DNA of 64,000 nucleotides from Arthrobacter sp. PsM3. GTDB lineage: Bacteria; Actinomycetota; Actinomycetes; Actinomycetales; Micrococcaceae. The notes under the pieces were generated by a model, which worked only from the letters and a program-made list of their open reading frames with translations, did no database searches and had not been told where the DNA came from. The stretch spans positions 62,001 to 126,000 of the forward strand of contig NZ_JARUXE010000011.1 of the NCBI RefSeq assembly GCF_030433895.1. Direction: 5' to 3'. The position numbers were made by a program, and so were the translations under genes. Positions 1 through 64,000 of the stretch are shown here, piece after piece. Within the stretch, counting starts at the first letter, position 1; each line of letters starts with the position of its first letter.

Positions 1-213
1 GCCAGAAGCGTCGTCCGCGATCTGGACGAGGCCGATGCGCTGGATGACGCGATGACCCCCGGTGGAGAGTTCGTCGCCGAGGAACTGACCGTTCAGGTGA
101 TTCCCCAGGCCGAGGATGAGTTCACCTGCTACTCCTGCTTCCTGGTCAGGCACCGTTCCCAGCTCGCACGCGAAAAGAACGGCCACTCGTACTGCATCGA
201 ATGTGAAGGCTAG
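1..213 (+). CDS. DUF4193 family protein, C-terminal part
   Basis: The reading frame is open from the first base to a TAG at 211-213, so the start lies outside the window. The 70 visible residues are acidic at first and then carry two CxxC pairs (CYSC and CIEC) about 25 residues apart, with RHRSQLAREKNG between them. This zinc-ribbon-like ending is typical of the short actinobacterial DUF4193 proteins, which are usually about 100 residues long. Function is unknown; the family is conserved on chromosomes, which argues that this edge is chromosomal rather than plasmid. There is no co-directional neighbour within the window. Confidence 0.85.
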   Translation, partial: ARSVVRDLDEADALDDAMTPGGEFVAEELTVQVIPQAEDEFTCYSCFLVRHRSQLAREKNGHSYCIECEG

Positions 214-305
214 CTAGCGCGCCGTGCCTCCTGCTGCCCGGATCTACAGCAACCACGTCAGCATGAATTAGGCGGACTGACAGTCCTGGGGAGCGGGGCA
301 TTGGG

Positions 306-1019
306 TCAGCGGGCGTAAGGGGTCACTTGGCCGTCTTCGTTGAAAGGTTCGAACCAGTATTCCAGTGCCATGGGTGCCAGGCGGAGCTGTCGGGCCAATC
401 CTTCATCGTGCTGGAATCCGTCGAGACTCCGGTCGTAAAGCATGTCGCTGTCGGTGTCTTCAAGGAGCCGGTCGGTAAGAGTGCTCCGCCAGTGCGGGTC
501 AAGGTCCAGATCGTAGGTGTCTTCGGTGATCTCAATCTGGTCCAGGAGGCACCGGACGGCGAGCTCCTGGGCCGCGCAACTGGGAGAGGTCCAGCCGCTG
601 GTGAGTTTCAGGGTCATGTCAGCGGCCACCACCAGGAATCGCTGGGCGAAGAGTCCGTTGTATTTTTCTGCGTACTGCGGTGGCAGGCCCGAGAGAATCC
701 AGGTGTCGTCGATGTCTTCGTGCGTGACCGACCTTTTTTCATGCAGCGTGTGGACGTCCTCGAACAACTGATCGATGAGAACTACGGAGGCGTGCCAGAT
801 GGCCCCGGCCAGAAGGCGTGCCCGGCTCAAACTCCGCCGGCGGTCCTCTGCCGAAATCCCAGCCATCCATTCCATCGTTTCGGAGTCGACGCTGCCCAGG
901 TCCTCGTCGGAGAAATCCCGGGGATCCGGAACGTAGCCGAGGTCCTCCAGGCTCAGGCCTTGCAGGCGATCGGCGTCAGCGTCCAGCTCAGCAAGAATCA
1001 GCTCTTGTTCCCTGTCCAT
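306..1019 (-). CDS. hypothetical acidic protein
   Basis: A 237-residue protein if it starts at the ATG at 1019 (MDREQELI); a longer frame to 1121 exists, but its extra 34 residues are basic and unlike the rest. The N-terminal 60 residues are very acidic (Asp/Glu in the DADADR, DPRDFSDEDLG segments), followed by mixed helical sequence with no membrane segment. I do not recognise a domain. It is monocistronic, with no gene close on the same strand. An antisense frame covers the same stretch, but the acidic, compositionally normal protein reads as the real one. Confidence 0.6.
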   Translation of the reverse strand: MDREQELILAELDADADRLQGLSLEDLGYVPDPRDFSDEDLGSVDSETMEWMAGISAEDRRRSLSRARLLAGAIWHASVVLIDQLFEDVHTLHEKRSVTHEDIDDTWILSGLPPQYAEKYNGLFAQRFLVVAADMTLKLTSGWTSPSCAAQELAVRCLLDQIEITEDTYDLDLDPHWRSTLTDRLLEDTDSDMLYDRSLDGFQHDEGLARQLRLAPMALEYWFEPFNEDGQVTPYAR

Positions 1020-1238
1020 GCAGCAGATGCTATCGCGACTGCCATGCACGGCTCGCCTCAAGAGGATCCGCCGGCGCCGGTTGGTGGGCGGGCCGTTTTG
1101 GGCAAACGGCAAGGCTCGCACGGGGCGTCAACACGTAGCGGCTTTTGCCGGACCAACTGCCATCGAGGACCGGCTTCGCAGACAGTGGGCGCCGGTAGAC
1201 GCAAACGCCACGAACCATCCAGCTTCTCAGCCAGCGTT

Positions 1239-1277
1239 GCGCAGGCTGCGCAGGCTGCGCAGGCTGCGCAGGCTGCG
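1239..1277. repeat. 9-bp tandem repeat
   Basis: The unit GCGCAGGCT is repeated four times without change and followed by a partial fifth unit (GCGCTGG). It lies in the non-coding gap between two genes, about 70 bp upstream of the start at 1347. If transcribed it could pair with itself only weakly. A slippage-prone microsatellite is the simplest reading. Confidence 0.85.
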
Positions 1278-1346
1278 CTGGCGGCTACAGGGGCCCCGGG
1301 GCTTGCTTATTTCTGGGAAACGCGTGTGGTTTGAGACGATGGCGCC

Positions 1347-2027
1347 ATGAAACAGGACGATGGCAAGAACCCGAATGGACTGGAGTCAGTCCTGGAGCTG
1401 CGGGTGCTTCTTGTAGACAGTCATCCGGAGATCTGGCGTCAGCTGGAGGTCCGAGGCTCAACATCGCTGGATCAGGTACACGCGGTCCTGCAGGTGGCCT
1501 TTGGCTGGGAGGATGCCCATCTGCACCGCTTTACCGACAGCGATCCCTTCGCGCCACTGCGGCCGATTGATGGGGAGCTACCTGAAGCATTGCAGTGGCT
1601 CCCGACGCAGTGGTGCGAGGAACCGGGGGACAGGGCTGAGGAGGATTGCTCGTTGGATCAACTTTTGGCGAGCGGATTGGGGACAGCGTTCTATGAGTAC
1701 GATTTCGGCGACAGCTGGCTCCACCGGATCGAACTGATTTCCAGCCGGCCAGCGACGAAGAATTCCCCGTCGGCGCTTCTGCTCGGCGGTGCCCGGCGAG
1801 GCCCGCTTGAAGACTCCGGAGGCATGCCCGGGTTCGAGGAGATTCTGGACGCCCTGGCCGACCCTGCCCATGCTGAACACGTTGAACAATCGGCGTGGGT
1901 CACCGAGATTACCGGCGCCCAAGAGCCCTTTGATCCCGGCTTCCTGGACCTCGAGGCCGTAAACGAGGAGCTTATTCTGGTCCTGCAAAGCCGACCTGGC
2001 CCAACCCCCAAACCTGATCGGGCCTGA
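1347..2027 (+). CDS. plasmid pRiA4b ORF-3 family protein
   Basis: A 226-residue protein with the hallmarks of the pRiA4b ORF-3-like family: an early LELRVLLVDSHPEIWRQLEV strand-helix, the segment LQVAFGWEDAHLHRF, and YEYDFGDSWLHRIEL about 120 residues in. The family is widespread on plasmids and islands, and its biochemical role is not established. The ATG at 1347 is preceded by a short spacer after the tandem repeat. It stands alone between two oppositely oriented genes. Confidence in the family is high; no function can be given. Confidence 0.85.
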   Translation: MKQDDGKNPNGLESVLELRVLLVDSHPEIWRQLEVRGSTSLDQVHAVLQVAFGWEDAHLHRFTDSDPFAPLRPIDGELPEALQWLPTQWCEEPGDRAEEDCSLDQLLASGLGTAFYEYDFGDSWLHRIELISSRPATKNSPSALLLGGARRGPLEDSGGMPGFEEILDALADPAHAEHVEQSAWVTEITGAQEPFDPGFLDLEAVNEELILVLQSRPGPTPKPDRA

Positions 2028-2172
2028 GGTATTGGTCAATAGCGGCGGTAGAGAAAGATCGCCCTAAAGGCGGTGATCGGGACGATCTATGACCCTTTCG
2101 CTCCGTATGTCAGTTCAGCGCACGCGCGGGAAGCCTCCATTGTGGAATGGTCCCGTCAGGTTCCGGACCGGC

Positions 2173-3021
2173 TCACCGTGACACGATCGAGGTCACTGCG
2201 CCGACAAACATCGGCAACACAGCCAGCGACGCCACGAGGAGCATGCCCCGCCCCACCCAGAGGGCGGCCCGCGGATGCCCCGACCGGGTGCCGGGAACGA
2301 CCTTGGCCCAAGCCATCACAAGGAGCGCGCCGAGTCCGAGCACGATCCCCGTCGGCGGGAAAAGGACCGCCGCAAACAGCGGCAGATAGGACTTCCAGGT
2401 CTTACTCGTCAAGGACCGAAGACAATCACTGACCGCGCCGGCCACTGCCGCGACGAGCGCACCGTGGAACACGGCGAGGGCCGCGAACAAGAGGACCGAC
2501 AGCCAACCGGGTTCGACAATGTCGAAGTCGATATTGTCCGGCCGCAGGGGATCCACGGACGCTCCGAAGCCCAGGAGAAGCACTACACCCAGTGCCGGAC
2601 CCGACCATCGGCCGGCCGGCAGCCACCGGTGTATCAGCATGTAAATGAATGCTGCTGCGAAGCCCGCCGGGAGGCCCGCGAATATCAACAAAGCCATCGT
2701 GCCCTCGACCGTGGGAATACCAACGATTGCCTGAGCCTCGGTAAGACTTCCCTGCGCCGAGGCCGGTGATGTGAGGGCCAGGATGCGCATCACAAGCCGT
2801 CCGCCGGGCCACGCAACCAGGAAAGCGGACGCGACGGCGGCTATCGTCGCCACATTCGCTCCCCACACGTAGCGACGGAACGCCGAAGCCGGAGTTTCCG
2901 ATCCGGACGCGGGCCGGGCAAGGTCGGCCGGCGGTCGTACAGGGCGGTCTCCAAAGGCAATGACCAGACCCGCGCCGATGACCAGCAGCAGCGTGCACGA
3001 AACCACAATCATTAGCGTCAC
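2173..3021 (-). CDS. polytopic membrane protein, unknown function
   Basis: A 282-residue protein with roughly six hydrophobic spans, including an N-terminal one (IVVSCTLLLVIGAGLVIAF), VWGANVATIAAVASAFLVAW, and a C-terminal pair around LFPPTGIVLGLGALLVMAWA. The central loop is Gly/Asp rich. A GTG at 3021 gives the longest form; an ATG at 3012 would remove three residues and is equally possible. It is divergent from the ChrB-like gene and shares a promoter region of about 130 bp with it. I do not recognise a named family, so no role is assigned. Confidence 0.65.
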   Translation of the reverse strand: MTLMIVVSCTLLLVIGAGLVIAFGDRPVRPPADLARPASGSETPASAFRRYVWGANVATIAAVASAFLVAWPGGRLVMRILALTSPASAQGSLTEAQAIVGIPTVEGTMALLIFAGLPAGFAAAFIYMLIHRWLPAGRWSGPALGVVLLLGFGASVDPLRPDNIDFDIVEPGWLSVLLFAALAVFHGALVAAVAGAVSDCLRSLTSKTWKSYLPLFAAVLFPPTGIVLGLGALLVMAWAKVVPGTRSGHPRAALWVGRGMLLVASLAVLPMFVGAVTSIVSR

Positions 3022-3133
3022 GCCACCATCACCACCTACTAACCGGTGCAGTCATTGTGGCCCGAAGACCAGACGTTAGCCAGACCGGCAGGAGGGCATT
3101 TGTTAGACATGTCCCTGTCCGGTTGGTATCTCT

Positions 3134-3149
3134 TGTAACAGTCGTTACA
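3134..3149. promoter_or_regulatory. operator-like dyad upstream of the chrB-like gene
   Basis: TGTAAC-AGTC-GTTACA is a perfect 6-bp inverted repeat ending four bases before the ATG at 3153. Its position would let a bound repressor block initiation of the ChrB-like/MFS pair. The family of the binding protein cannot be told from the site alone. Confidence 0.5.
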
Positions 3150-3152
3150 GTC

Positions 3153-3701
3153 ATGAATGTGACTAACGAATCGAATGCGCCCTGGCTCGTCATGCTCGTC
3201 CAGGTTCCCTCTCAACCTTCCAGATACCGGGTAGCTGTCTGGAGGGAGCTTCGCCGGTTCGGCGCGGTTCCCGTGGGGCAAGGTGCGTGGACTGCCCCGG
3301 ACGTCCCGGTGTGCAGGATGGGCGCCGAAAAGGCGCAAGTGCTTGCCCTGGCCGGCGGTGGAACGCTGGTCTTGCTGACGACCAACGCCGACGACGCCGG
3401 TGCTGTCGAGCTCCGCCGGCTTTTCGATGCCGCCAGGGCCGATGAATGGGTTGAGTTCATCGCAGACTGCGGCAAGTTCACGGCGGAAATCGCCAAGGAA
3501 ATCGAGAAGCGCAAATTCACCCTCGCCGAGTTGGACGAAGAGGAACAGAGCCTGGAACGGCTGCGCAGGTGGTTCCGGGCCAACCGGGACAAGGGCGTCT
3601 TCGGCAGCCCGTTGGCCGATGAAGCAGAGACTGAACTGTCCCAGTGCGCGAGGGTTCTCGAGGAATTCTCAGAACTCGTCTACCGCGAGGTGCACCAGTG
3701 A
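3153..3701 (+). CDS. ChrB N-terminal domain protein (chromate resistance-type regulator)
   Basis: 182 residues starting at the ATG at 3153; earlier in-frame starts would run through the dyad upstream. The sequence APWLVMLVQVPSQPSRYRVAVWRELRRFGAVPVGQGAWTAP, written here in part, is the signature opening of the ChrB N-terminal domain, and the Glu/Lys-rich helix near residues 105-140 (KEIEKRKFTLAELDEEE) also fits. Full ChrB proteins carry a second, C-terminal domain that is absent here. ChrB acts as a chromate-responsive regulator in chromate operons. The downstream MFS gene overlaps its stop codon (GTGA), so the two are translationally coupled. No chrA chromate pump is visible. Confidence 0.8.
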   Translation: MNVTNESNAPWLVMLVQVPSQPSRYRVAVWRELRRFGAVPVGQGAWTAPDVPVCRMGAEKAQVLALAGGGTLVLLTTNADDAGAVELRRLFDAARADEWVEFIADCGKFTAEIAKEIEKRKFTLAELDEEEQSLERLRRWFRANRDKGVFGSPLADEAETELSQCARVLEEFSELVYREVHQ

Positions 3702-5161
3702 GGATCACAAGCCCGACGCGAATCATCCAAGGGTCGACCAGCCCCCTGTATGCTGCGGGTTTCGTGACAGCGTTCGGAGCCCACAGCATTGCCGCAGGAA
3801 TGGGTGCCCAGAGCGAGAACATCGGCCTGACGCTTCTGAACTTGGGTATGCTGCTGGCCGTTTATGACCTGGCAGAAGTTTTCCTCAAGCCGGTGTTCGG
3901 CGCACTGAGTGACCGGATCGGCGCCAAACCGGTCATTGTTGGGGGTCTTCTGGCCTTCGCGGGCTTCTCGCTGATCGGGTTGTGGGCCGCGGATCCGCTG
4001 ATGCTGGGCCTGACCCGCCTGGGTCAGGGCGCGGCGGCATCGGCTTTCTCACCCGCGTCGTCGGCCACCGTCGCCAGACTGGCCGCGGGAAAGAACTCAG
4101 GGAAGTACTTCGGACGTTACGGGTCGTGGAAAAGCCTCGGCTATGTGATCGGCCCGCTACTGGGCGCCGGCCTGATCCATGTCGGCGGGTTCGCGCTGCT
4201 GTTTGCAGCGTTATCGGCGCTGGCTGCTGCCACCGCAGGGTGGGTCATCTTGCATCTGCCCCGCCTGGAGCCGGTCCCCAGGGTCAGATACACGGTCCTG
4301 GACCTGGCCCGGCAAATCACCGAGCGGCGTTTTCTGGTACCGACGATGGTACTTGCCGCGTCGACGGGAGCCCTCGGTGCGGCGATAGGTTTCCTGCCGG
4401 CCCTGGCGACCCGGCACGGTCTTGATCCCCTCGCTGGAACGGCCGTCGTCAGCGCTTTGGCAATCGCTTCGGTCATCACCCAACCATGGGTCGGGAAGCG
4501 GCGTGACCTGCACGGGATCAGTGAAGCCGCAGGAATGAGGGCCGGGCTGCTGCTCACCGCTGCCGGCATCGGAACCGTGGCCTTCGCCCCGGGAAGCATC
4601 ACCGTGTTCATCGCGGCTATTCTGATCGGGGCCGGTGTTGGCACAGCTACACCCTTGGCTTTTGCCCATCTGGCCGACAGCACACCCCAAGACAGGATGG
4701 GCAGGACCATGGGCTCCGCCGAACTCGGCAGAGAACTAGGAGACGCGGGCGGACCCTTGATCGTCGGAGGCCTTGCCACGCTCGCCGGACTGCCACTGGG
4801 CCTTGGCGCGCTGGCCCTGCTCATAACTGCAGCCAGCGCACCACGCCTGCGACGCCCCAGCCTCCACAACCCTGAACCGTACGTCCAGCCGCTGCCACGC
4901 CACCATTCGCAGCCCTACTCATCCGGTTATTCGGGCGATGCTTTGGGCCAGGCGGCAGGAGTGCCGGTTTCGATAATGATGGCGCCGTTGAAGGTCAGCC
5001 GGTCGCCGGTCGCGACGCAGAGGCGCGGGCCGATGAAGGATCTGGTCCATCCGGAGAAGGATTCGTTGGAAGCGATGGCGAAGGACGCCGGACTGGGGGA
5101 GCGGTCTCGAACGCGGCCCAAAGCAGAGGGAGCTGGGGAGTCAGGTTGTACTGATCCTTGA
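3698..5161 (+). CDS. MFS transporter, C-terminus replaced by read-through into istB remnant
   Basis: The GTG at 3698 overlaps the TGA of the ChrB-like gene. The first roughly 390 residues are a normal 12-helix major facilitator: the DRIGAKP loop-2 motif, the LGQGAAASAF segment, and a repeat of the fold after LARQITERRF. From about residue 410 (LHNPEPYVQPLPRHHSQ) the protein becomes hydrophilic and compositionally foreign. The last roughly 80 codons are antisense to an istB relic at 4915-5120, so the native stop has probably been lost by insertion or deletion. The membrane part looks intact. Pairing with ChrB-N suggests export of chromate or a related stressor, but that is inference. Confidence 0.75.
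   Translation: MRITSPTRIIQGSTSPLYAAGFVTAFGAHSIAAGMGAQSENIGLTLLNLGMLLAVYDLAEVFLKPVFGALSDRIGAKPVIVGGLLAFAGFSLIGLWAADPLMLGLTRLGQGAAASAFSPASSATVARLAAGKNSGKYFGRYGSWKSLGYVIGPLLGAGLIHVGGFALLFAALSALAAATAGWVILHLPRLEPVPRVRYTVLDLARQITERRFLVPTMVLAASTGALGAAIGFLPALATRHGLDPLAGTAVVSALAIASVITQPWVGKRRDLHGISEAAGMRAGLLLTAAGIGTVAFAPGSITVFIAAILIGAGVGTATPLAFAHLADSTPQDRMGRTMGSAELGRELGDAGGPLIVGGLATLAGLPLGLGALALLITAASAPRLRRPSLHNPEPYVQPLPRHHSQPYSSGYSGDALGQAAGVPVSIMMAPLKVSRSPVATQRRGPMKDLVHPEKDSLEAMAKDAGLGERSRTRPKAEGAGESGCTDP
4915..5120 (-). pseudogene. istB: IS21-family istB remnant (3' end only)
   Basis: On the minus strand the frame reads FAIASNESFSGWTRSF, then DRLTFNGAIIIETGT, the recognisable C-terminal region of IS21 helper ATPases (IstB). 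After ETGT a one-base shift restores SCRLAQSIARI, the expected ending, so the copy carries at least one frameshift. No Walker A region, istA or terminal repeats are seen. The remaining bases up to 5442 hold no gene I can support. Confidence 0.65.
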
Positions 5162-5442
5162 GGACGTCATCGATAGAGGTTTGGCCCGCCAGGAGGTCAG
5201 GAACGCCCGGCCTATTCTGCACTCGTCCCCCTGGGCATGTCTTGACGATACGAGCTCCGCATGTGGCGGGAGGGGTAGACACGCAGAACAAGCCTGGAGG
5301 CTGTCATAACGGCCCTTATCGCTCGGGTGCAACGCTGCAGGATGAGCGGGCATGTCGCCCCGCCGGTTAAAGAACCGTCGCCCGGGACATGTGGGAACGC
5401 CCGAGAGGGTTCAGTTCATGCGCCGCGATTAGCTAATGAAAG

Positions 5443-6351
5443 TCATTGTGGCGAGTACCTAGTTAGTGGCACTGGTTCAAACTGACGATACCGCGTTACG
5501 GGGCAATCGGGCAGAAGTTCAATTACCGGCTGTTGAGCTGTGAGTCCAACTTGGCTTCCGGCGTCTCGAATTAGATCGTTCACCATCTCCCACCAATCCC
5601 GAACTGCATCAGTTGGCTGCTCGTGGCAGAAAGCGGCGAGCTGGATGAAAGACGGGTCAAGCATGCTATTAGAACGGCCCCCGATTTCTTCAATCTGGTT
5701 TACGACAGCGTCATATCTGCTCTTGTCTGAAGCTTTGAGGCTCTTCAACTCGGTCATGAGGACACGCTGCACCACTTCAACAACCGCATCCGCCCAAGAG
5801 GGTCGACAACGGAGTAGTTCCAGTCTCCTGACGACAGATCGCTGGTCGCGCTCGTTTGCGAAGCCGGCAATTGGTGTTCTGCCTACGAGCCAGGACTTTT
5901 CCACCGGGAATTCAATGCGCAGGTCGACAACCCAAAGCTCCGTCGCGTCTCCTCCAAGCTTAGGAAGGTGAAGAAGGTGAAGCGGGCCTTTACCCTTCTT
6001 GATGAGGGCTCTGGTGGAACCGTCCAGATTGATCATGTTGTACGCGGGTGAGATGGATATCCACGGCCGTGTGGGCGGGTCGAAGTCGACTTCTCCCAGA
6101 TCACACGTCTGTGTGGTTATAACGCCATAGGCGGGCGCCACATGATTCGCCAAAATGACTTCTGGACCCGCCGAGTCTTGGACGTAGTTGTGGGTCGCCG
6201 CCCAGACTGCGTATTTTGGGTTTGCGAAGTAGAAAAATGGCGGAGTTTCCACCACGTCGCCAGCTGTAAAACTAGCAGCCGCCGTCAGAACTTCTGACGG
6301 CCAATCTTGGCGTTCGCCAGGGAGGCCTGCAGTAATGTCAGGGACCGACAT
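5443..6351 (-). CDS. hypothetical protein with TQTCDL motif (cassette gene 3)
   Basis: 302 residues, ATG at 6351 preceded by GGAGG at good spacing. No signal peptide or membrane span. A central AYGVITTQTCDLGEVDF segment at about residues 74-90 is the most distinctive feature; the Cys may be functional. Aromatic residues cluster around PPFFYFANPKYAVWAATHNY. The second half is helical and charged, with paired Trp (DWWEMVNDLI). I do not recognise the family. It is the third of three co-directional genes with an 80-bp gap to the gene upstream, and looks less GC-rich than the flanking catabolic genes, consistent with acquisition as a unit. Confidence 0.65.
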   Translation of the reverse strand: MSVPDITAGLPGERQDWPSEVLTAAASFTAGDVVETPPFFYFANPKYAVWAATHNYVQDSAGPEVILANHVAPAYGVITTQTCDLGEVDFDPPTRPWISISPAYNMINLDGSTRALIKKGKGPLHLLHLPKLGGDATELWVVDLRIEFPVEKSWLVGRTPIAGFANERDQRSVVRRLELLRCRPSWADAVVEVVQRVLMTELKSLKASDKSRYDAVVNQIEEIGGRSNSMLDPSFIQLAAFCHEQPTDAVRDWWEMVNDLIRDAGSQVGLTAQQPVIELLPDCPVTRYRQFEPVPLTRYSPQ

Positions 6352-6430
6352 CCGCGGGCGCCTCCAAAAGTAGTTAGTTGTACAAACCAGAGTATGTTGT
6401 CGAGTCGCGGCAATTCAGCCGGACGTCAGC

Positions 6431-7291
6431 TCAGGTGTTTCTAGGTCGGACCGGCCGTGCTACAAATCCAGCTGCCGGGCTTTGATGTGCCTTCTGCGTG
6501 CTGGCATCAAATGGTGGCTCGCCGTACGCGTCCAGGTCATCGTCGTCGACGAGCTTTTTCGCCGGCGCCGAGGCTGGGAACAGTAGCGGCTCGGCCAAGG
6601 TGAGAACATTCCGGAGCCCATCGGCGCCTTGAGATAGTCGCGCGAGGCGGTCAGTGCCCTCATCCGAGCTCATGGCGAGCCACAGGCGCGTCCTCTCCAC
6701 GCCTTGGGCGGCGACAAGCTGGGATACGAAGGCATGCACGGCAAGCAGATGCCGCGAAGAAGCGCCATAGGCTCCTCCTGCATTTCGCCAATTGCCGAGC
6801 GTTCTCCTAGAAATATTGCATAGCTGAGCAACCTGGGTATCGGTGAGTTGCAGCCACTCGCCAAGGTCATCCACAGCGGATACCGAGGCGGCAGCCACGC
6901 GCCGGTCCCGCTCGGCACGCACTGATTCAATCGATTCAGAGTTCCGAGCCCTTGAGGTGCTCTCTATCCCCGGGGTTTCCACTCTTGTAAGGGCCGACGT
7001 GCCGGAGGCAATCAACGTCGGCAAATAGTCCGCCCCCGTTTTGACAACTCTCGTTTCGGTCGGGCGTCCCACCTCAGGTGCTGCAAAGACGGGAGTAGAC
7101 GGAACGACGGCTAGGCTCAAGGCCGCCGCTGCTATGGTCATTCCAGTCCATGCCCGCGTCCAATTTGCGGGCGGATATTCGCCGAGAAAATTAACACCCG
7201 GATCCTTGTAGAACGGCGTGATGTCAGCGGCGCTATAGTACGTGCCACCGGCTGCGTATCTGTCTAACGTAGAGCCACTTAGATCAGCCAT
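6431..7291 (-). CDS. membrane-anchored helix-turn-helix protein (cassette gene 2)
   Basis: 286 residues. Residues about 43-72 (NWTRAWTGMTIAAAALSLAVVPSTPVFA, in part) form a single hydrophobic span. A linker follows, then from about residue 140 a segment LQLTDTQVAQLCNISRRTLG reads as a helix-turn-helix resembling the N-terminal domain of Xre/MbcA/ParS-type antitoxins, continued by a helical region ending LAEPLLFP. A DNA-binding-like domain behind a membrane anchor is unusual for this family and suggests signal transduction or membrane tethering. The ATG at 7291 has a GGGGA a few bases upstream. It sits 37 bp after the TIGR04255-like gene. Function is unknown. Confidence 0.65.
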   Translation of the reverse strand: MADLSGSTLDRYAAGGTYYSAADITPFYKDPGVNFLGEYPPANWTRAWTGMTIAAAALSLAVVPSTPVFAAPEVGRPTETRVVKTGADYLPTLIASGTSALTRVETPGIESTSRARNSESIESVRAERDRRVAAASVSAVDDLGEWLQLTDTQVAQLCNISRRTLGNWRNAGGAYGASSRHLLAVHAFVSQLVAAQGVERTRLWLAMSSDEGTDRLARLSQGADGLRNVLTLAEPLLFPASAPAKKLVDDDDLDAYGEPPFDASTQKAHQSPAAGFVARPVRPRNT

Positions 7292-7328
7292 CTTGTCCCC
7301 ATTTTTCTCGTGACTGCATAAACTGACG

Positions 7329-8129
7329 CTAACTCTTTAGAGATTCAAGCAATTCCGGTTTCACCACGGCCTGGAACACCTGTAGGGCTCGACGATGAAG
7401 TTTTTGAGCCGTTTGCTTGATATCCAGGACGTCGAAGGCTCGGGCACGCCCGTCAAAGCAATCCGTGTCCAAGACCGTAGCGTATCCGTTTGCCGCGGCA
7501 GGATCAGGCGTACAACTGCTTCGCAGAACGACCTGGGCGTCGCCGAGGTCCAGGTGCGAAAAAGTCTGCGCACCGATGACGGATTCCATGAGGTCGGGGT
7601 TGGCAGCCAGCCCCAGCAGGCTTGGCTCCAGGAGATCAACCCAGTGGCCAGGCTTGGAAGCCTGCCGATAGACGATGCGGTCTATATATCGAAGGCCGAT
7701 CCGCTGGATGAGCGCCGGCTGATATGCCGAGTGGATGACTTCGACGAGGTCCTCAAGACGCGAATTGAACTCGGTCCATGTCGTATAACCTGTGGACTCG
7801 AGCGCAAAAAAATCGGGCATGAGGATGACGGTCCACTGGTGGTCCTTCGAGCGCAAGCGCCACCCGGGGCGCACCTCGCCGCCGGAAGTCTGAAACCCTG
7901 ACGGTCCAGCCTCGACCACCATCTCGGCCGCGGATGCCTGCTCAAGAGTCGGATAGTCGTGTCGAATGTCATTCTGAATTCGAAGCGCGATGGCGGGGTC
8001 ACTCACCGCGGGGCGTCCTTCGTGTCGTCCTTGAAAGACGACTAATTCCAGAGGTGAAGCCCCTAACGTCTCTGTCGATGGCTCCGGAAGTTCCACTATG
8101 GTCGCGAGATCCTTCTTGTTCTTGTCCAC
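7329..8129 (-). CDS. TIGR04255-type protein (cassette gene 1)
   Basis: 266 residues from a GTG at 8129. The opening LGASPLELVVFQGRHEG, the middle VILMPDFFALESTGYTTW, and LIQRIGLRYIDRI at about residues 140-152 match the layout of the sporadically distributed TIGR04255 family (PL-x-EVVF start, YT-x-W, RIGLRYIN). The family is patchy across bacteria and its activity is unknown. There is no membrane segment. It is the first of three genes on this strand, and the partner with a membrane-anchored HTH starts 37 bp downstream. The family call rests on reading motifs only. Confidence 0.7.
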   Translation of the reverse strand: MDKNKKDLATIVELPEPSTETLGASPLELVVFQGRHEGRPAVSDPAIALRIQNDIRHDYPTLEQASAAEMVVEAGPSGFQTSGGEVRPGWRLRSKDHQWTVILMPDFFALESTGYTTWTEFNSRLEDLVEVIHSAYQPALIQRIGLRYIDRIVYRQASKPGHWVDLLEPSLLGLAANPDLMESVIGAQTFSHLDLGDAQVVLRSSCTPDPAAANGYATVLDTDCFDGRARAFDVLDIKQTAQKLHRRALQVFQAVVKPELLESLKS

Positions 8130-8480
8130 GGTCGAGTGTAAGCCTTTGAGTAACTGCTGGGCAAGTTGTGAGCAAGTTCGTTTTTGAGGAATTGCCTCAG
8201 TACCCTGCTCGACCCCATCGAACCCACGAACAGCTGGGCCGTCATTTCCCGCTCGCCAACCGCCCCACCGCGAAAGCGAGTCCTATGGGGGGGGCCTTCA
8301 AGACGGCTGCTACTCATCTCCTCGTTAAGCTCTGGAACGTGGAGTTGCGAGTAAGCCTGTGCACGGTGAATCAGTCGATGAATTGTCCTATCATACTGAC
8401 AACACGACATAAGATCCATTATCGGTGACTCAGAATGTGATCTGATAGGGGGTTTAGGCCTTGATCCGGCCCGGGTTTGC
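8130..8480. other. intergenic region between the cassette and the ParS-like gene
   Basis: 351 bp shared by two divergent genes. It contains a run of eight G at 8287-8294 and a 7-bp inverted repeat (CCTATCA at 8387-8393, TGATAGG at 8443-8449) that brackets an AT-richer stretch likely to hold the promoter of the gene at 8481. No gene is supported here. Confidence 0.5.
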
Positions 8481-8888
8481 ATGCGACCATCAAGCGTGAC
8501 AGCAGTGACAGTCGCCCGCGGCGGGCTGAAAGCCCACCAGGACTCCATCCGGCTTTCCGACGCTGACCTGGTTCGTGACTTGAGAGATCTGCTCGGCGCA
8601 AAGCTCGTCGCCCACATCGGCTCCGTGAAGGAAACCCGCGCCGTCCGGCAGTGGGCCGATGCAGAGCGCAAACCCTCCGCCGACGTGATTCAGAGGCTCC
8701 GCACGGCGTACCACGTGGCTGCCCTGCTGGCCGAGGGTGATTCCCGGGCCGTCGTGCAGGCCTGGTTCCAGGGGATGAATCCGCAGCTTGATGATGTCCC
8801 CCCTGCCCGACTGCTCCGCGAAGGTCAGCTGGACGACGCGGGCCCGCTGGTCCTGGCCGCCGCCCGCGCTTTCGCGGAGGCGAGCTGA
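8481..8888 (+). CDS. Xre/MbcA/ParS-like antitoxin domain protein, orphan
   Basis: 135 residues. DLRDLLGAKLVAHIGSVKET at about residues 32-51, RQWADAERKPS and VIQRLRTAYHVAALL form the helix-turn-helix plus helical extension of Xre/MbcA/ParS-type proteins, followed by AWFQGMNPQLDDVPP, which resembles the C-terminal toxin-binding segment of that family. Such proteins normally pair with a RES-domain toxin (NAD-degrading), but the next gene is a P450 on the other strand, so no toxin partner is visible. It is divergent from the three-gene cassette whose middle protein has a related domain. It may be a solitary regulator. Confidence 0.7.
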   Translation: MRPSSVTAVTVARGGLKAHQDSIRLSDADLVRDLRDLLGAKLVAHIGSVKETRAVRQWADAERKPSADVIQRLRTAYHVAALLAEGDSRAVVQAWFQGMNPQLDDVPPARLLREGQLDDAGPLVLAAARAFAEAS

Positions 8889-9003
8889 CCGGCGGCTCCT
8901 GCACAACTGACCGCGGACGAGGCCGCGGGAAGAGTCGGCCGTGTCGGATTCCGCCCGGACCCTTGGGCTTTGGAGCGGCTGGGCATGGGCCCCCGACGGC
9001 CGC

Positions 9004-10203
9004 CTACGCCGCAGTGATCCGCACCGGCAGGGACTCGAACCCGCGGAGCACGTTGTGCAGGATCGGCACCGGGGCGCCGTCGGGTTCGATGGCGGCCACC
9101 CGCTGTAGCAGTTGTTGCAGCACGATTTCCATTTCGAGCCGGGCGATCGGCTGCCCCACGCACTGGTGCAGGCCCATCCCGAAGGCGACGTGGCCGGAGG
9201 CGTTGCGGTCGAGGTCGAACTCGTCGGCGTTGTCGCCCCATTTGCGCGGGTCCCGGTTCGCGGCTCCGAGGAACACCAGCACCTTCGCGCCGGCGGGCAG
9301 GTGCACGCCGCCCAGGACCGTGTCTACGGCTACGGTCCGGTGGAACTTCTGGAACGGCGATTCCAGGCGGAGCGCCTCGTCCACGGCGAACTTGGACATC
9401 TTCGGGTTCTTCCGCAATTTGGCCCAGGCTTCCGGGTAGCGGGCCAGCACCGAGAGCATGTTGCCGATGCCGAAAATGGTGGTGTCCACGCCCGCGGACA
9501 GCAGAGCCCGGACCAGCAGGGTGGCCTGCTGCTCAGTGATCAGGCCGTCCTTCACGCGTTCCCAGATCTGGGCGCCGAAGCCGGTGTCGTCCAGGTTCTC
9601 GCGCTGGCAGTTGCGCATGACCGCGGCGGCGTGCTCGTCACCCTGGGCGAAGGCCTGCTTGAAGATGTAGTTCTCCGGGCCGAATGCGTTGAACACCATG
9701 TTGCCGTACGGCAGCAGGTGTTCACGGCCGACGTCGGGAATCCCTACCGCGTCCGGGAAGACACGCAGGGGGTATTTCTCGGCGAGGTCCGTGATGGCGT
9801 CGAAACGTTCGCGGCGCGCCAACTGCTCCGTCAGTTCCACAGCCGGCGGTGTGAACGGCTCCCGGAGGGCGCGGACGGTACCGGGGTTGATGACGCCGGT
9901 CAGTGCGCGGCGCATCACGGTGTGGATGGGCGGGTCCGATTCGAGGATGCTGGGCGGGCGCCAGCCCGAGTCTTTCCGGATGTCCCGGGGGCCAAGACCG
10001 CCGGAGGAGATGTAGGTTTCGAAGTCGGTGAGGACCTCGTAGACCTCCTGGTAGCCGGCCACGGCGTAGCTGCCGGTGCTCTCCAGGTAGGAGACGGCGC
10101 CGGCATCGCGGAGCCGCCCCAGGAAGGGGTACGGGTCGAGGAGGTTCGCGGTGTCGAAGGGGTCCTCGCCCAACACATTGGCTTCATGGGTGGTAACAGT
10201 CAT
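9004..10203 (-). CDS. cytochrome P450, possibly CYP199-like aromatic O-demethylase
   Basis: 399 residues from the ATG at 10203 (AGGAGC upstream); an extension to 10446 is not needed. Family landmarks are all present: I-helix AGVDTT at about 237-242, ExxR at 276-279 (EALR), and the haem loop FGMGLHQCVGQ with ligand Cys about 348. Overall it reads like bacterial CYP199/CYP101-type soluble P450s that hydroxylate or demethylate small aromatic or terpenoid acids, using O2 and two electrons. The reductase gene 92 bp upstream is the evident electron donor. An operator-like site at 11378-11394 precedes both, so control by the adjacent IclR protein is likely. The substrate is not known. Confidence 0.85.
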   Translation of the reverse strand: MTVTTHEANVLGEDPFDTANLLDPYPFLGRLRDAGAVSYLESTGSYAVAGYQEVYEVLTDFETYISSGGLGPRDIRKDSGWRPPSILESDPPIHTVMRRALTGVINPGTVRALREPFTPPAVELTEQLARRERFDAITDLAEKYPLRVFPDAVGIPDVGREHLLPYGNMVFNAFGPENYIFKQAFAQGDEHAAAVMRNCQRENLDDTGFGAQIWERVKDGLITEQQATLLVRALLSAGVDTTIFGIGNMLSVLARYPEAWAKLRKNPKMSKFAVDEALRLESPFQKFHRTVAVDTVLGGVHLPAGAKVLVFLGAANRDPRKWGDNADEFDLDRNASGHVAFGMGLHQCVGQPIARLEMEIVLQQLLQRVAAIEPDGAPVPILHNVLRGFESLPVRITAA

Positions 10204-10295
10204 TGGAAATGCTCCTGGGAACGAAACTTGGCTGGGGCGGACCGGCCAGCGGCGGGACGGAAGGATTGGGCTGGAGCCGGGGGTAAGGGACGGGG

Positions 10296-11261
10296 CTAAA
10301 GATCCAGGACGAGGCGCGGGCAGCCGGCAGCGGCGCGGGAGACGCAGACCAGCATGATCTCGCCGGCTTCGCGGTCTTCCTCGGTCAGGACGGCGTCGCG
10401 GTGCTCGGGCTCGCCGGAGATGATCTGGGTTTCGCAGGTGCCGCACAACCCGCCGCGGCAGGAGGACAGGACGCGCACGCCCACCTCTTCCACGGCTTCG
10501 AGGATCGTCTTGTCGTTCGGCACGGTCACCGTGGTCCCGGTGCGTGCCAGCTCCACCTCGAAGGGCGCGTTGGCGGCGGCGGCACCCAGCGTCGATGCGA
10601 CGAAACGTTCGGTGTGCAGGGCACCGGGGGGCCAGCCCATGCAGCGTTCTTCCACGGCGCCGAGGAGCCCGCCGGGCCCGCAGGCGTACACCAGCATGTG
10701 TGCCCGGGGCATGCCGAGGATCTGGTCAAGGTCCAGCCGGCCAACCTCGTCCTCGGCCATGATGTGGACACGGTCCGCGCCGTACCGGTCCTCCAGCTGC
10801 CGGGCGAAAGCCATCGTTTTCCGGCTCCGGCCGCCGTAGATCAGCGTCCATTCCTTGCCGGCAGCCTCGGCCGCCTCAAGCATCGGGATCAGCGGGGTGA
10901 TGCCGATGCCGCCGGCGATGAAAAGGTAGCGGCGCGACTCGCGCAGAGGGAAGTTGTTGCGCGGCCCGGAGATGGTGAGCGGCGTGCCGGCCAGCAGGGC
11001 GTGGACCGCCTTTGATCCGCCGCGGGAATCGGGCACATGCAGCACGCCGATCCGCAGGCGGTCCAGTTCCTCCGGGGAGGAACACAGCGAGTACTGGCGT
11101 ACCAGGCCATCGCCCACATGGACGTCGATGTGCGCGCCGGCCTGCCAGGGCTGGAACGGCTGGCCGTCCACGCGCCGCAGGACCAGGGAGACCACCTGGT
11201 CCGCCACAATATCCACCTGGTCGACGACGGCGTCGATGGTGGCTCCTGCAGATGCAGTCAT
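10296..11261 (-). CDS. phthalate dioxygenase reductase-type flavin/2Fe-2S oxidoreductase
   Basis: 321 residues from the ATG at 11261, which has AGGAAG at 11-nt spacing; a GTG four codons earlier lies against that site and is less likely. Domain order is a flavin-binding barrel (RQYSLCSSP near 55), an NAD(P)-binding domain (FIAGGIGITPLIPMLE) and a C-terminal plant-type ferredoxin with CRGGLCGTCE and a distant Cys in MLVCVSRA. This is the class of VanB and phthalate dioxygenase reductase, passing electrons from NAD(P)H to an oxygenase. Because the operon has no other ferredoxin, it probably feeds the P450 directly, a less common partner choice. Confidence 0.85.
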   Translation of the reverse strand: MTASAGATIDAVVDQVDIVADQVVSLVLRRVDGQPFQPWQAGAHIDVHVGDGLVRQYSLCSSPEELDRLRIGVLHVPDSRGGSKAVHALLAGTPLTISGPRNNFPLRESRRYLFIAGGIGITPLIPMLEAAEAAGKEWTLIYGGRSRKTMAFARQLEDRYGADRVHIMAEDEVGRLDLDQILGMPRAHMLVYACGPGGLLGAVEERCMGWPPGALHTERFVASTLGAAAANAPFEVELARTGTTVTVPNDKTILEAVEEVGVRVLSSCRGGLCGTCETQIISGEPEHRDAVLTEEDREAGEIMLVCVSRAAAGCPRLVLDL

Positions 11262-11377
11262 CAGGGTCTTCACTTCCTTTGGAAAGGCTCGCCTGCCAGG
11301 CAGGCCCCGGCCGGAGATCCGGCCTCAATATCGTCTTACTTGAGGTTAGGTGTTCCACAACACATCAGGCGGGCACG

Positions 11378-11394
11378 TTTCCATCCAACGGAAA
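11378..11394. promoter_or_regulatory. IclR-type operator candidate, site 1
   Basis: TTTCCATCCAACGGAAA, with 5-bp inverted arms TTTCC/GGAAA around seven bases. It lies between the end of the IclR gene and the start of the reductase-P450 operon. The identical 17-mer recurs at 17006-17022, and its reverse complement is at 13280-13296. Confidence 0.7.
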
Positions 11395-11427
11395 AGACTC
11401 GCCGGGCGAAAAGCGGCGGAACCGGTA

Positions 11428-12270
11428 CTACCGCGGCAAATGCTCCACACCCAGCCGCCGGGCGATCCCCCGCGCGGCGATGTTGAGCACCGGAACCACG
11501 CTGCCCACCGGAACGGGACGGCCCCTGGTGACGATGCCCAGCGCCGCCACCAGCTGGTTGTTGGGCAGGAAGACCGGGACGGCCAGGCCGTAGTTGTCCG
11601 GCCCCGCTTCTTCCTCAGTGGTGGCGTAACCGGAGTTCCGGACCCGCTCGATCTCGGCGGCCAGCACCGCCGGACTGGTGATGGTCCGCGGCGTGTGCGG
11701 CTCCAGCCGCCGGGCAGCGGCGGAAAACAGGTCCTTGGCCCCGTAGGCCAGCATGATCTTGCCCGCGGCGCTGGCGTGGAGCGGCAGGCGCGCGCCCACC
11801 CGCCGGAACGGCTGGCCCGCGCCGGTGCCGGACATCCGCTCCACCAGCAGGACCTCCTCCCCGTCCAGGATGAACAGGTTCACCACGTTGTGCGTGACGA
11901 AGAGGACGTCCTGCATGAAGGGGGCAGCCACCTCGGCAATGTTCTGCTGCGCGGGGGCCAGCAGGCCAAGGCGCCAGATCCGCTGCCCCACCCGGTATTC
12001 GCCGTGGAGCTTTTCCAGGCCGCCCCAGGCCACCAGTTCGCCGGCAAGCCGGTGCGCGGTGGCCACCGGAAGGTTGGCACGGCGGGCCATGGCGCTGAGG
12101 CTCTGGACGGAGTGTTCGGAATCGAAGGTGCCCAGCAGGGCCAGTGCGCGGGACGTCACGCTCGCTGCGTGCCGGGCGGCAGCACCGCCGTCGGCAGCCG
12201 GAAGCGTCCGGGGCCGCACCGTCGACGCCGGCCGGCGGACGGTGGGTCCGTTCGGGGCAGCGTTTGCCAT
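11428..12270 (-). CDS. IclR family transcriptional regulator
   Basis: 280 residues with an N-terminal winged HTH (SVTSRALALLGTFDSEH, then LSAMARRANLPVATAHRLAGEL at about 60-80) and a C-terminal effector-binding domain (RVGARLPLHASAAGKIMLAY, later GLAVPVFLPNNQLVAALGI). The first 35 residues are a Pro/Ala-rich tail typical of actinobacterial members. IclR proteins bind short palindromes and respond to aromatic or small acid ligands. The gene sits in the centre of the catabolic cluster, and three copies of one 17-bp palindrome flank its neighbours, so it is the natural regulator of the cluster. Activator or repressor cannot be told. Confidence 0.9.
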   Translation of the reverse strand: MANAAPNGPTVRRPASTVRPRTLPAADGGAAARHAASVTSRALALLGTFDSEHSVQSLSAMARRANLPVATAHRLAGELVAWGGLEKLHGEYRVGQRIWRLGLLAPAQQNIAEVAAPFMQDVLFVTHNVVNLFILDGEEVLLVERMSGTGAGQPFRRVGARLPLHASAAGKIMLAYGAKDLFSAAARRLEPHTPRTITSPAVLAAEIERVRNSGYATTEEEAGPDNYGLAVPVFLPNNQLVAALGIVTRGRPVPVGSVVPVLNIAARGIARRLGVEHLPR

Positions 12271-12407
12271 GCATCACCCCTTCTGAGCTGAACATTTGAG
12301 GACCGCGGCCGTTGACGCCGTCCCGTTTGTGCAATTTTAAGGCCCGGCGCCGGTGCCTCCTACTGTGCGGAAGATGAGGTCCCGGTGTCGTGCGTTTAAG
12401 GGGGTGC

Positions 12408-13208
12408 TCAGCTGGCCACGGAAGCGAGGGCCGAGCCTCGGTAGGCACCCAGGCCGCCATCCACCCGGATGTCCGAGCCGTTCACCCACGCCGACTCGGG
12501 GCGGAGCAGGAAGTCGATGACGGGGGCGATGTCGTCCGGGTCGCCGAAGCGGCCCAGCAGGGCGCCTGCGCCCTCGACCTTGTCGCGTCCGTGGTCCTTC
12601 TTGAAGTCCTCCAGAATGGGCGTGGCTACGGGTCCCGGGCTGACGCTGTTGACGCGGATGCGCTGCGGAAGCAGTTCGGCGGCAAGGTGTTCGGTGAGGA
12701 GCCGGACGCACTGCTTGGAGAAGAGGTAGGACTCGCCGGTGATGCCGCCGTCGCCGGCAACAGCATCCAGCGCGGCAGCCTGGTCCTGGGCGAGTGCGAA
12801 AGCGGAGCACCGGTCCTTCACATCACGCCACTGCACGGCAACGCTGGAGGCCAGGTTCACGACGGCGGTCCCCTCGCCGAGCAGCGGGGCCAAAGCCCTG
12901 ACCAGTCCGCGGACCCCGAAGACGTTGACGGAGAGCACCGTCCGCCAGGGTGCGGTGCCGGGGACGCCGGCGATGTTGGCCAGGCCCGCGATGCCGTGCG
13001 GAGCGGCGGCGGAGACTGCCGCTGCGGCGGCGTCGATACCGGCCTGGCTGGAAAGGTCCGCCTGCACGAAGGTGCCGCTGAACTGCGTGGGAGCGTTGCG
13101 GTCGATGCCGATCAGCGGCACCCCGCGTCCGGAGAGGATCTGCGCCGTCCGGGCGCCGATGCCGGAGGAAACCCCGGTGAGGACGATGGGCAGCTGCTCT
13201 TGGGACAT
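12408..13208 (-). CDS. short-chain dehydrogenase/reductase
   Basis: 266 residues with the classical SDR layout: TGVSSGIG cofactor loop at 11-18, a D at about 36 that suggests NAD over NADP, NIAG at 78-81, catalytic Ser about 121-122, Tyr161 and Lys165 (YLFSK), and the ending WVNGSDIRVDGGLGA. It would oxidise an alcohol or reduce a ketone. It is divergent from the aldehyde dehydrogenase gene, and the operator-like site at 13280-13296 lies in their shared promoter. In context it probably oxidises an alcohol made by the P450, supplying the aldehyde dehydrogenase, but the substrate is inferred. Confidence 0.88.
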   Translation of the reverse strand: MSQEQLPIVLTGVSSGIGARTAQILSGRGVPLIGIDRNAPTQFSGTFVQADLSSQAGIDAAAAAVSAAAPHGIAGLANIAGVPGTAPWRTVLSVNVFGVRGLVRALAPLLGEGTAVVNLASSVAVQWRDVKDRCSAFALAQDQAAALDAVAGDGGITGESYLFSKQCVRLLTEHLAAELLPQRIRVNSVSPGPVATPILEDFKKDHGRDKVEGAGALLGRFGDPDDIAPVIDFLLRPESAWVNGSDIRVDGGLGAYRGSALASVAS

Positions 13209-13279
13209 GGGGACTCCTCATTGGTGCGTGATGTGCTTCACTCCATAGTGGCAAGTCTGCTCCGCCCATCACGACGGGC

Positions 13280-13296
13280 TTTCCGTTGGATGGAAA
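13280..13296. promoter_or_regulatory. IclR-type operator candidate, site 2
   Basis: TTTCCGTTGGATGGAAA, the exact reverse complement of the 17-mer at 11378-11394 and 17006-17022. It lies in the divergent promoter between the SDR (start 13208) and the aldehyde dehydrogenase (start 13367), so one bound dimer could control both directions. Confidence 0.7.
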
Positions 13297-13366
13297 GGTC
13301 CGGGCGGATTGTGACGGGTGCCAAGACACTGGGATAAGTATTCCCTCCCGGCCGAAAGGACAGACC

Positions 13367-14746
13367 ATGACGGCAGCCCATTACGAGATCCTGGACCCGG
13401 CGACGCTCGAACTCGTGGGACACGCTCCGGAAAACACGGAGCACGATGTTGAGCTGGCGGTTGCGGCCGCCCACGCCGCCGCACCAGGCTGGGCCGCGGA
13501 CCGCGAAGCACGCCGCAGCGCCCTGCGTGCCGCCGCTGCCCTGATCCGCCGCGACCTCGATGCCCTGGCCACCCTGCTCTCCCGGGAGCAGGGCAAGCCC
13601 AAGGCAGATGCCGCCGGCGAGTTCACCGTGGCAGCAGGCCTCTTTGAGTACTACGCGGACCTGGCCTGGGACGAAACCGAACATCTGAAACCCCGCGCCG
13701 ACCGTACCCTTGAAGTCCAGTACCGGCCGGTGGGCATCGTCGGCACCATCACGCCGTGGAACTTTCCCATCTCCCTGCTCTGCGTGAAACTCGCCCCTGC
13801 CCTGCTGGCCGGCTGCACCGTGATCGCCAAGCCCTCCCCCTCCACGCCGTTGTCCACCCTCGCCCTGGTCACCCTGCTCAACGAGGTCCTCCCCGCCGGC
13901 GTGCTGCAGGCCCGGACCGGTTCGCGGAGGATAGTGAACGTTGCGCTGAGCACCTCCCCCGGCATCCGCAAGATCTCCTTCACCGGCTCCACTGAAGTGG
14001 GCATCTCCATCGCACAGCAGGCCGCCCCCACGGTCAAGCGCGTCACCATGGAGCTCGGCGGCAACGATCCTGCCATCGTGCTGGACGACGCGGACATCGC
14101 CGTCACCGCCCGCGGGATCGTGGGCAGCGCCTTCCGCAACGCCGGCCAGGTGTGCATGGCGGTCAAGCGCGTGTATGTCCCGCGCAGCCGCAGCACGGAA
14201 CTGGCCGAGGCCATCGCCGCTGAGGCATCCCGCCATGTGCTGGGCCACGGCATCGCAGAGGGCACCACCATGGGACCCATGCACAACGAATCCCAGCTCA
14301 AGCTGGTCCACGGCCTGATTGACTCCGCCGTGGGCGCCGGCGCCCGCATCATCACCGGCGGCACCCCCGGCTGCGACCTGCCCGGCTATTTCCTCTCCCC
14401 TACCGTGGTGATCGGCGCCGAACCGGGAATGGACCTGGTGGAGCAGGAACAGTTCGGCGCGGCACTGCCCATCGTCGCCTACGACGATCTCGATGCAACC
14501 ATCGCCGGTCTCAACGCCGGGGAATTCGGTCTGGGCGCATCCGTCTGGAGCCCCGACCGGGACCGTGCCTATGCCACCGCCTCACGGATCGAGGCCGGAA
14601 CAGTCTGGGTCAACCAGCACACCCTGGTGGAACCGGACGCCCCGTTCGGCGGCTGGAAGGCCTCCGGCGTCGGCCGTGAACGCGGCCGCTGGGGCCTGGA
14701 GGAATTTCTGGAAACCCGCGTCATCAATGCCCGCCCCCACTCCTGA
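13367..14746 (+). CDS. NAD(P)-dependent aldehyde dehydrogenase
   Basis: 459 residues from the ATG at 13367 (GAAAGGA upstream); a longer frame to 13286 would overlap the operator. Family features: PWNFPISLL near 125-135, FTGSTEVG, general-base Glu229 in MELGG, nucleophile Cys263 in AGQVCMAVKR, and NAGEFGLGASVW near the C-terminus. It oxidises an aldehyde to the acid with NAD(P). Its promoter carries the shared operator-like palindrome, and the MBL-fold gene follows after 30 bp. It probably handles an aldehyde produced by the SDR or by P450 demethylation. Confidence 0.9.
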   Translation: MTAAHYEILDPATLELVGHAPENTEHDVELAVAAAHAAAPGWAADREARRSALRAAAALIRRDLDALATLLSREQGKPKADAAGEFTVAAGLFEYYADLAWDETEHLKPRADRTLEVQYRPVGIVGTITPWNFPISLLCVKLAPALLAGCTVIAKPSPSTPLSTLALVTLLNEVLPAGVLQARTGSRRIVNVALSTSPGIRKISFTGSTEVGISIAQQAAPTVKRVTMELGGNDPAIVLDDADIAVTARGIVGSAFRNAGQVCMAVKRVYVPRSRSTELAEAIAAEASRHVLGHGIAEGTTMGPMHNESQLKLVHGLIDSAVGAGARIITGGTPGCDLPGYFLSPTVVIGAEPGMDLVEQEQFGAALPIVAYDDLDATIAGLNAGEFGLGASVWSPDRDRAYATASRIEAGTVWVNQHTLVEPDAPFGGWKASGVGRERGRWGLEEFLETRVINARPHS

Positions 14747-14776
14747 TCCCGCACCAACCCTGCAGAAGGACTTCCC

Positions 14777-15703
14777 GTGAGCGTCGAACTGATCACCCTT
14801 GGCACCGCCGCCGGCCCGGCCATCCGCGGACCGGAAAACGGCATCTCCAGCGCACTGGTCGTGGGCGACGCCTTCTACATGGTGGACTTCGGCCTGGGCT
14901 GCTCCCGCGCCGCCCACGAGGCAGGACTCCGCGGCAAGGACTTCGCGGCGGGCTTTATCACCCACCTGCACTCGGACCATGTGGTGGAGCTGCCCGGCTT
15001 CCTGCTGTGGAACTGGGGCAACCCGGTGGAGGGCTTCACCGGGCCGGTCTCGGTGGTGGGCCCGGGCAAGGACGCCACCCGCGCCGGCGGCGCACGGCTG
15101 TCCGGCACCAGCGAGCTGGTGTCCCACGCGCTGGAGGCCTTCTCCTACGACATCGACATCCGCGTCCATGACGAGGCACGACCGGACCTGGCCTCCCTCC
15201 TGCACACCCTGGACCTCACCACACCCCCGCACGGGACACCGGAGGCTGCACACCCGTTTGACGTCTACGAGGATGACCGGGTCAAGGTCACCGGCATCCT
15301 GGTGGAGCACCCGCCCGTCCGGCCCGCGCTGGCGTTCCGCTTCGACACGGAGGCCGGATCGGTGGTGTTCTCCGGCGACACCGCCGAATGTGATGCCATG
15401 GCCGTGCTCGCCAGCGGCGCGGACGTCCTGGTCCATGAAGCGGTAAACCTCGACTTCTACGCGGACAAGGGTTTCGCGCCGGAGTTCCTGAACCACCAGC
15501 GGATCGCGCACACCCCGCCCGAGGGCGCCGGCCGCGTAGCCGCAGCCGCCGGCGTGGGGCGCCTGGTGCTCTCCCACCTGGCCGGCCGCGCCGAGCCGCA
15601 GTGGTGGCGCAGCCGTGCCGCCTCCACCTTTGACGGCCCCGTAGACGTGGCCGCCAGCGGCCAGCGCTTCCGCATCGGCAGCCCGGTCCTGGCATCCGCA
15701 TAA
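14777..15703 (+). CDS. MBL-fold metal-dependent hydrolase
   Basis: 308 residues from a GTG at 14777. The metallo-beta-lactamase motif THLHSDH is at residues 62-68, followed by SGDTAECDAM and VLSHLAGR for the remaining metal ligands. The layout resembles the RNase Z/arylsulfatase-like branch of the superfamily, which includes many catabolic lactone or ester hydrolases. There is no signal peptide, so it is cytoplasmic. It lies 30 bp after the aldehyde dehydrogenase and 44 bp before an MFS gene, so it is in the same operon. It may open a lactone or ester in the pathway; the substrate is unknown. Confidence 0.85.
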   Translation: MSVELITLGTAAGPAIRGPENGISSALVVGDAFYMVDFGLGCSRAAHEAGLRGKDFAAGFITHLHSDHVVELPGFLLWNWGNPVEGFTGPVSVVGPGKDATRAGGARLSGTSELVSHALEAFSYDIDIRVHDEARPDLASLLHTLDLTTPPHGTPEAAHPFDVYEDDRVKVTGILVEHPPVRPALAFRFDTEAGSVVFSGDTAECDAMAVLASGADVLVHEAVNLDFYADKGFAPEFLNHQRIAHTPPEGAGRVAAAAGVGRLVLSHLAGRAEPQWWRSRAASTFDGPVDVAASGQRFRIGSPVLASA

Positions 15704-15747
15704 GAAATCCGGCCGAAGGAACCCGGGCACTCCAGCAAGGACAGCTC

Positions 15748-17034
15748 TTGGCACTGCCCTCACCCACCACAGCGCTTGATGACAGACGGACCACGACGGA
15801 CGGGGCCTGGCTTGCCGTGCTGGCCGCGGGCACCGCGGCAGCCATGCATATCTGGAAGCTGCCTGCCGCCCTGGCCGGCATCCAGGCGGACCTGGGCACC
15901 ACACTGGTACAGGCCGGGCTGCTGCTGGGCATCATCCAGGTGGCCAGCGTGGTGGGTGGCCTGGCCACCGCCGTGGGCGGAGAGATGGCCGGCCTGCGCC
16001 GCCTCCTGGTCGCCGGACTGATCCTGCTCAGCGCCGCCTCCGCGCTCGGCGCGGCCGCCCCCAGCACGGAACTGCTGATGGCGGCACGCACCCTGGAGGG
16101 CATCGGCTTCCTGCTGGCCGTCGTCGTCGCCCCTGCCCTCATCCGCAAAGTGGCCGCGCCCCGGCGGCTGAACGTTGCGCTGGCGGGCTGGGCCATGTTC
16201 CAGGGCATGGCCACGCTGATCGGCCTGTCCGCGGGTGCCCTCTTCCTGCAGGCCGCCGGCTGGCGCGAGTGGTGGCTGGTGATGGCCGTTGTCACGCTGC
16301 TCCCGGTGCCGCTGCTGCTCCGGTTGGTGCCCAGGGACGTGCTCCCGTCCGACGCCGGACTCCGGCCTGCGCTGCGCCGGGTGGGCCGCACGGTTGCCAC
16401 CCGCAGGCCATGGATCACCGGGGTGGTCTTCGCCTGCTACACGGCGCAGTGGATGGCCGTGCTCGGATTCCTGCCGTCCATCTACCGGTCAGCGGGCCTG
16501 GACGGCCCGTGGCCCGGCATCCTCAGCGCCATCGTGGGCGGGGTCAACGCCATCGGAGCACTCAGCGCAGGCCCGCTCATCCAGCGCGGCCTGTCCGAGC
16601 GGAAAATCATCTTCTGGACCTTCCTGGCGATGTCCGCCGCGTCCGTCGCCACGTTCGCCGTCGGCTGGGAAAACATCCAGAACGGCATCCTTGCCCAGTT
16701 TGTCCTCATCGCCGTGTTTTCCGCCGTCGGCGGCCTCATCCCTGCCGCGGTGACCAGCTACTCGGTGCGCATCGCCCCCGCGGACGGGTCTGTCACGGCG
16801 GTGCTGGGTCTGACACAGCAGATCTTCAACGTGGGGAATTTCCTCGGGCCCATGCTGTTCGCCCTGCTCGCCACCCGCACCGGCGGCTGGGGCACCGCCT
16901 GGTGGCTGACGTGCGGGTTGAGCGTCCTGGGAATGGCCCTGCTGGCGTTCCTGGGAGCAGCCGACGGCGTGACCGCCGGGGGTGCACGGCGCCCGGGAAA
17001 GCGGCTTTCCATCCAACGGAAAGCTAAAATGTAA
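15748..17034 (+). CDS. MFS transporter, CynX-like
   Basis: 428 residues from a TTG at 15748 with AAGGA about seven bases upstream. Twelve predicted hydrophobic spans; the first half has GLRRLLVAGL for the conserved loop and RTLEGIGFLLAVVVAPALI, the second half starts after RRPWITGVV. Composition and loop motifs are closest to the cyanate/aromatic-acid carrier branch. It follows the MBL gene in the same operon and is likely the import or export carrier for the pathway substrate. Its last codons (KRLSIQRK) are encoded by the operator-like 17-mer at 17006-17022, so the 3' end doubles as regulatory DNA. Confidence 0.85.
   Translation: MALPSPTTALDDRRTTTDGAWLAVLAAGTAAAMHIWKLPAALAGIQADLGTTLVQAGLLLGIIQVASVVGGLATAVGGEMAGLRRLLVAGLILLSAASALGAAAPSTELLMAARTLEGIGFLLAVVVAPALIRKVAAPRRLNVALAGWAMFQGMATLIGLSAGALFLQAAGWREWWLVMAVVTLLPVPLLLRLVPRDVLPSDAGLRPALRRVGRTVATRRPWITGVVFACYTAQWMAVLGFLPSIYRSAGLDGPWPGILSAIVGGVNAIGALSAGPLIQRGLSERKIIFWTFLAMSAASVATFAVGWENIQNGILAQFVLIAVFSAVGGLIPAAVTSYSVRIAPADGSVTAVLGLTQQIFNVGNFLGPMLFALLATRTGGWGTAWWLTCGLSVLGMALLAFLGAADGVTAGGARRPGKRLSIQRKAKM
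17006..17022. promoter_or_regulatory. IclR-type operator candidate, site 3
   Basis: TTTCCATCCAACGGAAA, identical to the site at 11378-11394. It overlaps the last codons of the first MFS gene and lies about 90 bp upstream of the second MFS start at 17114, where it would act on a separate promoter. Confidence 0.7.
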
Positions 17035-17113
17035 GGTCGATCACACGCACCTAGAGTCAAGGAAATGCCGCTGCAATCCAGCAAGGGCTCCCTCATCAAC
17101 GATTGGGCATACT

Positions 17114-18559
17114 GTGTCTGCAACTCCACTTTCCGGCGTGGCGCCGGGCTCCGCGAACTCCCGCGATCCCCGGACCTGGTCCCCGGCTAAACGTAACCGC
17201 TACGGCTGGTTCATCACATGCAGCCTGCTCTTCCTGATGATGCTCAGCTGGGCGGACAAGGCAGTCCTGGGCATTGCCGCCGTGCCGCTGATGAAGCAGC
17301 TGGGCATCACCCCCGAGCAGTTCGGCCTGGTGGGCAGCGCCATGTTCCTGACCTTCGGCGTGGCCCAGATCGTGGCAGCACCCATCGCCAACAAGGTCTC
17401 CAGCAAATGGATCCTACTGGTCCTGTGCCTGCTGTGGTCCCTGGCGCAGGCCCCCATCCTGCTGTTCGCGTCGCTGCCCGCCCTCTGGGCCAGCCGCCTC
17501 CTTCTGGGCGCCGGCGAGGGCCCGCTGGCGCCGGTGCTGATGCACGGCATCTACAAGTGGTTCCCGGAGAAGAAGGGCGCCACCCCGGCCGCCCTGGCGT
17601 CCTCCGGCGTGACGCTGGGCATTGTGGCGTTCGCCCCCGTCCTGGCCTGGGTGATCGGGCAGTTCGGCTGGCAGACCGCCTTCGCAGTGCTGGCCGTCGT
17701 GGGGCTGGTCTGGACCGTCTTCTGGTTCATCGTGGGCAAGGAAGGCCCCTACACCAGCCGGCAGGCAGAGCAGGACATCGACGGCATCGCCCCGGAAGAA
17801 GCTCCTGTGGTGGTGGAGACCAAGGTCCGCTACTGGCGCACCATCCTCTCCCCCAGCTGGATCTTCGCGGTCCTGGCCTCCTTCTTCGGCTACTGGACCT
17901 TCACCCTGGCCATGTCCTGGGGACCGGCGTACTTCCAGAACGTCCTGGGCTTCAGCGGGCAGCAGGCCGGCACCATGATCGCCCTGCCCGCCGCCTGGGG
18001 CACCATCGCCACCGTGGGCCTGAGCGCACTCACCCAGCGCCTGCACCTGAAGGGCGTCCCCACACGCAAGGCCCGCGGCTGGGTACTCGGCAGTGCCGGA
18101 ACCTTCGCCGGCGCCTGCCTGGTGGGGGCAACCATGACCACCTCCCCGGTCCTGTCCATCGTTCTCATGGTCTTCGGCTTCGGCACCGCACCCGCGCTCT
18201 TCGCCATCACCTACCTCGTGGTGGCAGAACTGACCACCATCGGCCAGCGCGGCGCCAACCTCTCCATCGCCAACGCTGTCCTCACCACCGGCGGCGTGTT
18301 CGCGCCGGCAGTCTCGGGCTTCCTGATCGGCGGCGCGGCCACCCCTGCTGACGGTTACCGCGCGGCATTCGCCCTGGCCGGGGGCCTGATGCTGACCTTC
18401 GGCGTCCTGGCCCTGGTGTTCGTCAACCAGCAGCGCGACCGCGGCAGGCTTGGCCTTGACGCAGCCGTTGTCCCCGCGCCGGCTGCAACCACCCCGATTG
18501 ACTCCGCCCTGACCGCCGGAGCGGATCCTGCCTCCCTTGGGGCAGTCACCAGGGCCTGA
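17114..18559 (+). CDS. MFS transporter, anion:cation symporter-like
   Basis: 481 residues from a GTG at 17114; the frame is open upstream to 16982, but that part crosses the preceding gene and operator. Features: ITCSLLFLMMLSWADKAVLG in helix 1, a gatekeeper-like WASRLLLGAGEGPLAPV in helix 4 and MHGIYKWFPEKKGATPAAL. These are the landmarks of the ACS family of organic-anion carriers (galactonate, 4-hydroxyphenylacetate, phthalate). It is transcribed with or just after the first MFS gene and has its own copy of the operator-like site, so it is probably the uptake carrier for the cluster's acid. A strong hairpin follows the gene. Confidence 0.85.
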   Translation: MSATPLSGVAPGSANSRDPRTWSPAKRNRYGWFITCSLLFLMMLSWADKAVLGIAAVPLMKQLGITPEQFGLVGSAMFLTFGVAQIVAAPIANKVSSKWILLVLCLLWSLAQAPILLFASLPALWASRLLLGAGEGPLAPVLMHGIYKWFPEKKGATPAALASSGVTLGIVAFAPVLAWVIGQFGWQTAFAVLAVVGLVWTVFWFIVGKEGPYTSRQAEQDIDGIAPEEAPVVVETKVRYWRTILSPSWIFAVLASFFGYWTFTLAMSWGPAYFQNVLGFSGQQAGTMIALPAAWGTIATVGLSALTQRLHLKGVPTRKARGWVLGSAGTFAGACLVGATMTTSPVLSIVLMVFGFGTAPALFAITYLVVAELTTIGQRGANLSIANAVLTTGGVFAPAVSGFLIGGAATPADGYRAAFALAGGLMLTFGVLALVFVNQQRDRGRLGLDAAVVPAPAATTPIDSALTAGADPASLGAVTRA

Positions 18560-18583
18560 GCCCAGCCCGGACGGCAGGTAGGC

Positions 18584-18626
18584 GTCAGGAGCCAGCGGCC
18601 GTCTTCGACGGCCGCTGGCTCCTGAC
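18584..18626 (+). terminator. strong hairpin terminator after the catabolic operon
   Basis: Two 20-base arms (18584-18603 and 18607-18626) pair perfectly around a TTC loop. The hairpin starts 24 bp after the MFS stop. There is no U-tract, as is common for high-GC actinobacterial terminators. Confidence 0.8.
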
Positions 18627-18757
18627 AATCGGCATGTACTTGAAGACCGCATTGCAGCCCGAACCTCAAATACACCAGAATCTTCCCCGGCAAACTGCGG
18701 CCTCCGCACCATCGCCTGAGCTGAAGAACACACGACTGACCCTGGAAGGAACCACCC

Positions 18758-19156
18758 ATGGAGGATCTTAAGTCCCGTAGCGGCGGCGGACGCACCGGCT
18801 TCTCGGGACGGATCCTGCGTGGCGGCACCGAACCCGACCCCCGGTTCACGTTGGCAAATGAACGCACGTTCCTGGCGTGGATCCGCACCTCGCTGGCATT
18901 GCTCGCCGGCGGCGTCGCCGTGGAAGCCTTCATGGCCGACCTCTTCGGCCCCGAACTGCGCAAAACGCTCGCCGTCCTGCTGCTCGTGCTCGCACTCCTC
19001 GTAGGCGGCGGCTCATTCTTCCGCTGGCTCAACGTCGAGCGCTCCATGCGCCGCAAAGTCCCGCTTCCGTTACCTTGGACTGCCCCCATCCTGGCGATCG
19101 GCGCGGCCCTCGTCACCGCCATCATGGTGGTCTTCGTCCTCGCCCGTCCCCTCTGA
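18758..19156 (+). CDS. YidH family DUF202 membrane protein
   Basis: 132 residues. The DUF202 signature is plain: DPRFTLANERTFLAWIRTSLALLAGGVAVEAF, given here in part as FTLANERTFLAWIRT at about residues 27-41, followed by three membrane spans. It has an ATG at 18758 with GGAAGG upstream. DUF202 proteins are small inner-membrane proteins of unknown role. The gene is followed after 3 bp by a second DUF202 gene, a common tandem arrangement that suggests the two form one complex. Promoter presumably lies in the gap after the hairpin. Confidence 0.9.
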   Translation: MEDLKSRSGGGRTGFSGRILRGGTEPDPRFTLANERTFLAWIRTSLALLAGGVAVEAFMADLFGPELRKTLAVLLLVLALLVGGGSFFRWLNVERSMRRKVPLPLPWTAPILAIGAALVTAIMVVFVLARPL

Positions 19157-19159
19157 TCC

Positions 19160-19495
19160 GTGCCTTCCCGACGTTACACGCCAACCCATGGCGACCCCGG
19201 ACTCCAGCCGGAACGCACGGACATGGCCTGGGGGCGCACTACCCTGTCCATGGCGGTCGCGGCCGCCGTCTTCCTTCGCTGGATGCCACACCACGGCTGG
19301 TTCGTCGGCACCCTCGTAGCGGCCTCTGCCGTCACGGCCCTGGGTATCAATTTCACCCGCAAGCGGCGATTCCACCGCGCCATCCACGGCATCAACCAGG
19401 ATGCCATCACACCGGACATAGCTTCAACCGCTGCCGCCGCAGCGAGCCTCGTCGTCCTCGCCGGTCTCGGAATCTTCACCGTCTTGCTCATCTAA
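19160..19495 (+). CDS. second DUF202 membrane protein
   Basis: 111 residues from a GTG at 19160, three bases after the first DUF202 gene. LQPERTDMAWGRTTLSMAVA at about residues 15-34 is the DUF202 motif of the shorter partner class, with three hydrophobic spans. Both proteins are likely co-expressed in the membrane. Function unknown. After it, about 850 bp without a supported gene begin, so this is the end of the unit. Confidence 0.85.
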   Translation: MPSRRYTPTHGDPGLQPERTDMAWGRTTLSMAVAAAVFLRWMPHHGWFVGTLVAASAVTALGINFTRKRRFHRAIHGINQDAITPDIASTAAAAASLVVLAGLGIFTVLLI

Positions 19496-20337
19496 GTTGG
19501 CACACCATGATGCCTCTGACCGGGGATGCGACAATTATCGTGAGACATCTGAGGCCCTTCCACAAATGCCGGGTCTGACACCCCTATCCCTGCCCGACGC
19601 CACAGCGATGGAAGAATTCGTCTTCCATCACGATCTCGTGCAGAAATGGGCGACGACGCTAAATGCACGAAGTATCCTCGACTTGGACTGGGTCGACGGC
19701 GCAGCCACGTTCTGGAACCAGCTCACGCGGGCCGTGATCTCCGGAAACAGCTGCAAGCCCGGACCGTGGATGAACGGTCCCCGCGGGCAAAACCTCAAAG
19801 ACGGCCCTCCCGCGCGGGGCCACCTCTAGAGGGATCAGATTCCCGTACCCGCGCGCTATCCAGGAACAGACGCGCAAGAGCCCTGAACTAATTCTCCGTC
19901 AAAGGCTCCGAAGAAACCGACGAGGACCACTCCGTCGGGCCTCGCTGAAGCCGAGCAGACGGTCCCGGCAACTCCGCGGACCATAGCCATTTCGCTAGCC
20001 AGGCGTCCGCCTGAATAGCAGTGAATCCAAGCGACCACTTGCCCTAACTATGCGCCGGTTCCACTGTTGGTCTGGCTCAACTTGGCCGATAGCCGCGATT
20101 ACGTAAACCTGAACCCGGCGAATCGAAGTTCCATCGCGCGCGGGTCGTCTCCCGTCTCATTTAAAGTGTCACTTTTCGCGTTGGATCTGTCCGACGCCGG
20201 TTCTTCAATTCGGTCGCCGTGAACCTGTCGGCCGCGCCTGAAAATTCGGTACCGCAATTTTTTCTGATCCTGGGAGATCTGCGGAGCGGGCCATGCGGCC
20301 GGGTTGTGAGCCACGCCGCCGTTCCAACAGCGGGGTC
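19496..20337. other. gene-poor decayed region
   Basis: 842 bp with only short frames on both strands, none with a recognisable domain or convincing start. The downstream neighbours are broken genes (methyltransferase tail, istB), so this is probably degraded mobile or island DNA. I see no RNA gene in it. Confidence 0.5.
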
Positions 20338-20483
20338 CTAGAGCTTCCGCCCGGGACCGTAGGGCCGACGCCCGAAGTGCGGGATGAACCCGGGAACCTG
20401 CGGGCGGGAGGTTACGTAGTCCTCACCGAATGCACCGCCAGCTCGGCTTGCTCCTCGTTTCGGGCAAGGCGCCGGTAGGGCCC
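20338..20483 (-). pseudogene. isoprenylcysteine methyltransferase-like remnant (C-terminus)
   Basis: On the minus strand: YRRLARNEEQAELAV, then after a one-base shift FGEDYVTSRPQVPGFIPHFG, ending at a TAG at 20338-20340. This matches the C-terminus of the intact gene at 28135-28818 (YHRLARHEERNMAAEFGEDY, then VPGFIPRFG). It is a frameshifted relic of a second copy, cut at 20483 by the istB remnant. Confidence 0.7.
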
Positions 20484-20941
20484 CTCGAATCCCTGCATTT
20501 CATCACCCGGGCCCAGGACCTGGTCCCCTACGCGGACCCCGGCACCGTCAAAACGCACGTGGCCACCGCACTCGTGGCAGCCGCATGCCGATAGGCATCC
20601 CGGCCCGCTTCTTCACTACGTCAGCCCTAGTCATGATGCTACGCATAGCCACGGACGAGGACCGGCTGGATAAGGAGCTCGCATCCCTGGCCAAAAATTG
20701 CAATTGATCGATGGACTGGGATATTTGCCGATCGACTCCGAAGGAGCCAGGTTCCTGTTCCAGATTATCGCGGACGGCTAGGAGAAATGCAGACTCATCA
20801 CCACCACCAACCTCGAGTTTTCCCGCTGGGAACCGTGTTCGGGGACGACAACATGGCCGCGCCGTCATCGACCGGTTGGTGCACCACGGACGGCTCCTGC
20901 AGTTCGGCGGGGAGTCCTACAGAGTCAAAATGCCCTAATGA
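20483..20941 (+). pseudogene. istB: IS21-family istB pseudogene with several frameshifts
   Basis: Successive frames read ESLHFITRAQDLV, DPGTVKTHVATALVAAAC (a decayed Walker A), IGIPARFFTTSALVM, LIDGLGYLPIDSEGARFLFQ, LITTTNLEFSRW and AVIDRLVHHGRLLQFGGESY. These are consecutive blocks of an IstB ATPase, but at least three frameshifts and one internal stop (TAG after IIADG) separate them. No istA or terminal inverted repeats are seen. It differs in sequence from the relic at 4915-5120, so the two come from different IS21-type elements. Confidence 0.8.
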
Positions 20942-21053
20942 AATAGGCCCACCGCCGCAATGGCAGGAAACCGAGCCCACGTGGCCTGATGCATAGCGCC
21001 GAAATGGCCGACTTAAAGTTGACGAAATACAATCACTGGCACCACACACGGAT

Positions 21054-21371
21054 ATGTATGGCGTCGAGGACGCGGAGCCGGTTGGTGATCAGGTAACCGC
21101 GTCGTCGTCAGCTGCAGCTGTTGCTCAACCCAGACCGGCAAAAGGCAACGGCCCGGCCTCCGGACGGGAGTACGCCCTGGAGGGCCTGACTTGTGGTCAC
21201 TGTGTCGACGCTGTTGAAAAGGCGGTCTCCGGCCTGGTCGGCGTAGAGTCCGCTTCAGTGGACCTCGTCCCCGGCGGAACGTCTTGACTGACCGTCGCCG
21301 GCAGCCCGGACGCATCCGCTGTGCGAGGGGCCGTGCGATCCTCCGAATATGTCGTTGCCGGCAGCAACTAA
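21054..21371 (+). pseudogene. heavy-metal-associated (HMA) protein gene with an internal TGA
   Basis: The frame encodes YALEGLTCGHCVDAVEKAV and then VGVESASVDLVPGGTS, stops at TGA 21285-21287, and continues in the same frame LTVAGSPDASAVRGAVRSS to a TAA at 21369-21371. The intact relative at 46726-47043 has AKSRLTVTGEV at the same place, so the TGA replaces an Arg codon (CGA to TGA is one change). The CGHC metal-binding loop is kept, and a truncated 77-residue product would lack the last strands of the fold. Confidence 0.8.
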
Positions 21372-21531
21372 CCCCTCATCAGTCCCCGAGACCGGTCGGC
21401 CCCTGCGGGCGACGGGGCCGTCAACCGCCGCCGAGGAAAGACTCTTCGTGGGACCGCGACCCCCGCTTTCGGTCAGGGCCACCGAAATCCGCCTACCGAC
21501 AGCAGTGAACCTGGCTCTGAACGGGGCACGG

Positions 21532-21978
21532 TCAGTGACCCGAAGGATGGTCCGTTGGGTGTTCAATCCCCGGCCCCGGTGCGGGGTTTATGTCTCCTCC
21601 GGTGCCACTGATCGCCGGGCCGATGACAAAGGCCGAGAGTGAAAACATCGCGGCGAAGATTAGCAGTCCTATGGCGGGAGCGACCCACGTCCCGAACCGG
21701 CGGTACAGGCGCAAGAGCAGCGGAATGGAAGCGAGTAGTCCCAACGCACCGAACAAAGCGGTGCCCCCCGATCCGGCAACGAGCGCAGTGCCCGCGAGGA
21801 GTCCGATGTGATGCAGGATGTGCGGCAGGAGACCCACGACGAAACCTAGAACGGCGACGACCGAGTGCCACAGGGCATGCAACCGGCCCCGCCAGGTCTG
21901 TTGCTCTTCCTGGTCAGCCTCTGCGCCGGAAGGCGATACCGTGGGCCGGTGCAGTTGGTGGGAGTGATCATCGGTCAT
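21532..21978 (-). CDS. small membrane protein
   Basis: 148 residues from the ATG at 21978, which overlaps the end of the universal stress gene by 11 bp. A His-containing hydrophilic N-terminus (DDHSHQLHRP) is followed by three hydrophobic spans (SVVAVLGFVVGLLPHILHHIG, GTALFGALGLLASIPLLLRL, APAIGLLIFAAMFSLSAFVI, each given in part) and a polar tail ending HPTDHPSGH. The histidines at both ends and the metal-resistance setting hint at metal contact, but no family is recognised. It is the last gene of the long minus-strand series. Confidence 0.65.
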   Translation of the reverse strand: MTDDHSHQLHRPTVSPSGAEADQEEQQTWRGRLHALWHSVVAVLGFVVGLLPHILHHIGLLAGTALVAGSGGTALFGALGLLASIPLLLRLYRRFGTWVAPAIGLLIFAAMFSLSAFVIGPAISGTGGDINPAPGPGIEHPTDHPSGH

Positions 21979-22441
21979 GGTGGCCGTCCGTCTCATGCGC
22001 GTGCGCTTTCGGCCTGGGCCTGACGACGAGCACGGGGCAGTCGGCGTGATGGACGGCCTGTGTGGACACAGACCCGAGGAGCAGCCCGGTGAATCCTCCA
22101 TATCCGCGGGAGCCGACTACTAGAAGGTCCGCATCCTTGGAAGCTCTCAGAAGGACCGTTACGGCAGGTCCTTGCACGACGTCACCGATGACAGGCACAC
22201 TCTCGGTGTCCACACTCTTCAAGGCGGCCGTCTGCATTTTTCGCGCGGCCGGCTCGAAGACCTGAGGATCCCAGATCATCGCTTCCATGCCGGCCGTCTG
22301 GGGCGGATACTCCCAGGCCGTCACGGCACGTACCTGTCCGTGACGGAGACGGGCTTCTGTGACAGCCCACTCGAGAGCTATCTGCGATTCCGCCGAGCCG
22401 TCCACTCCGACCGCGATCCTGAACCTGTCTTCCCCGCTCAT
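21968..22441 (-). CDS. universal stress protein (UspA family)
   Basis: 157 residues. FRIAVGVDGSAESQIALEWAV opens the fold, and VVGSRGYGGFTGLLLGSVS near residues 110-130 is the ATP-binding G-2x-G-9x-G-S/T motif, so this is the nucleotide-binding class. Ends with a His-rich tail (HAHETDGHHDR) that is unusual. Such proteins accumulate in stress and low oxygen. It overlaps the small membrane gene downstream by 11 bp, so they are coupled, and lies about 200 bp after the nitrilase-Nudix gene. Confidence 0.9.
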   Translation of the reverse strand: MSGEDRFRIAVGVDGSAESQIALEWAVTEARLRHGQVRAVTAWEYPPQTAGMEAMIWDPQVFEPAARKMQTAALKSVDTESVPVIGDVVQGPAVTVLLRASKDADLLVVGSRGYGGFTGLLLGSVSTQAVHHADCPVLVVRPRPKAHAHETDGHHDR

Positions 22442-22642
22442 GAGTTCCGCCGTCCTAGAGGTCCTGCCTGCTGGTTGCCCTCAGTCTCCCATGCTCGACT
22501 TCAGCCGCAAGGTTACGTGATGAAGATGACCCTTCAATGAAGATGTCAGGGCGCTAGTGGAAGTGGCTGTCGGCGGGGCTGCAGTGTCTGAGGAATCCTT
22601 GTCAAGGCAGACGGGGATACCTTTGGCGATTGGAAACAGCTT

Positions 22643-24808
22643 TCACGGCTGCGGTGTGTGTCTCTTCGGTTCTGCCCCATCTCCGTTGATCCCTGTCGAC
22701 TCACGGTGCCCGCACAGCATGCCCCGGAGCAGGTCAAGTATCATACCGCTGACAGATCCAAGCGCTGCAGGCTGTTGGCCTGTCAAGGCTCCTTCGTCGG
22801 GTGCAGGATCCGGCCCCGGTTGTCCTGCACCTGTCCGCCGATACAACGGAATGGTGGTGATACGGCTGACCTCCGCGATGTTGGGCGTTCCGGTGAACAC
22901 GGGTCCCGCGGACCATGCGAGTACGGGCGTGAGCAGGAAGCCGCTTTCGGGAAGGGCGATGGCTGGCAGAGTCCCCAGAATGCGCACGCTGCCCGGGTCC
23001 AATGCCGTTTCCTCAGAGGCCTCGCGCAGTGCCGTAGCTGCCGGCCCGTGGTCGCCGGCTTCAGCAGCGCCACCGGGAAAGACCAGCTGCCCGGGGTAGT
23101 TGGTCAGATCGGGTGCACGTTCAGTAAGGAGCGCTGACGGGCCGTGAGGGCTGTCTGTGAGCAGCACAAGCACCGCCGCCGCTCTCAGGGTCACGTGTGT
23201 CGGCTGCCGGTCCAATCCGAGGGGGGTCCGCCCGGTCAGCCGGGCCAAGGTGTCGGCCCATGGCGGCCGCACGGACGTTCCACGGCTCAGCCTGGTCGGG
23301 CCGGCATCGGAGTCCAGCCATTGCAGTTGTCCGGTTTGTACACGCAGCAGCCCCACCCCGGGAGCGGAGTTGGCCGGCTGAACCATCCGGGTCAACTGCC
23401 CAAAACCCGGATGACCGAACAACGCACGCGCGGGACGGCGGACTGTCAGGTCAGTCGGCCCTGAGAAATCAGCGGGGTTGTTCGCGACCGCCACCAAGGC
23501 CTGGCCGGATCCCACGAGGTTCGCCACCGGTCCGCCAAAGGCAACGAGGGTCTCGCTCATCGCCGGCACCAGCAGGAGGTTGGCGCCGGCCTCGGCCAAG
23601 GCGTGCACTGCGTGAGGGTTAAGCAGGTCCCGGCAGATCGCCAGCACCAGATGCCATCCGTCATCGCTGACATGGACCCGTAGCTCGGGCCAGCCCTGGG
23701 GATGGATGTCTTCGTTGACCGGCAGGTCGGCCGGGGAATGCTTGTCCTGGGTCAACGGAGCCGCCACGCCGCGCAAATACGCGACGGCCGTGTTACGGCG
23801 CCGCGGCGACCCGTCGTGCCCGTCCTCGTGATGGTAGCTTCCGGCGACGAGCATCCTGGGGCCGCCGGCCCGGCAGGTCCAGCCTTGCAGTTGGGCGGCC
23901 AGCGACTCGGTGACGCACAACTCGGGCAGCACAACAATGCTCGCGCCGTTCGCGACGGCCGCATGGATCAGCCGGTCTATCTCCTGATGCTGTTTGTCTT
24001 CATCCTTCGGGCGGACCGGGAAGGTCCGCCCGAAGGCGTCAGCCGGGAAATTGAACTCAGTCAGGGTGCGGTTGGGATGGCAGGTCGCCACGACGGTGTC
24101 ACGATCTATGATCCCAGTGAGCTCCCGGGCAAGGCTGTAGTCGAAGATGACCTGGAACTGAGTAACCCATTCCCCGGCAAGCCGGACGTGGCGCGTCTCG
24201 TCCAGGCGGTTGGCCAGCCGCCACGGCGGGGAGGTCGCCGGCATTGCGGTCACCTGCCGGAGGTCCGGACTGTCCAGCGGGATAGGATCGCCCACGCCCG
24301 GCTGGTATGGGCTGCGGCGTCGAAAGGACTCGCGGAAGCTCTGGCAGTACCGTTCGTCCAGCAGTTCGGCTAGCAGCCGCGCGACCGCTACGGCGGGAAG
24401 GCCGTCGTCTGCGGTCAGTGCCGCCGCCAGGGCGCTGGCCACCTCAGCGCCCAGCATAAGTCCGGTCGATGGGGCGGGCAGCAAGGCACTGACGCCGGAG
24501 GTGACCAGTTCCGCTTTGGCGCGGCAGCCGGCATCCTGCATTCGCTCCTGCAGTACTGGGTGCTCGTCCCGGCACAGCTGCAGTAGATGAGTGAGAGCGA
24601 CCAGCGGTTCCCTCTCGGCGGCGATGGCCGCCTGGATCGACGCGACTCGCTGTGGTAGCGGTGATGGCCGGGCAACGCAGGCGGCACATTCCTTCATGGA
24701 TGCTGGCGTGGCACGCCCGCTGGCGTTGACCGTCGCGGGATCGCCGTGCCGGGCAATGGTGGGGCCGCCGCTGTCCTTCGCTTCAGCATCGCTGTCTGGA
24801 TCGTTCAC
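22643..24808 (-). CDS. carbon-nitrogen hydrolase (nitrilase-like)-Nudix fusion protein
   Basis: 721 residues from a GTG at 24808 (AAGGA six bases upstream). Residues about 1-210 are an unrecognised helical region with several Cys (CAAC at 41-44). Residues about 235-500 form a nitrilase-superfamily domain with a candidate Glu296-Lys356-Cys392 triad (LPELCV, DKHS, AICRDL). Residues about 545-690 form a Nudix hydrolase with the box FPGGAAEAGDH...REASEE at about 577-603. The Nudix part resembles the CoA/NAD pyrophosphatase class. The fusion suggests one enzyme that cleaves an amide and a nucleoside-diphosphate bond of the same metabolite; the substrate is unknown. It follows the AarF gene on the same strand. 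Confidence 0.8.
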   Translation of the reverse strand: MNDPDSDAEAKDSGGPTIARHGDPATVNASGRATPASMKECAACVARPSPLPQRVASIQAAIAAEREPLVALTHLLQLCRDEHPVLQERMQDAGCRAKAELVTSGVSALLPAPSTGLMLGAEVASALAAALTADDGLPAVAVARLLAELLDERYCQSFRESFRRRSPYQPGVGDPIPLDSPDLRQVTAMPATSPPWRLANRLDETRHVRLAGEWVTQFQVIFDYSLARELTGIIDRDTVVATCHPNRTLTEFNFPADAFGRTFPVRPKDEDKQHQEIDRLIHAAVANGASIVVLPELCVTESLAAQLQGWTCRAGGPRMLVAGSYHHEDGHDGSPRRRNTAVAYLRGVAAPLTQDKHSPADLPVNEDIHPQGWPELRVHVSDDGWHLVLAICRDLLNPHAVHALAEAGANLLLVPAMSETLVAFGGPVANLVGSGQALVAVANNPADFSGPTDLTVRRPARALFGHPGFGQLTRMVQPANSAPGVGLLRVQTGQLQWLDSDAGPTRLSRGTSVRPPWADTLARLTGRTPLGLDRQPTHVTLRAAAVLVLLTDSPHGPSALLTERAPDLTNYPGQLVFPGGAAEAGDHGPAATALREASEETALDPGSVRILGTLPAIALPESGFLLTPVLAWSAGPVFTGTPNIAEVSRITTIPLYRRTGAGQPGPDPAPDEGALTGQQPAALGSVSGMILDLLRGMLCGHRESTGINGDGAEPKRHTPQP

Positions 24809-24944
24809 AATGCATCCTTCGCAGTTGCAGTATCATCTCGCTTAGCCCGACAGGGTCGGATTGACGGTGGAGGCATCCTGGCCGGGACAGCCGGCGGCAT
24901 GGGGGCGCAGCGGGATCCGGTGCGGCGTGCGGAAGGTTGACTCC

Positions 24945-26609
24945 TCATCGGTATGAGCCCCCCGGGCGCCGTGAAGTCCAGGCCAGATAGGCGCCAAGTG
25001 CACCGCCCGCGCCCAGGCCGGCGCGCATCAGTGGTTTCTCCCAGTTGCCCCAACGTTCCTTGTCCCCCGCCGTTAGAGCTCCGACACCTCCGATCAGCGC
25101 CGCAGCGATCATGCCTGCTATCAGACGGTTGCCGATGCGTTCCACCCGCCCGACCAGGGGTTCGAGCTCCGCGGCCCGTAAATGGACTTCCAAGCCCGTG
25201 TCGAGGGTATCCACGACTCGACGGAGTATGTCCGGCAGGTCCGCGGCCAGTTCCGCTGCGTCAGTACCGGCTGCGGCCATGCGCCTGGCCAACGCCTGCG
25301 GCGCAAATCGGCTGAACATCAGCTTCTTCGCGTAGGGGGCCAGCACCACGCCCAGATTAAAGCCGGGATCCAATTCAACTCCGATGCCTTCGGCCATGAT
25401 CATCATCTTCAGGAGCTTCGCCAGTTCCTGCGGCATCTGCAGGTGGTAAGTGCGCATCAGCGCGACGGCTTGGGTGATCAGCGGCCCGATTTCGATCTGA
25501 TTGAGTTGGCGGCCTTCGTAGAGGGCAATAAACCGGGTGACGTCCGCGCGCAGCCGGCTGCGGTCCACAGGCTGCCGGGTTACGGAAAGGTCCAGCAAAG
25601 CGGAGCCGACACGGCCGGGGTCGCTGCGGGCCAATGCAGTCAGCAGGACGCCGAGTTGGCCGCGCAGCTTGTCGTTCACCTCGCCAACCATGCCGAAGTC
25701 GATGAGACCTATGCGACCGTCGGATTCGATGAACAGGTTGCCTGGATGCGGATCGGCATGAAAAAACCCGTCTTCGAAGACCATTTTAACTGCTGTGGCT
25801 GCGGACCGGAGGGCCAGCGCCTCACGGTCGATCCCTGCGCGGTCCAGCGCCGTGAGGTCATTGACTTTCATCCCCACGATCCGCTCCAGCGTCAGCACCC
25901 GGGACGTAGTCGTCTCCCAAAAGACGCGGGGAATGTGTACGCCGGGATCGGCGGCAAAGTTCTCGGCGAATCGCTCCGCGTTCCGCCCTTCCTGCAGATA
26001 GTCGAGTTCTGCCCGCAAAGTCTGTGCAAAATCCGCGGCTATGCCAGGGAGATTATAGTCAGCCGCCGCCTCCCACCGGTGGCTGATCTGGACCGCGAGG
26101 TTCTGCAGAATATCCAGATCTGCCTCGATCGTGGGAATGACGTCGGGCCGCCGGACTTTTACCACGACGGGTGTCCCGTCGTGGAGAGTTGCTGCATGGG
26201 CCTGGCCGATAGAGGCACTCGCCAGGGGGTCCAGGGTGAAATCCGCAAACACCTCGTCCGGCTCGGACCCCAGCTCTTCGCGAATAAGCTGACGGATCGT
26301 TGCCCCTGGCACAGGCGGGGCACCGTCCTGGAGTTTAGCCAACTCCGTCTGATACTGGGGCGGCAACAGGTCAGGCCGGGTGGAGAGGAGCTGGCCGAGC
26401 TTGATGAACGTCGGCCCCAGCTCCTCGAAGGCCAACCGCAAGTGGTCCGGATTCGTGTAAGGCTCGGCCCTTCGTTCGTGGCCCATGAGCCCCTGATGGA
26501 ACGGGACCCACCGCTCGAGGCCAGTGATACCCACGAGGAAGCCCAGCCCGTGCCGGGCCAGAACCTCGCTGATTTCCTGATAGCGGTGTACACGTAAGTT
26601 CGTTGTCAT
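24945..26609 (-). CDS. AarF/UbiB family atypical kinase
   Basis: 554 residues from the ATG at 26609 (MTTNLRVHRY); a longer frame to 26687 lacks family similarity. The UbiB/ABC1 landmarks are present: ELGPTFIKLGQLLSTRPDLL at about 60-80 (KxGQ motif), ASASIGQAHAATL, catalytic VVVKVRRPDV, HADPHPGNLF and LIDFGMVGE. The C-terminus has two hydrophobic segments (LIAGMIAAALIGGVGALTA and following). Members act on isoprenoid-lipid or quinone metabolism as ATPases at the membrane. It lies 99 bp from the EamA gene in the same minus-strand series. Its client here is unknown. Confidence 0.9.
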   Translation of the reverse strand: MTTNLRVHRYQEISEVLARHGLGFLVGITGLERWVPFHQGLMGHERRAEPYTNPDHLRLAFEELGPTFIKLGQLLSTRPDLLPPQYQTELAKLQDGAPPVPGATIRQLIREELGSEPDEVFADFTLDPLASASIGQAHAATLHDGTPVVVKVRRPDVIPTIEADLDILQNLAVQISHRWEAAADYNLPGIAADFAQTLRAELDYLQEGRNAERFAENFAADPGVHIPRVFWETTTSRVLTLERIVGMKVNDLTALDRAGIDREALALRSAATAVKMVFEDGFFHADPHPGNLFIESDGRIGLIDFGMVGEVNDKLRGQLGVLLTALARSDPGRVGSALLDLSVTRQPVDRSRLRADVTRFIALYEGRQLNQIEIGPLITQAVALMRTYHLQMPQELAKLLKMMIMAEGIGVELDPGFNLGVVLAPYAKKLMFSRFAPQALARRMAAAGTDAAELAADLPDILRRVVDTLDTGLEVHLRAAELEPLVGRVERIGNRLIAGMIAAALIGGVGALTAGDKERWGNWEKPLMRAGLGAGGALGAYLAWTSRRPGGSYR

Positions 26610-26708
26610 TGCCGGTTCTGATTTCTGCACGGTGCGGGAGTCTTCGAAGTGGAACGGCGGGCCGCACGCTCCTGCACGGCTTGGCATTCCATGCAGCGTG
26701 TCCGCGGA

Positions 26709-27638
26709 CTACTTTCCACGGAGGTCTTCAGGCCTTTGCAGGGCGGGCTGTCTTCGCGGCAGCACAAGGACAACCATGGACGCCAGAACCAGGACCATGC
26801 CGGCCAAACTCCACGCATTCTGGCGTTCCCCCAGGACGACCATGGACAACAGGATGCCGAACACCGGCACCAGGAAGGTCCAAGCCGAGACCGCGTCAAG
26901 GCGGCAGTGCTGGACTTCTGTGAACCAGCCGAGAAAGGCCGCAGCGGTGCCCACGAGGGAAACATAAAGGAGAATGCCGATGAAACGCACGCCCCAGTTG
27001 ATGGCCGGCGCCCCCTCGGTGAGCCCGGCGATGACGGCAAGAAATGCGCCCCCGACCAGGAAATGCCATGCAATCACCTGCAGGATATCGGCCTTTATCT
27101 GCCTCGAAATCAATGTTCCGGCGGTAACCGCGAGAGCTGCGGTGATTGACAGCCACGCACCGGTGCCAGTCCCGCTGGGTAAGGCGACTGCCAATAGCCC
27201 TGCGAAGCCTGTCCCCATCGCCGCCAGCGTGCGGCCCGACACGCGCTCCTTGTATATCCACCAGGCCGGAAGCACTATGAGCAAGGGCTGTGCATTGGCC
27301 AGGACGGAGGCAGCTCCAGTCGATAGACCGGCCAGACCGCCAAACATGGCACTGAATGCCAGTGTGACATTGACAATTCCCATCACCGTTATCAAAGTCC
27401 AGGTCCGTGCCCCGCGTGGCGTCGGTTCCCGACGGAATCCCGCAACTGCTAGAAGCACCCCGCCGGCGATGAGCGCGCGCAACGCGGCGAACCACAGCAG
27501 CGGGGCATCCTTCAGACCGATGCTGATCGCTAGAAAGCACGAGCCCCAGGCAAAGGTTATCCACAGCATCCGCAGCGGCTTCGGCCGACGGAGGCCTCCG
27601 ACCTCTTCGGAACTGATTACTGTTGAGGGTACGCGCAC
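26709..27638 (-). CDS. EamA/DMT family transporter
   Basis: 309 residues with ten hydrophobic spans in two EamA repeats: first half RMLWITFAWGSCFLAISIGL onward, second half AWLSITAALAVTAGTLISRQ onward, closing with FLVPVFGILLSMVVLGE, the usual signature of the last helices. A GTG at 27638 is the likely start, overlapping the preceding gene by 22 bp. DMT carriers export or import small metabolites; the substrate cannot be read from sequence. Its coupling to the small secreted protein gene argues for one transcript. Confidence 0.88.
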   Translation of the reverse strand: MRVPSTVISSEEVGGLRRPKPLRMLWITFAWGSCFLAISIGLKDAPLLWFAALRALIAGGVLLAVAGFRREPTPRGARTWTLITVMGIVNVTLAFSAMFGGLAGLSTGAASVLANAQPLLIVLPAWWIYKERVSGRTLAAMGTGFAGLLAVALPSGTGTGAWLSITAALAVTAGTLISRQIKADILQVIAWHFLVGGAFLAVIAGLTEGAPAINWGVRFIGILLYVSLVGTAAAFLGWFTEVQHCRLDAVSAWTFLVPVFGILLSMVVLGERQNAWSLAGMVLVLASMVVLVLPRRQPALQRPEDLRGK

Positions 27639-28063
27639 AGCAGCTCCTTCGTCGGCGGGGTCCCGGAGAGTCTTTCGGCTTGCACAGCTAACGGCTTAGC
27701 CATCTTCTTGATTATGAGGGAACGGGCACCCACCGGCGGATTCGCCTTGGCCTGTTGGAGTTCAGCTACGGAGACGCCGGCCTGGTCCGGCGCGGCGAGG
27801 GCCGCGTCGATTTTCACCAGGGCCGGTCTAACATCGGACAGATCGTGGACCAGGTGCCCCAGCGCCTGCTGGACCAGCAGAGACCCCTCTGACGAAGGAT
27901 TTTCCTCATCGGCGGAAGCCTCCGGGGCCGATAGAACTCCTCCGGCGAGGAAGAGACAGGCCAGCAGGACAGCCGCACATGCTCTTCCGACACAGAGCGG
28001 CCGCGACACTGGATGCCTGGCTTCGTGTTTGCAGGATTTTCCCAATCCCGGTTTCGTTCCCAT
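27617..28063 (-). CDS. small secreted protein, unknown
   Basis: 148 residues from an ATG at 28063 with AGGAG six bases upstream. The N-terminus carries a basic region and a hydrophobic stretch (ACAAVLLACLFLAGGVLS) followed by SAPEASA, a plausible signal-peptidase site, so it is probably exported. The mature part is helical (LVQQALGHLVHDLSD, VRPALVKIDAALAAP) and has one Cys near the end. I do not recognise a family. It sits between the methyltransferase-like gene (71 bp) and the EamA gene (overlap). Confidence 0.65.
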   Translation of the reverse strand: MGTKPGLGKSCKHEARHPVSRPLCVGRACAAVLLACLFLAGGVLSAPEASADEENPSSEGSLLVQQALGHLVHDLSDVRPALVKIDAALAAPDQAGVSVAELQQAKANPPVGARSLIIKKMAKPLAVQAERLSGTPPTKELLCAYPQQ

Positions 28064-28134
28064 AGATGGCTCCTGACATGGACGACTTCTGCATGGTGTG
28101 TCTGGCCGGGGGCGCCCGGCAGGCTGAGGCACCG

Positions 28135-28818
28135 CTACTGAGCCTGGCCAGGTCCGGGGCCTTGAATGCGCGGTGCGCTTTTGTTTTTGCCGAACCGGGG
28201 GATGAAACCCGGAACGCTGCGGGCATAGGCGAGGTAGTCCTCCCCGAATTCGGCCGCCATGTTCCTCTCTTCGTGTCTGGCAAGGCGGTGGTAGACGGCA
28301 ACCAGGATCGGGAACATGATCAGGGTCAGGAGGGTGGGCCACTGAAGCAGGAAACCAAACATGATCGTCAAGAACCCCAGGTACTGCGGGTGGCGGAGCC
28401 GGGCGTAGATCCCAGTGACCGCCAACCGGTGCTCCGTCTGTGCCGCATACAAAACGCGCCACGCCTGATACAGCAGGATGAAGCCGGCAGCTATGAGCAC
28501 GTTGCTCAGCAGGTGCAGGGGATTCAGATGCGGATCTCCCTGCCATCCCATCAGGTCCTGCCACAGATGCCCTGAATTATGAGTCAGAAGACTCAGATTC
28601 GGGAACTGGCTGCCCAGCCAGCCGGAGAGGAAGTAGATGGTCAGCGGAAAACCGTACATCTCCGTGAACAACGCGACGATGAACGCGGCGAACCCGCCGA
28701 AGGCCCGCCAGTCGAGTTTCGTTTTCGGTTTGACGAAGCTGAACGCGAAAACAATGAATATGGCGGAGTTCAGAATCACCAGGAACCACAGGTTGTACCC
28801 GGAATCATCACTTGTCAT
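28135..28818 (-). CDS. isoprenylcysteine carboxyl methyltransferase-like membrane protein
   Basis: 227 residues from the ATG at 28818, overlapping the DUF2933 gene by 11 bp. Five or six membrane spans; the C-terminal half has HRLAVTGIYARLRHPQYLGF and YHRLARHEERNMAAEFGEDY, the SAM-binding signature of the ICMT/PEMT-like methyltransferase group. In metal-resistance islands these proteins are frequent but their substrate (a lipid or membrane thiol) is unknown. A frameshifted copy of the C-terminus exists at 20338-20483. Downstream is the small secreted protein gene. Confidence 0.85.
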   Translation of the reverse strand: MTSDDSGYNLWFLVILNSAIFIVFAFSFVKPKTKLDWRAFGGFAAFIVALFTEMYGFPLTIYFLSGWLGSQFPNLSLLTHNSGHLWQDLMGWQGDPHLNPLHLLSNVLIAAGFILLYQAWRVLYAAQTEHRLAVTGIYARLRHPQYLGFLTIMFGFLLQWPTLLTLIMFPILVAVYHRLARHEERNMAAEFGEDYLAYARSVPGFIPRFGKNKSAPRIQGPGPGQAQ

Positions 28819-29107
28819 GATTTCCACCCCCGCCTCCATGGCCGCCATGGCCTCCGTGACCGAACAGATGCATTCCCAGCATCCCCACGACGAAAACGTA
28901 GGGCAATGCATCGAGCACATGCACCCAATGGCTGGTCAGCAGGTAGAACACGGCGACGGCAACGGTCAGGACGGTCAGTGTGCGGCGCAGGTTAATTCCA
29001 CCGGCGCCGGGTCCGAAGGTCAGCGGGGAGGATCGCCGGTCCAACGGTTTGCCATCCGGGACGGGGGTCCCGGCTGACTGGTCGGGGTGCTCGTGGTCGT
29101 GGTTCAT
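28808..29107 (-). CDS. DUF2933 domain protein
   Basis: 99 residues. An N-terminal His/Asp-rich segment (NHDHEHPDQ), a membrane stretch TVLTVAVAVFYLLTSHWVHVL and a second LPYVFVVGMLGMHLFGHG, ending in a Gly-His-rich tail. The order hydrophobic span followed by LxMHLFGHGGHG is the DUF2933 pattern found in copper and mercury regions. The ATG at 29107 overlaps the GAPDH stop (ATGA), and its own end overlaps the methyltransferase start by 11 bp, so translation is tightly coupled. Metal binding by the His tail is likely but not shown. Confidence 0.85.
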   Translation of the reverse strand: MNHDHEHPDQSAGTPVPDGKPLDRRSSPLTFGPGAGGINLRRTLTVLTVAVAVFYLLTSHWVHVLDALPYVFVVGMLGMHLFGHGGHGGHGGGGGNHDK

Positions 29108-30168
29108 GGCTGGTCCCCCGGCAGGACGGGCAGATGGTCGACGAGGAAGTCCTGCCTCATGCCGAGGGTTGAGTCGGTCATCGTCATGGACGTCACTGCG
29201 TCCGGGGCGGAGCCAGTCAGGGCGCGGATGGCGTCGATGGTCTCGGGCACGACGATGGCCTCGTTATAGACCTGGTAAGTCAGGTAAGCCTCGTCTCCTT
29301 CGACTGTGACGAGTTCCTCCCAGACTGCGACTTCCCACATGTCCCCGCGCGGCCGGCCGAGATCCTTCATCAGTTCGATGGTCGAGTTCAGCGCGACGAG
29401 CCCGTCAGCCATCCGGATGAACGCGATGCGCGGGGCCGCGCGCAGCGCCGTGAGGACCTCCTCCCTCGTCGACGGCCGGGTCAGCTGGAGGGTCCAGTAA
29501 TGGTTGTGGGTCTGGGTGTGGGCGCCCTTGGCCGCGATCGTGACAACGTCCAGACCGGGCAGGACGGTCCGGGCGTCCGGGCCCTGATGGGAGGGTATTT
29601 TCGGTTCCGGGACCATCGTGTTCATGATCCCGCCCAGGTGCGATTCCCAAGGGTCGGTGGCGCGGCGGATGAGGACTCCGCGGGCCTTGGCCAGCAGGCC
29701 CGCGTCCTGCAGGGCACCGAGTACCCTGACGATGCTGGTTGTGTTGCACGAGACGACACGGGTCATGTCCCGGCCCAGTGCGCTGTCATAGTTGGCTTGG
29801 GCTACGAATGAATGCCCTGTGGTGTCATGGGATTCACCGCCCTGCAGGACGACTTTCACTCCTGCCGCGCGGTACCGGGGCAGGTTGCCGGCGGCCACGT
29901 GTTTGGGTGTCGCATCGACGACGACGTCCGCCTGCGCCAGCAGGTCGGCCAAGTCCCCGGAGATTGTCAGGCCTGCCTGGCCCATGGCGTCCCGCGCTTC
30001 GGCGGTGGATGCGAACAGCGGGAAGCGTCCCGCAGCGGACCGGATCCGCCAGTCGGTAATGATATCGGCGACGCCGATCAGTTCCATGTCCGGTTGTAAC
30101 AGGACCGCGTCGGCTACCCGCTTGCCGATGACCCCGTATCCGTTGACGGCCACTCTGGTCTTAGTCAT
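29104..30168 (-). CDS. type II (archaeal-type) glyceraldehyde-3-phosphate dehydrogenase
   Basis: 354 residues. The Rossmann start VAVNGYGVIGKRVADAV at 7-23 and the active site SCNTTSIVR with Cys141 are those of the archaeal-type GAPDH (Gap class II), not of the usual bacterial GapA (which has SNASCTTNCL). It converts glyceraldehyde-3-phosphate to 1,3-bisphosphoglycerate with NAD(P). Its start overlaps the GH65 fusion stop by 8 bp and its stop overlaps DUF2933, so it belongs to the same transcript. In context it would take the triose phosphate made by phosphoketolase. Acquisition by horizontal transfer is likely. Confidence 0.85.
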   Translation of the reverse strand: MTKTRVAVNGYGVIGKRVADAVLLQPDMELIGVADIITDWRIRSAAGRFPLFASTAEARDAMGQAGLTISGDLADLLAQADVVVDATPKHVAAGNLPRYRAAGVKVVLQGGESHDTTGHSFVAQANYDSALGRDMTRVVSCNTTSIVRVLGALQDAGLLAKARGVLIRRATDPWESHLGGIMNTMVPEPKIPSHQGPDARTVLPGLDVVTIAAKGAHTQTHNHYWTLQLTRPSTREEVLTALRAAPRIAFIRMADGLVALNSTIELMKDLGRPRGDMWEVAVWEELVTVEGDEAYLTYQVYNEAIVVPETIDAIRALTGSAPDAVTSMTMTDSTLGMRQDFLVDHLPVLPGDQP

Positions 30169-33100
30169 TGGTATGCCTTTCCACGTGCGGTTGCATTGTT
30201 TCTTCGATGGCGGTCCTCAGCCCCGATGGTTTTGCGGTCTTCGGTACCAAGGGGAAGTCCATGTCTTCCCCGCCGGCGAGTTGCGCATAGATTCCTTCGA
30301 CACCTATCCGCACAGCGGGTGCGCTGCAGGGCTGCAGCCTGATCCGGAGGTTTTCCGCCCTCAGGGACACCTCGATGTGGTGGCCCCGGTACCGGATCTG
30401 GAACCCTGCACTGCCCAGCGGGGCCGGGAGCCGGGGGGAAAAGGTCAGCGCGTTGGCCTCCGTCTGCAGGCCGGCGAAAGCCCGGACGACGACATCGACC
30501 GTCCCGGACATGGCGCCAAGATGGATGCCTTCCCGGGTGGTGCCGCCCTGGGTGTCGTCCAGGTCGGCGACCAGGGCTTCACGGAAGACCTGCCAGGCCC
30601 GGGTTTCGTCGATCCGGGCGAGGACCGAGGCGTGGACCACGCGGCTGAGCGTCGATCCGTTGGCGGTTCGGGCCAGGTAGTACTCCACAGTGCGTTCCAG
30701 ATCGGGTTCCGCGAACGGATAGCCGAGCCGGTGCAGCTGCGTGATCACGCCTGCGGGCCCCAGGAGGTAGATCAACATCAGGACATCAGCCTGCTTGGCG
30801 AGTTTGTACCGGTTGGTCGTGTCGTTTTCAGCTTCGAGGATTAGATCGAGCCGCCCGATGTTTCCGTACGTGGCCCGGTAGGCCGGCCAGTCCAGTTCTG
30901 CCAGGTCTTCGTAACCGTCGAACTGGCTGAGGACTCCGTCGGCATGGAACGGCACGGCGAGTCTGCGGCTGATCCGGGACCAGTGGTTGATCTCCTCCTC
31001 GGTGACCTGGAGCCGGTCCGTGAGGTCATCGCCGGGATGGCCCGCGAGTTCGCGCAGCACATCGGCGGCGCGGTCGCAGAGCCAGGAGAGCAGCACGTTG
31101 GTGTAGGCGTTATCGCGAAGGCCGGTCCCGGGCGCGTCAGGGTACCCGTCGTGGTATTCATCGGGTCCCATCACTCCTGAAATATGGAATCTGTCCTCTG
31201 CAGGGTCATAGCTGGCCAGAGAGGCGAACATCCGGGTCGTTTCGATTATCAGTTCCCCGCCGCGGGCCGCTAGCCAATCCCGGTCCCCCGTGGCCTGGTA
31301 GTGCTGCCATGCGTTGTAGGCTACGGCGAGGCCGACGTGGCGCTGGCGGCTGGAGTTGTCGGGCATCCACCGGGCAGACCGGGCGTTGTAGAGCCGGCGA
31401 GGCGTTTCTTCCCGTCCGTCGCTGCCGCTCTGCCACGGGAACAGCACCCCGTGCAGGCCCTGCGCCCCTGCGGCCGCCCGCGCCGCATCCAGCCGGCGCC
31501 AGCGGTACTCCAGCAGGGCCCGGCTGATGTCGGGGAGCCTGAGCCCGATGACGGGAAAAACGAAAAGTTCATCCCAGAAGACATGCCCGCGGTAGCCTTC
31601 CCCGTGCAGCCCACGCGCCGGCGCCCCGGCGTCCAGGGATGCGGTATGGACGGAGATTGTCTGCAGCAGGTGGAAGACGTGCAGGTTCAGTACCAGCCGG
31701 GACTGCCGGTCGCCGTCAAGGCTGATCCCAAACTCGGCCCACAGCCGCCGCCAGACCGCTTCATGGTCCTTGAGCAGGGCGGTGAAGCCGCTGCTGTTGC
31801 GGGAAATTTCGGCCCAGACTGCGGTCTCGGGGGAGGAAATGGCACCGTCCCGGGAGGTCGCCACTGCCGCTGTCCTGGTCATGGTGGCCGGCTCTCCCTC
31901 GGCCAGCCGGAGGTCGAATTGCCGGACGTGCCGTCCGCCGTCGCGCCCGGCGTCGCGGGGCGTTGGAGCCGGGTCGACGTCGAACACCGTCCGGACGGCC
32001 AGGGCGATGCTGATCCTGCTCTGGCTGGTCTGGACCGCGCACAGGACGGTGCAGCTGTCCACTTCAGTGAAGTCAGCGTCGGTGAGGTGCCGCTGGCCGG
32101 TGCCGGCATAGTCACGGACGTTGGTGTTGGCCACCCCGGCATCGATGCCTGCACGGATGCTCACAGTGCCATTGAAGCCGTGGGCCGTCAGTTTCGTCTC
32201 GAGCGCGGCCAGGTGGGGGTTGCGCATGGAGACCAGCCGCCGCTGCACGACGGTGAGTTGTTCGCCGTCGGGCCCGGTCAGGGTTGCCCGTCGTGTGAGC
32301 AGGCCCCGGCGCAGATCCAGCTCGCTTCGCTCATCGGCGACAGGAATCTCTCCCGTTGACCACCAAGGGCCGGTGCCGATGCGAACGTCCACCGGCAGCC
32401 AATTGGGGACGTTGACCAGGTGCTCTTCTTCCATGTCACGGCCGTGAATGGTGCTTGTTGTCCGGTTATAGACGCCGGCCAGGTAGGTTCCGGGATAATG
32501 GACGCCGTCGTCCTTATGCTCCGGCTGGGTGCCTCGTGTTGCCATGTATCCATTGCCCAGGGCGGTCAGGACCTCCCGGTGGCCTTCGTGGGCAGGGTCG
32601 AACCCGTCGTAGACGAGCGTCCAGGGATCGGTGCGTGAGACCCCCAGGTCCAGCTCGGCGACGTCGCCGAGGACGATGTCGGCGCCGGCCGCCTCCAGTT
32701 GTTCCCGGTGCCCGGCTCGGTCGATGCCGACGACCAGTCCGAAGCCGCCGCGGCGTCCTGCCTGCACCCCGGCGGCGGCGTCCTCGACAACCGCGGCATG
32801 CCGGGGTGCCACACCGAGTTTCCTGGCCGCCTCGAGGAACATGGCCGGGTCGGGTTTGCCGGGCAGGTTCTGTTCGGCGGCGGTCTGCCCGTCGATGATG
32901 ACGTCGAATCCTGTCTCGAGACCGGCAGCCTTGAGCAGGGCGCGGGCGTTGCGGCTGGCCGTGACCAGGCCCACGGGGATGCCCGCGGCACGCAAGCGCG
33001 CCAGCAGGGCGGTAGTCCCGGGGTAGGCCCGGATGCCCTCGCGGGCCACGGCCTCCAGGAACAGGGCGTTTTTTCGGGCGCCGAGTCCGTGGACGGACCA

Positions 33101-33421
33101 GACATCCGGCCCGTCATCCGGGCTGCCGGCAGGAATCCCGGCGCCGCGGGAGGCCAGGAAGGCAGTGACTCCGTCCTCGCGCTGCCGGCCGTCGACGTAC
33201 CGCCGGTAATCCGCGTCCTCGTCGAAGGGCTCAGCCCCGCCGCCATTAAGCCTCGGGTCGGCCAGGACAGCGTCGAAAAGCTTCTTCCAGGCCGCCGCGT
33301 GCACGGCGGCGGTTTGTGTGACGACTCCGTCCATGTCGAACAGCACCGCCTGATACGGCAGTGCTGCGCCATGCCGGGGATCACTGGAGGGGCGGCGGCC
33401 GCCCGCGTGGACCTGCGCCAT
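30161..33421 (-). CDS. beta-phosphoglucomutase-GH65 glycoside phosphorylase fusion
   Basis: 1086 residues from the ATG at 33421, one base after the phosphoketolase stop. Residues about 20-250 are a HAD beta-phosphoglucomutase (VLFDMDGVVTQT with Asp29/Asp31, GLVTASRNA, KPDPAMFLEAARKLGV). Residues about 265-1075 are a family GH65 phosphorylase with GNGYMATRGT near its start and ISGVMGPDEYHDG carrying the general acid Glu. GH65 enzymes phosphorolyse trehalose, maltose or kojibiose to beta-glucose-1-phosphate, which the fused mutase turns into glucose-6-phosphate without release. This is an efficient entry of disaccharide to central metabolism without spending ATP on that glucosyl unit. Which disaccharide is used is not known. 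Confidence 0.9.
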   Translation of the reverse strand: MAQVHAGGRRPSSDPRHGAALPYQAVLFDMDGVVTQTAAVHAAAWKKLFDAVLADPRLNGGGAEPFDEDADYRRYVDGRQREDGVTAFLASRGAGIPAGSPDDGPDVWSVHGLGARKNALFLEAVAREGIRAYPGTTALLARLRAAGIPVGLVTASRNARALLKAAGLETGFDVIIDGQTAAEQNLPGKPDPAMFLEAARKLGVAPRHAAVVEDAAAGVQAGRRGGFGLVVGIDRAGHREQLEAAGADIVLGDVAELDLGVSRTDPWTLVYDGFDPAHEGHREVLTALGNGYMATRGTQPEHKDDGVHYPGTYLAGVYNRTTSTIHGRDMEEEHLVNVPNWLPVDVRIGTGPWWSTGEIPVADERSELDLRRGLLTRRATLTGPDGEQLTVVQRRLVSMRNPHLAALETKLTAHGFNGTVSIRAGIDAGVANTNVRDYAGTGQRHLTDADFTEVDSCTVLCAVQTSQSRISIALAVRTVFDVDPAPTPRDAGRDGGRHVRQFDLRLAEGEPATMTRTAAVATSRDGAISSPETAVWAEISRNSSGFTALLKDHEAVWRRLWAEFGISLDGDRQSRLVLNLHVFHLLQTISVHTASLDAGAPARGLHGEGYRGHVFWDELFVFPVIGLRLPDISRALLEYRWRRLDAARAAAGAQGLHGVLFPWQSGSDGREETPRRLYNARSARWMPDNSSRQRHVGLAVAYNAWQHYQATGDRDWLAARGGELIIETTRMFASLASYDPAEDRFHISGVMGPDEYHDGYPDAPGTGLRDNAYTNVLLSWLCDRAADVLRELAGHPGDDLTDRLQVTEEEINHWSRISRRLAVPFHADGVLSQFDGYEDLAELDWPAYRATYGNIGRLDLILEAENDTTNRYKLAKQADVLMLIYLLGPAGVITQLHRLGYPFAEPDLERTVEYYLARTANGSTLSRVVHASVLARIDETRAWQVFREALVADLDDTQGGTTREGIHLGAMSGTVDVVVRAFAGLQTEANALTFSPRLPAPLGSAGFQIRYRGHHIEVSLRAENLRIRLQPCSAPAVRIGVEGIYAQLAGGEDMDFPLVPKTAKPSGLRTAIEETMQPHVERHTND

Positions 33422-33422
33422 G

Positions 33423-35855
33423 CTAAGCCGGCTCCTCCACTGCTTCATCGGCCGGGACATTGGCTGGACCCGGTGCGGACGTCCACTCCCAGTTCCGGAT
33501 TTCCGGCATGTCCTCGCCGTGGACCCGGATGTACTGCCGGTGCTCGATGAGCTTGTTCTTGAGCTCCTCGCGGACATGCGCCGAAATGTCCTTCAGCCGG
33601 GGCACGCGGTCGATGACGTCGATGGCCAGGTTGAACCGGTCGAGCTGGTTGAGCACGCACATGTCGAACGGGGTCGTGGTGGTCCCTTCCTCCTTGTAGC
33701 CGCGGACATGGATGTTGCCGTGGTTGGTCCGCCGGTACGTCAGCCGGTGGATCAGCCACGGGTAGCCGTGGTAGGCGAAGATCACCGGTGTGTCCGTGGT
33801 GAACAGGGCATCGAAGTCCCGCCCGGACAGGCCGTGGGGATGTTCCGTGTCATCCTGCAGTCGCATGAGGTCAACTACGTTGACCACCCGGATCTTCAGA
33901 TCCGGGAACCGTCCGCGGAGGATGTCGACGGCGGCCAGGGTCTCCATTGTGGGCACATCGCCGGCGCAGCCCATGACGACGTCGGGTTCTCCGTCCGCGT
34001 CCGAACTGGCCCAGTCCCAGATGCCGATGCCTTTGGTGCAGTGCTCGATGGCCTGCTGCAGGTCCAGGTACTGCAGTTGCGGCTGCTTACCGGCGACAAT
34101 GACATTGACGTACTGGCGGCTGCGCAGGCAGTGGTCGGCCACGGACAGGAGCGTGTTGGCGTCCGGTGGCAGGTAGACGCGGATGACGTCGGTCTTCTTG
34201 TTGATCACATGGTCAATGAACCCAGGGTCCTGGTGCGAGAACCCGTTATTATCCTGCCGCCACACGTGGGAGGTCAGGAGGTAGTTCAGGGAGGCGACCG
34301 GCCGGCGCCAGGGGATCTCATTGGTCGTAGTCAGCCACTTGGCGTGCTGGTTGAACATGGAGTCGACGATGTGGATGAACGCCTCATAGCAGGAAAAGAA
34401 TCCGTGCCGGCCCGAGAGCAGGTAGCCTTCCAGCCAGCCCTGGCAGGTGTGTTCGGAGAGGATTTCCATGACCCGCCCGTCGCGGGCGAGATGGTCATCC
34501 TCCGGAACGGTCCGGGCATTCCAGGCCCGGTCGGTCGCTTCGAGTACGGCCCCCAGCCGGTTGGAGTTGTTTTCGTCCGGGGCGAAGACCCGGAAATTGT
34601 CCATGTTCGCAGCCATGATGTCACGCAGGAACGTGCCCAGTACGCGGGTGGATTCCACGGCTCCGGTGCCGGGATCCGCCACGGGCACGGCGTAGTCGGC
34701 GAAGTCGGGCATGCGCAGGTCGCGCAGCAACAACCCTCCGTTTGCGTGCGGGTTGCCGCTCATGCGCCGTTCCCCTGCCGGATGCAGACCGCCGACCGCC
34801 GCCACGGGTGTTCCGTTTACGTCGAAAAGTTCCTCGGGGCGGTAACTGCGCAGCCACTGCTCGAGCACGGCTCGGTGGCTGTCATTTTCGCGGGCCTGGG
34901 TGAAGGGCACCTGGTGCGAACGCCAGCTTCCCTCGACCTTCAGCCCGTCCACTTCAGCCGGTCCCGTCCAACCCTTGGGAGAGCGCAGGACGATCATGGG
35001 CCAGCGCGGCCGTTCCGTCCGGCCCTCCTCCCGGGCGCCGCGTTTAATCTCACGGATCCCATCCAAGCAGGCGTCCAGAGCCCGGGCGAAGTCCTGATGC
35101 ATCTGTTCCGGGTCTGAGCCTTCCACGTAATACGGTGTGTGGCCGTACCCGCGCAGCAGTGCGTCCAATTCCTCATGGCTGATCCGGTCCAGGACGGTGG
35201 GGTTGGCGATTTTGTAGCCGTTCAGGTGCAGGATCGGCAGCACGGTACCGTCCCGGCCGGGGTCCACGAACTTGTTGGAGTGCCAGCTGGCGGCCAGCGG
35301 ACCTGTCTCTGCTTCCCCGTCACCGATCACGGCCGCCACGATGAGGTCCGGGTTATCGAACGCTGCGCCGTAGGCGTGGGAGAGCGCGTAGCCAAGCTCC
35401 CCGCCCTCGTGGATGGAGCCCGGTGTCTCCGGGGCCACATGGCTGGGGATGCCGCCGGGAAAGGAGAACTGGCGGAACAGCCGCTTCATCCCGGCAAGGT
35501 CTTGGGAGATATCCGGGTACGTTTCGCTGTAGGTGCCTTCCAGCCAGGCCGACGCCACCGGGCCGGGCCCGCCGTGCCCGGGGCCCATGATGTAGATCAT
35601 GTCCAGATCCCGGTCCGTGATGGCCCGGTTCAGGTGGGCGTAAATGAAATTCAGGCCCGGGGTGGTCCCCCAGTGCCCGAGGAGCCGGGGTTTGATGTGC
35701 TCCGGACGCAGCGGTTCGCGCAGCAGCGGGTTGTCCATGAGGTAGATCTGGCCGACGGAGAGGTAGTTCGCGGCCCGCCACCAGGCATGGATGCGTTCCA
35801 GCTGGTCAGGGCTGAGGACGGGGTCGGGATCGTGTGACAGCTGGTCGTCATTCAT
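33423..35855 (-). CDS. phosphoketolase (xylulose-5-P/fructose-6-P)
   Basis: 810 residues from the ATG at 35855; a longer frame to 36101 is not family-like. Landmarks: [25 protein letters not shown] at about 100, [20 protein letters not shown] (thiamine diphosphate and Mg site), and [15 protein letters not shown] in the C-terminal half. The enzyme cleaves xylulose-5-phosphate (and possibly fructose-6-phosphate) with phosphate to acetyl phosphate plus triose or erythrose phosphate. With the GH65 fusion downstream (one base apart) and GAPDH following, it forms a fermentative shunt that yields ATP from acetyl phosphate. No acetate kinase gene is visible here. Confidence 0.92.
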
Positions 35856-35904
35856 AAGGCTTTGCCATCCTTTGGTCGGAAATTGCGCCGCAACCCCTAA
35901 CGGG

Positions 35905-38379
35905 TTAACGGGCGGCGCTTGGGGCCGGAGCCGGTTCGGAGGCCGTCGCGGTGCCGGCAGGCTCGCCGGGCTCGGGCAGGCGCAGGCGCTTGAGCAGCAG
36001 GGCGTTGACGGCGACGATAACGCTGGAACCGGACATCGAAATCGCCGCGATCTCCGGGCTGAGCCGGATGCCCAGGGTGGTGAAGAAGACGCCGGCGGCA
36101 ATGGGCAGGGCGATGACGTTGTAGCCGATGGCCCAGCCGAGGTTTTGCCGCATTTTGCGCAGGGTGCCCTTGCCGATGCGCAGGGCCACGGGAACGTCCA
36201 GCGGATCCGAACGCATCAGGACCACATCGGCGGTTTCGATGGCGACATCGGTTCCCGCGCCAATGGCGATGCCCAAGTCAGCCTGTGCCAGGGCAGGAGC
36301 GTCGTTGACGCCGTCCCCGACCATGGCAACGCGCTTGCCGGCGGCTTGCAATTCTGCAATTTTTGCCGTCTTGTCCCCTGGCAGCACTTCGGCGATGACG
36401 GTGTCGATGTTCAGTTGCGAGGCGATGCGCTTGGCGGTTGCTTCGTTGTCCCCGGTGAGCATAATGACTTCGATGCCGGCTTCGTGCATCGCCGCGACAG
36501 CCGCAGCGGCAGTCCCGCGGACTGCGTCGGCGAGGGCAATGACCCCTGCCGCCCGGCCGTCCACGGCAACCAGGACCGCAGTCCGCCCCGTCGACGCCAG
36601 TTCCTGCCGCTTCCCGGCCACCGGGCCGATGTCAATGCCCTGGGCGGTCATGAGCTTGCGGTTACCGACAAACACCTGATGTCCCCGGACCGTCGCTCCT
36701 GCGCCGTGTCCTGGAACATTGCGGAACGCCGTGGCATCCAGGGTGGGCACGCCCCTGCCCGTGGCATAGTTCACGACGGCGGCGGCGAGGGGGTGCTCGG
36801 AATCCCGTTCCACGGCGGCCACGAGGGCCAGCAGTTCTTCCTCGTCAATGCCGACGGCGATGAAGTCGGTGACTTCCGGCTTGCCCTGGGTCAGGGTTCC
36901 GGTCTTGTCCATGACAACGGCGTCGATACGGGCAGCCGTTTCCAGTGCGGTCGCGTTCTTGAACAGGATGCCCCGTTTGGCGCCCAGGCCGGTGCCGACC
37001 ATGATCGCAGTCGGGGTTGCCAGCCCCAGAGCATCGGGGCAGGTGATAACAACAACCGTGATGCCAAAGAGTAGCGCGGTCTGGAGGCTTGCGCCGGTCA
37101 ATAGCCAGACGGCGAAGGTGGCACTGCCGCCGATGAGGGCGACAAGAACGAGCCAGAACGCTGCCCGGTCAGCCAGCCGCTGTCCCGGGGCTTTGGAGTT
37201 CTGGGCTTCCTGGACCAGCGCGACGATTTGTGCCAGCGCCGTGTCGGCGCCGACCTTGGTGGCGCGGACCCTTAGCGTTCCCGTGGTGTTGACGGTGGCG
37301 CCGATGACTTTGGAACCAACGGTCTTGGCAACGGGAAGACTCTCGCCGGTAACCATGGACTCATCGATATCGGATTCGCCGTCTTCGACTGTTCCGTCGG
37401 TGGGAATTTTGGATCCCGGGCGAACCAGGAGCAGGTCCCCGGGCAGGACGTCGGAGGTGGGGACTTCCACCGGTTCCCCGTCACGAATCACCAGCGCCTT
37501 GGCCGGTGCCAGTTCCAGCAGCGTCCGGATGGCGTCGTTCGCGCCGCCCCGTGCTCGCATTTCAAACCAGTGCCCCAGCAGGACGAAGCTGGCCAGGACA
37601 GTGGCGGCCTCGTAGAAGACGTCGCCGCCGCCGGTTAGGGTGACGATCAGGCTGTAGACCCAGCCGGCCCCGACACCGACGGCGACGAGGACCATCATGT
37701 CCAGTGTCCGGGCACGCAGGGCCCGGTAGGCGCCGTCGAAGAAGATCCAGCCCGCATAGAAGATGACCGGGAGGGACAGAACCAGGGCAAAGACATCGTC
37801 CCGCAGCCCGAAGGGCGCCGGCACCGTGAACCCCAGGACATCCCTGCCGATCGGTGACCAGAGGGTAATCGGCACGGACAGTGTGGCTGCCACGACGAAC
37901 CGGTTGCGCATGTCACGGACCATCGAGGCCATCGACATGCCGCCATGGCCGCCGCCATGCCCCATGACCTCCTGCGGATTCCTGGTGACGGGCCCGGCGT
38001 GCCCGGTGTGGGCCGGGGGTTCCATGTCGGCTGTGGTGCCGTGACCGGGATGATCGGTGTGGGACATCGCCGTGTGGTCGCCGTGAACATGGCCCTGATC
38101 CGTCGCCGGGGCCAAGCTGACGCCCGCCATTGGATCGCAGATGTGGTCCGGGACGGAGAGCCCGGCGCAGTGGTAGCCGCATTTTCGCACCCAGCCAGCC
38201 AGCTCGGCGATTGAGGTCTTGTCCGGGTCGAACGTGACGTTCGCGGTCTGTGAGACCGGATTCGCCTCCACCGTGAGCACGCCCGGCCGGCGGGAGAGCG
38301 TGGCTTCAGCGATGCTCTTGGACGATGCCCAGTGGACTCCTGCCACCTCCATGACCGCGGTTTGTGTCCTATTACTCAT
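35905..38379 (-). CDS. heavy-metal P1B-type ATPase, CopB-like, with CPD motif
   Basis: 824 residues. The N-terminal 75 residues look like an HMA fold but lack CxxC (only YHCAG remains); a His/Met-rich stretch follows at about 93-150 ([29 protein letters not shown]). Core features: [20 protein letters not shown] with Cys447-Pro448-Asp449 in membrane helix 6, phosphorylated Asp491 in [16 protein letters not shown], and [13 protein letters not shown] in the last helices. CopB-type pumps normally have CPH and CopA pumps CPC, so CPD is a rare variant whose metal cannot be assumed. It is the first gene of the series that continues with phosphoketolase, 49 bp downstream. Confidence 0.9.
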
Positions 38380-38606
38380 GCCGGAAATTCCTCTCGGGAC
38401 TGGTTAGTAGTTGAAATTGGTGATTGAAGAAATGCCCAGCCGTCGCTCTCGTGGCGCGAAACACGGGCATAACACGGTGGTGACGGGCCTGGAAATGAGG
38501 GTCTGCCTGCCCCGACGGCCTGGTTATTGCCGGGCCTCGGTCGTCTGGGCGCTGCGGCGGGACGACGATGCCCACGCCGAATCAGGGTCCGGAGGGCAGA
38601 GGTCTC

Positions 38607-39083
38607 CTATACGCGGCTGACGGAAAGCCGGATGAGCGATACAGCGTAGAGGGGCGTTGCCGGTAGCTCGGGCAGCGCCCGGGCGTGCGGTGCCGCCGCA
38701 ACGGCAACGGGAGTGCTGCCGGGGTGAGCCGGGACCGCTGAGGCAAGGACGGCTGAAGACAGCACATCTGGGCACGCCACAGTCAAGCCCAGGTTCAGGG
38801 GGCAGTGGGCGGGGCGGGGCGGAACGGGGTGTTCCCCCGGGCTCTTAACCGCCGCGAGAGCGGTGTCACCCGAAACAGTGGGCCGGATGCCAACAGCGTT
38901 AGCGGCCGCCGTGTATGACGGGGCGATGGTGAGCGAGACGGCACCGGGGCTGGTTTCTTGCGGCGTAGACGTCAACGCGGGACCAAGAATTCCCGTGACG
39001 GCGACGAGAAACGACAGGACTGCGGTAATTGCAGCCGCGGAGGAAACACCCTGGTGCCGCCGCATCAAATGACGCACTCCCAC
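38607..39083 (-). CDS. small exported or membrane protein, unknown
   Basis: 158 residues, with an N-terminal hydrophobic stretch after RRHQGVS (AAAITAVLSFLVAVTGILG). The rest is Ala/Pro/Val-rich with two Cys (AHCPLNLGLTVACPDV) and ends LYAVSLIRLSVSRV. An internal ATG six residues in (MRRHQG) is an equally good start. The organisation and C-terminus recall the DUF6153-like protein at 47321-47788, but identity is weak. It lies about 230 bp upstream of the CopB-like gene on the same strand, so it could be part of the same metal unit. Function is unknown. Confidence 0.5.
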   Translation of the reverse strand: MGVRHLMRRHQGVSSAAAITAVLSFLVAVTGILGPALTSTPQETSPGAVSLTIAPSYTAAANAVGIRPTVSGDTALAAVKSPGEHPVPPRPAHCPLNLGLTVACPDVLSSAVLASAVPAHPGSTPVAVAAAPHARALPELPATPLYAVSLIRLSVSRV

Positions 39084-39165
39084 CCCCGTGTTCGCGCGAA
39101 ACCCAAGAGGTTTCGCCCTCTGCAGCGATCATACCGGGCCGGGTGCAGGGAAATTCAAATCCCTG

Positions 39166-41313
39166 TCACAAATGACCCGGGTCATCGTCGTGATCTTCGG
39201 CATGGACCACCGTTCCCGGTTCCCGGAGGACAAGGAGTGTGTGTGAAGGAACCTCGAGGGCCCCACCGGCGATCAGGGCAGCTGCTGTCACCTCCCGGGA
39301 GGTATCGAGAACCAGCTGCCAATGGAGTGCGTAGCGGGCCGGCGGCAAGGTGAACTTCCGCGGCTCGGCACCGGCATTGAAATAGAGGATGAAATCTGCG
39401 TCGGTCATCTGGCTACCGGTGCGATCGGAGCAGCGGATGCCACTGCCGTTCAGGTACATCCCCAGCGCACGTTCCGTCCCCTGGGTCCAGTCCAAAGGTT
39501 CCATCGGCGTGCCATCGGGCTTCAGCCATACAATATCGGGCACCTGGCCTCCGTCGGGTTGTCTGACCGGTCGCCCGCTGAAGAACCGGCGGCGGTGAAA
39601 CGTGGGATGAGCGGCCCGCAGCCGGCTGACAGCCGCGCAAAAGTCCAGAAGGTCTTTGTCCGCATCTTCCCAGTGGATCCAGCTCAGTTCCGAATCCTGG
39701 GCATAAGCATTGTTGTTGCCCTGCTGGCTCCGCCCCATTTCATCCCCATGCAGAATCATGGGTATCCCCTGGGACAGCAGCAGCGTTGCGATAAGGCTGC
39801 GCTGCCGCCTGGACCGGAGCCGCAGGATGGCCGGGTCGTCAGTGGCGCCTTCGGCTCCGCCGTTCCAGGACCTGTTGTTACCCTCGCCGTCCGCGTTGCT
39901 CTCGCCATTGGCCTCGTTGTGTTTGTGGTTGTACGCCACGAGATCAGCCAGCGTGAACCCGTCGTGGGCTGTGATGAAATTGATCGAGGCCACGGGCCGC
40001 CGGCCGGAATGCTCATACAGATCAGATGACCCGGTCAGCCGGGAAGCCAATTCACCGAGGGTGGATGGTTCGCCGCGCCAGAAGTCCCGGATGGTGTCTC
40101 TGTATCTGCCATTCCATTCGCTCCAGTTGGGCGGGAAATTTCCTACCTGGTATCCGCCGGGGCCCAGATCCCAGGGCTCGGCAATGAGCTTGACCTGGGA
40201 GACGATGGGGTCCTGCTGGACCAGATCAAAGAAACCCGAGAGCCTGTCCACCTCGTAGAATTGGCGCGCCAGGGCAGCTGCAAGATCAAATCGGAAGCCG
40301 TCAACGTGCATTTCCGTCACCCAGTACCGCAGCGAATCCATGATGAGCTGAAGAACATGCGGGGTACGGACATTCAGCGAATTTCCGGTGCCCGTGAAGT
40401 CAACATAGAACTCCGGCCGGGACTCGTCGAGCCGATAGTATGAGGCATTATCGATGCCTCGGAAGGAGATGGTGGGACCAAGATGATTCCCCTCACCGCT
40501 GTGGTTATAAACGACATCCAGGATGACTTCAATCCCGGCCTTGTGGAGGGTCCGGACCATTGTCTTGAATTCCGTGACGGCACCCGCAGCCTCAGGTGCG
40601 GATGCATAGGCGTTGTGCGGGGCAAAGAAGCCGATGGTGCTGTATCCCCAATAATTCGATAGCCCTCGCTCCTGGAGCTGGCTGTCGTGAATGAACTGCT
40701 GGACAGGCATCAGCTCGATGGCCGTGACCCCCAGATTTTGCAGGTGGGCCACGATTGAGGGGTGGCCCAAGCCCGCGTATGTTCCACGCAGCCGTTCAGG
40801 GATTTCGGGGTGCAGCTTGGTCAGCCCTTTGACATGGGCCTCGTAAATCACGGTGTCATGGTAAGGCGTATTGGGACGCCGGTCGTCCTCCCAGTCGAAC
40901 GCCGGGTCGATGACCACTGCGGTCATCATTCCGGGGAGGGAATCCGACTCATCGCGCCGCTGCGGGTCCTCCAGGCTGTAGGAAAGAAGAGTCTGGCCCC
41001 ATTCAATGGTTCCTTCCATAGTCTTGGCATAAGGATCGAGCAGGAATTTGTCCGGGTTAAAGCGGAGCCCAGCGGCGGGCTCATAGGGGCCGTCGACGCG
41101 GTATCCGTATCGCTGACCGGGCCCTATCCCCGGCAGGTAGCCGTGCCAGATGTAACCATCAACTTCGGCCAGTGGGACACGGATCTCGGCGCCGGAGGCA
41201 TCCACAAGGCATAATGTCACCGCCGTCGCTGATTCGGTGAACAGGGCGAAATTGGTGCCGCTTCCGTCAAAAGTTGCCCCCAGCGGATAGGGGGCCCCCG
41301 GCCAGACCTGCAT
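39166..41313 (-). CDS. glgX: glycogen debranching enzyme GlgX
   Basis: 715 residues, the usual size. N-terminal CBM48 (PYPLGATFDGSGTNFALFTE at about 8-27), then a GH13 domain with EVILDVVYNHSGEGN, DGFRFDLAAALAR (catalytic Asp), LIAEPWDLGPGGYQVG (catalytic Glu), and NFITAHDGFTLADLVAYN. It hydrolyses alpha-1,6 branches left by glycogen phosphorylase to release short maltodextrins. The gene is monocistronic here but next to the series with the GH65 phosphorylase and phosphoketolase, so it probably supplies glucan fragments to that pathway. It has the same orientation. Confidence 0.93.
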   Translation of the reverse strand: MQVWPGAPYPLGATFDGSGTNFALFTESATAVTLCLVDASGAEIRVPLAEVDGYIWHGYLPGIGPGQRYGYRVDGPYEPAAGLRFNPDKFLLDPYAKTMEGTIEWGQTLLSYSLEDPQRRDESDSLPGMMTAVVIDPAFDWEDDRRPNTPYHDTVIYEAHVKGLTKLHPEIPERLRGTYAGLGHPSIVAHLQNLGVTAIELMPVQQFIHDSQLQERGLSNYWGYSTIGFFAPHNAYASAPEAAGAVTEFKTMVRTLHKAGIEVILDVVYNHSGEGNHLGPTISFRGIDNASYYRLDESRPEFYVDFTGTGNSLNVRTPHVLQLIMDSLRYWVTEMHVDGFRFDLAAALARQFYEVDRLSGFFDLVQQDPIVSQVKLIAEPWDLGPGGYQVGNFPPNWSEWNGRYRDTIRDFWRGEPSTLGELASRLTGSSDLYEHSGRRPVASINFITAHDGFTLADLVAYNHKHNEANGESNADGEGNNRSWNGGAEGATDDPAILRLRSRRQRSLIATLLLSQGIPMILHGDEMGRSQQGNNNAYAQDSELSWIHWEDADKDLLDFCAAVSRLRAAHPTFHRRRFFSGRPVRQPDGGQVPDIVWLKPDGTPMEPLDWTQGTERALGMYLNGSGIRCSDRTGSQMTDADFILYFNAGAEPRKFTLPPARYALHWQLVLDTSREVTAAALIAGGALEVPSHTLLVLREPGTVVHAEDHDDDPGHL

Positions 41314-41734
41314 CTTTCGTCTCCCGCTCTTAAAGACCTATGGACATGCGCACGCGTCGCACCGGACGACGGCCCGACGAAGGGGTATCGGCCTCGGCTG
41401 CACCGGGACGAATGGTACCCGCTAGTTCTGCGGAGGAACAGTACTCTGTGATCTTCCAGGTGCCCAGCGGTACCTGGAAGACCCGGACCTCGGTGCCGCC
41501 TCCGATCCCATCCAGCCGGGGGCGTGACGGGAACATCCCTGGGCGACATCGCTCTTCCCCCTCTGCGGTTGACCATACTGAAAGGTCCTCAGACTTCTCC
41601 TTCAGCGGGTCGTGACGCCGGAATCCTGATGCTGTGGCCGAACGCCATGCGCTGCCAAGCCGGATCCCATGGGCAGGAGAGCCAACACGCGACATTCCGC
41701 GAGGGCGCCCGGGCTCGGCAGGAACAACCTTAAG
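41314..41734. other. non-coding stretch between glgX and a membrane protein gene
   Basis: 421 bp. A minus-strand frame from 41695 to 41330 is open but begins in basic low-complexity sequence and matches nothing I know; only its segment VFQVPLGTWKITEYCSS looks protein-like. I do not count it as a gene. The glgX promoter must lie here. Confidence 0.4.
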
Positions 41735-42184
41735 TCAGGGCGTGCGACGGCGCCTGATCATCCTTATTGTTATCCCTGCGAGGCTCCCGCTGCTCATGAT
41801 GATGAGCGCGGCGAAGCCGATATAGAAAAGCACAGCCGCTGACTCCGGCGGGCCCGAGGAGGAATCGGCGGCCGCGCTGATCGACCACCAGTAGCCCGCG
41901 GTCACTGTGGTCCAGGCAGCACCGGCGACGCTGACCAGCCAGGACAGCGGCGAGAACCAAGGGCTCTCCACCCGATATGAGAGCGCCGTGGCCAGTACAG
42001 CGGCGCCGGCGGCGGCGAGGACAAGGCCGCCCGCGAAGTAACGGCCGGCCAGGACTCCGGCCAGGACGCAGAGGCTTCCGACCAAGACGAATCTCCGGGG
42101 TCCAAGTGGCATCCGGGCACCGCCGCCAGGCGTCTCCTTCGCAGGCTGTTGTGAGCCGCGCAGCGTTTCGTTCTGGTGTTTCAT
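41735..42184 (-). CDS. four-span membrane protein
   Basis: 149 residues with a polar N-terminus and four hydrophobic spans (FVLVGSLCVLAGVLAG, GLVLAAAGAAVLATALS, PLSWLVSVAGAAWTTVTAGYW, AAVLFYIGFAALIIMSS). Ends in RMIRRRR, so a cytoplasmic C-terminus is likely by the positive-inside rule. It is divergent from csoR, with a CsoR-box palindrome between them. Family and function are not recognised. Confidence 0.6.
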   Translation of the reverse strand: MKHQNETLRGSQQPAKETPGGGARMPLGPRRFVLVGSLCVLAGVLAGRYFAGGLVLAAAGAAVLATALSYRVESPWFSPLSWLVSVAGAAWTTVTAGYWWSISAAADSSSGPPESAAVLFYIGFAALIIMSSGSLAGITIRMIRRRRTP

Positions 42185-42453
42185 GACGTTTCGGGTCCTC
42201 TGTTGTGGTGAGTCCTGCCGGGTTTCCTTTCGGATTACCGGCCTTCAAGAAGACATCACGGCTCATCGTTCCAATGCACAAACACTACAGAGGCGACGGC
42301 ATCGGGGTGGCATCGCGTTCGGCACATCTGCATCCCTGGCGGGACGGTCGGTCCATCAGCCCGCCTCCCCCGCGTCGCTGCCGGATGGCGCGAGGGCCAG
42401 ATTAGTCCCTCCCTGCCGATTGGTCCTCCTCAGCCCTGAAAGTACTTGATTAG

Positions 42454-42470
42454 ATACCCCTAGGGGGTAT
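42454..42470. promoter_or_regulatory. CsoR box upstream of csoR
   Basis: ATACCCCTAGGGGGTAT is a near-perfect palindrome in the style of the copper-responsive CsoR operator and ends 28 bp before the GTG of the csoR gene. A CsoR dimer of dimers bound here would repress csoR-copZ-copA until Cu(I) releases it. AAGGAG at 42488-42493 is the ribosome site for the GTG at 42499. Confidence 0.85.
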
Positions 42471-42498
42471 ACTTTTACCTATATCGTAAGGAGTTACT

Positions 42499-42822
42499 GT
42501 GAACCATACTGTCGAAGATACCGCTGTCTCGGGGACTGCCCCGCCTTACGGGTACACCGCGGACAAAGAGGCGTACCTGCGAAGGCTCAAACGCATCGAA
42601 GGCCAGGTGCGCGGGATTGCCCGGATGGTCAGCGAGGATTCCTACTGCATCGACATCCTGACCCAGGTCGCGGCCGTCAACAAGGCACTGCATGCGGTCA
42701 GCATCGGGCTCCTCGAAGAACATATCGGCCATTGCGTCGTCAGCGCCGCGGCCGAATCGTCCGAAGCCGGGGATGCCAAAGTCAGGGAAGCATCCGACGC
42801 CATCGCCCGTCTGCTGCGCTAG
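42499..42822 (+). CDS. csoR: copper-sensing repressor CsoR
   Basis: 107 residues from a GTG at 42499. All-alpha CsoR/RcnR fold with the motif [19 protein letters not shown] and the Cu(I) ligands Cys50 (YCIDIL), His75 and Cys79 (EEHIGHC). The C-H-C pattern is that of CsoR rather than the nickel sensor RcnR. It lacks the long C-terminal tail. It precedes copZ by 20 bp and copA directly, the classical copper-efflux order, and an operator-like palindrome lies upstream. It probably also acts at two further boxes at 46597-46614 and 55658-55674. Confidence 0.93.
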
Positions 42823-42842
42823 GAACGAAGGAGAAAGTCATC

Positions 42843-43070
42843 ATGAGCATCACCACCACAGTCAATATTTCCGGCATGGACTGCAGCCACTGCGTCGTCT
42901 CCGTCACCGAGGAACTCCAGGAACTCGATGGGGTCCAGGCGGTCACCGTGGAGCTGAACAAGGACGGCATCTCCGTAGCCACCATCACATCGGCCGTCGA
43001 GCTCGATCCGAAAAAAATCGGAGAAGCCGTCGCAGAAGCCGGCTACCTCGTCGTGGCTGCCGGGGCCTGA
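42843..43070 (+). CDS. copZ: copper chaperone CopZ
   Basis: 75 residues, one HMA domain: [19 protein letters not shown] with Cys14 and Cys17. It would carry Cu(I) to the CopA pump. The ATG at 42843 has GAAGGAG upstream. The start of copA is two bases after its stop, so they are translationally coupled. Confidence 0.93.
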
Positions 43071-43072
43071 GT

Positions 43073-45400
43073 ATGGACCCCGCCACCTTGACCCATTCGC
43101 GCATTATTGAACTGGACATCCAGGGGATGACCTGCGCTTCGTGCGTTGCCCGGGTGGAACGAAAACTCGGAAAACTCGACGGAGTCCAGGCCAGCGTCAA
43201 CCTGCCCCTTGAATCCGCCCAGGTCACAGTGCCGGATGCCATCACCGACCAGCAGATCCTTGACACGGTCGCGGCGACCGGATATTCGGCCCGGCTTAGG
43301 GCCGCACCCGCCGCACCTGCCGCCCACGCCGACGTGCCGGAAGAGGATACGGCCGGGACAGCGCCGGAACAATCCCACGACGCACCCGCCGCATCGGCGA
43401 TACTGCGCCCACGGCTGCTGCTGGCCGCGGTCCTCACCCTGCCGGTCGTCATAATTTCCATGGTTCCGGCCGCCCAATTCCCACAGTGGGGCTGGTGGGT
43501 CTTTGCACTCAGTCTGCCCGTCGTCACCTGGGCAGCGTGGCCCTTCCACCGCGCCGCGGCCATCAACGCCCGGCACCTGGCCTCGACGATGGATACCCTC
43601 GTTTCCATCGGCGTGGGGGCAGCTTTCCTATTCTCCACCTGGCAGCTGTTTACCGACCCTTCACTGACGGAACACCCCGGCATGGAGATGAGTGCCCCCA
43701 CCCTGTACTTCGAGGTCGCCGCCGTCGTCACCACCTTCCTGCTGCTGGGCAGGTATCTTGAAGCAAACGCCAAACAACGCGCAGGCAACGCTTTGAAGGA
43801 ATTGTTGAACCTCGGGGCCAAAGAAGCCACCGTCCTCCGCAATGGCGTCGAGTTTCAAATCCCGGCCGACCGGCTGGCGCCCGGCGATGAATTCCTCGTC
43901 CGCCCGGGCGAAAAGATTGCCACCGACGGGTTCGTCCTCGACGGGAACAGCGCGGTTGACACCTCGCTCATCACCGGTGAGTCGCTGCCGGTGGAGGTCG
44001 GCGTTGACGACACGGTGACCGGGGCCACCATCAACACCAACGGACGGCTGCTCGTGAAGGCCACCCGTGTCGGCAGCGAAACAACACTGGCCCAGATGGG
44101 GCGACTCGTTAGCCAGGCACAAAGCGGCAAGGCGCCGATTGCCCGCCTCGCGGACCGGATCAGTGCGGTCTTCGTCCCGATCGTCCTCGCCATCGCCGCG
44201 GCCACCTTTACCGTGTGGATGCTCTCCACGACCGACCTGCAGGCCTCCTTTACCGCCGCGGTCGCGGTCCTGGTCATTGCCTGTCCCTGCGCGCTCGGTC
44301 TGGCCACACCGACGGCTCTGCTGACCGGAACCGGCCGCGGCGCCCAGCTCGGCATCCTGATCAAGGGCCCGCAGGTCCTTGAAGACACCCGGAGAGTGGA
44401 CACCATCGTGCTGGACAAAACCGGAACCGTGACCACCGGGCGGCTTTCCGTCGCGGGCATCCACAGCTTCTCCGGGGCCGCCAATGAGGAGATCCTGGCG
44501 CTGGCCGGCGCCGTTGAAGCCGCGAGTGAACATCCCATTGCCCGTGCTATCGCCCGCAAGGCCAAGGGCGAAGGACCGCTGAGGCCTGTCACCGGATTTG
44601 AGAGCGCACCCGGCGGAGGCGTCCGGGGAACGGTCGGCGGCCGCCATATCGTTGCCGGGCGGGCTGGGTGGCTTCAGGAGAACGGCATCATGCCGCACGA
44701 GGACCATCACGCGGCCCTGCAAAGCCAGGAGGGCACCGGCGCCACCGTCATCTTGGTCGGCGTCGACGGCCAGGCTGCCGGGATCATCAGCCTCACCGAT
44801 ACGGTCAAGGACGGCTCCGCGGCCGCCATCGCCAGGCTGAAAGCCCTGGGGCTACGGCCAGTCCTGCTGACCGGCGACAATGCCGCCGCCGCGGCGATCG
44901 TTGCCGCCCAGGTGGGCATCCCGGCCAAGGATGTCCTGGCGGGGGTTCTGCCGGAAGGAAAAGTTGACGTGGTCCGGAAGTTTCAGGCAGCCGGGGCGAC
45001 GGTGGCGATGGCAGGGGACGGCGTCAACGATGCCGCCGCCCTGGCACAGGCTGACCTGGGTATCGCGATGGGCAGCGGCACGGACGTCGCGATCGCAGCG
45101 GCCGACCTGACGGTGATGGGAAACGACCTCGGCCAGGTGGCACAGGCCATCGAGCTGTCCCGCCGGACGTTGGCAACCATCAAAACCAACCTGTTCTGGG
45201 CTTTCTTCTACAACGCCATCGGTATCCCGGTTGCCGCGTTGGGCCTCCTGAACCCGATGATCGCCGGCGCAGCCATGGCCGCCAGCTCGGTCCTGGTCGT
45301 CAGCAACTCCCTTCGCCTGCGCCGTTTCACCGGGACGGCCCCTCGGGATCTTGCGCCGGACCCGACGGCCGCGCTGCCGGTTCCGGTCGGGCGGACCTGA
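43073..45400 (+). CDS. copA: copper-exporting P-type ATPase CopA
   Basis: 775 residues. One N-terminal HMA domain (MTCASC with Cys21/Cys24), an alanine-rich linker, then a P1B-1 core: membrane helix 6 CPC at 404-406 ([12 protein letters not shown]), VLDKTGT with phosphorylated Asp448, [11 protein letters not shown] and the C-terminal helices. Exports Cu(I) from cytoplasm. Start ATG at 43073, two bases after copZ. Under CsoR control with csoR-copZ. A convergent hairpin follows. Compare the CPD-bearing CopB-like pump at 35905-38379, which has a different metal site. Confidence 0.93.
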
Positions 45401-45444
45401 GGAACCAGCGCCGGAGCCCACATCGGAAAGTACCGTCGGACACA

Positions 45445-45496
45445 CCAAGGGCCGGTGAGCTGGCTGCCCCCAAGGCGGTCGCTCACCGGCCCTTGG
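45445..45496. terminator. convergent bidirectional hairpin
   Basis: CCAAGGGCCGGTGAGC (45445-45460) pairs perfectly with 45481-45496 around a 20-base loop. It lies between the converging copA and NlpC/P60 genes and could terminate both. Confidence 0.75.
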
Positions 45497-45506
45497 CACG
45501 AGCCCT

Positions 45507-46280
45507 CTAGGCGCCTGCGCGGACGAACGTGACCGGGCCGGTGGCGGTCAGCCACGACAGCGGATGCACGACCGTCTGGTTCTTGCCGTTCATGCCGGAG
45601 CTGAGCACCTGGCCGTTGCCGACATAGATGCCGATATGGCCCGGCTGGATGACCATATCGCCCGGCTGCGCGTCACCAACGACCTTTCCGTAGCTCATGA
45701 ACTGCATCGGGGCCAGGTCCCCGACGGGGATACCCGCGGACCCCAGAGCCTTTTCCACCAGGCGTGTGCAGTCTTGGATCATGCCAAGCTGCGCGTAAGC
45801 GGCGGAAACCATGGCGGCGTTGACCCCACCTGCCGCCGAGGCGGCAGCAGGTGGGGTCGCGGCCTGGGACTGGACAGCGATGCGGGGCTGCGCCTGGACG
45901 GCCGGGGCGGGCCGGGTCGCCACAGCGGCGGGAGCCGGCGCTGTGACTGCAGGTTTTGGTGCTTCGATGACCGGCGCCGGGGTAGTGGCAACGGCGGGGC
46001 GTTCAAAGGAAATCCGGACGCTGGAGTCAGCGGTGAGCTGAGCCTGCGTCTGGCCGGACACCTCAAGGTTTGAGGCCGGGGCCGATTCCCGCTGCGCCGG
46101 AGCGTCTGCGGCCTGGGCGGCGATCCCGCTGGTCAGTACAAGCCCCGATGCGGCGGCGATAACGGCGGCCTGCCGGCCCACGCCACCGGCGTTGTCGGCG
46201 ACAGTCCGGGAAATTGTCGCGAGCGTGCTGGTCTGGACAGTAACCGCGCGGTGGCGTCCGGGATTTTTACGTGCGGACAT
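45507..46280 (-). CDS. NlpC/P60 peptidoglycan endopeptidase with c-di-AMP riboswitch
   Basis: 257 residues from the ATG at 46280, just 16 bp after the riboswitch. An N-terminal basic segment and a hydrophobic stretch (AAVIAAASGLVLTSGIAAQA, at 38-57) act as signal peptide; a long Ala/Pro-rich linker follows; the NlpC/P60 domain covers about 150-257 with nucleophile Cys171 (IQDCTRLV) and His215 (PGHIGIYVG). It cleaves stem peptides of the cell wall. The longer frame to 46472 lies inside the riboswitch and is not the start. Position in the copper island is unusual for a wall hydrolase. Confidence 0.85.
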   Translation of the reverse strand: MSARKNPGRHRAVTVQTSTLATISRTVADNAGGVGRQAAVIAAASGLVLTSGIAAQAADAPAQRESAPASNLEVSGQTQAQLTADSSVRISFERPAVATTPAPVIEAPKPAVTAPAPAAVATRPAPAVQAQPRIAVQSQAATPPAAASAAGGVNAAMVSAAYAQLGMIQDCTRLVEKALGSAGIPVGDLAPMQFMSYGKVVGDAQPGDMVIQPGHIGIYVGNGQVLSSGMNGKNQTVVHPLSWLTATGPVTFVRAGA

Positions 46281-46296
46281 GAAAGGAGCCTCTCCC

Positions 46297-46474
46297 AATG
46301 CCTGCGGGGTGAGCTGTCGGATTCGGATGGGAGACACCCGGCTGCGGTCTGCATAACTGCAGGGCGCGGCTTCACCCCAAGGTCTGCCCGAAAAGGCGGA
46401 CCAAAATGTGGTTTCCCCGTCTCTGCCGGACGATTTTGCGAACGAATCCCGGGCAGCGGCAGAGTTAGGCAATC
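46297..46474 (-). promoter_or_regulatory. c-di-AMP (ydaO/yuaA-type) riboswitch
   Basis: Read on the minus strand, the leader contains the conserved ydaO blocks in order: GGGGAAACC (46418-46410), TTGGGGTGAAGCC (46380-46368), and CCGAATCCGACAGCT (46326-46312), followed by CACCCCGCAGGC. These are the core of the c-di-AMP riboswitch. It lies immediately upstream of the NlpC/P60 start at 46280. In actinobacteria this class governs wall hydrolase genes, usually lowering expression when c-di-AMP is high. Boundaries are approximate. Confidence 0.9.
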
Positions 46475-46596
46475 AGCACGGGAGTGCCGATTCGGAGAAA
46501 TCGGCACGGTTTCGACCGTACGTTAAACCGGAAGGATTGTCACATTCAGGTAACGATGGGGCCGGCTGCGCAGACGTCCCCAGCGTTTTGCACTAC

Positions 46597-46614
46597 ATAC
46601 CCCTTGGGGGTATA
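46597..46614. promoter_or_regulatory. CsoR-box-like palindrome upstream of the HMA-protein gene
   Basis: ATACCCCTTGGGGGTATA matches the copper-responsive palindrome in front of csoR (42454-42470) except in the centre, and lies 111 bp upstream of the ATG at 46726. It probably makes the 46726-54604 unit copper-inducible. Confidence 0.8.
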
Positions 46615-46725
46615 TTTGGGTTGTTGTCAGTGAAGTGGTTTGTCCAGGCCTGCGGAACCGCCGGCCGTCACAGCCGTTCAACCCCAGCGTCCCCATCTCG
46701 ACTTTTTGTAAAGGATTGAACTGAC

Positions 46726-47043
46726 ATGTGTGGAACTGAAATCCGGACTGAACTTCCCCTTGCCGCTACGGAACTCTCCGGTTGCAGCTGCTGCACACCT
46801 GGCGCCCGAACCCAGACCCCTACCCCGGTTGAGGGCTCCGAGTACTGGGTCGAAGGACTTACCTGCGGGCACTGCGTTCAAACTGTAGAAAAGGCGGTCA
46901 ACGCCGTGGCCGGTGTGGAGTCGGCGACCGTGGATCTCGCCGCGGGAGCTAAATCCCGTCTGACGGTGACCGGCGAAGTTGCCGCAACTGCGGTGCGGAA
47001 TGCGGTGACAGGCGCCGGATACAGCCTCGCCGCCAACAACTAA
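46726..47043 (+). CDS. HMA-domain copper-binding protein
   Basis: 105 residues, ATG at 46726 preceded by AAAGGA at good spacing. A Cys-containing N-terminus (GCSCCTPG at 19-26) precedes one HMA fold with CGHC at 47-50 (EGLTCGHCVQTVEKAV). The extra Cys cluster sets it apart from plain CopZ, suggesting more than one Cu(I) site or a different partner. It is the first gene after a CsoR-like box. A damaged relative is at 21054-21371. Cytoplasmic; likely copper buffering or delivery. Confidence 0.85.
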   Translation: MCGTEIRTELPLAATELSGCSCCTPGARTQTPTPVEGSEYWVEGLTCGHCVQTVEKAVNAVAGVESATVDLAAGAKSRLTVTGEVAATAVRNAVTGAGYSLAANN

Positions 47044-47320
47044 TCCAGCGTCCCGCTGGCGACGGGAACCCCTTCACCAGCGGGCGCTGATGGAAGTCTT
47101 CCCTGCGGGGAAGCCACAATTGACGACGGCTACTGCACGCAGAATGTGGCCGAACCTCATCCGGGGCCCGGCTACAACACTGTCGTCGTGACCCTGAATG
47201 CCCCGCTACTGCGCCGGATGAAACTCAACCCGTCACAGGTCCGCTAAACCCGGCAGACGCCGCTGCCCGCCCGGCCCGGTACCCTTTAACGAAGGCAACC
47301 CGCATGGAAGGAGGATCCTC

Positions 47321-47788
47321 ATGACCGGCGCTTTACCCCACCGAGCTGCGGCATTCCTCCGCCGCGCGGGCATGCTGGCCGGTCTGCTGGCCATTATTGC
47401 CGGGATTCTCGGGATGCACATCCTGACCGGTTCCCACGGCATGCCGGCGGCCGCCACAAGCTTGGGAACGGACATGGCCCAGGACGGGCAGCCTTCTGTC
47501 GCGGTCACGGCAGCGCCGGGTGGCGCCGCAGCGCAGAGCACCCCGGCCCCCCAGAGTCCGCCTTCCATGTCAGGGCTTTCGTGCGCGGACGCGGGCGTAT
47601 GCGCGACGATGTCCGCCATGGACGCCGTCTGCATCCCTTCCACGGGCAACCCACCGCTGACGGTCCCGCTGCCAGGGGTCACACCGTTCGCGGCTACCGT
47701 TCCGCCCACGTTGCCGGCTGGCTTCTCCCCCTACGCATACCTGCCCGGAAGTCCTTCCCCGGGCGACCTCTGCATCAGCCGGACGTAG
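47321..47788 (+). CDS. DUF6153-like membrane-anchored protein
   Basis: 155 residues. RBS GGAAGGAGG just upstream of the ATG at 47321. One hydrophobic span (MLAGLLAIIAGILGMHILTG) near the N-terminus, followed by a Pro/Ser/Ala-rich external segment with three Cys (LSCADAGVCATMSAMDAVC) and ending GDLCISRT. The pattern short N-terminus, span with GMHILTGSHG, and Cys-Met-rich tail is that of DUF6153, a family I associate with actinobacterial copper clusters. Cys/Met residues could bind copper outside the membrane. Function unknown. Confidence 0.7.
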   Translation: MTGALPHRAAAFLRRAGMLAGLLAIIAGILGMHILTGSHGMPAAATSLGTDMAQDGQPSVAVTAAPGGAAAQSTPAPQSPPSMSGLSCADAGVCATMSAMDAVCIPSTGNPPLTVPLPGVTPFAATVPPTLPAGFSPYAYLPGSPSPGDLCISRT

Positions 47789-47930
47789 ACGGCTGAGTTG
47801 CGCCGTGTCCTGCCCGGCGCATAAGCCCTTACCCTGACGTGCCCCTGCCGGGACTCCGGCCTCATTGTCGTGCGCGTCACCAGCCACCGGCTCCATGCGC
47901 CGGTTGATGCCTTGAAGGACCCCGATTTAC

Positions 47931-48527
47931 ATGAAGAAATTTCTGACAATCTCAGCGACCGCCCTCGCTGCTGCCATCGCCCTGGCTGGATGCTCCGCCG
48001 GCTCCGGAGGAAGCATGCCCGCCATGAACATGGGCGGCTCCGGCACGTCCACAGATTCCGCACCGATAGCTGCCGGAGACCACAACGGCGCGGACACCAC
48101 CTTCGCTCAGATGATGATCCCCCATCACACCCAGGCCGTGGAAATGAGCGACCTGATACTCAAGAAGCAGGGCATCGACCCGAAAGTGACAGCCCTGGCC
48201 GTCAAGATCAAAGCCGAACAGGCCCCGGAGATCACCACCATAACCGGCTGGCTCAAGCAATGGAACGAGCCAAGCCAGATGTCCGGCAGCGGCATGTCCG
48301 GGGCGATGAGCAGCGATGACATGACGAAACTGGACGCTGCGCAGGGCGCCGAAGCGGCCAAGCTGTACCTGAGCCAGATGATCACCCACCATCAGGGGGC
48401 CGTGACGATGGCCCAGACCGAGGAAGCCACCGGCAAAAACACCGACACGGTCACCCTGAGCAAAAACATCGTCACATCCCAGGAAGCGGAAATCCAGGAA
48501 ATGAAGAACCTGCTGGCGACCCTCTAG
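47931..48527 (+). CDS. DUF305 lipoprotein
   Basis: 198 residues. Lipoprotein signal with Cys21 (IALAGCSAG), then a Met/Gly-rich stretch (GSMPAMNMGGSG) and the DUF305 domain with two HH motifs, MMIPHHTQAVEM and MITHHQGAVTMA. DUF305 proteins (CopM-type) are periplasmic or outer-surface copper-binding proteins. Its lipidation would rely on an Lgt; one is encoded in the same operon at 51868-52773. The first 40 residues closely resemble those of the lipoprotein at 62800-63108, which has an unrelated C-terminus. Confidence 0.88.
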   Translation: MKKFLTISATALAAAIALAGCSAGSGGSMPAMNMGGSGTSTDSAPIAAGDHNGADTTFAQMMIPHHTQAVEMSDLILKKQGIDPKVTALAVKIKAEQAPEITTITGWLKQWNEPSQMSGSGMSGAMSSDDMTKLDAAQGAEAAKLYLSQMITHHQGAVTMAQTEEATGKNTDTVTLSKNIVTSQEAEIQEMKNLLATL

Positions 48528-48598
48528 CCAGCACTCCCACGGCACCGGACCGGTCCCGTGGTCCGGACCCGCCTTCCTCCCCTGACCTGGAGCCATCC

Positions 48599-49468
48599 AT
48601 GCCCTTTCCCCCCATCCCGCGTCCGCGTCTAGCCGCAGCCACCACCGCGGCCGCCCTGATCCTGGCCCTCTCGGCCTGCACACCGGCCTCCCCTTCGATA
48701 AGTAGCGCGGCGGCCGGTCTGCCGAGCGCCCACGTCCACGTCCACGGGCTGAGCGTCAACGGCGAAACCGGTCAGGTGCTCCTGGCAACGCACGCGGGCC
48801 TGTTAGACATGTCCAAAAAGACCGCCGCCAAAATCGGTCCCACCAACGACCTCATGGGATTCACCGCCGAGATGGATGAAGGCGTCTTCTATGCCTCCGG
48901 CCACCCGGGAAGTGATTCAACGCTGCCCAACCCGCTCGGGCTCATCAGGACCGGGGATGGCGGCAAAACCTGGGAGCAGCTTCCGCGGCAGGGTGAGTCC
49001 GACTTCCATGCGCTCACGACGACCAAGTCGGGGATTGTGGCCTTCGACGGGGCCCTGCGCACCAGTACCGACGGGAAAACCTGGAAAACAGTGGACGCCG
49101 GTTTCGTGCCGGCCGTCCTGGCAGGAAACCCCTACAGCGATACCGTTCTCGCCACCACCCAGGAGGGCGTGCAGCGCTCGACCGACGGCGGCGCCACCTG
49201 GGTCTTGGACAAGGCTGCCCCGGTGGTCCAGTTCGCCGCGTTTGCCAGCGCCAGGGAAGCCGTCGGGGTCGAACCCGGCGGCGCCGTGCATTACTCCCCT
49301 GACGGCGGCGCCACCTGGATTCGGAAAGGCCAGATCAGCGGCGCGGTCCAAGCCGTCGCGGCGACGGAAGGGTCGAACGGTAACCCCTGGATCTGGGCCG
49401 CGACCTCGACTGAAATCCAGGTCTCCACCGACGGCGGGGCCACGTTCCGGCCCTCTAGCGCGGACTGA
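48599..49468 (+). CDS. F510_1955-type BNR-repeat lipoprotein
   Basis: 289 residues. Lipobox with Cys27 (LALSACTP). The mature part has [41 protein letters not shown] and [10 protein letters not shown], the repeats of a sialidase-like beta-propeller often called F510_1955 family glycosylhydrolase. Five or more BNR-like Asp-box repeats are visible. There is no evidence for a glycosidase active site, and in copper operons it probably acts as an extracytoplasmic binding or scaffold protein. The next gene, ccdA-like, starts 4 bp after its stop, so they are coupled. Confidence 0.8.
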
Positions 49469-49472
49469 ACCG

Positions 49473-50222
49473 GTGGATATCGGCGGGTACTTTGCGTCCA
49501 CGGTTACCTCCGGGGCCCTGCTTATCGCCATTCCCTTGGCCATGGCGGCAGGGCTGGTGTCATTCCTCTCGCCCTGTATCCTGCCGCTGGTGCCTGGCTA
49601 CCTGGGCTTCGTGTCCGGACTGACCGACCCGACCCAGCCGCACAACCGCCGCCGGGTCCTCGCCGGCGTCGGGCTCTTTGTCCTGGGTTTCGCCGCCGTG
49701 TTCACCCTCTACGGGGCCGCGTTCGGCGCGATCGGTTCTTGGCTGCTGCGCTTCCAGGATGTCCTGATGCGCGGCCTCGGTGCCGTGGTGATCCTGATGG
49801 GACTGGCTCTCTTGGGCATGGTCCCTTGGCTGCAGCAGAACCGTAAGCTCAGCCTCGGCCGCAGGACGGGGCTGGCCGGCGCCCCCCTGTTGGGCGTCGT
49901 CTTCGGACTCGGCTGGACCCCCTGCATGGGTCCAACGCTCAGTGCTGTTCTGTCCCTGAGCGTCACGACCGCCAGCGCAGGACGCGGGGCGCTGCTGGCC
50001 TTTGCCTACTGCCTGGGCCTGGGCATCCCCTTCGCCCTGACGGCCATGGGCCTGAACTGGGTCAGTTCAGCTCTGGCCCTCGTCCGACGCCACATCCGCG
50101 TCGTCAACGTTGCCGGTGCCTCCATGCTCATCATCCTGGGCGTGCTCATGGTTTCCGGGCTCTGGGTGAAGTGGATCTATCAGCTCCAGAACCTCTCCGG
50201 CACCTTCCTCACCCCCATCTGA
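49473..50222 (+). CDS. ccdA: cytochrome c biogenesis CcdA-type thiol transporter
   Basis: 249 residues from a GTG at 49473, in frame with a longer open frame that overlaps the previous gene and is unlikely. Six membrane spans. The conserved redox Cys are in [17 protein letters not shown] (near residue 30) and [10 protein letters not shown]. CcdA carries reducing power from cytoplasmic thioredoxin to extracytoplasmic thiol proteins such as the TlpA-like protein at 55737-56396. In this island that would keep copper sites or cytochrome thiols reduced. Confidence 0.88.
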
Positions 50223-50263
50223 AACCTTCAGCCGGCTCACGGCCACTCATTAAGGAATCCAAC

Positions 50264-51856
50264 ATGACCACCTACACCCGCCACCACCTTGACCGTCGCA
50301 GCTTCTTAGGACTGTCCTTGGCCACGGCCGCCGCTGCGGGCCTCGCCGCGTGTTCGAACACCCAGAGCGCCCCCGGCATGCCCGACAGGATCATGCCCAC
50401 CGACCCGCTCGTCGCCGAGCACGAAGCCGGCAGGGCGTTCACCGGAAAAACCGTCTCCCAGGCCCTGACCGCCGGATCCTTGCAGGCAACTGTCGCCGGG
50501 AAGCCCGTCTCCACATGGGGTTACAACGGAGGAATCAGCGCACCCACCATCCGTGCCACCGCAGGTGACCGGCTCCAGGTTGCGCTGGCCAACCAGCTCA
50601 AGGACCCGACGAGTATCCACTGGCACGGACTCGCGCTGCGCAACGATCAGGACGGCGTCCCCAACGTTACCCAGGACGCCGTCGCAGCCGGCGCCGGGTT
50701 CAGCTACGATTTCCGTCTCCCCCACCCCGGCACCTACTGGTACCACTCCCACGTGGAAATGCAGCGCGAACGGGCACTCTACGGGGCCCTGATCATCGAG
50801 GACCCGGCAGAAAAACTCGTCTACGACCGGGACTGGGTCATCGTGCTCGACGACTGGATGGACGGCATCACCGGCACCCCGGATGAAGTCCTGAAGGAAC
50901 TCTCCGGTGGCATGTCGATGTCCGGAATGTCCATGCCCGGGATGGACAACGGGTCCATGTCCGGGTCCGCGGGATCAGCGTCTCCCTCCCCCTCCGGCGG
51001 ATCGATGGGGACGGGGATGAAGCATATGCTGATGGGCTCCCGCAGCGACTTCCTCGGCGGGGACGCCGGCGACGTCAGCTACCCGTTCCACCTCTTCAAC
51101 GCCAAGGCCCCGGACGAAGCGGAGATCCTGACGGCCACGGCGGGGCAGGTCATCCGGCTGCGGATCATCAATGCCGCAGGAGACACCGCCTACCGCGTCG
51201 GAATCCCCGGCCAGAAAATCACCCTCACCCACACCGACGGGTTCCCGGTCCTACACCAGGACGTCGACGCTGTCGTGCTCGGCATGGGTGAACGCATCGA
51301 CGCCCTCCTCACCGTCAAAAAAGGTTTCACCCCCGTGATGGCGCTCCCCGAAGGCAAAGCCGGGCAGGGACTGGGCTTCATCAGCACCGGTACCGGCAAA
51401 CAGCCCCTTCCCGCCACCCTGCCGGGCAAGTTGGAGGGCACCGTCGTGGACGGCGGGCAGCTCAAAGCTGACCCCGCCGTCACCCTGGCGGCTAAAACCC
51501 CGGACCGCACCCACGAACTACACCTCACCGGCGGCATGGCCAAGTACGACTGGGGCATCAACGGGTACCGCTTCAACATGGACAAGCCGTTCGAGAACGC
51601 TTTTGAGATCAAAGCCGGCGAACGCGTCGCGGTGAAATTTATCAACGACACCGACATGTGGCACCCCATGCACCTGCACGGCCACACGTTCCAGGTCGGG
51701 GACGGCGGGGCACGCAAAGACACCGTCATCGTCCGTGCCAAACAAACCGTCACGGTAATCTTCGATGCCGACAACCCCGGCCAGTGGCTCACCCACTGCC
51801 ACAACGCCTACCATGCCGAACGCGGCATGATGGGCGTCTTCTCCTACGTCAAATAA
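50264..51856 (+). CDS. multicopper oxidase (Tat-secreted lipoprotein)
   Basis: 530 residues. The N-terminus has a Tat motif (RRSFLGLS at 11-18) and a lipobox with Cys30 (LAACSN). Copper ligands of three cupredoxin domains are seen: IHWHGLAL, WYHSHVEMQ, WHPMHLHGHTF and the type-1/trinuclear motif HCHNAYHAERGM. A Met/Gly-rich insertion (MSMSGMSMPGMDNGS) follows domain 1, typical of Cu(I) oxidases of the CueO/laccase type. It would oxidise Cu(I) to Cu(II) outside the membrane. The order and spacing place it in the copper operon 41 bp after ccdA. Confidence 0.92.
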   Translation: MTTYTRHHLDRRSFLGLSLATAAAAGLAACSNTQSAPGMPDRIMPTDPLVAEHEAGRAFTGKTVSQALTAGSLQATVAGKPVSTWGYNGGISAPTIRATAGDRLQVALANQLKDPTSIHWHGLALRNDQDGVPNVTQDAVAAGAGFSYDFRLPHPGTYWYHSHVEMQRERALYGALIIEDPAEKLVYDRDWVIVLDDWMDGITGTPDEVLKELSGGMSMSGMSMPGMDNGSMSGSAGSASPSPSGGSMGTGMKHMLMGSRSDFLGGDAGDVSYPFHLFNAKAPDEAEILTATAGQVIRLRIINAAGDTAYRVGIPGQKITLTHTDGFPVLHQDVDAVVLGMGERIDALLTVKKGFTPVMALPEGKAGQGLGFISTGTGKQPLPATLPGKLEGTVVDGGQLKADPAVTLAAKTPDRTHELHLTGGMAKYDWGINGYRFNMDKPFENAFEIKAGERVAVKFINDTDMWHPMHLHGHTFQVGDGGARKDTVIVRAKQTVTVIFDADNPGQWLTHCHNAYHAERGMMGVFSYVK

Positions 51857-51867
51857 GGGACACGACC

Positions 51868-52773
51868 ATGAACGCCCCTGTCGCGACAGAACTGTTCTTC
51901 CCCTCCCCGGCCGTCAGTGCCTTCCAGCTCGGGCCGCTGACCATACGCTTCTACGCCCTCGCCATCCTGGCCGGCATCCTCGTCGGCGTCTGGCTCACCG
52001 CCCGCCGGCTCCGGTTCCGGGGCGGCACCACGTCCCAGACCCTGGACATCATCGCCTGGGCGGTGCCCTTCGGCATCGTCGGCGGCCGGCTCTACCACGT
52101 CATCACCGACAACCAGCTCTACTTCGGCCCGGGCCGTGACCCCTCGGGTGCGTTCCGGATCTGGGAGGGCGGCCTCGGAATCTGGGGCGCCGTCGCCCTC
52201 GGACTCGTCGGTGCGCTGATCGGCGCCCGCCGTGCCGGGGTCCCCTTCCCGGCGTTCGTTGACGCTGCCGCCCCCGGGCTGCTCCTGGCCCAGGGACTGG
52301 GCCGCTGGGGCAACTGGTTCAACAACGAACTCTACGGCGAACCCACGGACCTGCCCTGGAAACTCCAGATCCACGCCATGAACCCGGCCACCGGCCAAGC
52401 CCTGACCGCACCCGACGGCACACCGGAAATCCTCGGCTACTTCCAGCCCACCTTCCTCTACGAATCGCTCTGGTGCCTGGCCGCAGCATCGCTGCTGATG
52501 TTCCTGGACCGCCGGTACACACTCGGTGCCGGGTCTGTGTTCGCCCTCTACATCGTGTTCTACACCGGAGGGCGCTTCGTCTTCGAACTGATGCGCTCCG
52601 ACCCCGCCAACCTGATTCTGGGTCTGCGCGTGAACACCTGGGTCTCCGGCCTGCTCTTCCTCGCCGGCCTGGCGCTCTTCCAGAGGCTCAGGACCCGTCC
52701 CCGCTCCGCCGTCCCACACGTCCCCGTCCTCAGGCAGGACTCTGAGGCGCCCGGCAAAGGAATCCCTGCATGA
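51868..52773 (+). CDS. lgt: prolipoprotein diacylglyceryl transferase (extra Lgt)
   Basis: 301 residues. Lgt landmarks: GGRLYHVITD near 75, GLGRWGNWFNNELYG near 150, and YESLWCLAA. It attaches diacylglycerol to lipobox cysteines. It stands between the multicopper oxidase and DUF3105 genes and overlaps the latter by 4 bp (ATGA). As Lgt is normally a single core gene, a copy in this operon suggests dedicated or boosted lipidation of the DUF305, BNR and oxidase lipoproteins nearby. Confidence 0.9.
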   Translation: MNAPVATELFFPSPAVSAFQLGPLTIRFYALAILAGILVGVWLTARRLRFRGGTTSQTLDIIAWAVPFGIVGGRLYHVITDNQLYFGPGRDPSGAFRIWEGGLGIWGAVALGLVGALIGARRAGVPFPAFVDAAAPGLLLAQGLGRWGNWFNNELYGEPTDLPWKLQIHAMNPATGQALTAPDGTPEILGYFQPTFLYESLWCLAAASLLMFLDRRYTLGAGSVFALYIVFYTGGRFVFELMRSDPANLILGLRVNTWVSGLLFLAGLALFQRLRTRPRSAVPHVPVLRQDSEAPGKGIPA

Positions 52774-53405
52774 GTAACGCCAGCAAACGACGTTCCGAAA
52801 ACCAGGCCATCGTCGCCGCCATCCGCGGCCGGCAGCAGGCTAAACAGCGTCGGTTCAATATCCTCGTCTACGGCGGCTTCGGCCTGGTCCTCGCCGCCAT
52901 CATCACCGCGGTCGCCCTCGCCGTCACCGGGTCAGTGCAGGAGCGGAACGCGGCCGCCGAGGCGGCCAAAAAGCCCATCGACGGGATCCAGGCCTTCGCC
53001 AATCTGTCCCGCAACCACGTCCAGGACGCCGTCGACTACCCGCAGCAGCCCGGCGTCGGAGGAGACCACTCCTCCGTCTGGACGAACTGCGGCATCTACA
53101 CCGATCCGGTCAACGAACAGCGCGCCGTCCATTCCCTGGAACACGGCGCCGTCTGGATTACCTACAACCCCGGGCTGCCGGCATCCGGGATCACTAGACT
53201 CACCACTCTGGCCAAAGACAAGCCCTACGTCCTGCTCAGCCCGGACAAAGACCAAAGGGCCCCGGTCACCGCGACCGCCTGGGGCACCCAGGTGGCGGTC
53301 CAGGACGCCGGGGACCCGCGCATCCCCGCCTTCATCGGCGCCTACGCCCAATCCCCGAAAGCACCGGAACCCGGCGCCGCCTGCACCGGCGGAACCAACG
53401 GCTAA
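52770..53405 (+). CDS. DUF3105 membrane-anchored protein
   Basis: 211 residues, overlapping lgt by 4 bp. A basic N-terminus, one hydrophobic span (ILVYGGFGLVLAAIITAVALAV, in part), then an extracytoplasmic DUF3105 domain with HVQDAVDYPQQPGVGGDHSS, WTNCGIYT and AVHSLEHGAVWITYNP. The His/Cys residues in this domain are candidates for metal contact. The family is common in actinobacterial copper operons with CtaG and Lgt; function is unknown. Confidence 0.85.
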   Translation: MSNASKRRSENQAIVAAIRGRQQAKQRRFNILVYGGFGLVLAAIITAVALAVTGSVQERNAAAEAAKKPIDGIQAFANLSRNHVQDAVDYPQQPGVGGDHSSVWTNCGIYTDPVNEQRAVHSLEHGAVWITYNPGLPASGITRLTTLAKDKPYVLLSPDKDQRAPVTATAWGTQVAVQDAGDPRIPAFIGAYAQSPKAPEPGAACTGGTNG

Positions 53406-53435
53406 GCACACCATCTCTCAAGCAAAGGAATCTCC

Positions 53436-53693
53436 ATGAAGAAATTCCACAAGCCCAAACCCGCGGCCGACTCCGAGTCCCGCTATCGCCGGCACCGGCG
53501 GCTCGTCCGGATCGGTCAGGTCCTCATGGCCACCGGCGCACTGGTCGCCATCAGCCACTGGATCGCCCACCTCGCACCCACAGGGCAGGGACCGGGCATC
53601 ACTGAGGACATATTCATTGGCTACCCCACCGGCGGCGTGCTGATCCTCATCGGCGCCGTCATCGCCGGACGCACCGAAACCAAGAAGCGCTGA
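53436..53693 (+). CDS. two-span membrane protein
   Basis: 85 residues. Basic N-terminus rich in Lys/Arg (YRRHRRLVRIG), then two hydrophobic spans (VLMATGALVAISHWIAHLA, TGGVLILIGAVIAGR) joined by a short loop. It lies 30 bp after DUF3105 and two bases before ctaG. A small accessory subunit for copper or oxidase assembly is plausible, but no family is recognised. Confidence 0.7.
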   Translation: MKKFHKPKPAADSESRYRRHRRLVRIGQVLMATGALVAISHWIAHLAPTGQGPGITEDIFIGYPTGGVLILIGAVIAGRTETKKR

Positions 53694-53695
53694 GC

Positions 53696-54604
53696 ATGCC
53701 GCCCTGGGACGTTGTCCTGTCATCGTGGACCCTGAACTGGCCGGCCCTGGCACTCCTGGTCCCCGCCGCCGGACTGTATGCCCGCGGCCTCCGCGCAGCC
53801 AGGCGCCGCGGGATCCACTGGCCGAGGCGGCGGACACTGACCTTCTACGTCCTGGGCCTGGGCAGCTTCGCTGCGCTCAGTTTCGGGTTCACCGGCGTCT
53901 ACAGCCACGACCTGCGCTGGGTCTTCACCCTGAAGATCACCTCATACCTGTTCATCGTCCCGCTCCTGGTCACCGCGGGCAAACCACTGACCCTTGCCAG
54001 GGAAACGCTGGGACCGGCCGGGGCGCAACGGCTCCGGATATTCCTGGGACACCCGGTGATGCGTTCGCTGAGCAATACCGTCGTGGCCGCGCTGCTGGGC
54101 CTGGGAATGTTCACCCTCTTCCTGACCCCCCTGTTCCATCCCCTAAGAACCGACCCGCTCTGGGACCTCGTCCTGACCGTTCTGGTGCCGCTAACAGGGA
54201 TGCTGATGGTGGTGCCGATCATCGAAGACGAGTCGGCCAAGGCCGTCAGCGCGCTGATCATCGTCGAATTCATCTACGTGTTCATCGAACTCGTCGCTGA
54301 TGCCGTGCCCGGGATCATGATGCGGATCAGTCCACAAATCCTGGACGGGGCAACCCAGGCCCTCACCGGGCATCCGGGCTGGCTTCCCGGACCGCTGCGG
54401 GACCAGCAGCTCGCCGGAGACCTGCTGTGGTTCCTGGCCGAAATCGTCGATGTGCCCCTGATCATCCTGATGTTCGTCAGGTTCGCCCGCAGCGACCGGA
54501 ACGAGGCGACCTCCTTCGACAGCCTCACCAACGAACAGCTCGAGGCGCTGAACCGCGAACACCTCAGTGGTCCGCACGCACCCCGCGGCGGGCGCGATGC
54601 GTAG
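53696..54604 (+). CDS. ctaG: CtaG-type cytochrome c oxidase assembly protein
   Basis: 302 residues with seven or so membrane spans. The motif SHDLRWVFTLKITSYLF and the later TPLFHPLRTDPLW, IEFIYVFIELVADAVPGIMM are those of the actinobacterial cytochrome c oxidase assembly factor of the caa3_CtaG family. It is thought to help deliver copper to the oxidase. It is the last gene of the plus-strand unit, and starts two bases after the small membrane protein gene. Its linkage to the copper chaperone genes supports a copper supply role. Confidence 0.88.
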   Translation: MPPWDVVLSSWTLNWPALALLVPAAGLYARGLRAARRRGIHWPRRRTLTFYVLGLGSFAALSFGFTGVYSHDLRWVFTLKITSYLFIVPLLVTAGKPLTLARETLGPAGAQRLRIFLGHPVMRSLSNTVVAALLGLGMFTLFLTPLFHPLRTDPLWDLVLTVLVPLTGMLMVVPIIEDESAKAVSALIIVEFIYVFIELVADAVPGIMMRISPQILDGATQALTGHPGWLPGPLRDQQLAGDLLWFLAEIVDVPLIILMFVRFARSDRNEATSFDSLTNEQLEALNREHLSGPHAPRGGRDA

Positions 54605-54648
54605 AGCCCTCTGCGCCCTGATTGTCCGGCGAACCGCGGAAAGCCCGC

Positions 54649-55443
54649 TCAGATGAACGCGGCGGGATTGACCGTCCGGCCGTTGACCATAACCTCGAAA
54701 TGGAGGTGGCATCCGGTGGAGTTCCCGGTCGTCCCCACACCGGCGATCAGCGCGCCGGCGGCTACGACCTGCCCGACGGAGACACCGATGCTCGCCAGGT
54801 GGTTATACGTGGATTTCAAGCCGTTGCCGTGGTCCACAACGATCCTGTTTCCGCCGCCGTACTGGCTCCAACCCGCCTCGAGCACCGTTCCAGCACCGGC
54901 GGCGAAGACCGCGGTGGAACACGCCCCGGTTAAGTCGATCCCGGTATGCCACTCACCGGATGCCCCGGTCAGCGGGTTCACCCTGAGACCAAAGGGGGAA
55001 CTGACATTCACGGAGGACAACGGCGCCCGCAACCCCATGCCCGGAACGGACGCCGGAGCCGGGCCAGCCCCCGGCCTGGTCGTTGTCGGAGCCCCGGCCG
55101 ACTGGGCGATTGGTGCAGGTGAAGCCTTCGGTGCAGGTGAGGAGCGGACGGCGGGCCGTTCAAAGGCGAGGCCGGCGCCTGCGGCCGCCGTGACCGCTGG
55201 CTGTTCAGCTGCCGTTGCCGAGGCGGCCGGGCGTTCCTGGGCGGCGTTCAGGCGGTCCGGATCGGCCTGCGCTGCGGAGAGCACCGTCATGGCAATCAGC
55301 CCCGTGACTGTCGCGGCGGCGCCAAATCGCTGCCCACGGCTTCCCCAGACGGCGGGCGGAAGGACGGCTGCCCTGTGGCGGCGCTTGGCAGGTGAGGACG
55401 CGGCAAAAGCGCGGCGGCGACCGTGTATACGGTGGGAAGGCAA
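54649..55443 (-). CDS. M23 peptidoglycan endopeptidase with c-di-AMP riboswitch
   Basis: 264 residues from a TTG at 55443, preceded by GAGAGGA at eight bases. The frame is open to 55563, but that part lies inside the riboswitch, so it is not translated. A hydrophobic stretch (FGAAATVTGLIAMTVLSAAQ) serves as signal; the linker is Ala/Pro-rich; the M23 domain has EWHTGIDLTGAC, YNHLASIGV and GCHLHFEVMVNG for the zinc and catalytic sites. It cleaves glycine or D-Ala crosslinks of the wall. It converges on ctaG and is, with the NlpC/P60 gene, one of two wall hydrolases inside the copper island. Confidence 0.85.
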   Translation of the reverse strand: MPSHRIHGRRRAFAASSPAKRRHRAAVLPPAVWGSRGQRFGAAATVTGLIAMTVLSAAQADPDRLNAAQERPAASATAAEQPAVTAAAGAGLAFERPAVRSSPAPKASPAPIAQSAGAPTTTRPGAGPAPASVPGMGLRAPLSSVNVSSPFGLRVNPLTGASGEWHTGIDLTGACSTAVFAAGAGTVLEAGWSQYGGGNRIVVDHGNGLKSTYNHLASIGVSVGQVVAAGALIAGVGTTGNSTGCHLHFEVMVNGRTVNPAAFI

Positions 55444-55460
55444 AACGCGAGTCCTCTCGG

Positions 55461-55620
55461 CGCCGGCGAAGTTAGCTGTCGGGTTCGGACGAGTGGGCTG
55501 TCCGGCCCGCTTCGCCAGCCGCCGCCGCACAGGCGTGTACTCACAGAGCCGGCTCAACCCCAAGGCGCGCTATGGCGCCGTTTGTGGGTCCTCCGCCCCC
55601 GCCAGAAGACTGAAAGTTCA
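55461..55620 (-). promoter_or_regulatory. c-di-AMP (ydaO/yuaA-type) riboswitch, second copy
   Basis: The minus-strand leader reads TTGGGGTTGAGCC (55563-55551), then TCCGAACCCGACAGCTAAC (55489-55471), the core blocks of the ydaO class, followed by TTCGCCGGCG. It sits immediately ahead of the TTG start at 55443. The 5' boundary is approximate. It is related to, but not a copy of, the leader at 46297-46474. Confidence 0.88.
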
Positions 55621-55657
55621 TGGACCGCCGGCGGGGCTTGGCGAAGCGGCCTCACGC

Positions 55658-55674
55658 ATACCCGTGAGGGGTAT
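55658..55674. promoter_or_regulatory. CsoR-box-like palindrome upstream of the tlpA-like gene
   Basis: ATACCCGTGAGGGGTAT, the weakest of three CsoR-type palindromes, lies 62 bp before the ATG at 55737. It predicts copper control of the TlpA-like and perhaps the Csp genes. Confidence 0.7.
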
Positions 55675-55736
55675 GTATTGCGTCAACCCTATCCAACCTG
55701 GCCTCGAAGTTACAATTCCGTTATCAAAGGATAGCC

Positions 55737-56396
55737 ATGCATAAACCCAGCCGCCGGACACCGCCGGCCCCCGCTCCCCGGGCTCTGGAGACATTGCCGG
55801 GTTTCTCCCGGCGCCGCCTGCTTTCGTCAGCTCTTCTGGGCGCACTGGCCGCCCCGGTTCTCGTAGGATGCGCCTACGGCGACCCCCTCGCCCAGCAGGC
55901 CAAAGCCGGTGACAACAAGAACTACATCGCCGGGGACGGCTCCGTCACCGAATATGCCGCGGCCGAGCGGAAGCCACCGGTGGTAGTAACGGGCGAACAG
56001 TACGACGGGACGGTCGTTAACTCCGGTGACTGGGCCGGAAAAGTGATTGTCCTGAACTTCTGGTATGCCGCATGCGCCCCGTGCCGGCTCGAAGCTCCCC
56101 GGCTGGAAGCACTCTGGAACGAGTTCCAACCACAGAATGTCCTCTTCTACGGCGTGAACGTCCGCGACGAGGAAGCCGCCGCTGTTGCCTTCGAGCGGAC
56201 CTTCGGAATCACCTACCCCAGCATGCAGGACAAAAACGGGGGCATTCTGCTGGCCATGACCCAGTACGTGCCGCCGCAGGCGGTCCCGACCACCCTCGTA
56301 CTCGACAGACAGGGACGGGTCGCCGCCAGGATCCTCGGCCTGGCCGATCAAAGCATCCTCAAATCCCTCATCGCAGCCGCCGTGGCCGGCGGCTAG
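55737..56396 (+). CDS. TlpA/ResA-like thioredoxin-fold lipoprotein
   Basis: 219 residues. Tat-like motif SRRRLLSSALLG at 24-35 and lipobox Cys45 (LVGCAYG). A thioredoxin-like domain has VIVLNFWYAACAPCRLEA with the active Cys113 and Cys116, the usual WxxxC-x-x-C replaced by YAACAPC. It probably reduces disulfides or copper ligands outside the cell membrane, with CcdA as its electron source. Its promoter carries a CsoR-like box, so it belongs to the copper regulon. The Csp-type gene follows in the same direction after 198 bp. Confidence 0.88.
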   Translation: MHKPSRRTPPAPAPRALETLPGFSRRRLLSSALLGALAAPVLVGCAYGDPLAQQAKAGDNKNYIAGDGSVTEYAAAERKPPVVVTGEQYDGTVVNSGDWAGKVIVLNFWYAACAPCRLEAPRLEALWNEFQPQNVLFYGVNVRDEEAAAVAFERTFGITYPSMQDKNGGILLAMTQYVPPQAVPTTLVLDRQGRVAARILGLADQSILKSLIAAAVAGG

Positions 56397-56594
56397 CCCG
56401 GAATCGTTTGCTCCAGGAATGCGGGGGAAGGAAGCGCGTGGGAGATCGGAAGGTCCTGGTGAAGATGTCCGAGTTAGCGGGTCGTTGGCCTCCAAGGGCC
56501 GCAGAGTTATTGTGGAGGCGGCGGCCGGCTCCAGCCCGCCGCTCACGTCACCACCAGCGACAGGAGAAGCACAACGAGCCATCACATCAGTGCG

Positions 56595-56984
56595 ATGCTT
56601 GACGCCCACCCGACGGAGCCGGGCTCCATCGAGAGGAACAAACTCGCCGAATGCATCACTGCATGCTTTCAATGTGCCCAGGCCTGTACGGCCTGCGCTG
56701 ACGCCTGCATGGGCGAGCACATGGTTTCGGATCTGATCACTTGCATCCGCACGGATCTGGACTGCGCTGACATCTGTGGCGCGACCGGCAGCGTCCTGTC
56801 CCGCCAGACAGGAACCAACGAGGGCGTCCTCCGAGCGGTTCTTGAGGCCTGCCGTGCTGCCTGCGGCGCCTGCGGCGAAGAATGCGAGCGGCACGCGGAC
56901 ATGCACGAGCACTGCAGGATCTGCGCCGAGGCGTGCCGTCGGTGCGAAGCCGCCTGCACAGAACTCCTGGCAGCCCTGGCCTGA
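56595..56984 (+). CDS. four-helix bundle copper storage protein (Csp/DUF326)
   Basis: 129 residues with 18 Cys, spaced mostly as CxxC or CxxxC along four helices (ECITACFQCAQACTACADAC, VLEACRAACGACGEEC, CRICAEACRRCEAAC). This pattern is that of DUF326/Csp proteins, whose buried thiols bind many Cu(I). No signal peptide, so it is the cytoplasmic Csp3-like class. His residues appear near the bundle end (ERHADMHEHC). The start ATG at 56595 lacks a strong ribosome site, but the family similarity starts close to it. It would buffer excess copper alongside CopZ. Confidence 0.88.
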   Translation: MLDAHPTEPGSIERNKLAECITACFQCAQACTACADACMGEHMVSDLITCIRTDLDCADICGATGSVLSRQTGTNEGVLRAVLEACRAACGACGEECERHADMHEHCRICAEACRRCEAACTELLAALA

Positions 56985-57229
56985 GCATCACCGATACGCG
57001 CCGAAGTCCGAAAGCATGGCAACCCGCGGGTCTGAACTTTGCGCCCACGACAGATCCGGTCGGAACTTCACCTTCAGCCCGGACAAGGCCAGCGATGCCC
57101 GGACAGGGCCGGAGATGAACGAGACTAGCCAGTTCCGGTGTCCCGGTGGTGTTTCCTTGGCCAAATTCAGCTGCCCAAACGTTGGTCTGGAGTAACGCCT
57201 GCGCTGGCGGCGTTCACCGGGTGAAGCCC

Positions 57230-57493
57230 TTAGTCTGCGGTGTCGCCGGCATCTCCGGCGTCACTGAGCTGCCCGCGGTAGCGAACACGCCGGATCCGCC
57301 GTGTCATGGACACCATCAGCAGAATGACGGCGATGACCATGAAGGCCGTCATCACGAAGCCAAGAAGCCCGGGCGTAATCTGGTCAGCAGTCAAGCCAGC
57401 ACGAAGGCCCCCATCGCCCGGGGACGGCGACGGCGACACAGTCAGGACCGTGAGTCCGCGGGCCAGGAACACGGCCATCAATCTCGACCCCAC
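57230..57493 (-). CDS. small membrane protein
   Basis: 87 residues from a GTG at 57493, or 82 from an ATG at 57478 (MAVFLARG). Short N-terminal hydrophobic stretch, a Pro/Ser/Gly linker (SPSPSPGDGGLRAGL) and one strong span (LLGFVMTAFMVIAVILLMVSM), followed by a basic tail (TRRIRRVRYRG) and a repeated GDAGD ending. No family recognised. It has no close co-directional neighbour. Confidence 0.5.
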   Translation of the reverse strand: MGSRLMAVFLARGLTVLTVSPSPSPGDGGLRAGLTADQITPGLLGFVMTAFMVIAVILLMVSMTRRIRRVRYRGQLSDAGDAGDTAD

Positions 57494-57938
57494 AGCAGAT
57501 TGTCTCCCGATGCCGGGTCATGCCAAAAAGCAGGAGCGGGTTGGCGGCGTGTGCGGGTACTTCCAGAGCCGGTGCTCATGACGGAGTGTCCTTGTCGGTT
57601 GTGGAGACGTGAATCAGGATCCTGGCTTGTCCCGCTTTCGCCCTCCGGAGAGCCGGCGGGTTTGGGCTCCGGGCATACGGAAACAATACCGGTCAGCCGG
57701 CGTGAGCGAGGACGACACAGACGGCGCTACTTCGTTACTGCTCGTAGATGCGCGCCCGCGGGTTCAAAGCCGATATGTTGCGTGTCGGCTTACCGCCCGT
57801 CCCCTGTAGCACTGCCGGCCCGGGAACGATGGAAGACTCCCCCAGCAACCCCGCGGCGTGTCACCAGGCACCATTTGCCGGCCTTACGCAAAAGTCCCGT
57901 ATTCTCGGTCGGGTCCCCTGCTGCGAAGGTCATCAAGC
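57494..57938. other. gap upstream of the M23 gene
   Basis: 445 bp with only short, unsupported frames on both strands. It should hold the promoter of the M23 gene; no ydaO-type leader is recognisable here, unlike the two hydrolase genes in the copper island. Confidence 0.45.
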
Positions 57939-59333
57939 ATGCGTTCCATCTCCGGAGTTACACCGGGTCCGTCTTCCCTTCCGTCGCCCGGCCCCCGCCG
58001 TGTCAGGTTCGCCGTCCGCGTCTTGGTGGCCGGCCTCCTGTTCAGTGCTTTGGGTGGCACGGGGGCGCAGGCTGAAAATCTGCAGGACACGCAGTCGCAG
58101 CTGGAGGATCAGGCGGCACAAGTCCAGGAATCGTTGGAGTTCGTGGACTCGTCGCTCGTTGCCACCGCTTCGCAGCTTGCCACCTACCAAGCCCGGATGC
58201 CGGCGGCAGAGCAGACGGTCGCCGAAGCGCAGTCCCGGGTGGCAGCCGCGGCCCGTGAAGTCGATGCATATACCCTGCGCATATCCGCCGCCGAACAGAC
58301 ACTGGCCGACATAGACCGCGAACTGGGACAAAGCCGGAAGGCGATGGCGGAGAGCCAGAAGATGGTAGGACAGATAGCTACCGATGCCTACAAACGCGGA
58401 GGCGTACCCCAAGACCTCAGCCTCTTCTTCGGCACCGGAGACCTGGCAGAAGCCGCGGACAGTATCAGCCACACCGAACAGGCCCTGAAGGCCCAGAATG
58501 CTGCCGTCTCCGAAATCCGGGACAAGAGATCGGTGGATGAGAACTCCCAGAACAGGCTCTCAGCAGTGCGCCAGGAAATTGCGAACCTGAAGCAGCAAGC
58601 CGAGACGGCCCTGAAAGCTGAGCAGGCCGCCCGGGCCAAAGCCACCGCCGCCAAAGAAGACCTCGATCAGCTGATTACATCGACCACGGCAACGGCACAA
58701 GATCTAGCCGCCAAGAAACCTCAGATCATGGCCGAACTGGCGTCCGTCAAAGCCCAGCAGCAGGCCATCGCGGCTCAAATTGCTGAAAACCAACGCCGCG
58801 AACGCGAAGCCTGGCTGGCCGAGCAGGCGGCGAAGGCCCAGGCCGCTGCCCGGACCCCGCAGGGGCAGAACCCCGCCCCGCGGCAGGCTCCTGCGCCAGG
58901 GAATCCTTCTTCGTTCGGGATCAGCCGCCCTTTTGGCGCGGGAGTTCCGATCACGTCCGGCTTTGGCTGGCGCGCTACTCCTCCGGGGACGATCGACTTC
59001 CTGGGCACGGGCAGTTATCTCCACTCCGGTATTGATTTCGGTGTGGGTTGCGGCACCCCGGTCTATGCTGCGGCCTCCGGAACCGTCACGACTGCCGGCT
59101 GGACCAACGGCGGCGGCGGCTTCACCGTCATGGTTTCCCACGGCGTGGTCCAAGGCAACGCACTCACCACGATCCTGTACCACAACAGCAGCGTCACTGT
59201 ATCGGCCGGGCAGAGGGTGGACAAGGGCCAACTCATTGCCTACTCGGGCAGCAGCGGAAATTCCACGGGATGCCACGCTCACTTCGAAACGTGGCTCAAT
59301 GGATCGCCTGTGGACCCCCTGGGCCTTCTCTGA
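57939..59333 (+). CDS. EnvC/PcsB-like M23 peptidase with coiled coil
   Basis: 464 residues from the ATG at 57939 (GAAGG upstream). A Tat-less signal peptide (VRVLVAGLLFSALGGTGAQA) is followed by about 250 residues of Gln/Ala/Glu-rich coiled coil (e.g. QDTQSQLEDQAAQVQESL, LKQQAETALKAEQAARAK), then a Pro/Ala linker and a C-terminal M23 domain (ITSGFGWRATPPG, YLHSGIDFGVGCGTPV, GCHAHFETWLNG). The coiled coil plus M23 is the layout of division-associated wall hydrolases activated by FtsEX. No FtsEX gene is here, so it may act alone. Confidence 0.88.
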   Translation: MRSISGVTPGPSSLPSPGPRRVRFAVRVLVAGLLFSALGGTGAQAENLQDTQSQLEDQAAQVQESLEFVDSSLVATASQLATYQARMPAAEQTVAEAQSRVAAAAREVDAYTLRISAAEQTLADIDRELGQSRKAMAESQKMVGQIATDAYKRGGVPQDLSLFFGTGDLAEAADSISHTEQALKAQNAAVSEIRDKRSVDENSQNRLSAVRQEIANLKQQAETALKAEQAARAKATAAKEDLDQLITSTTATAQDLAAKKPQIMAELASVKAQQQAIAAQIAENQRREREAWLAEQAAKAQAAARTPQGQNPAPRQAPAPGNPSSFGISRPFGAGVPITSGFGWRATPPGTIDFLGTGSYLHSGIDFGVGCGTPVYAAASGTVTTAGWTNGGGGFTVMVSHGVVQGNALTTILYHNSSVTVSAGQRVDKGQLIAYSGSSGNSTGCHAHFETWLNGSPVDPLGLL

Positions 59334-59445
59334 CCCGTCCCGTGCCCAAAAGCAGCGTTGGCCGGAGACAGCCGGTGACTCACCTGCGTGGAGGCCCGGC
59401 CGGGCGCTGAAGCGGTTTGCAGGAGCGGCTTGTAAACTGAGGAAC

Positions 59446-59652
59446 ATGCCGCTGCCGAAAACCCCGCTCTTCGACCGAGCGGCGACGTCCGGCGGAATCC
59501 CGAAGTTCATGGCAGTCAGCATCACAGCCGGCGTCCTCGCCGGGCTGTTCATCGTGGAGGCGGCGATGTGCCGCGTCGAACGGCGGGGGAATGTGGGTGC
59601 GGGCCTGACCTGCTGCCGGCAGACCCGGACGCGTCATAGGCTATATCTGTGA
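59446..59652 (+). CDS. small membrane protein resembling the N-terminus of a class A PBP
   Basis: 68 residues from the ATG at 59446 with TGAGGA upstream. The opening LPKTPLFDRAATSGG followed by a hydrophobic span (FMAVSITAGVLAGLFIVEAA) resembles the cytoplasmic start and membrane anchor of Arthrobacter penicillin-binding proteins, but the transglycosylase part is missing and a Cys-containing tail follows. Its TGA overlaps the GTG of the next gene by 4 bp (GTGA), which suggests it is translated and coupled rather than a dead fragment. It could be a truncated relic or a small anchor protein. Confidence 0.45.
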   Translation: MPLPKTPLFDRAATSGGIPKFMAVSITAGVLAGLFIVEAAMCRVERRGNVGAGLTCCRQTRTRHRLYL

Positions 59653-60146
59653 AAACCGGAGACATCTGGGTCACGGATCCGGCGACCCTGCGCGACGTGG
59701 TCCTGGACCGGGGAGCGGTGCACGCGCTGCTCGGAGATTGCACCCCTCTGGAACAGGTGTGGATCCTTTCCCTGCTGGGGCGGGACGAGGAAGCAGTTGC
59801 CGCCGGCCTGGCCCTGCTGGCCGCCTCCCCGGACCGGCTCCGGCCGCTGCTCGTACTCGCCAAGACTTATCAGCGCCAGTACCGCTGGCACGATGCGGCG
59901 AGACTGCAGGAAGAGGCCCTGCGGCTGACCCGCACGCCTGCTGCAGAAGCCCTCGTCCGCCACCACATCGGCAGACGGCTCTTCGATGAAGCCCGGTACC
60001 GTGATGCCGCGGCCGAATTTGAGTGGGCCCAGGATCTCTACCGGGCCGCCGGCCGGGAGCGCCTCGCACGCGACTCCGCGCGGGCCATGGACCGCGCACG
60101 CGAAGTTTATGCGCAAGCCGCATTTCCGGACGGCCAGCAAGTGTGA
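59649..60146 (+). CDS. TPR-like helical repeat protein
   Basis: 165 residues from a GTG at 59649. Helix-turn-helix repeats of about 34 residues typical of tetratricopeptides: DEEAVAAGLALLAASPDRLR, RPLLVLAKTYQRQYRWHDAARLQEEA, RRLFDEARYRDAAAEFEWAQ, given in part. It has no signal peptide or membrane segment and probably mediates protein contacts. The overlap with the small membrane gene upstream suggests a functional pair. Confidence 0.75.
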   Translation: MKTGDIWVTDPATLRDVVLDRGAVHALLGDCTPLEQVWILSLLGRDEEAVAAGLALLAASPDRLRPLLVLAKTYQRQYRWHDAARLQEEALRLTRTPAAEALVRHHIGRRLFDEARYRDAAAEFEWAQDLYRAAGRERLARDSARAMDRAREVYAQAAFPDGQQV

Positions 60147-60379
60147 GGATCCGCGGGGGGAGCTGCACCCGGTAAGGCTACCCACGCCGGTAAAGCCCAC
60201 CCCTGCACGGCCTTTTGCTAAGTTCCAGTCCTCTGATTCACCGGTGGATCCGGGCCCGACAATCCACGCTGTCACGTCGCAACTTCCACTGTCGATTCTT
60301 TGCGCGGAACTGAGTTACGCAACGTTCTGAGTATGTAAATCTGATCGGGACCCACTAGGACCGGCTTCAACTGTCGTAT

Positions 60380-60577
60380 TTGCATCTTATGGGCCCGGTC
60401 CACGGTGCCCTGTTCGTCGCCTACGTTCTTCTGACCCTCTTCCTGTGGCGCAAAAATGGGTGGACCGGCCGGCTGCTGGCCATTGTTCTTGTGGATTCGG
60501 TGCTGCCGACGGGCGGTTTTTGGGTTGCCAGACGAGCGGATCTGGACGCACGGAGGGTCCCCGTACCGATCCCGTGA
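60380..60577 (+). pseudogene. DUF3817 fragment
   Basis: Only 65 residues from a TTG at 60380, matching the C-terminal half of the membrane family DUF3817 (MGPVHGALFVAYVLLTLFLW, then a span ending in ARRADLDA). The N-terminal membrane span of the family is absent, and an in-frame TAG lies nine codons upstream, so the gene is truncated. Confidence 0.65.
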
Positions 60578-60714
60578 CTCAGCCAACCCCTGGGTCGTTC
60601 GGCAGGCCTCAGCGGGGAAACGTGCACGCTCAGGTCTCTGGCAGGCCGCCCAGGGCGATGCAGATCGGCGGTTGAAATGGCTTGTTCTCTCGCCGGTTTT
60701 CGTTAAGGTCGTCT

Positions 60715-60790
60715 GTAGTGCAGGTATCGAGCGTGCAAATCAGGGATCGGCCGAGTGCCGGTTGCCGGCCGGGCCGAAAATCGTTTCGCA
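60715..60790 (-). pseudogene. tiny remnant of the gene family at the right edge
   Basis: Plus-strand 60717-60776 resembles 63768-63826 (GCAGGTATCG...GCAAATCAG...TGCCGGT shared with interruptions). On the minus strand one frame reads PDLHARYLHYRRP, like ADLHVRYLPYGQL in the partial gene at 63676-63999. The similarity is about 60 bp and frameshifted. Confidence 0.5.
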
Positions 60791-60795
60791 GGCAT

Positions 60796-60829
60796 CCGTA
60801 GGCCATCCCGGGAGCGGGATGGCCTACGG
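60796..60829. terminator. perfect hairpin
   Basis: CCGTAGGCCATCCCG (60796-60810) and CGGGATGGCCTACGG (60815-60829) pair perfectly around a GGAG loop. It could end transcription from the left; there is no U-tract. Confidence 0.7.
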
Positions 60830-61036
60830 GTTCCCCAGACGAAGACGTGTGGGCGGGCGTGCTAACTAAATCCTTCGGCACTTCACCACTGGCTGGAGGC
60901 TGGAGGATTCCGCGGGGTGAAGGTCAACGCCGGGACGCACACTCGTGTGACGCCTACAGTAGTCAGCGGGACGTGCGCGCCGGACGCCCGTACCCCGTGA
61001 TCGACCTGATTCACAACTCCACAAAGGAAATTGAAA

Positions 61037-61516
61037 ATGTCAACACTCACTGAATTCACGAAGACCAACCTGGATAAGCAAGGATTCGGAAATCTGGATG
61101 AGGCCGCCAAGTCTTGCTACGCGGGACCCTTACGATTCACACCGGCAGCGGGGACAGCCTTGATCATGGTCGGGTTGGCGTTGCAGTCGCCCGCTTTTCT
61201 TGGAGTGGGGGCAATCGTTCCGCTCACGGGGGCGATATTTCCCCGCGGCATGATTCTGGACCTGGTCTACAACCTCGGTGTTCGCCACCTGTTTCATGCG
61301 CCGGCTCTTCCGCCCACTCCGAGACCGCGACAGTTTTCGTACCTACTGTCCACCGTGCTCATTGCAGGTTCAGCCTTGTCCTTCTTCAACGGATTGTCAG
61401 TGTTGGGATTTGTGCTCGGAGGAATGGTCGCCCTCGGAGGCACAATCCTCACCACCACCCATTGGTGTCTCGGATCGTGGTTCTACAGACTATTCTTCAG
61501 TCACGCGGCCGTTTGA
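61037..61516 (+). CDS. DUF4395 membrane protein
   Basis: 159 residues from the ATG at 61037 (AAAGGA at good spacing). After a polar N-terminus with DLDEAAKSCYAGPLRFTPA-like order (NLDEAAKSCYAGPLRF at 22-37) come four membrane spans and the ending TTTHWCLGSWFYRLFFS. This is the DUF4395 family, with conserved Cys in the first loop and near the C-terminus. The family is linked to sulfur or redox loci elsewhere; its role is unknown. Confidence 0.85.
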   Translation: MSTLTEFTKTNLDKQGFGNLDEAAKSCYAGPLRFTPAAGTALIMVGLALQSPAFLGVGAIVPLTGAIFPRGMILDLVYNLGVRHLFHAPALPPTPRPRQFSYLLSTVLIAGSALSFFNGLSVLGFVLGGMVALGGTILTTTHWCLGSWFYRLFFSHAAV

Positions 61517-61594
61517 GCTGCTGACCGGGCAGGTTCCGGGACGGGATGCCTGAAGCGCTCACGGTGATGAACAGGTCGGTAGAAACGCCGAGGG

Positions 61595-62026
61595 TCACGT
61601 GCCTTCGCTGCCCGCCGCAGTGGATTCGATGCTGTTCAGCGCTGCTCGCAGCCGGGAATCGGCGTCTGTGGCAACCTCGCGAATTGCCGGGCTGTCACTG
61701 AGTTGGACCATAGTCATCGGGTCGATGGCTTGAACGATTGGCTCGCTCGCATTGGGGCCGCGGCGAACGACGACGTTACAGGGGAGGAGTACGCCCATGT
61801 CCGGTTCTGCGACCAGAGCCCGTTGAGCGAGAAGGGGATTGCACGCGCCGAGGATGACGTAATCGCCAAGGGCCTGGTCGCTGTCGACACCCAACTTGGC
61901 CTCAAAGGTAGACCGGACGTTGATTTCGGAGAGAACTCCGAAACCTTGTTCCGCGAGGAGTTCCCGGATCCGGCTCACCGCTTGTTCGTACGGCAGCGAA
62001 ACGGTGACCGTGTGGGCGTAACTCAT
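61595..62026 (-). CDS. DUF302 domain protein
   Basis: 143 residues. The core HTVTVSLPYEQAVSRIRELLAEQGFGVLSEIN at 5-36 (given in part) and YVILGACNPLLAQRALVAEP near 78-97, with a Cys in the conserved ACNP, are the DUF302 signature. Such small proteins occur in stress and metal loci. There is no signal peptide. It converges on DUF4395 and lies about 100 bp upstream of the SHOCT relic on the same strand. Confidence 0.88.
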   Translation of the reverse strand: MSYAHTVTVSLPYEQAVSRIRELLAEQGFGVLSEINVRSTFEAKLGVDSDQALGDYVILGACNPLLAQRALVAEPDMGVLLPCNVVVRRGPNASEPIVQAIDPMTMVQLSDSPAIREVATDADSRLRAALNSIESTAAGSEGT

Positions 62027-62132
62027 GGATTCTCCAATGTTCGCACCATGGCGAAAAGTTTGGACCGGCCGGTCGTCCCGATCATACGACCGAGACCGTC
62101 CAGCAGGAAGCTGCTGAGCCGACCAATGGATT

Positions 62133-62335
62133 TCATTTGGCTTTCTCGCCGAGTACCGTCAACCGTTCGCGGTATTCCTCGGCGTTCAGTTCACCCTTGG
62201 CGAATCGTTCGTCCAGAACCTGACGCGCGGCGCTCGGTCCTCGTGGACGCGAATCGGCTGACGAATCATCGCGCCGACCGCGGTTCGCTCCGCCGGCCAA
62301 GGCGCGGACTGCCCAGATGACCAGTAAGACAATGC
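62133..62335 (-). pseudogene. truncated SHOCT-domain membrane protein
   Basis: The C-terminus ARQVLDERFAKGELNAEEYR is a SHOCT motif, preceded by one span (VGIVLLVIWAVRALAGG). Upstream of that, the frame becomes foreign where it meets the resolvase fragment on the other strand at about 62320-62340, so the native start has been lost. Confidence 0.6.
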
Positions 62336-62514
62336 CGACGAGTGCCGGTCGTCTGCGCGGTAAGCAGCCCAAACTGTCCAAAGCGCAGGAGAAGCATCTG
62401 ATCGAGGTCCACCAGCGAGGCGAACACACCACCGCGCAGATCGCTGAACTCTTCAGCGTCGGGAGGTCCACGGTCTACCGCGCAATCCAGCGCGCCGGCG
62501 ACACCGACGTTTAG
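62320..62514 (+). mobile_element. serine recombinase (resolvase) C-terminal fragment
   Basis: About 60 residues: GRLRGKQPKLSKAQEKHLIE, then TTAQIAELFSVGRSTVYRAI, the Hin-like HTH that ends Tn3-type resolvases and invertases. The catalytic domain is absent. It marks a former transposon end and interrupts the SHOCT gene. Confidence 0.7.
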
Positions 62515-62567
62515 ATTCGAAAAACTTCACCGTCCAAAGCCGGAATCCGCACCGGTGCGCCCTAAAC

Positions 62568-62759
62568 GTGAATTTCCGTACCGATCCTCCTCAGACCCCG
62601 GCTTCGCCCGCGTCGGGCTACTCCTCGCTGCTGTTCTATCTGGGGACGGCGGCCTTTGTGCTGATGCCGGCGGGCGCCATCGCAGCCTCCGCGGCCCGGT
62701 CCCCGCCGCGGGACCGGGCCAGCGGTTCGACGGCCAACCAGGCCCCTCTCCCGGGATGA
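62568..62759 (+). CDS. possible small membrane protein
   Basis: 63 residues from a GTG at 62568 with one hydrophobic span (SSLLFYLGTAAFVLMPAGAI) and a basic, Ser-rich tail. It could be a real small protein or another remnant. No family is recognised and the ribosome site is weak. Confidence 0.3.
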   Translation: MNFRTDPPQTPASPASGYSSLLFYLGTAAFVLMPAGAIAASAARSPPRDRASGSTANQAPLPG

Positions 62760-62799
62760 ACCGGGAACGATCCATTTTCCAGACCGCCGACGGTAGTCC

Positions 62800-63108
62800 T
62801 TAGACACCGGAGTTTCTGGCCCGGCGCTGCGCCAGGTAAGAGATGCCCCCGGCCAGTGCCAGCAGGGCGGCCGCGATCCCCACGGTCAGCGGCGCGTTCT
62901 GATCATTGGGTGCTCTGACCTGATCCGGCGCGGCACCCGCCGGTGCCGTTCCCGCAGGGGAGCTGGCAGCAGTTGCGGAACCGGATGCCATGCCGGAGCC
63001 GCCCATGTTCATGCCGGGCATGCTGCCGCCGGAGCCGGCCGAGCAGCCAGCCAGGGCGATGGCTGCGGCGATCGCAGCGGATGAGACGGTCATGTGCTTC
63101 TTGTTCAT
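62800..63108 (-). CDS. small lipoprotein with C-terminal membrane span
   Basis: 102 residues from the ATG at 63108 (AAGGAC upstream). Lipobox with Cys22 (IALAGCSAG), then the Met/Gly-rich segment GSMPGMNMGGSGMAS, an Ala/Pro linker and a C-terminal span (APLTVGIAAALLALAGGISY) with a basic tail. The first 40 residues match those of the DUF305 lipoprotein at 47931-48527, but DUF305 itself is absent. The Met-rich stretch suggests copper binding at the cell surface. There is no obvious operon partner. Confidence 0.65.
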   Translation of the reverse strand: MNKKHMTVSSAAIAAAIALAGCSAGSGGSMPGMNMGGSGMASGSATAASSPAGTAPAGAAPDQVRAPNDQNAPLTVGIAAALLALAGGISYLAQRRARNSGV

Positions 63109-63123
63109 GAAAAATTTGTCCTT

Positions 63124-63675
63124 CAAGACATCCGCAGACGCTGGGCGGCAGGGTAACAACGCACGTTAGCTGATTATAGAGGTTCTAAAATTGCGACCGG
63201 TGTACGGGGGCGGTTGGCAGCAGACGGTCCACAAAGACGCCGGAGCGATCTCCGCAAACAGCCAAGCAGCGGGCCCGATGGGTGGTGGAAAGTTTGACTA
63301 GGCTCGTGTCTTTCGAGACTTAGTCCGCGGAAGTTGCGGTTCATAGCGTGTGCCCGCGCCAATCCATGCACCTGGCAAGATAGCCACCGGACAGTTCACC
63401 GGGGTGCGCTGTCAAGCCGCTGTTGCCGTCATCGGGAAGTCGTGGCCGCCGGACAGGCCAGCCGAAAGCAACAGTGAGTGTGGTTGCGAGGAACACGACA
63501 GGGATACTGTGTCAGCGGCTGCTCGCCTCAGGCCGCCGGCTGACGGCATTTGGGTTGCCCGGCGAGGCATCGAAGCCGGCCCCGGGTGGAGGAACAGTTA
63601 CAAACTGTAGATCAACTACCCTAGACGGGAGTACCGCGACGGCCGCCGACCTTAAGCTGCAGCCGGGAGAGGCGT
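63124..63675. other. gene-free stretch
   Basis: 552 bp with only short frames and no recognisable domain. It separates the lipoprotein gene from the partial gene at the edge and may be decayed DNA. Confidence 0.45.
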
Positions 63676-63999
63676 TCAGCTCAAGTCTCGGGCAAGCTGC
63701 TCGATGGGATGCAGGCCGCGCCCGAAACGGGCTATCGCTTCCCGGTGCCGGTCGAGTTGGCCGTAGGGCAGGTATCGGACATGCAAATCAGCGATCCGGC
63801 TGAATGCCGGTCGCCGGAGCTGGGCACGAACGTCCTCCTCGCGGGCATCCGGAGCCACGAGATACAGTGCGAGAACTGCCCCTCTTTCGCCGGAGAGCGC
63901 CAGATCAAGCGTCCGAACGATTCCTGAGTAAATCGATGTGCTGTGCTCAACTTCGAAAGCGGCAGTGACGTTTCCGCCAGATTCCAGCCACAGTCCGTC
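63676..63999 (-). CDS. C-terminal part of a protein of unknown function
   Basis: 108 codons are visible, open to the right edge, ending at a TGA at 63676-63678. The motif VTAAFEVEHSTSIYSGIVRT followed by LDLALSGERGAVLALYLVAP and REEDVRAQLRRPAFSRIADL reads as a nuclease-like or restriction-related fold (Glu and His in AFEVEHS could be active-site residues), but this is a guess from pattern only. A shifted fragment of the same family lies at 60715-60790. Confidence 0.55.
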   Translation of the reverse strand, partial: DGLWLESGGNVTAAFEVEHSTSIYSGIVRTLDLALSGERGAVLALYLVAPDAREEDVRAQLRRPAFSRIADLHVRYLPYGQLDRHREAIARFGRGLHPIEQLARDLS

Positions 64000-64000
64000 A

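What the first reader, a model, noticed from the sequence alone, without database searches (positions are those of the whole stretch)
5443..8129. Three-gene cassette of unknown function: TIGR04255-type protein, membrane-anchored HTH protein and TQTCDL protein
Seen: three close co-directional genes (gaps of 37 and 80 bp) between an IS21 relic and a ParS-like gene, with sequence that looks less GC-rich than the flanks. Known: TIGR04255 is a patchy family of unknown role. Inference: patchy distribution, island location and a membrane protein carrying a DNA-binding-like domain suggest a sensing or defence module moved as a unit. This is the strongest candidate in the window for an undescribed system.
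Basis: partly seen in the sequence, partly recalled or inferred. Interest (0 to 1): 0.75.

Follow-up and report, generated by a model that had tools for sequence, protein, structure and literature searches.

The report
Three-gene toxin-like module with swappable effectors
Three neighbouring genes of unknown role travel together between bacteria and look like a toxin, its controller and a third partner; the third partner is shared by a wider family of gene sets in which the toxin-like gene has been exchanged for other kinds, which makes a possible new family of bacterial self-poisoning or virus-defence switches testable.

Summary
The trio is real: three minus-strand genes at the window's GC minimum, patchy in its genus (2 of 81 sampled genomes, the other copy only 33% and 22% identical), and in Pseudarthrobacter sp. 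Fe7 with DNA similarity confined to the trio plus about 50 bp upstream and purifying selection on each gene. Order of transcription: TIGR04255, HTH protein, QTCD protein. The order recurs on plasmids and in contigs of many phyla, so the unit is not accidental. The QTCD protein is predicted to have a MazF/CcdB toxin fold plus an extra domain, without profile kinship to MazF; Cys-Asp is invariant in the rows aligned. Across 125 TIGR04255 loci the same gene heads sets whose third gene is QTCD/QHPC, HEPN-, HNH- or PIN-like, with several exchanges on the TIGR04255 tree. QTCD also occurs in two-gene pairs without TIGR04255. I read it as a three-part toxin-antitoxin-like system with TIGR04255 as constant partner; it works like toxin-antitoxin-chaperone modules but is not a member (no SecB match by sequence). 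Toxicity, antitoxin role, trigger and phage defence are inferred. The "membrane anchor" is one hydrophobic stretch that most relatives examined lack. No paper in the searched library contains the word TIGR04255.

The parts
7329..8129 (-). Gene 1: TIGR04255 family protein, 266 aa; predicted two-fold beta-saddle; constant component
   Evidence: NCBIfam TIGR04255.1 150.5 bits, E 7e-44; AlphaFold2 pLDDT 93.3, pTM 0.88
7686..7703 (-). RxGLRY motif of gene 1 (residues 143-148); Arg143, Gly145 and Arg147 invariant
   Evidence: 20 of 20 rows found without a motif pattern; 45 of 45 in A7, but those loci were fetched with patterns of which one is this motif
7461..7469 (-). DxD of gene 1 (Asp221, Asp223), invariant
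   Evidence: 20 of 20, 45 of 45
6431..7291 (-). Gene 2: HTH protein, 286 aa; proposed antitoxin/autorepressor with a fast-evolving N-terminal region
   Evidence: Pfam PF20432 E 1.6e-5, just under cut-off; first 130 aligned residues 45% and the rest 70% identical to Fe7
6677..6874 (-). HTH region of gene 2 (residues 140-205)
   Evidence: 66-column model built here partly from this protein, E 7e-23; 34 of 46 QTCD-type and 11 of 11 QHPC-type middle proteins match
7085..7135 (-). Hydrophobic stretch of gene 2 (residues 53-69)
   Evidence: not general in the family
5443..6351 (-). Gene 3: QTCD protein, 302 aa; proposed toxin/effector
   Evidence: AlphaFold2 pLDDT 82.6, pTM 0.64; MazF/CcdB fold
5797..6297 (-). 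MazF/CcdB-like domain of gene 3 (about residues 19-185)
   Evidence: VIA-align Z 9.0, rmsd 2.8, 100 residues (27-183) to MazF-mt3 5hk3_B; other rows span 19-185
6097..6114 (-). TQTCDL motif (residues 80-85); Cys83 and Asp84 invariant
   Evidence: 24 of 24 rows with a letter there, of 25 rows
5464..5796 (-). C-terminal domain of gene 3 (residues 186-296)
   Evidence: One listed match: VIA-align Z 8.6, rmsd 3.7, 94 residues to 8hhj_A, near background; absent from the short QTCD proteins
8130..8178 (-). Upstream segment conserved with Fe7: ACAACTTGCCCAG (8157-8169) and TACACT (8135-8140), five bases before the GTG start; proposed promoter of a leaderless transcript
   Evidence: the consensus promoter scan found none, so promoter and leaderless start are inference

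Best explanation
The trio is a mobile, three-part toxin-antitoxin-like module. Gene 3 (QTCD) is the toxin: a MazF/CcdB-fold domain with an invariant Cys-Asp motif that, when free, stops growth by attacking RNA or another essential target. Gene 2 (HTH) is its cognate antitoxin and the operon's repressor. Gene 1 (TIGR04255) is the constant third partner: it binds the variable part of gene 2 (and so the toxin complex), keeps the toxin silent, and lets go when it meets a trigger, for example a phage product. In the wider family TIGR04255 is kept while the pair 'middle gene plus toxin' is exchanged (QTCD/QHPC, HEPN, HNH, PIN). Shown by computation: the unit, its conservation, the gene order, the predicted fold of gene 3, the exchange of third genes. 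Inferred: toxicity, antitoxin role, repression, the binding and trigger role of TIGR04255, and phage defence.
For: Same three-gene order in distant bacteria and plasmids; 11 of 15 QTCD-positive genomes among 396 actinobacterial ones have it beside TIGR04255, which itself occurs in 31 of 396. DNA similarity to Fe7 ends at the trio's borders and all three genes are under purifying selection. Gene 3 model: Foldseek's first 32 rows are MazF or CcdB chains (best E 0.018, probability 1.0), VIA-align Z 9.0. Third genes of sister operons: HEPN over the Pfam cut-off in 2 of 4 proteins scanned (25.1 and 29.9 bits against 22), HNH in 2 of 2 (21.9 over and 20.8 just under 21.4), PIN in 1 of 2 just under cut-off (23.2 against 23.6). 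TIGR04255 tree of 88 rows: HEPN, HNH, PIN and QHPC each one group, short QTCD in at least 3 places by starred branches, 8 label changes in all. QTCD also occurs as an overlapping two-gene pair with a MerR/HTH_17-like gene and no TIGR04255 in 3 of the 4 exceptions. The middle gene changes family with the third gene: HTH in 34/46 QTCD and 11/11 QHPC, 0/16 HEPN, 0/8 HNH, 0/4 PIN, as expected of a cognate antitoxin.
Against: No experiment. Gene 3 has no profile kinship with MazF/PemK (hhalign E 0.57), a shared fold does not show toxicity, no Foldseek E-value is below 0.001, and Z 9 stands only modestly above the best Z of 7-8 that the tool quotes as background. Several nuclease assignments are weak: 2 of 4 HEPN-type and 1 of 2 PIN-type proteins had no such Pfam match, and the HEPN-like proteins mostly carry RNxxDY-type motifs where a canonical HEPN has RxxxxH (canonical motif recalled). 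TIGR04255 has no SecB match by sequence and its fold is not clearly assigned. The HTH/C-domain coupling rests on one or two independent events. 34 of 125 TIGR04255 loci have another or no recognised third gene. No PADLOC model fits and the neighbour scan did not favour defence.
Confidence: 0.58

Rival explanations
1. A classical two-gene toxin-antitoxin pair (genes 2 and 3) beside an independent TIGR04255 gene that does something else, such as an enzyme or a nucleic-acid-binding regulator.
For: Two-gene QTCD pairs without TIGR04255 exist (L158-L160); TIGR04255 has conserved Arg and Asp residues as an enzyme might, and its nearest solved folds are guanidino kinases at Z 8.5, near background.
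Against: TIGR04255 stays in front, often overlapping the next start, through exchanges of the whole following pair.
Confidence: 0.17
2. Polarity reversed: TIGR04255 is the active effector and gene 3 is a regulator or immunity-like protein that has a MazF/CcdB fold but no activity.
For: TIGR04255 has invariant polar residues; gene 3 lacks MazF profile similarity.
Against: Third genes in sister operons resemble nuclease families (HEPN, HNH, PIN), and what is exchanged is usually the effector; QTCD persists without TIGR04255.
Confidence: 0.1
3. One reading: a membrane-anchored HTH sensor with two accessory proteins that switches genes on under stress, with no toxin.
For: HTH in gene 2 and a hydrophobic stretch in the window's copy and some relatives.
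Against: The hydrophobic stretch is not general (6 of 43 reach 1.6) and no HTH was found in the middle genes of the short QTCD modules or of the HEPN, HNH and PIN forms; third genes are nuclease-like.
Confidence: 0.08

Closest known systems
Toxin-antitoxin-chaperone (TAC) modules, incl. CmdTAC (PMC11618068 and PMC5105189, passages seen by term search)
   Same: Three genes; one constant partner kept with different toxin-antitoxin pairs; the antitoxins carry extensions without significant similarity between systems.
   Different: The constant partner there is SecB-like; TIGR04255 has no SecB match in Pfam at E<=1. Here TIGR04255 comes first in the operon. No addiction extension or trigger shown here.
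MazF/PemK and CcdB toxins
   Same: Predicted fold of about residues 19-185 of gene 3.
   Different: No profile similarity to PemK proteins of relatives; conserved QxCD motif and Arg183; an added C-terminal domain.
Xre antitoxins of RES/Xre systems
   Same: HTH of gene 2 comes closest to Xre-like-HTH PF20432 and more weakly to NF049845.
   Different: Below cut-off in both; long variable N-terminal region; the third gene did not match a RES family in the Pfam or NCBIfam scans.
Hyperpromiscuous antitoxin networks (PMC10440598, search listing and start of abstract only)
   Same: One conserved partner combined with unrelated toxins (in part recalled).
   Different: Here, as proposed, the conserved partner is a third protein and a pair is exchanged.

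Membership tests
TIGR04255 | Match to the curated model over its cut-off | tested here: met
   150.5 bits against 30, residues 25-265 on model 5-252
MazF/PemK toxins | MazF/CcdB fold | tested here: met
   Z 9.0, rmsd 2.8, 100 of 103 residues; top Foldseek rows; a predicted model, so fold level only
MazF/PemK toxins | Sequence or profile kinship (Pfam PF02452) | tested here: not met
   PF02452 matched none of 25 QTCD proteins at E<=0.1; the only matches were two unrelated families, one protein each, E 0.07 and 0.09; hhalign E 0.57 and 0.45 against PemK proteins of relatives
MazF/PemK toxins | Growth arrest by RNA cleavage | not testable with these tools
   Needs expression and RNA mapping
Toxin-antitoxin-chaperone (TAC) | Three-gene operon of toxin, antitoxin and a constant partner | tested here: inconclusive
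   Three-gene architecture and exchange of the following pair are seen; the toxin and antitoxin roles are inferred
Toxin-antitoxin-chaperone (TAC) | Partner is SecB-like by sequence | tested here: not met
   No Pfam family at E<=1 for gene 1
Toxin-antitoxin-chaperone (TAC) | Partner has SecB fold | tested here: inconclusive
   SecB not among the listed fold matches, which excludes nothing
Toxin-antitoxin-chaperone (TAC) | Antitoxin extension that makes it depend on the partner | tested here: inconclusive
   Gene 2 has a fast-evolving N-terminal region; hydrophobicity is not above shuffles in the family
RES/Xre antitoxin | Xre-like HTH over cut-off | tested here: inconclusive
   25.6 bits against 25.8; NF049845 15.2 against 90
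Known anti-phage system (PADLOC 2.0.0) | Match of a component to a PADLOC model | tested here: not met
   Trio at E<=1: only mad1 at E 0.024 on gene 2; 0 of 45 TIGR04255 proteins at E<=0.001
Anti-phage defence in general | Protection against phage | not testable with these tools
   Needs plaque assays

The most novel reading that the evidence does not exclude
TIGR04255 marks an undescribed class of polymorphic toxin or defence systems found in bacteria and archaea. A conserved beta-saddle protein acts as hub and infection sensor that licenses interchangeable effectors (a new Cys-Asp family with MazF/CcdB fold, HEPN, HNH, PIN), each with its own adaptor or antitoxin, much as SecB-like chaperones do in TAC systems but with an unrelated protein.
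Probability: 0.35. Interest if true: 0.86.

Novelty: new variant of a known kind. Interest (0 to 1): 0.7.

Why it matters
TIGR04255 is a named family of unknown function. If the reading holds, tests on one operon would assign a role to a family found here in 31 of 396 sampled actinobacterial genomes and in contigs of many phyla, add a toxin family with an unusual invariant Cys-Asp motif, and show that three-part control of toxins arose with unrelated third partners.

Tried and rejected
SecB-like fold for TIGR04255: I expected it from the strand order; SecB does not appear in the fold lists and Pfam finds nothing, so I dropped it as a claim. Fold matches of TIGR04255 to guanidino kinases (Z 8.5) and TBP (Z about 7; viral TBP homologues E 4e-6 with TM-score 0.25) are near background; no function is drawn from them.

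Hydrophobic 'addiction' segment shared by the middle proteins: tested and not found, although the window's copy has one.

Coupling of HTH in gene 2 with the C-terminal domain of gene 3: 30 of 30 HTH-positive and 0 of 10 HTH-negative loci have the domain, after leaving out of 46 three duplicates (L091, L097, L143), two proteins cut by contig ends (L123, L058) and one partial (L105); L092 (gene in two frames, counted as long) and L046 (internal stop, counted as short) are kept. On the tree this is 2 changes and at most 2 independent pairs, so it is only suggestive. Among loci without TIGR04255 the rule does not hold in the same way (L158 is long, L159 and L160 short, each with a MerR-like HTH gene).

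Defence-island test: 100 of 101 neighbour ORFs (200 to 900 aa) from L042-L074 against 100 of 117 control ORFs from 20 stretches of 12 of the same genomes, PADLOC at E<=1e-10: 41 against 83 families; the tool gives no count of proteins with any match, and broad models may inflate the control. Inconclusive, and not in favour.

tblastx of the window against the Fe7 locus also listed short pieces of 13-71 residues outside the trio (first 40 lines seen); blastn at E<=1e-5 shows none there, and I take them for noise.

Operator search upstream: no inverted repeat of 7 or more within 30 bp in the window or Fe7; consensus promoter scan 0 found. E. coli genomes: no match to the Klebsiella plasmid operon. 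QTCD in viral contigs: 12 stretches matched the pattern, none confirmed. Known phage records: 3 partial TIGR04255 matches, 30-50% of the query. QTCD and HTH proteins of the window against plasmids: no match. The first PemK alignment picked wrong ORFs; redone with 9 of 30 proteins (one of these, L167, is still a wrong frame) and with all 30; neither matched.

Empty site: in relatives the left and right flanks match at separate places, so no simple empty site was shown.
Full report
What is there. Three minus-strand genes occupy 5443-8129: TIGR04255 (7329-8129), an HTH protein (6431-7291) and a protein with TQTCDL (5443-6351), separated by 37 and 79 bp. The stretch has 57.5% GC against 64.8% for the window and is the GC minimum at its size. 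TIGR04255 is a clear member of its family. The HTH is closest to the Xre-like antitoxin HTH but just below the cut-off. The third protein has no family.

It is a unit. In Pseudarthrobacter sp. Fe7 (L088) DNA similarity to the window runs from 5450 to 8178, that is the trio plus about 50 bp upstream, with a gap over the N-terminal part of the HTH gene (6914-7204); blastn at E<=1e-5 shows nothing else between the 64-kb window and the 16.8 kb held around Fe7's copy. Protein identities are 75, 59 and 73%, dN 0.18, 0.33 and 0.18, dS 1.53, 3.05 and saturated.

It is patchy in its genus. By protein, TIGR04255 occurs in 2 of 81 genomes searched (the window's own and G625, 33% identical) and the QTCD protein in 3 of 81 (own; G625, 22% identical, 800 bp downstream of its TIGR04255; and a weak match over 55 residues in G660). 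The middle gene of G625 was not read. The copy in G625 is far more distant than Fe7's, which fits separate arrivals. In 198 genomes of the order only the window's own has a match to gene 3.

It recurs elsewhere. tblastn of TIGR04255 found 17 plasmid records. In the 9 I opened the QTCD family follows in 7: Chroococcidiopsis, Kocuria, Paenarthrobacter, Sinorhizobium, Vibrio, Sphingomonas, Klebsiella; it was not found in one Rhizobium plasmid, nor in a Rhodococcus plasmid where transposases follow the HTH gene. In 396 sampled actinobacterial genomes TIGR04255 occurs in 31 and the QTCD family in 15; 11 of these 15 have the two side by side. Of 109 TIGR04255 loci with at least 2 kb downstream, 40 have QTCD on the same strand within 1.5 kb; these loci were fetched by TIGR04255 and include at least three pairs that are the same genome fetched twice.

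The four exceptions are telling. L158, L159 and L160 have a 112-126 aa gene with a MerR/HTH_17-like HTH (over the Pfam cut-off in L159 and L160, below it in L158) overlapping the QTCD gene; L161 has an unknown 219-aa gene and a 117-aa hydrophobic gene in front. None of these four genomes is among the 31 with TIGR04255. So QTCD also lives in a two-gene form that looks like an ordinary toxin-antitoxin pair.

TIGR04255 heads other trios. Clustering of the ORFs downstream of TIGR04255 and the sorting give, of 125 loci: QTCD 46, QHPC 11, HEPN-like 16, HNH 8, PIN-like 4, an unknown family 6, other or none 34. Pfam supports HEPN in two of four proteins scanned (over cut-off; no HEPN match in L044 and L147), HNH in two of two (one over, one just under), PIN in one of two (just under; none in L113). 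QHPC is a divergent branch of QTCD (hhalign probability 92.8%, E 4e-7, 124 columns). The TIGR04255 tree of 88 rows needs 8 label changes; HEPN, HNH, PIN and QHPC are each one group (HEPN with support 94, the others starred), and short QTCD lies in at least three places. This tree is a quick one with 34 weak forks and several long branches, so I rely only on the exchange as such. The middle gene changes with the third gene.

What gene 3 looks like. AlphaFold2 with 25 sequences gave pLDDT 82.6 and pTM 0.64. About residues 19-185 match MazF and CcdB (best Foldseek E 0.018, none below 0.001; VIA-align Z 9.0, rmsd 2.8, 100 aligned), residues 186-296 match one entry, 8hhj_A, at Z 8.6. The paper on that entry (PMC9970974, passages seen) describes a complex of a toxin domain with RNase A fold and an immunity protein that resembles the cytoplasmic domain of a zinc transporter; which of the two chain A is I did not verify. 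Cys83 and Asp84 are invariant in 24 of 24 rows with a letter there, Arg183 in 24 of 25, Gly31 in 23 of 23. There is no profile similarity to PemK/MazF. So it is a MazF/CcdB-fold protein of a separate family, if the model is right.

What TIGR04255 looks like. The model is confident (pLDDT 93.3): a two-fold beta-saddle. Best solved matches are guanidino kinases (Z 8.5, rmsd 3.9, 190 aligned) with TBP near Z 7; the best viral match is an unnamed 202-aa protein, A0A515MGR4, E 8e-9. Tyr115, Arg143, Gly145, Arg147, Asp221, Asp223 and Phe252 are invariant in 20 rows that were found without a motif pattern.

Mechanism. The simplest account of a constant first gene, a middle gene that goes with its third gene, and third genes from toxin folds or nuclease families is a three-part toxin-antitoxin-like system. 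It works like TAC modules: in PMC5105189 (passages seen) SecB-like chaperones act on different antitoxins (HicB, MqsA, HigA) through extensions that show no significant similarity, and in PMC11618068 (passages seen) the phage capsid protein draws the chaperone CmdC off, the antitoxin is degraded and the toxin is freed. For the window's trio the same steps are inference: TIGR04255 would hold the antitoxin, a trigger would draw it off, QTCD would act. TIGR04255 is not a SecB by sequence, so membership in TAC is not claimed.

Against this. Nothing has been tested in cells. The hydrophobic stretch that first suggested a chaperone-binding or membrane role is not a general feature. Defence association was not shown. 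Some nuclease assignments are weak. A share of TIGR04255 loci does not fit any of the recognised forms (34 of 125).

Novelty. 'TIGR04255' occurs in none of the 5.39 million papers of the library searched, neither at word start nor anywhere in a word; the library lacks most subscription journals and preprints, and supplementary files were not searched. Three searches for related three-part systems showed no such description in the titles and abstract starts listed. I rate it a new variant of a known kind.

Noticed in passing
   Followed up: partly
window 8461-9002; own contig G000:C22:59196-59736 (outside the window): A second copy (83% identical) of the segment with the so-called ParS-like gene lies on the same contig about 2.3 kb before the window begins, and similar copies occur in other genomes of the genus.
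   Followed up: no
   Followed up: no
   Followed up: partly
L005:1078-4657 (Rhizobium sp. CB3060 plasmid): TIGR04255 lies next to multiubiquitin, ThiF-family and DUF6527 genes, a possible neighbouring conflict system.
   Followed up: no
L043, L069-L073: A further TIGR04255 form with unknown middle and, in five of the six loci, a clustered third protein of about 150 aa, in actinobacteria.
   Followed up: no
L122 (Ethanoperedens), L147 (Methanothrix), L157 (Prometheoarchaeum): TIGR04255 trios occur in contigs binned as archaea; contamination of these assemblies was not checked.
   Followed up: partly
window 1347-2027 and 3057-3701: A pRiA4b ORF-3-like protein and a ChrB N-terminal-domain protein stand to the left of the trio.
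   Followed up: no
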